IMG/VR virus record: IMGVR_UViG_3300017717_000114
Span: 1 to 20,989 of that record
Length of the DNA stretch: 20,989 bases
Direction: 5' to 3' (one strand)
Source: a virus
Position numbers and translations under genes: made by a program
Notes under the pieces: model-generated
Database searches by the model: none
Told to the model about the DNA's origin: nothing
What the model saw: the letters and a program-made list of their open reading frames with translations, nothing else
Shown: piece after piece, positions 1 to 20,989 of the stretch
Position numbering within the stretch: the first letter of the stretch is position 1
How the letters are laid out: each line of letters begins with the position of its first letter

Positions 1-161
1 AGAGTAAAGTGACTGCCCTCTGGAGCCTCCCACTTAGGGATGAGTTGGATAAATTCATTAAGTGATAATTCTTTAGCGTTTGACCATTGAGGAGCCAAAG
101 TAGAAACTAAGCAAAGCAAGCATACCTTGACGAACCTCAGGCAAGAGTACAAATCCTTCAA
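1..161 (-). CDS. Partial ORF at left edge, possible exported protein
   Basis: An open frame on the minus strand runs off the left edge. It has no ATG. The best start is TTG at 161, with GGAGG about 10 bases upstream, and the frame then overlaps the 3' end of the membrane-protein gene. The translation begins with a basic stretch, then a hydrophobic run (CLLCLVSTLA), then QWSNAKELSLNEF and IPKWEAPEGSHF, which reads like real protein with a signal peptide cleaved after SNA. A shorter start at TTG 98 is possible. A competing ATG at 59 gives a sequence that looks less protein-like. An exported protein right after a holin-like gene would fit a lysis cassette, but the visible part is too short to assign. 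The product is unknown. Confidence 0.35.
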   Translation of the reverse strand, partial: MKDLYSCLRFVKVCLLCLVSTLAPQWSNAKELSLNEFIQLIPKWEAPEGSHFT

Positions 162-477
162 CTTGTTTAAAGCCTCCGTTGCCGATTAGAAATGAAAGTA
201 AACCCCCACGTTCAGCCTCAAGTGTCACAGGGACATTGATAATAGCCAAAACAAAAGGAGCGATGATAACAGCGAATAGGATACATGCAGCGATTAATCT
301 GCGTACCCATACACCTGCGGTACGACTAGCAGCTCTGTCAGCAGAGTCGTCAGCCATACCTTGAAGGGCTAAGGAGTTTTCCAAAGCCCGCGCTTGTGCT
401 TCCGCTTGGGAAGCCACGAGGCGCATCACAAAACCTGTGACGCCACCTCCCAACATTGATAATAGTTCAATAGACAT
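73..477 (-). CDS. Small holin-like membrane protein
   Basis: A 134-residue protein encoded 6 bases after the scaffold gene. Residues about 58-82 (VRRLIAACILFAVIIAPFVLAI) form a clear membrane segment. A weak N-terminal hydrophobic stretch (LLSMLGGGVTGFVMRL) and a C-terminal one (MLALLSFYFGSSMVKR) could make two more, so the layout resembles three-segment phage holins. The ending FYFGSSMVKR is of a type I associate with small membrane proteins in structural clusters of marine phages. There is no catalytic motif. The leader is A/T-rich without a Shine-Dalgarno site. In T7 the capsid gene follows the scaffold directly, so a membrane protein here is a departure from that order. It may be a holin or a small virion membrane protein; the sequence does not decide. 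Confidence 0.7.
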   Translation of the reverse strand: MSIELLSMLGGGVTGFVMRLVASQAEAQARALENSLALQGMADDSADRAASRTAGVWVRRLIAACILFAVIIAPFVLAIINVPVTLEAERGGLLSFLIGNGGFKQVEGFVLLPEVRQGMLALLSFYFGSSMVKR

Positions 478-483
478 TATATT

Positions 484-1299
484 TTAAAAGATAGATGAGA
501 CAGACATACGTTGCTCGACCTGTGCGCGATAAGCAGGGTCAGTAGCATAACGAGCATCACGCATAGCAGCAGTGACTTGAGCGGCAGAACCGAAAGGCTG
601 AACACCTGATTCACCACTAGTAGAACCTTGTACGAGAGCAGGAGCAGCACCACCAGATGCTTGGAACTGAGCGTATAGACCTTTAACAGCTACGCGTGCC
701 TGTTCAACTGAACCTGACTCCACCATACTGTTATAAGCATCTAACTCACCATTATCTAGGTTCTCAGAAGCCCACTCGGACATAGCCTTGTAGTTTTCTT
801 CACCTCCAATAGTTCCTTGTATCTCAGATGCTTGACTAGCAGAACGAGCTTCTTGTCCAGCAACATAAGAGTCAACGAACTCACGAGGAACTCCAGCGTC
901 TTCTAGTGCTTTGTAGGAATCTTCGGATAACTCACCATTATTAGCAAAGTCGCTTTGAGCTGTCTCAATAGCAGAAGCCATAGGTGCTGGTGTATCCGTA
1001 GAAGCTTCTACCTTCTCAGCAGGCTCTTCCTTAGGTTCAGACATCTTCTTTTGAAGTTCTGAGTAAGCCTTAGCCATGTCCTCTGGAGATTCAAATTTTT
1101 CATCAAGCCATTCAGGACGCTCAGTAGCTTCCTCTTTGACTTCCTCGGTCGCTTCCTCTTGGGCTTTAGCCATAGGGTCAGCTTCGAGCGTTTGGTTACG
1201 CTTGTTTGCTGCTTCTTCTTGCATAGCAGCTTGTTGTTCGAGAGAGATATTTTCCTCTTCGTTAACTTCGTTTACTTGTACTTGCTGTAATTCAGCCAT
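484..1299 (-). CDS. Capsid assembly scaffolding protein (T7 gp9-like)
   Basis: A 271-residue, highly acidic, helix-rich protein directly after the portal gene, in the position of T7 gene 9. Residues 1-60 are rich in E and Q. Residues 61-85 (RPEWLDEKFESPEDMAKAY, then SELQKK) match the motif seen near the N-terminus of many T7-like scaffolds. The C-terminal part contains helical segments and ends in QVEQRMSVSSIF, and scaffold C-termini usually bind the capsid protein. The role is to guide procapsid assembly around the portal, after which scaffold leaves. The gene starts 2 bases after the portal stop and is one of the few here with a plausible Shine-Dalgarno site (GAGGA, about 9 bases upstream, inside the end of the portal gene). 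Confidence 0.88.
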   Translation of the reverse strand: MAELQQVQVNEVNEEENISLEQQAAMQEEAANKRNQTLEADPMAKAQEEATEEVKEEATERPEWLDEKFESPEDMAKAYSELQKKMSEPKEEPAEKVEASTDTPAPMASAIETAQSDFANNGELSEDSYKALEDAGVPREFVDSYVAGQEARSASQASEIQGTIGGEENYKAMSEWASENLDNGELDAYNSMVESGSVEQARVAVKGLYAQFQASGGAAPALVQGSTSGESGVQPFGSAAQVTAAMRDARYATDPAYRAQVEQRMSVSSIF

Positions 1300-1301
1300 G
1301 A

Positions 1302-2849
1302 TTATTGTTCCTCGCTAGGGGTTTGTTCTTGTTGTATTTTTGCTTGGTCGGACATTGCTTTGATACCACTAGGGCCAAGCTTTTCCGTCATTTGCATCAT
1401 TTGAGATTGTTGAGCTTCTTGAGCCATCTGCTCTTGAGTTTTAACCAACCCATCAGTCTTAATACCGAGGGAGGTTGCTCTGCGTTTAAAGTATTCAGCT
1501 ACGTTCACGAACTGGGCTACAGCCTCAGGGCCTACTACTTGGGATGCTCCAGCAAGGAACATATCTAGTTTCTGTAGGTCATGTCCGCGTCCTAAGGCTT
1601 CAACACCTGTAATGATAACAGGGTTAACAATGTCCTTAGGTAACTTAGGAAGTTTCTTCTTCTTACTCATCACCGACATTAGGCGATTAACAAGAGGCAT
1701 CTGGAGTTCAACGCTAAGGAGTGAGTAAAGACCACCGATAGCAGTCTCAAGCTCTTGACCGAGCATACGGATTTCCTCAGCAGTAACACGTTCAGCATTA
1801 CGTACAACACCAGAGGTGAGAAGGAAGGCGTGACCAAGACGCTCCTCAATCTTTACGATAGCTTCTTGTACGATACGGAAGTCATTAAACTTATTGAGCT
1901 GTAGTACAGATACGTCAGCAGCGTTACCTTGAGCGATAGCACCATTAGGACTCTCAGCGAGTGTCTTAGCGCGTGTCGTACCATTAGGGTTAACTAGGAA
2001 GAGAACCTTAGCAGCAGCAGCAGAGCCTTCCACGAGTGAACGCTGGAGCGACTCAAGTGACTGTAGGTCGCCTAGGTATTCCTCTGTGTATCCACGTCCG
2101 TAGTCTTCACCGTCAATACGGCTAAAGCGGAGTGGGATAAATGGGTTCTTATCAGAAGCAAACATACCCTCAGATGAAGGAATTACATTACCGTTAACTT
2201 CTTGCCATACCTTCCACTTGTCATCCTTACGGCAGACTGCTGTATAAAGATGTACTTCGTCTTCAGCACCTTCACCATCCTGTGCGCCTGCTAGTTCTTT
2301 CATCTCATCAGATAGAGACATAAACGAAAGTGTTTCTTTTGTAGCGATGTACAAAACATTACCCATAGGGTCACGTTCTACAACATAACGGTCAAGGTGG
2401 AACACACGCATACCACCCTCTTCAGGGAGATAAACAAGGGAATTACCAGTTACGATAAGATGCTTTAGAGCTTCATGTAGAGCTGTGCGATAAGTCTCAC
2501 GGCTGATTTCATCCATGACGGATTCCTCAACTTGCTGGAGAGCTGTTTCAATCTCAGTAACAAGTTCAGGTGGTGCGCCTTCTTTAGCTAATCCACTAGC
2601 GTCTACGTTAAGGCGAAAGAACGGAGCATTGGGAGGTAGGAGTGCTAACAATAATTTAGATGCGAGGTTATTTACTCCTCTTGCCCCAATGCCCTGAAAA
2701 GGTGTTTCTAGTCGGCTGTGTGCGCCAAAGCCCTCATCTGGCATGATGTAGGGTAGTGTGAGTTTAGAACACTTACGCGCTCGGTCTATGTATTGATGTC
2801 GCTTACCCTCCAGTTTGGAGTAGAGTGCTTGAGCAGTTAGTTTGTTCAT
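1302..2849 (-). CDS. Portal / head-tail connector protein (T7 gp8-like)
   Basis: A 515-residue protein (T7 gp8 is 536) forming the dodecameric portal through which DNA is packaged and to which the tail attaches. Clear family signatures are in the N-terminal third: the ARKCSKLTLPYIMPDEGF region, then TPFQGIGARGVNNLASKLLL and ALLPPNAPFFRL. The mid region has ALKHLIVTGNSLVYLPEEGG and the start of the clip/wing region (FHLDRYVVERDPMGNV). The C-terminal region contains RNAERVTAEEIRMLGQELE, typical of podoviral connectors, and a Q-rich tail (EAQQSQMMQMTEKLGP). The start lies after an A/T-rich leader without a Shine-Dalgarno site. The scaffold follows 2 bases downstream, so the two are almost certainly translated from one message. 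Confidence 0.96.
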   Translation of the reverse strand: MNKLTAQALYSKLEGKRHQYIDRARKCSKLTLPYIMPDEGFGAHSRLETPFQGIGARGVNNLASKLLLALLPPNAPFFRLNVDASGLAKEGAPPELVTEIETALQQVEESVMDEISRETYRTALHEALKHLIVTGNSLVYLPEEGGMRVFHLDRYVVERDPMGNVLYIATKETLSFMSLSDEMKELAGAQDGEGAEDEVHLYTAVCRKDDKWKVWQEVNGNVIPSSEGMFASDKNPFIPLRFSRIDGEDYGRGYTEEYLGDLQSLESLQRSLVEGSAAAAKVLFLVNPNGTTRAKTLAESPNGAIAQGNAADVSVLQLNKFNDFRIVQEAIVKIEERLGHAFLLTSGVVRNAERVTAEEIRMLGQELETAIGGLYSLLSVELQMPLVNRLMSVMSKKKKLPKLPKDIVNPVIITGVEALGRGHDLQKLDMFLAGASQVVGPEAVAQFVNVAEYFKRRATSLGIKTDGLVKTQEQMAQEAQQSQMMQMTEKLGPSGIKAMSDQAKIQQEQTPSEEQ

Positions 2850-2859
2850 ATATTTTCTG

Positions 2860-2961
2860 TTAATTAAAGTTAACCCAACCTACGGAGAAGTTGCCTTCTT
2901 GTAGCGAGGAATCTAACCGATTGAGTTTAAGGAACTCTCGGTAGGCGGGTTTAAATTTCAT
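2860..2961 (-). CDS. Small 33-residue protein upstream of portal
   Basis: A short ORF starting with ATG at 2961, inside the last codons of the preceding 68-residue gene (overlap 11 bases), and ending 10 bases before the portal start. The translation begins MKFKPAYREFLKLNRLD, continues with SSLQEG and ends FSVGWVNFN. It fills the otherwise empty gap before the portal exactly, and its start overlaps a stop codon as in translational coupling; both support a real gene. There is no membrane segment and no family I recognise. It could be a chance ORF in a short spacer. Confidence 0.5.
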   Translation of the reverse strand: MKFKPAYREFLKLNRLDSSLQEGNFSVGWVNFN

Positions 2962-3157
2962 CTTCCCATTGCTTAGGCTCATAAGAGTCTACAGCTACGA
3001 GAAGCTCTGAGGGGGTTAAGATACCAGTAGTCTTCCACACATAAGTGTCGCTATTGGTTCTGTGGATGTCATAATGAAAGAAACGAGCTTTTATATACGT
3101 TAGGGATGCGTTAGCTCTCTCTATCGCTTCTTCTCTAGTGTCATATTCAAGGTACAT
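2951..3157 (-). CDS. Hypothetical 68-residue protein
   Basis: A compact acidic protein with mixed helix and strand character. It begins MYLEYDTREEAIERANASLT and ends VDSYEPKQWEDEI. The pattern 'strand, REEA-type helix, strand, then WKTTGILTPSELLVAV' resembles small alpha/beta phage proteins of unknown role. It lies between the putative virion protease gene and the portal gene, with a 44-base A/C-rich leader (CTCAACCAAGATAACTAAC before ATG) and no Shine-Dalgarno site. It probably belongs to the structural transcript. No function is assigned. Confidence 0.75.
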   Translation of the reverse strand: MYLEYDTREEAIERANASLTYIKARFFHYDIHRTNSDTYVWKTTGILTPSELLVAVDSYEPKQWEDEI

Positions 3158-3201
3158 GTTAGTTATCTTGGTTGAGTTAGCCTACTTGTCTACAATAAAG
3201 T

Positions 3202-4458
3202 TTAATAAGTAGTGAATGAGGATAAGTCGCCTTCTGTGACTGTGTATCCTGTAGAGACACCTTGGGCTGTGTCTAGTGTACTAATCATTGCGTTAAGTTC
3301 AGGGACTAGTGCATTATAAGCTGGCCCTGATGTTCTAGTATGGAACGTAGATAAGAGCCAAAGCTCTGTACCAGCTACAGCAAACACAGGATTACCAGAG
3401 TCGCCTGATATAATACTCTCATGGAAAGCTAAACGGTCAGAGTTTTCTGGTTTGTTAAAGGTAGCTACAGGATTAGTATCAGAAGCTTCTTGGGTGTTAA
3501 GTAAATCTAGTACGATACCCTTCTCTTCAAAGTCGAAAGCTAATAAAGGCAAACGATATGCTGAAACAGAACCACTAGTAGATGAAGCAGGTAAATACGT
3601 AGTAAAGGCTGACGGAAATATCTTACAAGGTGTTATAGAGCTAGGAAGGTCGCTATCTAATAGAACCATCCAAGCGTCTGTACCTGTACCATCTGTAGAT
3701 ATACTTGAGGCTTGTACGACTGTACGTGTAATAACAGTATTATCTGAAGCTACGAAACGTAAAGTAGCCCCTGATTGTATAGGGTAGTGAGAAGCTAATA
3801 AAGCGTGACGAGCTGTAATAGCTGTACCAGCTCTTGTGTTAGCACCTATAGAGTTCCAAGGACTAGCACAGGTTAAAGCTTCAGCGTGTGTAGCTTGTAG
3901 GAAGAAGTTACTATTTCTGGTATATGAGCCTGAGGTATGATTCTGGCTAGTATATACAGACTGCTGTGTGCTGACATTAGCACCACTTAGAGCCGTGTCT
4001 ATAGTGTCTGTGAGTTCTTCACGTGCTGAACCAGCCACACCACCTGTAATGGTATCAATGGTTACCGCTCCTGATACCTGAAGAGATATATTAACAACCT
4101 GTGAGAGCTGGAAGGCACCCACCGCGGCTGTAACGGTTATATTAGCTGATGATGTTTCTTCAGGGACTACTAGGTAAACAATATTACCCAGAGTATCTAC
4201 GTTTATCTTCGTAGGATTATCCGAGGAATAAGTGAAGTTAATAATATCGTCAGTGGTATTATATAGAACTGTAGGTGATAAAGTGACCTGTTCTCCAGCA
4301 GAAGCTGTAACTGTACGAGTTACTTGCTTATCTTGGTCGGTCGTGGTTGTTACTGTATCAGCCGTTATGATTGTATCAGAGCGAAACTGCTCCATGTTGA
4401 ACCATACTTTATGAACACGCCCTTGGTTTACTTTTACACTTCCTATCTGTGTAGTCAT
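3202..4458 (-). CDS. Ig-like plus trypsin-like serine protease, probably virion-associated
   Basis: A 418-residue protein. Residues about 45-112 look like a bacterial Ig-like (BIG2-type) beta-sandwich, with VTASAGEQVTLSPTVLYN and later SANITVTAAV. Residues about 185-395 carry the three signatures of a chymotrypsin-fold (S1-like) peptidase in the right order: TARH with His218, TDAWMVLL with Asp261, and SGDSGNPVF with Ser354. Between them are beta-strand-like segments typical of the double barrel. There is no signal peptide, so it is not obviously secreted on its own. It follows a fibre-like gene with adjoining stop and start codons, in the structural block just before the portal, so virion attachment is the likely location. 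It could cleave host surface protein, process a phage protein or mediate autocleavage. The substrate is unknown, and this protein is absent from the T7 core set. Confidence 0.82.
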   Translation of the reverse strand: MTTQIGSVKVNQGRVHKVWFNMEQFRSDTIITADTVTTTTDQDKQVTRTVTASAGEQVTLSPTVLYNTTDDIINFTYSSDNPTKINVDTLGNIVYLVVPEETSSANITVTAAVGAFQLSQVVNISLQVSGAVTIDTITGGVAGSAREELTDTIDTALSGANVSTQQSVYTSQNHTSGSYTRNSNFFLQATHAEALTCASPWNSIGANTRAGTAITARHALLASHYPIQSGATLRFVASDNTVITRTVVQASSISTDGTGTDAWMVLLDSDLPSSITPCKIFPSAFTTYLPASSTSGSVSAYRLPLLAFDFEEKGIVLDLLNTQEASDTNPVATFNKPENSDRLAFHESIISGDSGNPVFAVAGTELWLLSTFHTRTSGPAYNALVPELNAMISTLDTAQGVSTGYTVTEGDLSSFTTY

Positions 4459-5292
4459 TTAAGATATTTTTGTTACTTGTAATTTGGAATTTTCGAAACC
4501 GTAACCAGCAGTTCCAGTTACTACAAAGGATAAGCTTAGTGGATAACTAACAGGGAAGTTAGTGATTTCTGAACGTGTTATAGTGATAAATGTTTTAACA
4601 CTTCTCATCGTATAAGTTAAACCAGAGCTTGAACTAAGAGCTACTAGGGCCTGAGCTGGTGCGCTTGGATAAGGGAAGGTGCTTCTTATACCGCTAAAGC
4701 CTCCTAATGCCTGCGATGCGGTTGAGGAAGCTGCATTATTAAAGTCACCTGAAGCTAAATCAACGCTATCGTTACCAAAGGTAAGAGGGAGTGCTGGAAA
4801 TCCAAACCCTAAATTACCTATATCAGCTGTTACGTCTACAACTGCTTTTAGTGTTGTGGCTGGAATTGACCCCGCTGCATTAATATCACGAATAGCCATA
4901 AAACAGTCCACCTCGAATACTGCTGATTCTCCTACCGCTACTTCCGATAAGTCAAACTCTATAGTATCACTACTGAATGCTGTTCCTGAGGTTGAAGCCT
5001 CCGCGCCTGCTGTAGCGTTAATAGTAGTTGGGGTGCTATTCTGTGGGCTTACAACTTCGTAGGCACTGGCCGAAGTGAATCGGATAATATCTTTAGTGTC
5101 TGTGTTAACCATGATTGAACCCACGGTAGCATCTGAAACAGCGTCAATCTCTGCTGTAGTGCCTGAGGGTGGGATGAAACTACCGAAGGAGACTGTATCT
5201 GTGGCTCCGAGTCCTGCGTTAGTACGGATAGCAGCTTTATCTGCTGATTTAAGTAGACTGTCTACGTCTGAAGTTACTGTTACGTTTGGCAT
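4459..5292 (-). CDS. Fibre-like virion protein
   Basis: A 277-residue, low-charge, Ser/Thr/Ala/Gly-rich beta protein. The N-terminus (SLLKSADKAAIRTNAGLG followed by ATDTVSFGSF) is the recurring motif found in tail fibres and their shaft repeats. Residues about 57-83 (GSIMVNTDTKDIIRFTSASA and on) match another phage fibre/spike motif that reads as a display strand pair. The rest is beta-rich with aromatic-poor, Ser-rich loops, as expected of a trimeric fibre head. It is followed with no gap by the protease gene, and the pair may form one appendage. In T7 the fibre (gp17) lies after the tail genes, so its place ahead of the portal is unusual. It might instead be a head decoration protein. Confidence 0.6.
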   Translation of the reverse strand: MPNVTVTSDVDSLLKSADKAAIRTNAGLGATDTVSFGSFIPPSGTTAEIDAVSDATVGSIMVNTDTKDIIRFTSASAYEVVSPQNSTPTTINATAGAEASTSGTAFSSDTIEFDLSEVAVGESAVFEVDCFMAIRDINAAGSIPATTLKAVVDVTADIGNLGFGFPALPLTFGNDSVDLASGDFNNAASSTASQALGGFSGIRSTFPYPSAPAQALVALSSSSGLTYTMRSVKTFITITRSEITNFPVSYPLSLSFVVTGTAGYGFENSKLQVTKIS

Positions 5293-5307
5293 AATTCTTT
5301 AGTTGTT

Positions 5308-5592
5308 TTAAGGTTGGATATAAAGTGAAGAACCGTCTGGCTGGAAATAACTAGAGCCATCGGATGCTATATATGTAAGAACAGAACCCGCAATAATAGC
5401 CTTAGTTCTGTCGATGGTTACTGTAACGCCATCTATAGTGATAGTACGGACGTTAGGGTAAGGAGTGTGGTCTATGGTAATGGTATCACCATCTAGGGTC
5501 ATGGTACGAACTCCCTCAAACGCATCCCTATTAATGGTATATGTTTCGGTGTCGCCATTTGCTTGGGTGATTGAGAGAGTCGTATCTGCCAT
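5308..5592 (-). CDS. Beta-repeat protein, 94 residues
   Basis: A small protein with internal repeats. VRTMTLDGDTITID (residues 28-41) is repeated as VRTITIDGVTVTID (48-61) with a 20-residue period, and the strand before it (TETYTINRDAFEG) looks like a degenerate third copy. The C-terminus holds two copies of a DGSS plus aromatic/QP motif (DGSSYFQP and DGSSLYIQP). The pattern predicts a small beta-solenoid or beta-sandwich like those in phage fibres and spikes. The gene sits just ahead of the fibre-like gene. It may be a fibre tip, adaptor or head decoration protein. No enzyme motif is seen. Confidence 0.68.
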   Translation of the reverse strand: MADTTLSITQANGDTETYTINRDAFEGVRTMTLDGDTITIDHTPYPNVRTITIDGVTVTIDRTKAIIAGSVLTYIASDGSSYFQPDGSSLYIQP

Positions 5593-5594
5593 GA

Positions 5595-5795
5595 TTAGTA
5601 AGGTAGGTTAGAACCTGTTCCTTGACTGCCTGTATTAACAGAAGGTCTACGGATGGTTAATGAAGAAGTGCCTGTCTTTTTAGACGCGCCCTTTGGAGTA
5701 CGTTTAGTTGCTAACTTCTGAGCTACCTTTGTAGGAGCTGGAGGAGGAGCGGGTGGTGGTACTGGGTCTGGTACTTTAGGAGATGACATGCACAT
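5595..5795 (-). CDS. Proline-rich, gp7.3-like tail assembly protein
   Basis: A 66-residue protein with a proline-rich N-terminus (SSPKVPDPVPPPAPPPAPTK), a basic middle and a C-terminus TSSLTIRRPSVNTGSQGTG. Short proteins of this design, with a Pro-rich start and a 'SLxIxR...G' end, sit before the portal in many T7-like phages. The ending resembles that of T7 gp7.3, a small virion/tail protein made just ahead of gp8, although here fibre-like and protease genes come between. Two ATGs two codons apart are possible starts (5795 and 5789). The second gives MSSPKVP, the usual form of this family, and may be the real one. The family call is by pattern memory, not alignment. Confidence 0.62.
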   Translation of the reverse strand: MCMSSPKVPDPVPPPAPPPAPTKVAQKLATKRTPKGASKKTGTSSLTIRRPSVNTGSQGTGSNLPY

Positions 5796-5799
5796 AATA

Positions 5800-6003
5800 T
5801 TATTCTTTGGTTAAGATGTTTTCGTTTTGAATTTGATAGGTGTGTCTGAGGAAGTTAACCACAGAGCGTTGACCATAATGGAAGTCCAGCTCTCTTACAC
5901 CCTTCTCAGGGTTGAAGTCTTGTGAGGGGTAAACCTCTTCAAGAGCCTTAATAAGAGCGTCTGAGACGGTCGGGAATTGCGTAAAACTGCCTGTATTATT
6001 CAT
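5800..6003 (-). CDS. Conserved small phage protein, 67 residues
   Basis: The sequence has the layout 'LIKALEEVYPSQDFNPEKG, then VRELDFHYGQRSVVNFLRH', ending in QIQNENILTKE. This 'helix, ExxFP-like turn, short linker, xELxxxxGQRSVVxxL helix' pattern is one I associate with short proteins in the middle region of marine T7-like phages. The function is unknown. It has one of the clearer Shine-Dalgarno sites in the window (GAAAGGA about 6 bases before the ATG), unlike most genes here. It lies 13 bases after the diphosphohydrolase-like gene and 4 bases before the proline-rich gene. Confidence 0.75.
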   Translation of the reverse strand: MNNTGSFTQFPTVSDALIKALEEVYPSQDFNPEKGVRELDFHYGQRSVVNFLRHTYQIQNENILTKE

Positions 6004-6016
6004 TACTGTCCTTTCC

Positions 6017-6445
6017 TTAGGGGTTAATATCGTTAAGTTCGTCTGGAAGTTTACCAGAATCTATCCATTCTTTGGTCTGAACCATGCACATAGCGTTCCA
6101 CACAATAGCTCCACCGTGGTCTTCGGAGGTGTCTCCCTCCATATATTGCCAAAGGTGGCGATAGAGTGAGTCTACGTAGCGACTTAGGGGAATACCCTTA
6201 TGCCAGTTGTCTCTACCATATTTAGTAGCTCCGTCCTCAAACCGCTTAGAAACAGCCCTGAGAGCTGCAATAGGGATAAGGCTTGGCATACCTTTACCTT
6301 CTGACGCGTCTCTAACTGCTCCTGTGTTAAACTCTGAGCGTGCGCCTGAGTCGGGGAGTACGGATTCTACTAGTGCTTTTGTCTGTGTTTTGTATTGCAT
6401 ATTTGCTTTTTCGATGTCGTTGATTAATTTATCTATTTGATTCAT
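6017..6445 (-). CDS. dATP/dGTP diphosphohydrolase-like (MazG-related fold)
   Basis: A 142-residue protein with the core SGARSEFNTGAVRDASEGKG (residues 33-52), RFEDGATKYGRDNWHKG (68-84), SLYRHLWQYMEG (93-104), SEDHGGAIVWNA (107-118). These match the phage domain called dATP/dGTP diphosphohydrolase N-terminal, in which E/D and K/H residues of a helical bundle bind metal and nucleotide. Such enzymes hydrolyse dNTPs to dNMP and pyrophosphate. In 2-aminoadenine phages a relative (MazZ) works with PurZ, but the domain is widespread in phages that lack that pathway and no purZ is present in this window. A role in adjusting nucleotide pools for replication fits its place after the exonuclease gene. 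The substrate here is not proven. Confidence 0.82.
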   Translation of the reverse strand: MNQIDKLINDIEKANMQYKTQTKALVESVLPDSGARSEFNTGAVRDASEGKGMPSLIPIAALRAVSKRFEDGATKYGRDNWHKGIPLSRYVDSLYRHLWQYMEGDTSEDHGGAIVWNAMCMVQTKEWIDSGKLPDELNDINP

Positions 6446-6454
6446 GTGTTTACT

Positions 6455-7240
6455 TTAACATTGGAAAGGAACCTGTGGGCTTTCAGCCTTAGCGTTAACC
6501 TTAGGCTCCCATAGTGTTACCTCGTGGGTTTCACGGTCGTATTCACCAGCTCGAAGGATACGTGCAAGACGTGCATTCATAAGCGCATCTTCTGCTGTCT
6601 GCCCTTTAGACTCGTAGGCTGCTACAACGGATTCCCAGTAGGCTCCGTGTTTATGTAACCACTTCTCAGCCGTACGGATACCGAAGCCCTTACATCCAGC
6701 AAAGCCGTCAGTCATGTCACCCATGAGTGATTGAACAAGGTGGAAGTAATTAGCCTCAGCCACAGTGATAGTACGGAGAACATCTTTAAGATGATTATAC
6801 CACATGATGGGGAGAGTTCCGAAGTCCTTGTCACCTGATACGGCCACACGGTTCTCAGGGTCTTCTGTACATATGATACCTATAGCGTCATCCGCTTCAA
6901 TGTTCTCGTAGATTGTTGAGTTGTATTCAGCCATCATCCATTCTTTAAGCTCACCGATACCGAGAGGCTTGCGCTTGTCTTTACGGTTCTGCTTATAGTC
7001 TGACCACATCTTGTGACGAAACGTAGTACGAGGAGAGAACACCACTAGGATGTCCTTACTCTGTAGGCGTTTCTGAATGGCTAAGAGTTGACGGTCAGCG
7101 TCTGCCTTGGCTTCTGACATGTTGGTCTGGAGTGTCCATATGTCATCGTCCCACCGCATCTCTTGTTGAGCAGCACAAGCTGCCTTGTATAATATCATAT
7201 CACCATCAATGATGATTTGTTTGTTTTTAGTTTCTTTCAT
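6455..7240 (-). CDS. 5'-3' exonuclease (FEN family, T7 gp6-like)
   Basis: A 261-residue flap-type nuclease (T7 gp6 is 300). Metal-binding acidic residues occur in the family order: IIIDGDMILY (Asp12, Asp14), ENIEADDAIG (Glu115, Asp117, Asp118), VSGDKDFGTL (Asp137, Asp139) and MGDMTDGFAG (Asp175, Asp178). The helical-arch region has RHKMWSDYKQNRKDKRKPLG, and GCKGFGIRTAEKWL (182-195) is the helix-3-turn-helix that grips the DNA. In T7 this enzyme degrades host DNA, removes RNA primers and trims ends for recombination. It lies right after the DNA polymerase gene as in T7. No Shine-Dalgarno site is seen. Confidence 0.93.
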   Translation of the reverse strand: MKETKNKQIIIDGDMILYKAACAAQQEMRWDDDIWTLQTNMSEAKADADRQLLAIQKRLQSKDILVVFSPRTTFRHKMWSDYKQNRKDKRKPLGIGELKEWMMAEYNSTIYENIEADDAIGIICTEDPENRVAVSGDKDFGTLPIMWYNHLKDVLRTITVAEANYFHLVQSLMGDMTDGFAGCKGFGIRTAEKWLHKHGAYWESVVAAYESKGQTAEDALMNARLARILRAGEYDRETHEVTLWEPKVNAKAESPQVPFQC

Positions 7241-7254
7241 GTGCGTTATTTATC

Positions 7255-9051
7255 TTAGTGTGTTTCTGCCCAGTTAGCTCCTACTTTGTATTCGCCATCT
7301 AATCTGCAATTAAAGCTGAGAGCCATTCCTGCTTTTGTCAACGCGGAACAGAAACTCTTACCGAGTTCGTCAGCGTGTTCAGGAAGGCACGAGAACTGTA
7401 CCTCATCGTGTACGTTAGCATGCATCTCATAAGGATGACGCGCCATACGTTTGAACTCAATGAGAGCTTGTTTCATAACTACAGCACCTGCTGACTGTAA
7501 TAACAGGTTGAGGGCTGAGTGTGGTGAACGACAAGGTAGAGGACGTTTATCGATACCTCGTAGCATACCTTGCTTCTCAATGGCTTGACCCACAGCTTCC
7601 GATAGACGTTTGATTGCTGGAATCTTACGCATGAAGGAAGCCTTTAGAGCTTTACCTTGTTTGGCAGAGCCACCGACAATAGAACCAATCTTAGCATCAC
7701 CAGCACCATAGAGGAACGCATAGATGAAAGTCTTAGCGTCGTCACGTGTAGGTAGACCTGCTGCTTGTTGGTTGGCAGAGTGAATGTCACCTTCTAGAAT
7801 TGTCTTACCATAATCCTTGTCGCCAAACATATGGAGGTAGTGAGCCAAGCAACGTAGTTCTAATCCTGACGCGTCAGCACCTACTAGTACTTTACCTTTG
7901 GGAGCTGTGAAAGCACCACGGCAACGCTCACCATAAGGCGCACGTGTTGATGGGACTTGAGCTACGTTAGGGTTGCGGTGAGTACAGCGACCAGAGACAG
8001 CACCATTAGTGTTGACTGAGCCGTGAATACGCCCGTCTTTCTCTAACTTGAGCCACGCCTGATTGCCTTCAGCTACTTGACCGAGACGTTTACCTACAAG
8101 GAGATACTCTAGGAGTTTCTTAGCTTGTTCAGTTCCAATCTCTTTTAGTACAGCCTCGTTAATAGCTGGTCGTTTACCTTCGTAAGCTTTAGGTTTCCAA
8201 CCATCGGCCATGAGACGAGCTGCAATCTGGTCACGGCTATTAGGATTGAACGGAACTTCTTTAGTGCGGAAGTCACCCTTCTCAATCTCTTTAGCTTTCC
8301 AGCCTTGTTCTACTAATGACTTCTTAGTCTTACCTTTAGTGCCATCAGGTGCAATCCACCAACTACTCTTGGTTTCTACAATCTCAGGTGGGAACACCTC
8401 ACGTAGTTCTACATCTAGTTCTGCTCTACGAGCCATGAGAGAACAGGTTAACTCCTCTGCTGCTTTCACATCAAAAGGGAAACCGTTCATAACTTGGATA
8501 CGAACAATCTTAGCGAACTCATGTTCAAGGTAGTTTACTTGCGGTAATCCTCCGAGGTTCTTCTTTAGAAAGAACTCATAAAGAGCTTTAGTAACCTCTA
8601 CGTCTTGAACGCAGTAGTCTTCCATCTCTTGTGACCATTGCGACCAATCTTCTGTTTCACCGTGGTCGGACTTCTTGTTACCTATACGATAGCCCCAAGC
8701 CTTGAGGGAGTGACTACCAATAAGTTCTTTAGGGAAGCCGTCACGTTTGAAGTCATCGTTGCGTAGGTCAGGGAACATGAAGCGACCTATGATAGCTGTG
8801 TCGAGTACACCAGCGTGGGTGTAGCCGTAGAGCTTCCATAGAGCTACCGCGTCAAATCCAATAGCGTTGTGTCCAACAATGTGGATAGCTTTAGATAAGC
8901 GGTCGAGTCCTTCTTGAATATTATTAGAGCGGTAACGGTGTGTACCCTCATCATCAATAACAACTAAGCAGTGGAAGTCTTTAAGGTCACTAAGTGTAGC
9001 CCAATCTTCAATGCCGTTGGTTTCTATGTCGAAGTATGCTGTAGGTTTCAT
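7255..9051 (-). CDS. Family A DNA polymerase with 3'-5' exonuclease (T7 gp5-like)
   Basis: A 598-residue replicative polymerase (T7 gp5 is 704). The exonuclease is intact: YFDIETNG (Asp8, Glu10), HNAIGFD (Asp67) and YCVQDVEVT (Tyr146, Asp150). Polymerase motif A is GADASGLELR (Asp393), motif B is RDDAKTFIYAFLYGAG (Arg436, Lys440, Tyr444), and motif C is HDEVQF (His548, Asp549, Glu550). The residue equivalent to E. coli Pol I Phe762 is tyrosine, as in T7 (Tyr526). It replicates the genome with the primase-helicase and SSB. The inserted region 225-300 (SSWWIAPDGTKGKTKKS) is in the area before the thumb. The shorter length reflects compact linkers; no active-site residue is missing. The start gives MKPTAYFDIE, so the exonuclease begins at once, as in T7. 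Confidence 0.96.
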   Translation of the reverse strand: MKPTAYFDIETNGIEDWATLSDLKDFHCLVVIDDEGTHRYRSNNIQEGLDRLSKAIHIVGHNAIGFDAVALWKLYGYTHAGVLDTAIIGRFMFPDLRNDDFKRDGFPKELIGSHSLKAWGYRIGNKKSDHGETEDWSQWSQEMEDYCVQDVEVTKALYEFFLKKNLGGLPQVNYLEHEFAKIVRIQVMNGFPFDVKAAEELTCSLMARRAELDVELREVFPPEIVETKSSWWIAPDGTKGKTKKSLVEQGWKAKEIEKGDFRTKEVPFNPNSRDQIAARLMADGWKPKAYEGKRPAINEAVLKEIGTEQAKKLLEYLLVGKRLGQVAEGNQAWLKLEKDGRIHGSVNTNGAVSGRCTHRNPNVAQVPSTRAPYGERCRGAFTAPKGKVLVGADASGLELRCLAHYLHMFGDKDYGKTILEGDIHSANQQAAGLPTRDDAKTFIYAFLYGAGDAKIGSIVGGSAKQGKALKASFMRKIPAIKRLSEAVGQAIEKQGMLRGIDKRPLPCRSPHSALNLLLQSAGAVVMKQALIEFKRMARHPYEMHANVHDEVQFSCLPEHADELGKSFCSALTKAGMALSFNCRLDGEYKVGANWAETH

Positions 9052-9066
9052 ATTTATAATACCTGA

Positions 9067-9420
9067 CTATATGGCTGTAAGAACATCGGTCAACTTCAAA
9101 AGCACACCTTTAGATGTGTTATTGTCGCCACCACGTTTGTCGAACTTCGTACCTTTGAGGGGTTCAATGAGTTCTTTTAGACGCTCTGTAGGAATGAACA
9201 GTTTAAGGTTACCTACAACAAAGCAGTAATGCTCTGCCTCGGAACGAGAGACACCTGAAGGTTTACCACGTGACTCATACTCAATGTACAAGTTACCTGT
9301 ACGTTTTGCCATCTTGTCTAACTTTACTTCTATCTTCTGATTAGCAAGCATATCGCCTACTTCCTTTTCTGCTGCTTGTCCTACTTCGAGGTCGTATTTA
9401 AAATTTGAACAGTATTTCAT
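9067..9420 (-). CDS. PD-(D/E)XK-like phage protein
   Basis: A 117-residue protein between the primase-helicase and DNA polymerase genes. The motif IEVKLDKMAKRTGNLYIEYE (residues 30-49) followed by SRGKPSGVSRSEAEHY (50-65) and LFIPTERLKEL fits the compact PD-(D/E)XK nuclease plan, with Glu31-x-Lys33 as the ExK pair and acidic residues upstream (Glu18, Glu20, Asp23) as possible partners. Proteins with 'TGNlYIEYesrGkpSG' are common in T7-like phages at this place and may act as nucleases or resolvase-like factors in replication and recombination. Catalysis is not proven. The leader is A/C-rich (AACCACCAACACCAATAAT before ATG). Confidence 0.68.
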   Translation of the reverse strand: MKYCSNFKYDLEVGQAAEKEVGDMLANQKIEVKLDKMAKRTGNLYIEYESRGKPSGVSRSEAEHYCFVVGNLKLFIPTERLKELIEPLKGTKFDKRGGDNNTSKGVLLKLTDVLTAI

Positions 9421-9443
9421 ATATTATTGGTGTTGGTGGTTTA

Positions 9444-11069
9444 TTATCTTGTGAATGGGTTAGTCTCGTCTTCGGTGTCCTCAAATAGAGGGTTGGTTTC
9501 TTCTGAAATGCGACCTGTCTCTTTATCGTAGAGAAGGCTACACGCTAGTCCTGTTTCACCACTAAAGCGGTTCTTAAGAACACGTAGAGCTGTACGGTTG
9601 CGGTTCTCTTTATCCTGCTGGTTACGCTCAAGACCGATACACATATCGGATAACTGGGCGATAGCTGCTGAACCTCGGAGCTGTGCAAGAGATGTAGCTG
9701 CACCTTCTTCGTGTCCTTTACCTTCAGGACGCTTGAGGTGACTTACGAGAACAACACCAATCTTAGTTTCCTCTACCAAGCCACGTAGCTTAGTCATGGT
9801 GTTATCAATCATACGTCTTTCGTCACCGTCACCCATACCTGATACGATAATACTGAGGTGGTCGAGAACCACGTAGTCTACATCCATAGCCTTAGCCATG
9901 TAGCGTATGTGTCCTAGGAGGTTGTCACTGTCGAGTGAACCCCAGTGGTCGTAAAGGAAGAACCGACCAGAACCTACAGTTGCTTCATAGGCTTTGTCGT
10001 ACTTCTCGTCAGGGGTGAAGGGTTCGAGGTGCAGAGGGCGTGATAGTTCGAGACCAATGACACCGTTAGCTGTACGCTCTATGGATTCCTCTAGTGCAAT
10101 ATAACCAAGCTTGCGGTCGGTTGACTTGAGGCTGTGGAGTGCAATCTCTTTACAGACAGCAGACTTACCAATACCTGAACCAGCGCAGAAGGTAACAATC
10201 TCACCTTTACGTAGTCCACGTGTCATATCGTTAAGACCACTATAAGGATAAGGAATGCTATCGTTGTGCTTAGGTGTAGTGAGACGCTCGTACAGTTCAG
10301 TACCGTCTACGATGTCGTCAGGTCGCCATACCTTAGCGTTCCAGAAAGCCTGAATAACTTCGTCAGCTTTGTTAGCTAGAAGCATCTCGTTAGGGTCTTT
10401 CATAGACAAGCGAGCAATCTTACATTTACCTGCTGGTAAGATATGAGCAACACTCTCGGCTGCTTCACGTCCTGCCTTGTCTTCGTCAAACATAACAACG
10501 ACTTCATCCCAAGAGGAGAGCCATTCTAGTTGGCGTTTGAAGACACTCTTAGCTGACTGTGCGCCACTAGGTAGTGAGACTACTGGCCACTTGTTGCCTT
10601 GAATTTGACTTACTGTAAGAGCGTCAATCTCTCCTTCAGTAATAACAAGCTTCTTACCGCCATTCACCCATAGGTGCTGACCGAAGAAAACATTAGGTGT
10701 GCCGTTGCAATGGAAGCTCTTGTCTGCGAAGCGATACTTCTGAGCGACTTGAGTACCATCGTTGTTGCGGTAGTTAGCAATGTGACAAGGTTTGCCGTTA
10801 AGCTCTCCGATTTGGTAACCGTACTTTACGCACGTTTCTTTGTGAATGCCTCTTGGTTCAATGGCCATGAATTGACCTTGAGTGAAGCCTAGTGGTGAAA
10901 CTGATTCCATTTTCTGTGTAGGTGGTGTTGTGTTTTTGTTGTTACGATTAGGTGTGAAAACTCCACAGGAGTAGCACTTGGTGCTTCCGTCAGAGTTGTG
11001 TGTTAGTGCATCGCTGCTCCCACAATCGGGACAGGGTTGGTGTGTGGCTACTGCCGTTAAGTCATCCAT
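9444..11069 (-). CDS. Primase-helicase (T7 gp4-like)
   Basis: A 541-residue two-domain replication enzyme (T7 gp4 is 566). The start is set at ATG 11069; upstream codons in the same frame overlap endonuclease I and carry no family sequence. Residues 13-35 hold the zinc ribbon CPDC...CYSC (Cys13, 16, 32, 35). The TOPRIM primase has VITEGEIDAL (Glu145, 147) and MFDEDKAGR (Asp195, 197). The RecA-like helicase has Walker A GSGIGKSA (297-304), the VDYVVLDHLS Walker B (Asp403), and QLRGSAAIAQLSDMCIGLER as the DNA-binding/arginine-finger region. The acidic tail (FEDTEDETNPFTR) matches the T7 tail that binds the polymerase. The gene overlaps the end of endonuclease I by 13 bases, suggesting translational coupling. 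Confidence 0.96.
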   Translation of the reverse strand: MDDLTAVATHQPCPDCGSSDALTHNSDGSTKCYSCGVFTPNRNNKNTTPPTQKMESVSPLGFTQGQFMAIEPRGIHKETCVKYGYQIGELNGKPCHIANYRNNDGTQVAQKYRFADKSFHCNGTPNVFFGQHLWVNGGKKLVITEGEIDALTVSQIQGNKWPVVSLPSGAQSAKSVFKRQLEWLSSWDEVVVMFDEDKAGREAAESVAHILPAGKCKIARLSMKDPNEMLLANKADEVIQAFWNAKVWRPDDIVDGTELYERLTTPKHNDSIPYPYSGLNDMTRGLRKGEIVTFCAGSGIGKSAVCKEIALHSLKSTDRKLGYIALEESIERTANGVIGLELSRPLHLEPFTPDEKYDKAYEATVGSGRFFLYDHWGSLDSDNLLGHIRYMAKAMDVDYVVLDHLSIIVSGMGDGDERRMIDNTMTKLRGLVEETKIGVVLVSHLKRPEGKGHEEGAATSLAQLRGSAAIAQLSDMCIGLERNQQDKENRNRTALRVLKNRFSGETGLACSLLYDKETGRISEETNPLFEDTEDETNPFTR

Positions 11070-11434
11070 TCTTTTGGTACTTGACCCTCGCACCACAGGA
11101 ATCCGTGCTTGTCGCACCAATCCGAGTACGTGGTCTTGCTGTTTTTGTTGAGTGTGTTTGTTGCTCTTTGAAAGACAAAGCGTATGTCTAGGTCGGGGTG
11201 TGCTTCCTTCACTAGTTTGTGCTTGGTTCGGTCTGCTCCTGTCCAATATCCTTTAACCTCTAAAATTATGCCGTTATCCAGTATGAAGTCAGGCGTGTAT
11301 TTGCAGGGACGCGAATAGTTTAGTTTCATAGACTCGTAGGAGTGGTGAACTCCTGCCCTCGTAAGAGCAGAAGCCACCTTTTCCTCGAATTTAGAACGAA
11401 ACTTAGAAGGGCGCGTTGGGCGTTTCCGCTTCAT
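11057..11434 (-). CDS. Endonuclease I, Holliday junction resolvase (T7 gp3-like)
   Basis: A 125-residue protein starting at ATG 11434; earlier in-frame ATGs lie in the SSB gene and add unrelated sequence. It matches T7 gp3 throughout: FRSKFEEKV (Glu17, equal to T7 Glu20), CKYTPDFIL (Asp49, T7 Asp55) and GIILEVKGYW (Glu59, Lys61, T7 Glu65, Lys67), then DRTKHKLVKEAHPDLDIRFV and YSDWCDKHGF. All metal-binding active-site residues are present. The enzyme cuts branched DNA, resolves recombination intermediates and breaks down host DNA. It overlaps the SSB gene by 32 bases at its start and the primase-helicase gene by 13 bases at its end. It is shorter than T7's 149 residues because the C-terminal basic tail is missing. 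Confidence 0.95.
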   Translation of the reverse strand: MKRKRPTRPSKFRSKFEEKVASALTRAGVHHSYESMKLNYSRPCKYTPDFILDNGIILEVKGYWTGADRTKHKLVKEAHPDLDIRFVFQRATNTLNKNSKTTYSDWCDKHGFLWCEGQVPKEWMT

Positions 11435-12005
11435 CGTTGCTCTTGAATGTTTCTGTGAAGGTTTCTCCGTTACCCACGAAGCCGTCTTCTTCAGCACCGA
11501 AGCCGAAGTTACCGCTACCGCCACCATACTCAACAAGGTCGATGACCTGTACAGCACGGAGACGAAGTGTGTAGCCGAAGCCCTGAGAAGGAACGAACCA
11601 AGTGTTAACCTCACAGGCCATCTTTAGTTCAGAACCGCTACCAATCTTAGGTGTTTCAATCTTCTTACCTTGGCTGTCGTAACAAGCCACGGAGAAGTCT
11701 AATGTACCTTTAGTCTTGGTGTGTACCTTAGCTTTCTGCTTGGCGAAGATTTCATAATCTCCGTCATCAGTAATGCGAAAAGGTTTAGAGGGAGCTTTAC
11801 GCACCTTGTCTTTACCTTGTTTAGAACACTCAGCGCGGTACGCTGCTTCTACTTCTTTATTTACTTGAGCTTCAAATGCCTTGAAGTCTCCTTCAGATAC
11901 GTGGAGCTTGCACGAAAACAAACCGTCTTCGTCAAACTTTGTGTCTGGTGTGTCAATACGCGGATAAACCGCAGTTCCTTTAGGGGATGTGTATACTTTA
12001 CTCAT
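11403..12005 (-). CDS. Single-stranded DNA-binding protein (T7 gp2.5-like)
   Basis: A 200-residue OB-fold protein starting at ATG 12005 (MSKVYTSPKGTAVYPRIDTP). Upstream in-frame codons overlap the RNA polymerase gene and are not family-like. The central region has beta strands ending in IGSGSELKMACEVNTWF and YTLRLRAVQVIDLVEYG, typical of gp2.5-type proteins in marine podoviruses. The C-terminal tail is glycine-rich and then acidic (EAETPNAPF) with a terminal phenylalanine, as in T7 gp2.5, where this residue is needed for binding the polymerase and primase-helicase. It coats ssDNA and coordinates the replisome. The gene lies between the RNA polymerase and endonuclease I genes, the same order as T7. 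Confidence 0.92.
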   Translation of the reverse strand: MSKVYTSPKGTAVYPRIDTPDTKFDEDGLFSCKLHVSEGDFKAFEAQVNKEVEAAYRAECSKQGKDKVRKAPSKPFRITDDGDYEIFAKQKAKVHTKTKGTLDFSVACYDSQGKKIETPKIGSGSELKMACEVNTWFVPSQGFGYTLRLRAVQVIDLVEYGGGSGNFGFGAEEDGFVGNGETFTETFKSNDEAETPNAPF

Positions 12006-12055
12006 TTGTATTATGTTACCGATTATTGGTGGTTTACTGTTCAGAAAGCAGAATG

Positions 12056-14473
12056 CTAACTGAAGAAATATGTACTGTTTTTGATTTTGGAGATGTCTGC
12101 TGTGCCGTATGTGGGTGGCTCTGGCAGTTCTAGTTGTGTTGTATATTCTAATTGATGTTTCCAATCGCGTAACAAGTCAACACTAAACATAGAAATAAAT
12201 ACATCTCTTAAACTTTTACTTAAGGCCTCGCACCCTGTGGCGTGTGTGCCGTAGGAATCGTGGATAAAAGCAAAGTCATATATACCAGCCTCCTTGTTTG
12301 CTTTGATGATAGTCTTATGCAGTGCTGCTGCGTCTAGACTGTGTACGAAGTTAGGGCTGACACCGTTCTTCTGACGTACCTTAGATAGACGGTCGTCCTC
12401 CTCGCGGAAACGTACGTGGGTAGCGTTACCACTAATCCATGTGTTGATTTTCTTAGAGGTGAAGTTCAGGTACTCTTGGTGTACTGGGAAACCACTCGGA
12501 GTTACCCAAGAGATAGGCGCACCAGCATCTGTAAGTAACCCTGCACATTGTTGGAACCAATCCATGCACTGCTTAGGTTTGTCGAGAACACTCTCAATAC
12601 CTTGCCATATGGCTTTAGCTAGTACATGTACTGCTAGGTACTTCTCGTCCTCGTCAAAAGGCTTAGAGCGTCCAAGAGCGTGTATCTGTTCTTCGTACCA
12701 CTCAGAGATATAAGCACGATTGCTGTACTCGGTGAGTCCGTAGCTGTAACACATGACAGGACGCTTAGTAGTCTTACGGTCGATACCAAACTCAAGCCAC
12801 TTAGCTGCAATAGCGTCACCCTCGGATGCTTGGTCTTTGAGGAACACCTCTGCTTGTTTAGCTACAACACCATAGATGTCTGCTGGTGTGTCTGTAGGTG
12901 ATACGTTAGTAGCTGCCATACCGTATTCGTCACGAGTAAGCATAGACAGAATCTGGAGTCCGTTGTTGGTAGCATCCATATTCACTGGGAGGAAGGAGTC
13001 TAGCTTACCCGTGTTGTGGAGCGTAGCCCATTCAAAGCACCACGCAAGGAATTGCCAAGGGTCATCTGCTTCTGTCCATAGCTGTTCCTTTGTAGGATTA
13101 GCAGCAATACGGATAGCATCCTTAGCGAAGTTTTCAGCCCAAGCTACACGCTCTTCGAGTGTAACCTTATCGTAACCCCAAGTGTTAGCACCTTGTATAG
13201 CTAACCATTTGCGGTCGGTGGCTGTCTTAATACGTTTAGAACGTGCAAAACGTAACAACCCTCGGCAAGTATCAGAACCTTGGATACCTAAGAAGGCTGG
13301 GATGTTGTAAGCTCTACCACGGAAGTCACAATGTGTAGGGTAGAAGAAGCGGTTACCTGCAAGCTTCTCAGCGAGGTAAAGAACCTTAGATGTGAGCAGC
13401 CGCTTGGAGCGTGTTGCCATGTTGCGTTTATGTACGCCTGAAGCCATGCGTTTCCAGCGAGCGGCTACACGTTTATCTACGTCAAAGTCGTCAGGTAAGT
13501 CAGGGAGCATCTCATCTTCACGGCTAGGTAAGCCACCTATGGTAACAGAGTTCTTCCAAGCCCAAGTCATGGTAGCTAGGACTTCATCGTTAATACGCCA
13601 CGGTGTCTGCTGGATAAGGTTGCAAGCCTCCATAGGCTCTTCAATCTTACCTTCAATACTACGGAGGAAATCCATGTTGGTAGTTTTAATGAAGGGAAGC
13701 TTAGGTAGCTCGGTGTCTTCAGTCTTGTAACCACCTTCCCAAACATTAGCCCACTCTTGTGGTGTGTCTACGGTAGGAAGCCAGAAAGGACTGAGCATCT
13801 CCTTGTGATAGTTGAACTCACGAATCCACTTCATGGTGTCCTTACTAGCAACAACGTAACGTGTAGGGTTTCTACGTCCTGTGTCTGTGATGTAGCGGTA
13901 CTTAATGATACCTGTAACGTCACGGAGTAGCTCTACTAGGTTGAGACCTGCAGCCATAACATCTCTACGTGTCCAAGCTGGTACGTCTTCCATGAGACCT
14001 TTCTCTACTTCATGTTTAATGCTTACACGCACGTGGTGCTTAGAGGCATTCCAGTTACGTTTACGGAGCGCGCCTAAGATGATGCCTTCGCCCTTCTGAT
14101 TAGTCTTGGATAAAATCTCACAACGATTCTGGTAGTCGATAACATTACCTACCTTAGTACACAGCGACGCCATCTTGGTACTACGTGTCATCTGGTCGAG
14201 AACCGTACGGATAACAAGAAAACCTATCTTGTCCGAAGGTGTGGCAATAAGGTCTATCTGCCACTGTCCCTTGTTCTTTACTTTTGACCACTTTGTTTTA
14301 GTTTCATCAATAGCTTTGATGTAGCTAGGTAGTGCGCCTCTAATAAGTCTCTGGCCATAAGCGGTCTCGGACTCCATACTACGAGAGCGTGCGCCCTCTA
14401 CTTTATTTCTGTAGCGACCGACTCCAATCTCGGTCATATCTGTATTGAGTTCTTCTTGTGTTAAGTTATCCAT
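12056..14473 (-). CDS. Single-subunit DNA-directed RNA polymerase (T7 gp1-like)
   Basis: An 805-residue phage RNA polymerase (T7 is 883). Catalytic residues: VNMDATNNGLQ (Asp500, T7 Asp537), DRKTTKRPVMCYSYG (Arg566, Lys570, Tyr578; T7 Arg627, Lys631, Tyr639), SPNFVHSLDAAAL (His711, T7 His784) and HDSYGTHA (Asp739, T7 Asp812). CDFRGRAYNIPAFL (382-395) is the conserved palm-entry motif. The C-terminus ends in aromatic residues (STYFFS), like the T7 FAFA foot that lines the active site. The polymerase would transcribe the middle and late genes; the specificity loop region (about 655-690) differs from T7, so its promoters cannot be guessed from the T7 consensus. It is the first gene after the attP-like region. 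Confidence 0.97.
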   Translation of the reverse strand: MDNLTQEELNTDMTEIGVGRYRNKVEGARSRSMESETAYGQRLIRGALPSYIKAIDETKTKWSKVKNKGQWQIDLIATPSDKIGFLVIRTVLDQMTRSTKMASLCTKVGNVIDYQNRCEILSKTNQKGEGIILGALRKRNWNASKHHVRVSIKHEVEKGLMEDVPAWTRRDVMAAGLNLVELLRDVTGIIKYRYITDTGRRNPTRYVVASKDTMKWIREFNYHKEMLSPFWLPTVDTPQEWANVWEGGYKTEDTELPKLPFIKTTNMDFLRSIEGKIEEPMEACNLIQQTPWRINDEVLATMTWAWKNSVTIGGLPSREDEMLPDLPDDFDVDKRVAARWKRMASGVHKRNMATRSKRLLTSKVLYLAEKLAGNRFFYPTHCDFRGRAYNIPAFLGIQGSDTCRGLLRFARSKRIKTATDRKWLAIQGANTWGYDKVTLEERVAWAENFAKDAIRIAANPTKEQLWTEADDPWQFLAWCFEWATLHNTGKLDSFLPVNMDATNNGLQILSMLTRDEYGMAATNVSPTDTPADIYGVVAKQAEVFLKDQASEGDAIAAKWLEFGIDRKTTKRPVMCYSYGLTEYSNRAYISEWYEEQIHALGRSKPFDEDEKYLAVHVLAKAIWQGIESVLDKPKQCMDWFQQCAGLLTDAGAPISWVTPSGFPVHQEYLNFTSKKINTWISGNATHVRFREEDDRLSKVRQKNGVSPNFVHSLDAAALHKTIIKANKEAGIYDFAFIHDSYGTHATGCEALSKSLRDVFISMFSVDLLRDWKHQLEYTTQLELPEPPTYGTADISKIKNSTYFFS

Positions 14474-14732
14474 GATTAATTTTTTGTCAGCATTTTGTCA
14501 CCACCGCAAAGTGTTTGTCACTAGGGAAAGGGATAAGCTGTTGATTATATTGTTTAAAATTCAATGCTTTATAGCATATGACTGAAAAGAAGGGGATTGA
14601 AATTCCGTTCCATCAAATTGTCATACACCAAGCAGGTAATTAAGTATTTGATTTTAAAGGTTATTTGACTGAGAAGGAAAAAAGAGATTTGCCACTGGTG
14701 ACGCACTCTTGACGTAGTTTGTCAGTGTTTTG
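14474..14732. other. Attachment-site-like region between RNAP and integrase block
   Basis: A 259-base non-coding stretch beside the integrase block. It holds two arms of short direct repeats (TTTGTCA type) on the left and right edges, with about 200 bases between them, the layout expected of attP for an arm-binding tyrosine recombinase. The centre has small inverted repeats (ATGCT/AGCAT at 14564-14573, GGA/TCC around ATTGAAATT near 14595-14606) that could hold the core, but no tRNA-like 3' end was recognised, so the integration target is not visible. The segment also supplies the leader of the RNA polymerase gene. Confidence 0.6.
14482..14520. repeat. Left arm: three TTTGTCA repeats
   Basis: TTTTGTCA occurs at 14482-14489 and 14493-14500 (11 bases apart), and GTTTGTCA at 14513-14520. 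The first pair, written TTTGTCAGCATTTTGTCAC, matches the right-arm pair with two mismatches in 19 bases. These are probable integrase arm-type sites. Confidence 0.65.
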
Positions 14733-14735
14733 TCA
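14717..14735. repeat. Right arm: two TTTGTCA repeats
   Basis: GTTTGTCA at 14717-14724 and TTTTGTCA at 14728-14735, again 11 bases apart (one helical turn), written together TTTGTCAGTGTTTTGTCAC. The last copy contains the stop codon of the coiled-coil gene. These are probable integrase arm-type sites. Confidence 0.65.
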
Positions 14736-14948
14736 CTGCTTTGAGAGGTTGTAGAGCTTTATCTTTAGGATTTTGTTTTCGTCTTTAAGCGAATCGTTTT
14801 CTTTTTCTAAACGCTTAATGACATTCTCCATGGATTTACGAAAAATATCGTGAGTGCTATAGAGGAGCGAGACGTGTTCCAGCTCCCCCATAATCTCTTC
14901 TTTAGTCATACCCATGAATTGGTCGAAGTTTGTTATGTCTGATTTCAT
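14733..14948 (-). CDS. Coiled-coil protein next to integrase
   Basis: A 71-residue protein starting 24 bases after the integrase stop. The N-terminal part is acidic (FDQFMGMTKEEIMGELEHVS), and residues about 40-71 form a leucine/asparagine-rich coiled coil (RLEKENDSLKDENKILKIKL), so it is likely a dimer or higher oligomer. Its stop codon lies within the right-arm repeat of the attP-like region. Position suggests a helper of recombination, such as a directionality factor, or a regulator, but no helix-turn-helix or winged-helix motif of known excisionases was seen. The leader is A/C-rich (TTCACACACATCAACTATC), similar to the leaders of the early genes. Confidence 0.7.
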   Translation of the reverse strand: MKSDITNFDQFMGMTKEEIMGELEHVSLLYSTHDIFRKSMENVIKRLEKENDSLKDENKILKIKLYNLSKQ

Positions 14949-14971
14949 ATGTGATAGTTGATGTGTGTGAA

Positions 14972-15979
14972 TTAAATACTTTGTTCAAGTGCGTCCCTAG
15001 CGTCAATCATATTAGCAGGGAAAAGTTTAGCGTATCGTAAAGTCATCTCAAAGGTACGGTGTCCCATGAACTCCTTAACGACCTGTAGTGGTACTTTGCG
15101 TTGTACTAAACGTGACGCACAAGTGTGCCGCATGAGGTAGAACACATATTCAGGGTCGGTGTCTTGGCTGCACTCACGTACAAACTTCCAGTTATTCTTA
15201 ATGCTGGACTCCGTGAAACGTGCAAAAGGATACTCTTCATCATTGAGATTAACGAATGCTTGGTAGGCACGCTCGGTGAGTGGTATGGTACGAGGGTAAG
15301 CGTTCTTAGTCTTACGTAGGTCAATTAACCACCCAAGTTCAGGGTCGTGGCGTACTGATGTAGCCTTAGCATTACGTGACTCAATAGGGCGCATACCTGT
15401 ATCTACAGACCAGCGAACAAAGTCAGCAAACTCGTAGCGGTCATCTGACTCTAAGAAGTCTAATATGTCGGTCTCTTCTTCACCTGTAAGGAAACGTAAA
15501 CGTGCATTACCTTTGGTCTTCTTCATCTCAAACTTAGGGCGGTTTGTTATATAGTTGCGGTCAACTGCAAACGTCATAGCTTTACTGAGTGTACTAAGGC
15601 GGCTGTTTATTGTGGAAGGTTTAAGGCTCTTACGCTCCATTGCTGTAATGAAGTCGTCCAGCGCGGTTGTTGTGATAGTAGAAACCTCGGTGTCTTCTCC
15701 GAAGTGTTCCTCTAGTAGTCTTATGTTAGATAGCTGCTTGCGCTCGTTAGCTCCATTCTCCCAGAACCTCAGGTATGTCTTGTCGAGTAACTCGCGGACT
15801 GTAAGCCCTTTAGCGTTACCTTCAAGCATGTCTCTGTGTGGTAGTCCAAGTCTTATACGCTTCTTTAGCTCGCTCTCCCACGCCATAGCTTCTTCGTGCG
15901 TAGGGAACTGGCGTCTATATCTAAATCCGCTCGCCATGAAGTCGGCCATGAATTTATTACCATTTATTCGTATGCTCAT
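14972..15979 (-). CDS. int: Tyrosine recombinase / phage integrase
   Basis: A 335-residue integrase. Residues about 1-50 form an N-terminal arm-binding type domain (RINGNKFMADFMASGFRYRR), 58-150 the SAM-like core-binding domain (LTVRELLDKTYLRFWENG and on), and 160-335 the catalytic domain. Catalytic residues: TGMRPIES (Arg197), the beta-hairpin lysine in RKTKNAYPR (Lys223 or 225), YLMRHTCASRL (Arg284; the usual box II His is Tyr281), GHRTFEMTLRYAKL (His307 and the nucleophile Tyr316). The His-to-Tyr change in box II is found in other phage integrases. It would catalyse site-specific integration and excision at the repeat-flanked region next door. It is placed upstream of the RNA polymerase gene, as in integrase-bearing marine T7-like phages. 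Confidence 0.95.
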   Translation of the reverse strand: MSIRINGNKFMADFMASGFRYRRQFPTHEEAMAWESELKKRIRLGLPHRDMLEGNAKGLTVRELLDKTYLRFWENGANERKQLSNIRLLEEHFGEDTEVSTITTTALDDFITAMERKSLKPSTINSRLSTLSKAMTFAVDRNYITNRPKFEMKKTKGNARLRFLTGEEETDILDFLESDDRYEFADFVRWSVDTGMRPIESRNAKATSVRHDPELGWLIDLRKTKNAYPRTIPLTERAYQAFVNLNDEEYPFARFTESSIKNNWKFVRECSQDTDPEYVFYLMRHTCASRLVQRKVPLQVVKEFMGHRTFEMTLRYAKLFPANMIDARDALEQSI

Positions 15980-15994
15980 TATATTCTTTCAGTC

Positions 15995-16013
15995 TGTGTG
16001 TGTGTGTGTGTGT
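15995..16013 (-). repeat. (CA)9 leader before integrase
   Basis: Nine TG units on the plus strand, CA on the coding strand, ending 15 bases before the integrase ATG. It is the longest pure dinucleotide run in the window and belongs to the same family of CA-rich leaders seen before the early genes. Confidence 0.8.
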
Positions 16014-16184
16014 ATGTATTCCTTAAGGTTATTGCTGGAATCTTAGGCGTTTTTATATAAAGGTCAAATTTATATTCGTAGTGGTTTACTAAGTGCTTAA
16101 TTTATGTACATCACTTGAAAATAAAAGTATAAATTTAAGCAGATAGATAAAAATAACACTGTTATTAGTATTAGTTCTGATGAT
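16014..16184. promoter_or_regulatory. A/T-rich gap before integrase with palindrome
   Basis: A 171-base gene-free stretch between the small membrane protein and the integrase. A perfect 7+1+7 palindrome AATAACACTGTTATT lies at 16152-16166, 18 bases past the upstream stop codon. On the coding strand TTGACC and TATAAA-type elements occur (around 16060-16080), but no pair has good spacing. The palindrome could be a repressor operator; the stem is too A/T-rich for a convincing terminator. Confidence 0.4.
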
Positions 16185-16355
16185 TTATTCATTGATGGCG
16201 GTTTGTAAGTGTGTGTAACGTAGCATTTGCGCCTGTTCAATGTCGCCTCGTGTGTCTTCAAGCTTGAGAGCTACACTGAATACAGCCATGAAGATAGCGA
16301 ATAATAATGTGGATACTACTAGTATACCTATGATGTCTTGTCGTGTGTCGTTCAT
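16185..16355 (-). CDS. Small single-span membrane protein, 56 residues
   Basis: An ORF of 56 codons starting with ATG at 16355. The translation begins MNDTRQDIIG, followed by a membrane segment at about residues 9-31 (ILVVSTLLFAIFMAVFSVAL) and a charged C-terminus (KLEDTRGDIEQAQMLRYTHL). Topology is probably N-out or N-in with one span; the short charged tail is helix-forming. It lies 20 bases downstream of the PEP-CTERM gene with a CA-rich leader (ATCCACACACAAATAAAC), so the two may be co-expressed and could act together at the envelope. No family is recognised; an accessory membrane toxin, holin-like or superinfection protein are all possible. Confidence 0.7.
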   Translation of the reverse strand: MNDTRQDIIGILVVSTLLFAIFMAVFSVALKLEDTRGDIEQAQMLRYTHLQTAINE

Positions 16356-16375
16356 AATGTTTATTTGTGTGTGGA

Positions 16376-16852
16376 TTAATAGTGGCGGTATGCTAGTACA
16401 GCTATAAGAGCAAGCAAGCCTAAAAGTAATACATAGGTGCTAGGCTCAGGGATAACAGAAACAACGCGCAATGTCAGGCTTCCACCTTCTAGTGTCTTAA
16501 TGACTGCAACTTGGTATTCCTTTGATGCGTTGTGTCGTGCTGTAGCTGTAACAATTAAGATGTCATCGTGTGTGATGTGGCTAGTGTCTGTAAGTGGAAG
16601 CTCCCATGGATAAATTACTTTATTGTCAAAGCTCCAATCCATAAGGGAAAGGCTTTGGAACTCTACTCGGTCGCCCATGCCTGCAATCTTGAAGAACTCT
16701 CCATCAGTCATGCGAACCTTTGCGCTCCCGTTCGAAAACTTAACGCTGGGTTCATTAGCTAGTATGCCAGTATTAATGCTTGTGATGTTAACACCTGCGA
16801 AGGTGGACGTGCTTAATGATAGTAAAGCGAGTGTGATTAGTTTTAATTTCAT
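16376..16852 (-). CDS. Phage-encoded PEP-CTERM sorting-signal protein
   Basis: A 158-residue exported protein. Residues 1-19 (MKLKLITLALLSLSTSTFA) form a textbook signal peptide with cleavage after FA. The C-terminus has VIPEPSTY (PEP at 135-137), a hydrophobic segment (about 141-154) and a short basic end (YRHY). This is the tripartite PEP-CTERM anchor processed by an exosortase (EpsH/XrtA family) in Gram-negative bacteria that make exopolysaccharide. The middle (20-130) is a beta-rich domain with no known motif. The host would export, cleave and perhaps attach the protein at the surface or in the matrix. It lies in the early array, not among virion genes, so it is probably cargo altering the host surface, for example against superinfection. 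The call rests on motif recognition. Confidence 0.85.
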   Translation of the reverse strand: MKLKLITLALLSLSTSTFAGVNITSINTGILANEPSVKFSNGSAKVRMTDGEFFKIAGMGDRVEFQSLSLMDWSFDNKVIYPWELPLTDTSHITHDDILIVTATARHNASKEYQVAVIKTLEGGSLTLRVVSVIPEPSTYVLLLGLLALIAVLAYRHY

Positions 16853-16858
16853 ATTGGA

Positions 16859-17056
16859 TTATTGTTGGCGGTTTGTCATGTCGTTCTTTTGTACTTGTTC
16901 TGCGTATTCTGTAAGGCCGCTCTTCAAATCTAGAGGCAGCCCAGTGAATCGCATTGCGTAGTTAACAGCCTTGTCAGGTGTTGCTTGGTGGGAGCAAAGG
17001 ACGTTACGAATGATTGTTTGAGCGTCCTTGAGTTGGCTTGTGATGTTTGTTGGCAT
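16859..17056 (-). CDS. Hypothetical 65-residue early protein
   Basis: Helix-rich protein, MPTNITSQLKDAQTIIRNVL at the start, then CSHQATPDKAVNYAMRFTG, and a Gln-rich end (EQVQKNDMTNRQQ). No membrane segment or known motif. It is 6 bases ahead of the PEP-CTERM gene, so both share a message. The leader between it and the upstream gene is short (CTAAACCCTACCAACT before ATG), a weaker version of the CA-type leaders in this array. Confidence 0.7.
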   Translation of the reverse strand: MPTNITSQLKDAQTIIRNVLCSHQATPDKAVNYAMRFTGLPLDLKSGLTEYAEQVQKNDMTNRQQ

Positions 17057-17068
17057 AGTTGGTAGGGT

Positions 17069-17290
17069 TTAGTATAGTTCTAGTTTTGCGCGAGCTTGTA
17101 GGCGGTCTAAGCATGCTCTGTTTGATATGTCATGCGGCGACCAGAATAAGCGTTTAAATAAAATGTCAGTTTCCATGGATATAAAGGTGCCGCCGTTAGC
17201 GGTGAACTCTTCATTAAGTAGGAACAAGAGTTGATTGACCTTGTGTGTCAACTCGGAGATGCGTTCGTTTGAGATGTCTTCGTTTGTCAT
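17069..17290 (-). CDS. Hypothetical 73-residue early protein
   Basis: An amphipathic helical N-terminus (DISNERISELTHKVNQLLFL) followed by a mixed region (TANGGTFISMETDILFKRLF) and a basic C-terminal helix (ACLDRLQARAKLELY). No recognised domain. Its stop codon is followed by a 12-base spacer before the next gene. The leader, CTAAACCACACCACT before ATG, is a short CA-type leader. It belongs to the leftward early array. Confidence 0.7.
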   Translation of the reverse strand: MTNEDISNERISELTHKVNQLLFLLNEEFTANGGTFISMETDILFKRLFWSPHDISNRACLDRLQARAKLELY

Positions 17291-17301
17291 AGTGGTGTGG
17301 T

Positions 17302-17520
17302 TTAGAGGTTGTCAAAGTCCATGAAGCGCGTTTTCGAGACTCTTGGCGGCGTCTTTACGTTGCGAGAATTCCAGAAGGACTTGTGTCCTTCATTGATTAA
17401 GCTTTTAAGCTTTAACCAGTCGTGATGCTCTTTAGATGCCTTCTCTTCTTTACGCTCAATAGGATTGGCGCGAAAAAGGTTGCGTGTGCTTGCTGGGCGT
17501 GTGTGGAGTGGTGTTTGCAT
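17302..17520 (-). CDS. Hypothetical basic 72-residue early protein
   Basis: Strongly basic N-terminal half (PASTRNLFRANPIERKEEKA) and a C-terminal basic/aromatic part (FWNSRNVKTPPRVSKTRFMD). The charge suggests nucleic acid binding or binding to an acidic host protein, but no fold is recognised. Preceded by a CA-repeat leader (17524-17547 on the plus strand as TG). Confidence 0.7.
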   Translation of the reverse strand: MQTPLHTRPASTRNLFRANPIERKEEKASKEHHDWLKLKSLINEGHKSFWNSRNVKTPPRVSKTRFMDFDNL

Positions 17521-17523
17521 AAT

Positions 17524-17547
17524 GTTTGTGTGTGTGTTTGTGTGTGG
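17524..17547 (-). repeat. CA-rich leader
   Basis: On the coding strand the stretch before the start codon at 17520 reads CCACACACAAACACACACAC then AAACATT, directly after the upstream stop region. It has almost no G and no Shine-Dalgarno site. Confidence 0.8.
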
Positions 17548-17559
17548 TTAGTTGATTGA

Positions 17560-17814
17560 TTATAATAGGCGAGTTACGACAAGGTCACACTCGTTGTCCT
17601 GTCCTCTGTTAAGTTCAAGCATGCGCTCTTCTGCGATTTCCATGGCGCCTTCAGCTGTCATGTGAAAAGCTTTGCAGAACTGCACCTCGATGAAGGACTG
17701 CTCGAAGCCTTCTTGCCATCCAACGAAGTGAGAACCGATTACGTTCTCTTCGTCGAAAGCTGCGACAGTTGATATTGTGCTATTGCGGAGGTCTGTTGTG
17801 TTTTGTGTGTTCAT
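17560..17814 (-). CDS. Hypothetical 84-residue early protein
   Basis: The start is placed at ATG 17814 (MNTQNTTDLRNSTISTVAAF). A longer version would read through the CA-repeat leader and give a low-complexity TTHTQLTTQHTHN stretch, so it is rejected. The body contains FDEENVIGSHFVGWQEGFEQ and KAFHMTAEGAMEIAEERMLE, an alpha/beta pattern with a long C-terminal helix, ending CDLVVTRLL. No family recognised. It is one of the series of leader-separated early genes. Confidence 0.78.
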   Translation of the reverse strand: MNTQNTTDLRNSTISTVAAFDEENVIGSHFVGWQEGFEQSFIEVQFCKAFHMTAEGAMEIAEERMLELNRGQDNECDLVVTRLL

Positions 17815-17818
17815 AATA

Positions 17819-17855
17819 TTGTGTGTGTGTTGTGTGGTTAGTTGTGTGTGTGTGG
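17819..17855 (-). repeat. Double CA-rich leader
   Basis: Two CA blocks on the coding strand, ACCACACACACACAACTAAC and CACACAACACACACACAATA, fill the gap between the stop at 17859 and the ATG at 17814. It is the longest leader in the array. Confidence 0.8.
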
Positions 17856-17858
17856 TTT

Positions 17859-18062
17859 TTAAGCTTCGTATTTGTGTGCTTCGTGCATTGAACAAGGCTC
17901 CTCCTTAGTAGTAAAGACAGACACACATTTCTGCATATTGTCTCCCTCTCTACCTAGATTGAAATACTTGCCATGGTAATAAGCTTGAGCCTCTTGCGGA
18001 GTGGCGTTCATTGTTGTTTTGATTGTGTCTCCGTTTGCGAAGGTTGCTGTAACGTATGTCAT
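17859..18062 (-). CDS. Conserved small phage protein, 67 residues
   Basis: Begins MTYVTATFANGDTIKTTMNA and contains EAQAYYHGKYFNLGREGDNM. The pattern 'aFANGDtitT.i..t.eeA..YY.G..FNiG...DNm' recalls small proteins found in the early region of marine podoviruses and cyanophages; the function is unknown. The C-terminus is rich in Cys, His and Lys (CSMHEAHKYEA) and a metal site is conceivable but not shown. Preceded by a CA-repeat leader. Confidence 0.75.
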   Translation of the reverse strand: MTYVTATFANGDTIKTTMNATPQEAQAYYHGKYFNLGREGDNMQKCVSVFTTKEEPCSMHEAHKYEA

Positions 18063-18063
18063 A

Positions 18064-18090
18064 GTGTGTGTGTGTTGTGTGTTTGTGTGG
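18064..18090 (-). repeat. CA-rich leader
   Basis: Coding strand: CCACACAAACACACAACACA followed by CACACACT and the ATG at 18062. It sits between the stop codon of the next gene upstream (18092) and this start. Confidence 0.8.
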
Positions 18091-18091
18091 T

Positions 18092-18262
18092 TTAGAGGCT
18101 ATCCTTTAGGCGGGAAAGTTCTAAATAGACATCATCTAGATGCTTCAGGCCTTTTTCTTTAAAGCCTTTACCTTTTTCGTTGAGGTAACCCATACCCATT
18201 AGCAGGTCCATTATCATGTCCTCAAGTTCTTGTTTTGTTACTTTGTTATTTTCGTTGTCCAT
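18092..18262 (-). CDS. Small acidic/helical 56-residue early protein
   Basis: An ORF of 56 codons, ATG at 18262. It starts MDNENNKVTKQELEDMIMDL, then LMGMGYLNEKGKGFKEKGLK and ends HLDDVYLELSRLKDSL. Highly helical and charged with an amphipathic C-terminal helix. It fits exactly between two CA-repeat leaders, with stop and start as in the neighbouring genes, which supports it being real. No domain recognised. Confidence 0.78.
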   Translation of the reverse strand: MDNENNKVTKQELEDMIMDLLMGMGYLNEKGKGFKEKGLKHLDDVYLELSRLKDSL

Positions 18263-18263
18263 A

Positions 18264-18283
18264 GTGTTTGTGTGTGTGTGTGG
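18264..18283 (-). repeat. CA-rich leader
   Basis: Coding strand CCACACACACACACAAACAC followed by TATG. It contains one of the cleaner CA runs of the array and follows a TTTAA stop region. Confidence 0.8.
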
Positions 18284-18291
18284 TTAAATTT

Positions 18292-18579
18292 TTAAAAGGC
18301 ACGGGTAAAAGTGACCTCGCCTAATTTTTTACGCTCTTCGTGGGTCGTTTTAACTGCTGCTCCTCTCCTTCTTATTTCAGCTTCAATCTCCTTTGCTCGG
18401 TCTGCAAAGTAAGAATCTCGCCCTCCCCTGAGCTGTTGTCCAAAAGCGTTAGTATTACTGTTAAAAAAGCTGTCCCACAGTTCTAGCCTAGCATGATATA
18501 GACTACGGAGATTGACCTCCTCAATGGAATAACGTTTGCCGTGGACATTGCCACATTTTACGAATTTTGCTTCTCTCAT
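18292..18579 (-). CDS. Hypothetical basic 95-residue early protein
   Basis: Begins MREAKFVKCGNVHGKRYSIE, has a helical middle (LRSLYHARLELWDSFFNSNT) and a strongly charged helix (FADRAKEIEAEIRRRGAAVK), ending KLGEVTFTRAF. Basic overall. No recognised motif; binding of nucleic acid or a host protein is possible. It is preceded by a CA leader and, further up, by a GNRA-type hairpin after the previous gene. Confidence 0.75.
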   Translation of the reverse strand: MREAKFVKCGNVHGKRYSIEEVNLRSLYHARLELWDSFFNSNTNAFGQQLRGGRDSYFADRAKEIEAEIRRRGAAVKTTHEERKKLGEVTFTRAF

Positions 18580-18585
18580 TATATA

Positions 18586-18603
18586 GTGTGTTTGTGTGTG
18601 TGG
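18586..18603 (-). repeat. CA-rich leader
   Basis: Coding strand CCACACACACAAACACAC then TATATA before the ATG at 18579. Same stop-CCACACA-start layout as the neighbours. Confidence 0.8.
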
Positions 18604-18621
18604 TTAGTAATGTTGGGTTGC

Positions 18622-18635
18622 GCCCCTTTCGGGGC
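18622..18635. other. GCCCC-GAAA-GGGGC hairpin
   Basis: A perfect 5-bp G+C stem with a GAAA tetraloop on the minus strand (TTTC on plus), in the 41-base gap between two early genes. There is no T-run after it on the minus strand, so it is probably not a simple terminator. It may stabilise or mark the cleavage of the message. Confidence 0.5.
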
Positions 18636-18646
18636 TGTGTGATTGA

Positions 18647-18928
18647 TTAGCCGTTATAACGAAAGGGAACGGGCTCGCTGTGGTGGCTTGGCTTCATGAT
18701 GTCAGAGAATAAAATGCCATCCGTGTCTATCCCGACGAAGCTTCGCGTTGTGCTTCCGTCTACGTCTAAAACAAGTGAGAGGCCACCCGTGCACATGTCA
18801 GACTCGTAAAAGCCTAAAACGACAGCCTCAGAGCCTGCATTAATGCCTCTAGCAAATTGCCAAATGACGGGAACTTTTACGTCTTTATAGGTGAAAGCGA
18901 AGTCTGTGACATTTTCGATAGTGTTCAT
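18647..18928 (-). CDS. Hypothetical 93-residue early protein
   Basis: First gene of the early array on this strand. Beta-rich composition: NVTDFAFTYKDVKVPVIWQF, then GSEAVVLGFYESDMCTGGLS, LVLDVDGSTTRSFVGIDTDG, ending HHSEPVPFRYNG. It looks like a small beta-barrel or sandwich with no known motif. Its leader is the CA type. The region upstream (18960-19060) holds the only visible candidate promoter for this array. Confidence 0.75.
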   Translation of the reverse strand: MNTIENVTDFAFTYKDVKVPVIWQFARGINAGSEAVVLGFYESDMCTGGLSLVLDVDGSTTRSFVGIDTDGILFSDIMKPSHHSEPVPFRYNG

Positions 18929-18932
18929 AGTA

Positions 18933-18948
18933 GTGTGTTTGTGTGTGG
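18933..18948 (-). repeat. CA-rich leader
   Basis: Coding strand CCACACACAAACACAC then TACT before the ATG at 18928. As this is the first gene of the array, the leader does not serve only to separate neighbouring genes. Confidence 0.78.
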
Positions 18949-18959
18949 TTTTTTAGTGT

Positions 18960-19025
18960 GCCGTTGTTGGCTATGGTTAGAATACAATCAGAGGTTGATT
19001 CACAATGCAAGCGTTTTTTTAATAA
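18960..19025 (-). promoter_or_regulatory. Possible early promoter for the leftward array
   Basis: On the minus strand TTGCAT is followed by TTGTAT at a spacing of 17, with TATTCT a few bases further. These are partial matches to -35 and -10 boxes. The region is A/T-rich upstream. A similar CTTGCAAT element occurs on the plus strand ahead of the rightward gene. Confidence is low because the -10 match is weak. Confidence 0.35.
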
Positions 19026-19110
19026 AAGTTTAATTAATTTTAAAATCCTAGTGTTTAAGCGGGCTACAGGTCGAAAATAAATGCGAATAAAAACAAAAAC
19101 ACACATTTAA

Positions 19111-19154
19111 GGTGTGCCTAGTGGTGGCTGCAGGTGTGCCTACAGGTGGCTGCA
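19111..19154. repeat. 22-base tandem direct repeat
   Basis: Two adjacent copies of a 22-base unit (19111-19132 and 19133-19154), identical at 20 positions, each of the form GGTGTGCCT..GGTGGCTGCA. The core GTGCCTACAGGT recurs as an exact tandem pair, with one change, at 19622-19645 on the other side of the rightward gene. They could be iterons or protein-binding sites. Confidence 0.7.
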
Positions 19155-19174
19155 TCGCCCAAAAAACACGCCTT

Positions 19175-19240
19175 TTGTATATAAAAGAGAGAAATATTAT
19201 ATTTATTTGATTTAGGGCTTGCAATACAACTTTAAGTTGT
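19175..19240 (+). promoter_or_regulatory. Promoter-like region and palindrome for rightward gene
   Basis: TTGTAT (19175-19180) and TATATT (19198-19203) are 17 bases apart, a moderate sigma70-like pair. A perfect 7+1+7 palindrome ACAACTTTAAGTTGT follows at 19226-19240, 14 bases ahead of the gene start, a probable regulator-binding site. Its core ACTTTAAGT also occurs in the palindrome at 20714-20724. Confidence 0.45.
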
Positions 19241-19254
19241 TGTTACTGGACAAC

Positions 19255-19527
19255 ATGAACGACACACCAATAGATTTACTCGACGGAATGACTAGCAAGG
19301 AAATCCTAGGCTTTCTCACCGAGCATTACCCAGAAGGATGGAAGGCTTACGACCTTAAATGGGAGGGCCAGTCAGTTAAACAGTGGAAGGAAGGTCGTCG
19401 TCTTAACTGGAGGAACAACTCAAAAGGCAAGTGGGTTACTTACTGCTCACTCAGCGATGTTAAGCTGCTCGACCTCGGTCACCGCTTAGAGCTACGCATC
19501 GGTAGCATTAGCCACTTTATTGAATAG
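19255..19527 (+). CDS. Only rightward gene, 90-residue protein, possible regulator
   Basis: The start is set at ATG 19255 (MNDTPIDLLDGMTSKEILGF) because upstream in-frame codons run through the palindrome. The protein has an N-terminal helical part, LTEHYPEGWKAYDLKWEGQS, a basic helix VKQWKEGRRLNWRNNSKGKW, and a C-terminal beta region (LGHRLELRIGSISHFIE). The 'GQSVKQWKEGRRLNW' segment resembles the recognition part of small phage repressors, but no standard helix-turn-helix is certain. It is the only gene on the plus strand, with its own promoter-like element, palindrome and terminator. That isolation fits a lysogeny regulator or a moron. Product unknown. Confidence 0.75.
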   Translation: MNDTPIDLLDGMTSKEILGFLTEHYPEGWKAYDLKWEGQSVKQWKEGRRLNWRNNSKGKWVTYCSLSDVKLLDLGHRLELRIGSISHFIE

Positions 19528-19568
19528 ACTTTGTTTGTTAACAGGAAGCCGTTGGTAGGACAGCGCGG

Positions 19569-19601
19569 GGCACGTTACATGGTAAGCATGTCGTGCCTTT
19601 T
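19569..19601 (+). terminator. Rho-independent terminator after the rightward gene
   Basis: On the plus strand GGCACG-TT-ACATG-GTAAG-CATGT-CGTGCC forms a stem of 6 and 5 pairs with a 2-base bulge and 5-base loop, followed by TTTT. It starts 41 bases after the stop codon and is convincing only in the rightward direction. Confidence 0.75.
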
Positions 19602-19621
19602 CTGTGGGCAGGTGCCGAGCC

Positions 19622-19645
19622 GTGCCTTCAGGTGTGCCTTCAGGT
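19622..19645. repeat. Exact 12-base tandem repeat
   Basis: GTGCCTTCAGGT occurs twice with no gap. One-base variants occur at the 22-base repeats at 19111-19154. Together they flank the rightward gene and its terminator. Confidence 0.75.
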
Positions 19646-19916
19646 GATAGTAACGGTAACACAAAAACACGGGATTTGACGGACAGGCAGGAACACACAC
19701 AGGCATGCCGGCAGCACCTCGAAAACACCTCGAATCAGCCTGAATGGGATTTCATATGCCTTGCTCCCCGTTGCTATGATAGTAGTACCCCCCACGCACT
19801 GACAATCCGATGCCGCTCCGAGCGTTTGCGGGGGGCCACGGGGGGTCGCCAAGTTGCCGCCATATACGTATACCCCCTCAGATTTTTATACCAAAACCAA
19901 CAGGGTGACACGTAAA

Positions 19917-19952
19917 GACCCCTAGAGGGCTTTTTAGGCTCAACTAGGGGTC
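19917..19952 (-). terminator. 9+9 inverted repeat, possible leftward terminator
   Basis: GACCCCTAG (19917-19925) and CTAGGGGTC (19944-19952) form a perfect 9-bp stem with an 18-base loop. On the minus strand it is followed by TTTACG, a short T-run, and lies about 75 bases past the last gene of the right-hand early group. On the plus strand an inner CCCTAGAGGG followed by CTTTTT could be a second small terminator. Confidence as terminator is moderate. Confidence 0.45.
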
Positions 19953-20025
19953 AACACACACACAACACATATAAACGTCTTCAGGAGCCTTACAGGGCAT
20001 CTCTGAGCGTTATCAACAAAATTAG

Positions 20026-20277
20026 TTAGAACTCATCACCCTCATCTTCTTCACCTTCAGGTTCCTCTTCAATCCACTCGAAGTGGTCTTCTAGGTTACC
20101 TACAGCGTTCAACTGGGCGTGGTGGTACTTCTGAGCCTCTAGGAGCAACCCTGTGGTCGCAAATGGGCAGCTATGTACCATGTCAAAAAAGTCTGGGTTT
20201 TCATCATCCTGAACAATCACAATGTAGTTCTTGAAGTGCTCCCCTAGGATGCCTGTAGCTTGCTCTAGGTGACTCAC
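20026..20277 (-). CDS. Very acidic 83-residue early protein, GTG start
   Basis: The start codon is GTG at 20277, overlapping the stop of the upstream gene by 4 bases (GTGA), with a strong Shine-Dalgarno site (AAAGGAG, about 7 bases upstream). Most genes here lack such a site. The protein begins MSHLEQATGILGEHFKNYIV and ends EEEPEGEEDEGDEF; about 21 acidic and only 2 Lys/Arg residues. An acidic tail and early position recall DNA-mimic anti-restriction proteins such as T7 Ocr, but no sequence similarity is seen and the acidic part is only the last 20 residues. Function unknown. Confidence 0.78.
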   Translation of the reverse strand: MSHLEQATGILGEHFKNYIVIVQDDENPDFFDMVHSCPFATTGLLLEAQKYHHAQLNAVGNLEDHFEWIEEEPEGEEDEGDEF

Positions 20278-20405
20278 TTGGAGGCTCCTTTCACGTTGAC
20301 CTTAAAAGACAGCTTCTTGGGCTTCTTAGACCAATCAATAGTCTCGTAGTTCTTGTCTTGTTTGGCCTTATTGTGACCTAGACGATACTGGCATCCTTTT
20401 CCCAT
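20274..20405 (-). CDS. Small basic 43-residue early protein
   Basis: ATG at 20405, stop overlapping the next start by 4 bases. The protein begins MGKGCQYRLGHNKAKQDKNY and continues ETIDWSKKPKKLSFKVNVKG to the end. It is basic throughout (about 13 Lys/Arg). The tight coupling with the acidic protein downstream suggests the pair is made together, perhaps as partners. No domain recognised. The translation is coherent, and the 4-base overlap plus the Shine-Dalgarno inside its end support it being real. Confidence 0.7.
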   Translation of the reverse strand: MGKGCQYRLGHNKAKQDKNYETIDWSKKPKKLSFKVNVKGASK

Positions 20406-20406
20406 A

Positions 20407-20622
20407 TTAGATATGTAAATTCTTTAAACGGTTAATGATGTTAATCGTAGCGTTCTCAAGACCCCAGTAGGATTTGTAAAGAACATCTACCATCTCTTGG
20501 TGAGAGGTAACATCCACCTCAAGGGTTTCTATTTGTTTTGAAAGCTTCTTGTTCTCAGCCCCTAGGAACACCACAAGTGCGCCTAAAGTGGCTAGGTAAA
20601 TTATTAGGAGTGTGTTTTTCAT
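20407..20622 (-). CDS. Membrane-anchored coiled-coil protein, 71 residues
   Basis: Starts MKNTLLIIYLATLGALVVFL, a clear N-terminal membrane anchor or signal anchor, followed by a charged coiled-coil region (NKKLSKQIETLEVDVTSHQE) and an aromatic-rich C-terminal helix (LYKSYWGLENATINIINRLK). The design is that of a spanin-like or inner-membrane anchored phage protein, but early position argues against lysis. It is the first gene after the right-hand promoter region and is followed within 2 bases by the basic protein gene. Confidence 0.72.
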   Translation of the reverse strand: MKNTLLIIYLATLGALVVFLGAENKKLSKQIETLEVDVTSHQEMVDVLYKSYWGLENATINIINRLKNLHI

Positions 20623-20989
20623 AGTGATAAAGTTAATACTGGTAATTACAACACACCAGTCAACACTAATAGTGCTTTTTTACCCTTTTAAAGTACACTA
20701 ATTTTCAATTGGTCACTTTAAGTGGGGAATTATTACTAGCTTACTTACAATACACTCTTTTTCAAAGGCATCACTAAGTGATATTTTAAGGAGGGATTTA
20801 TTTCTGTCAAGCCTAATCATTCTAATTCTTAATTATTTTTGATTATCTCGTCCCTTTCTTCTTCCATAACTGTCCTCTACTACTAGGTTGTTGATTATCA
20901 ACGACTTACGATTTCACACTAAGCTTTCTGATATTTGTTATTTGACAAGGGTGTTCTTAACCACAATGTGGGTGATATGACACCACTAA
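20623..20989. promoter_or_regulatory. Right-end control region without genes
   Basis: A 367-base stretch with no convincing gene. On the minus strand there is one strong promoter and several palindromes: CACTAATAGTG (20664-20674), CACTTTAAGTG (20714-20724), ATCACTAAGTGAT (20770-20782) and GTTGATTATCAAC (20890-20902). A 12-codon ORF with a Shine-Dalgarno site (AGAGGA, then MEEERDEIIKNN) lies near 20830-20870 and could be a leader peptide, but is too short to call. Confidence 0.55.
20770..20810 (-). promoter_or_regulatory. Strong sigma70-type promoter with abutting palindrome
   Basis: TTGACA at 20805-20810 (perfect -35) is 16 bases from TAAAAT at 20783-20788 (five of six -10 bases), reading leftwards. 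The palindrome ATCACTAAGTGAT (20770-20782) directly adjoins the -10 and would cover the start point, the classic place for a repressor site. It should drive the early genes at 20622-20026. Confidence 0.65.

Follow-up and report, generated by a model that had tools for sequence, protein, structure and literature searches.

The stretch of DNA analysed here, referred to in its full length as the window, covers positions 1 to 20,989 of the IMG/VR virus record IMGVR_UViG_3300017717_000114. A gene for a predicted trypsin-fold serine protease lies on its minus strand between a fibre-like gene and the gene for a T7-type portal (Table 1). As an earlier note on this DNA had reported, the open reading frame at 3202–4458 carries His218, Asp261 and Ser354 in its translation; it directly follows the fibre-like gene, the fibre stop abutting the protease ATG in the junction TAAATG, and stands ahead of the portal gene, from which a 68-aa ORF separates it.

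The window phage is a marine, T7-like phage with an integrase: it encodes a single-subunit RNA polymerase, a T7 primase-helicase, endonuclease I, polymerase A, an exonuclease and a tyrosine integrase. RNA polymerase, primase-helicase and endonuclease I, together with the T7-type portal and a capsid-assembly protein, are the genes by which it is counted among the Autographiviridae. The nearest deposited record, AP013544 (genus Ayaqvirus), also bears an integrase; its portal is 69.5% and its RNA polymerase 40.8% identical to those of the window phage. At 16376–16852 on the minus strand, near the integrase gene, we observed a reading frame for a 158-aa protein that begins like a signal peptide and ends in a PEP-CTERM tail (PF07589, 21.0 bits against a cut-off of 20.7); no match to this protein was found in phage records. 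The earlier note had attributed PEP-CTERM surface proteins to the host, whereas this one is encoded by the phage itself; as a phage-encoded exosortase substrate, it could represent lysogenic conversion of the cell surface.

Table 1. Features of the protease locus, in window coordinates
Feature	Position	Strand	Basis or remark
T7-type portal (head-tail connector)	1302..2849	-	PF12236 E 1.1e-90; phrog_449 E 3.5e-181; next large gene downstream of the protease gene
Protease gene, 418 aa, ATG start	3202..4458	-	ORF; AlphaFold2 model; fold searches; homologues
Protease domain, residues 135-418	3205..4056	-	limits from family HMM (hmmsearch)
Ser354 codon, putative nucleophile in GDSGNP	3397..3399	-	invariant, 31/31
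Glu347 codon, seven residues before Ser354	3418..3420	-	acidic in 29/31 homologues; near predicted S1 pocket base
Asp261 codon (chymotrypsin Asp102)	3676..3678	-	invariant; within model strand 258-267
His224 codon, probable catalytic His (chymotrypsin His57)	3787..3789	-	invariant; profile alignment; after strand 218-222
His218 codon, choice of the earlier note	3805..3807	-	invariant; at H of PNHVL in chymotrypsinogen C
Ig/BIG2-like beta-sandwich, residues ~30-130	4069..4371	-	model strands 18-140; Foldseek to BIG2-domain phage proteins
Fibre-like partner gene, 277 aa	4459..5292	-	N-terminal adaptor common to other protease-linked fibres; variable C-terminus

Fold and domain architecture

An AlphaFold2 model of the window protein, built from a 30-sequence alignment, reached a mean pLDDT of 88.0 and a pTM of 0.84; an earlier model from seven rows was poor (pLDDT 41.8) and was left out of the fold searches. 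The best PDB match in Foldseek is porcine trypsin (E 4e-6), and all 17 PDB chains at E <= 0.001 have the trypsin/chymotrypsin fold, among them Vibrio VesB, norovirus proteases and HGF-beta, the last of which we take to be a non-catalytic homologue. VIA-align superposed model residues ~156–410 on chymotrypsin (Z 16.7, rmsd 3.4, 189 aligned) and on Staphylococcus Esp/V8 (Z ~16, from 15.8 upward, rmsd 2.8–3.0). The predicted structure thus makes the chymotrypsin fold (double beta-barrel, PA clan) a firm assignment, in keeping with the trypsin-fold peptidase proposed in the earlier note.

Sequence searches with the window protein alone or with the seven-row set gave no useful match in Pfam, PHROGs or the PDB, and the 30-row set gave nothing relevant in NCBIfam. 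The profile of peptidase family S1 (PF00089) did not match the window protein, its best hit in the family being E 0.0012 in one of 30 members; because the PF00089 cut-off was not reached, we place the protein in the PA clan and not in family S1. A prohead protease was ruled out, as the model shows a chymotrypsin-like fold and the gene adjoins the fibre gene instead of lying between portal and capsid genes.

From its N-terminus, the protein consists of a short segment, the Ig/BIG2-like domain, the chymotrypsin-fold domain and a conserved C-terminal tail ending in DLSSFTTY. The Ig-like front matches BIG2-domain phage proteins in Foldseek (E ~5e-3), and Pfam Big_2 (PF02368) scores above its gathering threshold in four of ten homologues scanned, including L126 (two copies), L152 and L148; in the window protein itself, the Pfam scan found no match to Big_2. 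An Ig/BIG2-like domain ahead of the protease domain, as the earlier note had it, is confirmed at the level of the model. Two further elements are almost invariant in homologues: SPWNS (residues 199–203), ahead of the His motif, and, at the C-terminus, the tail DLSxxxxY (residues 411–418).

Catalytic residues and the family

The motifs TARH, TDAW and GDSG start at residues 215, 260 and 352. Asp261 and Ser354 of the triad proposed earlier hold, but His218 does not. In the profile alignment, His224 falls on His57 (the H of TAAH in chymotrypsinogen C), His218 being six residues earlier: the His224 region of the window protein, AGTAITARHALLASH, pairs with chymotrypsinogen GGTLITPNHVLTAAH, and the family profile qrAGtlitpRHvllaaH pairs with TCGGTLITPNHVLTAAH of chymotrypsinogen C, in an alignment that is weak over the whole sequence (E 1.1) and covers the diagnostic motif. 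DSSP of the model shows a strand (218–222) directly before His224; in trypsin, too, a strand comes just before the catalytic His. A forced hhalign path with HtrA placed the His218 region near the HtrA His. The HtrA alignments are weak (Prob 1.3, E 0.039, aligned around the Ser motif only), and as the forced path favours the His218 region, the assignment rests on DSSP and on the chymotrypsinogen C alignment; conservation alone cannot choose between two invariant residues. His224, and not His218, is with near certainty the catalytic residue.

The family set comprised 57 matches in 50 loci, the window included, and collapsing contig duplicates left 32 distinct domains, with pairwise identities from 22.5 to 94.2% (median 36.6%). 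This virome search, which the earlier note had proposed, found the triad kept throughout: His218, His224 and Asp261 are present in 32/32 and Asp353 and Ser354 in 31/31, and all five belong to the mere 8 strictly invariant columns among 245 well covered. Since 32 distinct domains keep the motifs, they are not there by chance. Gly352 and Gly355 are each present in 30/31; because L019 has YDSG and L137 has GDSS in place of GDSG, the oxyanion region is not uniform. Two outcomes had been named beforehand as speaking against a protease, triad residues far apart in the model and homologues without the triad, and neither was observed. Invariance of His, Asp and Ser down to 22.5% identity argues for selection for catalysis and for a live enzyme; as judged by sequence, the window protein is likely to be active as a serine protease.

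With chymotrypsin/trypsin, Esp and V8, the window protein has in common the fold, the His-Asp-Ser order, GDSG with Asp before Ser, and the GTAIT-RH-x5-H motif. Animal S1 enzymes carry a Cys next to the catalytic His, which forms the 42–58 disulfide. The window protein, with only two Cys (197 and 278), has Tyr225 beside His224, and differs from S1 enzymes further in its Ig/BIG2 front, its DLS-Y tail and its phage fibre setting. Our guess is that Glu347 may line the S1 pocket and confer a preference for basic P1 residues.

Most homologues came from IMG/VR scans, with two more retrieved from portal-related contigs by HMM. Scans with a single protein gave little: the L004 query found no relative and the L019 query itself alone. 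Among 50,697 phage records, tblastn found a homologue in one, UOF78081.1 of phage ct3Et533 (MW202510, Manatee Spring), a hypothetical protein with all triad residues encoded directly after a gene annotated as rhamnogalacturonan lyase; it is 28% identical to the window protein over 63% of the query and has a different N-terminus. Plasmid records gave no match to the protease, and one of 386 cyanobacterial genomes holds a homologue, on an Anabaena lutea contig. The uncharacterised A0A6J7XEP5 of an uncultured Caudovirales phage (Foldseek E 2.4e-20, 442 columns, 20% identity to the window model) is presumably a member as well. Carriers include phages with T7-type PF12236 portals (the window and L004) and a Mu-type portal (L014, PF06074 E 5e-106); Phage_cap_E capsids occur in L012 and, below the gathering score, in L014, where the cassette runs opposite to the adjoining head genes, as an insert would.

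In the open-licence literature searched, we found no protease of the trypsin fold that forms a pair with a phage fibre. A review treats peptidases as peptidoglycan enzymes (PMC6116005) and a jumbo-phage survey lists maturation peptidases of other folds (PMC7824862); trypsin-like genes are mentioned for a Rhizobium/Sinorhizobium phage cluster (PMC10783043) and appear as a Pfam entry in a staphylococcal phage gene list (PMC6507118). A new chymotrypsin-fold protein family in a new fibre-linked setting is, in our assessment, real and well supported.

Pairing with fibre genes

The locus contains a gene upstream of the protease in 30 of the 32 members, and in 24 of these (23 by script, plus L133 from manual reading of the ORF list) the protease starts −4 to +5 nt from the stop of that gene, which is usually fibre-like; the start was taken as the nearest of the first ATG/GTG candidates, a choice that favours small gaps. 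The gaps are larger in the other six (L134, L136, L137, L138, L141 and L149), and in L138 the upstream gene is not fibre-like. In L134 (4150–4290), L136 (7925–8040) and L141 (5930–6010) the end of the fibre-like gene reads CTT-TAA-C, CTT-TAG-C or CTT-TGA-C; across this stop the protease frame stays open in +1, and two of the three have no ATG nearby. Such ends resemble the prfB +1 frameshift site, and a +1 frameshift could yield a fibre-protease fusion at these loci.

Within the group to which the window belongs, the partner fibres combine a common N-terminal adaptor with different C-termini, in which we saw no obvious common site; as the sole query, the adaptor found nothing in phage records. 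Three contigs carry several fibre-protease pairs in a row: L126, L127 (two pairs) and L143 (two). The L126 array (172–7184) reads protease, fibre, protease, fibre, protease, fibre; of its proteases, the second and the third share 70% identity and the first has only 29% identity to these two, and the array closes with a fourth fibre, which is 66% identical to the second one and is not followed by a protease. Such an array may stem from repeated duplication or may hold alternative fibres in store.

The main alternative to a protease acting on the host, already raised in the earlier note as processing of the fibre, is a fibre maturase or chaperone, which would trim or lock the partner fibre (or itself) inside the infected cell and be dispensable on the particle. 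Fibre helper genes such as that of T4 gp38 lie directly behind the fibre gene, as the protease gene does. One paper describes gp38 as a chaperone of gp37 (PMC6957217). Moreover, the part common to partner fibres is the adaptor, which nearly always accompanies the protease, and tandem arrays give each protease an upstream partner of its own. Against this, the fourth L126 fibre does without a protease despite its similarity to the second, the partner C-termini lack an obvious common site, most close relatives have no protease, and an Ig/BIG2 domain and signal-peptide variants are ill-suited to a cytoplasmic helper. No match to known tail-fibre assembly families (DUF4376, Tfa and the like) was found in Pfam, PHROGs or NCBIfam. 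On balance, we regard a maturase as unlikely, at somewhat better than one chance in five.

Like T-even gp38, the window protein would be a second protein working with the fibre, from which it differs by its protease fold and conserved triad. The gp38 of phage PP01 is described as a fibre-tip protein that binds the receptor (PMC12892980), and the protease could likewise be a receptor-binding tip that keeps a protease scaffold, with catalysis secondary or absent. That a second surface-type protein gene follows the fibre gene would fit, as would the shortness of protease-linked fibres in the window's phage group (277 and 330 aa for the complete ones, 218 aa for a partial one), but full His/Asp/Ser conservation across so divergent a family is unexpected of a mere scaffold; we consider such a tip less probable still than a maturase.

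Signal-peptide-like starts were flagged on three of the 25 scored proteases (L133, L137 and L139), in each case together with one on the upstream gene (3/3); the other 22, the window's included, have none, and in L011 the fibre alone was flagged. Starts of this kind on both genes (L133:6389-8915, L137:5197-8660, L139:2861-5013) are odd for phage structural genes. In the same three loci, the protease N-terminus carries a DPDxDGIxNLxEYALD motif, which is known from Verrucomicrobiota. Paired signal-like starts, the integrase of the window phage and the Anabaena lutea copy would all suit a secreted or lysogenic-conversion pair that leaves the infected cell or lysogen and acts outside it, perhaps on rival phages or in the acquisition of nutrients. 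The window protein and most members carry no signal peptide, however, and the genes sit within structural gene blocks, making export for such purposes the most improbable of the alternatives.

The fibre-to-portal slot and the proposed function

As the earlier note had anticipated, such a protease is rare in T7-like phages: besides the single deposited record, it is present in two of 80 portal loci, these being the best 80 of 587 matching contigs; in 54 of the 80 the sequence ahead of the portal is 1.5 kb or longer. An HMM of the adaptor, built from 13 partner fibres, matched three of the same best 80 of 587: both protease loci and, weakly, L018. Eight ORFs picked by hand from this portal-related set showed what else lies in or near the slot: a SASA carbohydrate esterase (L055), a fibre with a GDSL hydrolase (L018), a pectate-lyase-like protein, or spike (L076), a sulfotransferase (L081:523-1323) and LRR and DUF4376 proteins (L087:1956-3919), the L021 ORF matching nothing. 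Because of the sulfotransferase and the LRR and DUF4376 proteins, slot occupants are not strictly hydrolases; its alternation with enzymes that act on surface polymers is nevertheless the strongest reason to place the function of the protease at the cell surface.

We propose that the window gene encodes an active chymotrypsin-fold serine endoprotease with the triad His224-Asp261-Ser354 and an Ig/BIG2-like domain, which would be synthesised alongside the tail-fibre protein that the preceding gene encodes, and would sit on that fibre in the virion. As the phage adsorbs, the protease would cut host-cell or surrounding proteins, be it a receptor, a surface layer or matrix, on the model of the glycan depolymerases that other fibres carry. 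The observed grounds are the fold, a triad conserved across the family, coupling to a fibre gene, the tandem pairs and the replacement by other enzymes at the slot; from these we infer catalysis, fibre attachment, presence in the virion and a protein substrate. The Ig/BIG2 front suggests a surface role as well, as does the recurrence of a signal-like start on the upstream gene wherever the protease has one. Several observations count against the proposal: the signal-like starts in L133, L137 and L139 are hard to reconcile with cytoplasmic virion assembly and point outside the producing cell; the strong link between adaptor and protease fits fibre processing equally well; GDSG is altered in L019 and L137; six members have larger gaps, and the upstream gene of L138 is not fibre-like; the HtrA alignments are weak; and some occupants of the slot are no hydrolases. 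We put the probability that the protease is borne on the fibre of the virion and digests surface or matrix protein as the phage adsorbs at about 0.5.

Phage fibre enzymes are known mostly as sugar cutters. Like virion depolymerases on tailspikes and fibres, the protease is encoded in the fibre/tailspike block, and in relatives the same slot holds an esterase, a GDSL hydrolase or a pectate-lyase-like protein; it would differ from virion depolymerases in cutting protein. One review cites the poly-gamma-glutamate peptidase of phage PhiNIT1 as its example of a virion depolymerase that acts on a polypeptide (PMC5380687).

More tentatively, and with the odds somewhat against it, the pair may be a mobile cassette in which an adaptor fibre and its own trypsin-fold protease are plugged, sometimes in tandem, into the fibre slots of unrelated phages (T7-like, Mu-like and others), and would then constitute a kind of phage 'protein depolymerase' that has not been described before. 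If so, fibre type and cutting specificity would be exchanged together, each fibre bringing its own cutter for a protein coat. Near absence from deposited phage records means that work on cultured phages would have missed the family. Our results suggest that some phages may cut proteins en route to the host cell; a recurrent fibre-linked endoprotease, if true, would mean that surface or biofilm-matrix proteins can be a barrier that phages digest.

What the first reader, a model, noticed from the sequence alone, without database searches (positions are those of the whole stretch)
16376..16852. Phage-encoded PEP-CTERM protein
The ORF has both a signal peptide (cleavage after FA at residue 19) and a C-terminal PEP-CTERM anchor (VIPEPSTY, hydrophobic run, basic end). 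PEP-CTERM/exosortase is a host system of exopolysaccharide-producing Gram-negative bacteria. A small phage carrying a substrate for it, in the early array next to an integrase, suggests that the phage places its own protein on the host surface or in its matrix. That could cause superinfection exclusion or change biofilm behaviour of a lysogen. It also points to the host group.
Basis: partly seen in the sequence, partly recalled or inferred. Interest (0 to 1): 0.88.

Follow-up and report, generated by a model that had tools for sequence, protein, structure and literature searches.

The report
Phage-made protein with host sorting tag
This marine phage carries a small secreted protein that ends in the tag bacteria use to have proteins processed and placed in their outer envelope, and other unrelated phages carry the same gene or other proteins with the same tag, so tagging their own proteins for the host's sorting machinery looks like a repeated phage strategy.

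Summary
It has a signal peptide and a C-terminal PEP-CTERM tail that passes both curated models, though only just. Its own basic end (YRHY) is weak, but homologues end in KRR or RRR. The family has nine full-length phage members, 46-53% identical to the window protein and under purifying selection, in at least three phage types: temperate T7-like podoviruses, T4-like myoviruses, and a lineage related to Verrucomicrobia phage P8625. Seven of nine hit the PEP-CTERM model; two carry PE[LI]. Two restrictive tail patterns found 63 PEP-CTERM ORFs in viral contigs. With the window they form 18 body clusters sharing mainly the tail, the hallmark of a sorting signal; several contigs carry capsid, terminase or polymerase genes nearby. 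The host is probably a marine Verrucomicrobium of subdivision 4, a phylum known to have exosortase: P8625 gene sharing and missing Shine-Dalgarno sites support this. The attP tRNA of relatives instead matches Rhodobacteraceae, an unresolved conflict. Processing by the host exosortase is inferred. Superinfection exclusion is my best guess for the job but untested; a lysis role or matrix change is not excluded. I found no published report of such phage proteins.

The parts
16376..16852 (-). phage PEP-CTERM protein gene, 158 aa (includes stop)
   Evidence: homologues; dN/dS 0.07-0.18 among closer homologues
16796..16852 (-). signal peptide, residues 1-19 (MKLKLITLALLSLSTSTFA)
   Evidence: sequence inspection and hydropathy; no cysteine, so no lipobox
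16457..16795 (-). exported body, residues 20-132, predicted mostly beta, no confident known fold
   Evidence: AlphaFold2 model mean pLDDT 79.7, body mostly 83-94; no Foldseek match at E<=0.001; best VIA Z 5.0 to PAS domains, within the range the tool calls common
16385..16453 (-). PEP-CTERM sorting tail (PEP at residues 135-137, transmembrane helix about 137-155, short basic end)
   Evidence: PF07589 and TIGR02595; helix 139-157 in model
16859..17056 (-). 65-aa ORF ending 6 bases before the PEP gene start; probable same transcript; homologues in relatives lie upstream of the integrase
16185..16355 (-). 56-aa ORF with one apparent membrane segment starting 20 bases after the PEP gene; possible partner, no homologue found
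14972..15979 (-). tyrosine integrase
   Evidence: PF00589 E 1.1e-16, PHROG 1
12056..14473 (-). T7-like RNA polymerase (marks the phage type)
   Evidence: PF00940 E 4.4e-96, PHROG 414
73..477 (-). membrane protein (holin-like by shape only); homologue in Verrucomicrobia phage P8625 and in the PEP-carrying T4-like phages
   Evidence: 45% to P8625, 53-54% to L088/L089

Best explanation
The gene encodes a phage cargo protein that is exported by the host Sec pathway and handed to the host's own exosortase through its PEP-CTERM tail. The exosortase is inferred to remove the tail and place the beta-rich body in the outer envelope of the infected or lysogenic cell. Shown: PEP-CTERM tail by curated models, signal peptide by inspection, conservation and purifying selection, exchange among unrelated phages, and the same kind of tail on many unrelated phage proteins. 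Inferred: cleavage and anchoring by the host exosortase (about 0.7). My best guess for the benefit is that the displayed protein changes the surface so that competing phages cannot adsorb or inject (superinfection exclusion), about 0.35. This fits exchange among several phage types sharing a host and presence in both temperate and T4-like phages.
For: Tail over both curated cut-offs. Seven of nine family members match TIGR02595 and six match PF07589 at E<=1. P-E, the G-L in the helix and a final R are invariant. dN/dS is 0.07-0.18 for the closer pairs. Bodies of the podovirus L002 and of L084, which is related to P8625, are identical at 112 of 115 positions although the phages are otherwise different. 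The T4-like L088/L089 carry it too. Many phage bodies share mainly the last ~25 residues: 64 ORFs in 18 body clusters, some near capsid, terminase and PolA genes. No match to the exosortase family in 21 viral records, so the enzyme would have to come from the host, though many records are fragments. Exosortase and PEP-CTERM proteins are documented in Verrucomicrobia (PMC3237569, PMC4960237).
Against: The window's own basic end is poor (YRHY) and its HMM scores are marginal. Two homologues (L022 PELAEF, L088 PEIAAF) lack the second proline and have no PF07589 match, so either recognition is looser or some copies are plain anchors. No genome of the likely host group was seen, so an exosortase in the actual host is not shown. 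Nothing tests exclusion. In three phages the gene follows a SleB-type wall hydrolase and in one a holin-like gene, which also suits a lysis role.
Confidence: 0.55

Rival explanations
1. Plain membrane anchor: the C-terminal helix only holds a periplasmic protein in the inner membrane, where it could still block DNA injection by other phages; the PEP motif is incidental.
For: Marginal HMM scores for the window; two homologues without the second proline; weak basic end YRHY.
Against: P-E invariant at about 50% identity; seven of nine match the sorting model; tails alike on unrelated bodies, which a plain anchor would not need.
Confidence: 0.15
2. Lysis accessory: an envelope protein that works with the wall hydrolase or holin, like a unimolecular spanin, with the PEP tail as its membrane anchor.
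For: Gene directly after a signal-peptide SleB-type hydrolase (PF07486) in L084, L088 and L089; after a holin-like gene in L022; signal peptide plus C-terminal helix with beta-rich middle.
Against: No cysteine in the window protein, hence no lipobox, the outer-membrane anchor of a spanin; in the window and in L002, L003 and L085 the gene lies in the integrase region, not beside recognised lysis genes; three related contigs with the same hydrolase (L053, L061, L064) showed no homologue, though L061 holds little DNA on one side.
Confidence: 0.12
3. Matrix or biofilm conversion: the sorted protein alters the exopolysaccharide coat or aggregation of infected cells rather than excluding phages.
For: PEP-CTERM proteins are tied to exopolysaccharide and floc formation (cited in PMC12642866; abstract of PMC9012009); some other phages pair a PEP-CTERM protein with a signal-peptide protein that looks like an outer-membrane barrel.
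Against: T4-like phages are normally lytic and would gain little from long-term biofilm change; the barrel match is below cut-off (PF10082 E 0.0089); the window has no such pair.
Confidence: 0.15
4. Passenger: a host gene recently picked up or mis-binned, with no phage function.
For: No phage homologue in the public phage records searched.
Against: Homologues in several phage types with dN/dS well below 1; no convincing homologue in 299 Pseudomonadota, 296 Rhodobacteraceae or the plasmid collection.
Confidence: 0.03

Closest known systems
PEP-CTERM / exosortase (EpsH, XrtA) sorting substrates, TIGR02595 / PF07589
   Same: Signal peptide, PEP motif, membrane helix and basic end at the extreme C-terminus; the tail shared by otherwise unrelated proteins.
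   Different: Encoded by phages, exchanged among phage types, no exopolysaccharide locus nearby, new body family; some members use PE[LI].
Phage surface-exclusion morons (for example Cor, Llp, Sie proteins; from general knowledge)
   Same: Small exported phage protein expected in the envelope, found in several phages of one host, often near integrase or early genes.
   Different: Known ones are lipoproteins or membrane proteins; none known to me uses an exosortase tag. Function here untested.
Unimolecular spanins (from general knowledge)
   Same: N-terminal export signal, beta-rich middle, C-terminal membrane helix; sometimes next to a wall hydrolase.
   Different: No lipobox cysteine; integrase-region position in most of the podoviruses; PEP motif.
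Verrucomicrobia phage P8625 (KP792622)
   Same: Shares the holin-like protein, the KLSE-repeat protein, dNMP kinase and another ORF with PEP-carrying phages; also lacks Shine-Dalgarno sites.
   Different: No PEP-CTERM ORF found in it by the motif scan; a siphovirus, not T7-like.

Membership tests
PEP-CTERM sorting substrate | C-terminal tail over the curated model cut-off | tested here: met
   PF07589 21.0 bits vs 20.7; TIGR02595 16.1 vs 16; marginal
PEP-CTERM sorting substrate | N-terminal signal peptide | tested here: met
   Residues 1-19 with K2/K4, hydrophobic core, TFA cleavage site; inspection and hydropathy only, no dedicated predictor
PEP-CTERM sorting substrate | Membrane helix followed by a basic cluster at the end | tested here: met
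   Helix 137-155, mean hydropathy 2.04, helix 139-157 in model; basic cluster weak in the window (RH), KRR/RRR in homologues
PEP-CTERM sorting substrate | PEP motif kept in homologues | tested here: inconclusive
   7 of 9 have PEP; L022 has PEL and L088 PEI
PEP-CTERM sorting substrate | Tail shared by proteins with unrelated bodies | tested here: met
   18 body clusters in viral contigs; alignments between clusters mostly limited to the tail
PEP-CTERM sorting substrate | Exosortase in the genome of the organism that makes it | not testable with these tools
   Host not identified to species; no exosortase match in 21 viral records, many of them fragments; exosortase known in other Verrucomicrobia (PMC3237569, PMC4960237)
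PEP-CTERM sorting substrate | Cleavage of the tail and surface or matrix location | not testable with these tools
   Needs an experiment
Unimolecular spanin | Lipobox cysteine at the signal-peptide end | tested here: not met
   No cysteine in the window protein
Unimolecular spanin | Located in the lysis cassette | tested here: inconclusive
   Next to a SleB hydrolase in L084, L088, L089 and a holin-like ORF in L022; not in the window, L002, L003, L085
Superinfection exclusion protein | Expression protects the cell from related phages | not testable with these tools
   Needs an experiment
Autographiviridae-type (T7-like) temperate podovirus | Single-subunit RNA polymerase, T7-type connector and scaffold, integrase upstream of the polymerase | tested here: met
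   PF00940, PF12236, PF05396, PF00589; same integrase-polymerase order in annotated Autographiviridae OR420743 and AP013544

The most novel reading that the evidence does not exclude
Phages of exosortase-bearing bacteria routinely arm infected cells with their own PEP-CTERM proteins: a broad, so far undescribed class of phage cargo, with many unrelated bodies, that exploits the host sorting enzyme to remodel the cell surface against rival phages.
Probability: 0.35. Interest if true: 0.82.

Novelty: new variant of a known kind. Interest (0 to 1): 0.62.

Why it matters
PEP-CTERM/exosortase is a large bacterial surface system whose substrates have few known jobs. Finding that phages of several types carry and exchange likely substrates for it gives a set of small, conserved, testable proteins with a likely selective purpose (phage competition at the surface). 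If true, it would make phages a tool for studying exosortase sorting, point to exosortase-sorted proteins as phage shields or receptor changers, and help assign hosts to uncultured marine phages.

Tried and rejected
(1) Homologues in 50,697 phage records and 72,556 plasmids: none. (2) Host homologues in 299 Pseudomonadota and 296 Rhodobacteraceae: none convincing; one C-terminal-only hit at E 0.003. (3) Host by attP: the tRNA-Leu(CAA) 3' half in relatives matched Rhodobacteraceae or alphaproteobacterial genomes in the 80 hits shown of 99. I do not accept Rhodobacteraceae as host because the phages lack Shine-Dalgarno sites while Roseobacter phage CRP-125 has them, no integrase relative at E<=1e-40 was found in 395 Rhodobacteraceae (that search had no positive control), and the Rhodobacteraceae model hits whose tails I could read are VPVPA or IPVPA type. 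(4) The window's own attP region has no tRNA; a DNA search in 296 Rhodobacteraceae gave only noise. (5) Fold search: no Foldseek match at E<=0.001; VIA best Z 5.0 to PAS domains, in the range the tool calls common. (6) Sequence search of solved structures: nothing significant. (7) A 27-aa and a 30-aa peptide search of phage records: nothing, but short queries are weak tests. (9) Literature: I found no paper in the held library that describes PEP-CTERM proteins of phages, judging from titles, abstracts and the passages read; subscription journals are not covered.

Full report
What is there. The ORF lies at 16852→16376 on the minus strand and encodes 158 aa. It starts 6 bases after the stop of a 65-aa ORF and is followed 20 bases later by a 56-aa ORF with one apparent membrane segment; next come the integrase (14972-15979) and a T7-like RNA polymerase (12056-14473). 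Residues 1-19 are a signal peptide by inspection. The tail VIPEPSTYVLLLGLLALIAVLAYRHY passes PF07589 (21.0 vs 20.7 bits) and TIGR02595 (16.1 vs 16). These are narrow passes and the basic end is poor, so the window alone is a marginal case.

Homologues settle the point. RNA-polymerase relatives were fetched and scanned; L002, L003, L022 and the partial L010 carry a homologue. A profile search added L084, L085, L087, L088 and L089. In the nine-member alignment, window included, identity to the window protein is 46-53%. P135, E136, G145, L146 and R156 are invariant, and most homologues end in KRR or RRR. Seven of nine match TIGR02595 and six match PF07589 at E<=1; not all of these pass the cut-off. 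L022 (PELAEF) and L088 (PEIAAF) keep P-E, helix and basic end but not the second proline. dN/dS is 0.07-0.18 for the closer pairs.

The gene moves among phage types. L002, L003, L022, L085 and the window are integrase-bearing T7-like podoviruses; in the first four the gene lies directly downstream of the integrase (in L022 after a holin-like ORF) and before the polymerase, in the window upstream of the integrase. Most other close relatives lack it in the DNA held. L089 is T4-like (gp32 and T4 baseplate protein, and a gp19-like protein below cut-off), and L088 has the same gene order and the start of the same gp32-like ORF. L084 has replication-type ORFs 65% and 53% identical to contigs carrying the P8625 terminase. 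Bodies of L002 and L084 agree at 112 of 115 positions, so exchange across phage types was fairly recent. In L084, L088 and L089 the gene follows a signal-peptide SleB-type hydrolase (PF07486).

It is not a single case. A degenerate DNA pattern for PEPxT[FY]ALxxG in viral contigs gave 30 hits; 20 are complete ORFs ending 23-33 residues later with a basic end, and one more is cut by the end of the DNA held. A second pattern (PEPxTLALLGLG) gave 43 hits, all PEP-CTERM-like ORFs. A scrambled pattern gave 15 hits that collapse to a few sequences; my crude length-and-charge test passed four of them, but these are one proline-rich ORF without a membrane segment. With the window the set is 64 ORFs in 18 body clusters; in the members compared directly, similarity between clusters is mostly confined to the last ~25 residues. 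One cluster (L267) looks like a bacterial gene. Phage neighbours were checked for a few: capsid (L326, L331), terminase (L321), PolA (L335); gp32 in L262, L269 and L276. In five ~42-kb records the match lies inside the record, not at its end. Completeness is not given for these records, and I did not check every contig for viral origin. In L262, L276 and L277 the PEP gene is followed 3 bases later by a signal-peptide protein; the two complete copies end in VFVGYRLKF. PF10082 matches L262's copy at E 0.0089, below cut-off, so the outer-membrane barrel reading is a lead only.

Host. Phage P8625 infects a marine Verrucomicrobium of subdivision 4 (PMC4642752). It shares the holin-like protein (45-49% with the window, 70-72% with L088/L089), the KLSE-repeat protein (56% with L002), and a dNMP kinase (43%) and another ORF (60%) with L084. 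With annotated or hand-listed starts, Shine-Dalgarno-like sites precede 8% of window genes, 12% in P8625, 12% in L089 and 64% in Roseobacter phage CRP-125, against a background near 10%; a cruder test on the other loci points the same way. Against this, attP sequences upstream of the polymerase in L003, L018 and others equal the 3' half of tRNA-Leu(CAA) of Rhodobacteraceae. A third attP version (L002, L012, L022, L085) matched none of the genome hits shown. Rhodobacteraceae gave no homologue of the PEP protein and no close integrase, and the PEP-CTERM-model hits that I could read there have VPVPA or IPVPA tails. I favour Verrucomicrobia (about 0.75) and leave the tRNA match unexplained. Exosortase and PEP-CTERM proteins are documented in that phylum (PMC3237569, PMC4960237).

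Mechanism. None of 21 viral records examined matched the exosortase family, so the host enzyme would have to act, with the caveat that many records are fragments. The body is a small beta-rich domain (pLDDT mostly 83-94) with no confident structural relative. I infer Sec export, exosortase processing and display in the outer envelope. Presence in both temperate and T4-like phages argues against a purely lysogenic benefit and fits exclusion of competitors, but neighbouring lysis-type genes in four contigs keep a lysis role open. None of this is tested.

Novelty. The tail and sorting system are known. What I did not find described is that phages carry such proteins, share one family across several phage types, and do so with many unrelated bodies. 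The literature search covered open PMC papers only.

Noticed in passing
L262 10423-12246, L276 9320-11122, L277 1-1392: Phage contigs (L262 and L276 T4-like, L277 less certain) with a PEP-CTERM gene followed 3 bases later by a signal-peptide protein of about 385 aa that looks like an outer-membrane barrel (weak PF10082).
   Followed up: partly
L326, L331, L321, L335, L336 and relatives: Viral contigs of about 42 kb with PEP-CTERM genes inside the record, in L326/L331 near a PF13252 capsid gene; the largest body cluster has 23 members; no homologue of one member (L331) in public phage records.
   Followed up: partly
window 14578-14643 (+): Between the repeated TGACAAA-type sites, where attP should lie, an open stretch reads MTEKKGIEIPFHQIVIHQAGN*, which resembles the end of an MscS-type channel from memory; possibly the integration target of this phage, unlike the tRNA-Leu of relatives.
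   Followed up: partly
L002 5264-5318, L003, L018, L022, L039 (minus strand): attP with the 3' half of tRNA-Leu(CAA), identical in some to Rhodobacteraceae, in conflict with other host evidence; L025 has a tRNA-Leu(TAA)-like piece and L075 a tmRNA-like end.
   Followed up: partly
window, whole: Genes of this phage, of its relatives and of P8625 lack Shine-Dalgarno sites (8-12% with listed starts), useful as a host marker against Roseobacter phages (64% in the one tested).
   Followed up: yes
L002 4287-4799, L084 6198-6919, L087, P8625 CDS 42: Family of MKxLSExxxELGI proteins with DANGNETYYENSDGYW repeats, in variable copy number and arrays beside the PEP gene; function unknown.
   Followed up: no
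L259, L260, L265, L268, L282: A 114-117 aa signal-peptide protein with a PEP-CTERM tail in contigs of about 30-73 kb, some of which carry Ig-like and glycosyltransferase-like ORFs; they may not be phages of the same host, and viral origin was not checked.
   Followed up: no
L022 963-1496, L088 8121-8606: Two homologues in different phage types share the altered tail PE[LI]AxFxLxLGL, as if a second tail version is recognised or recombined.
   Followed up: partly
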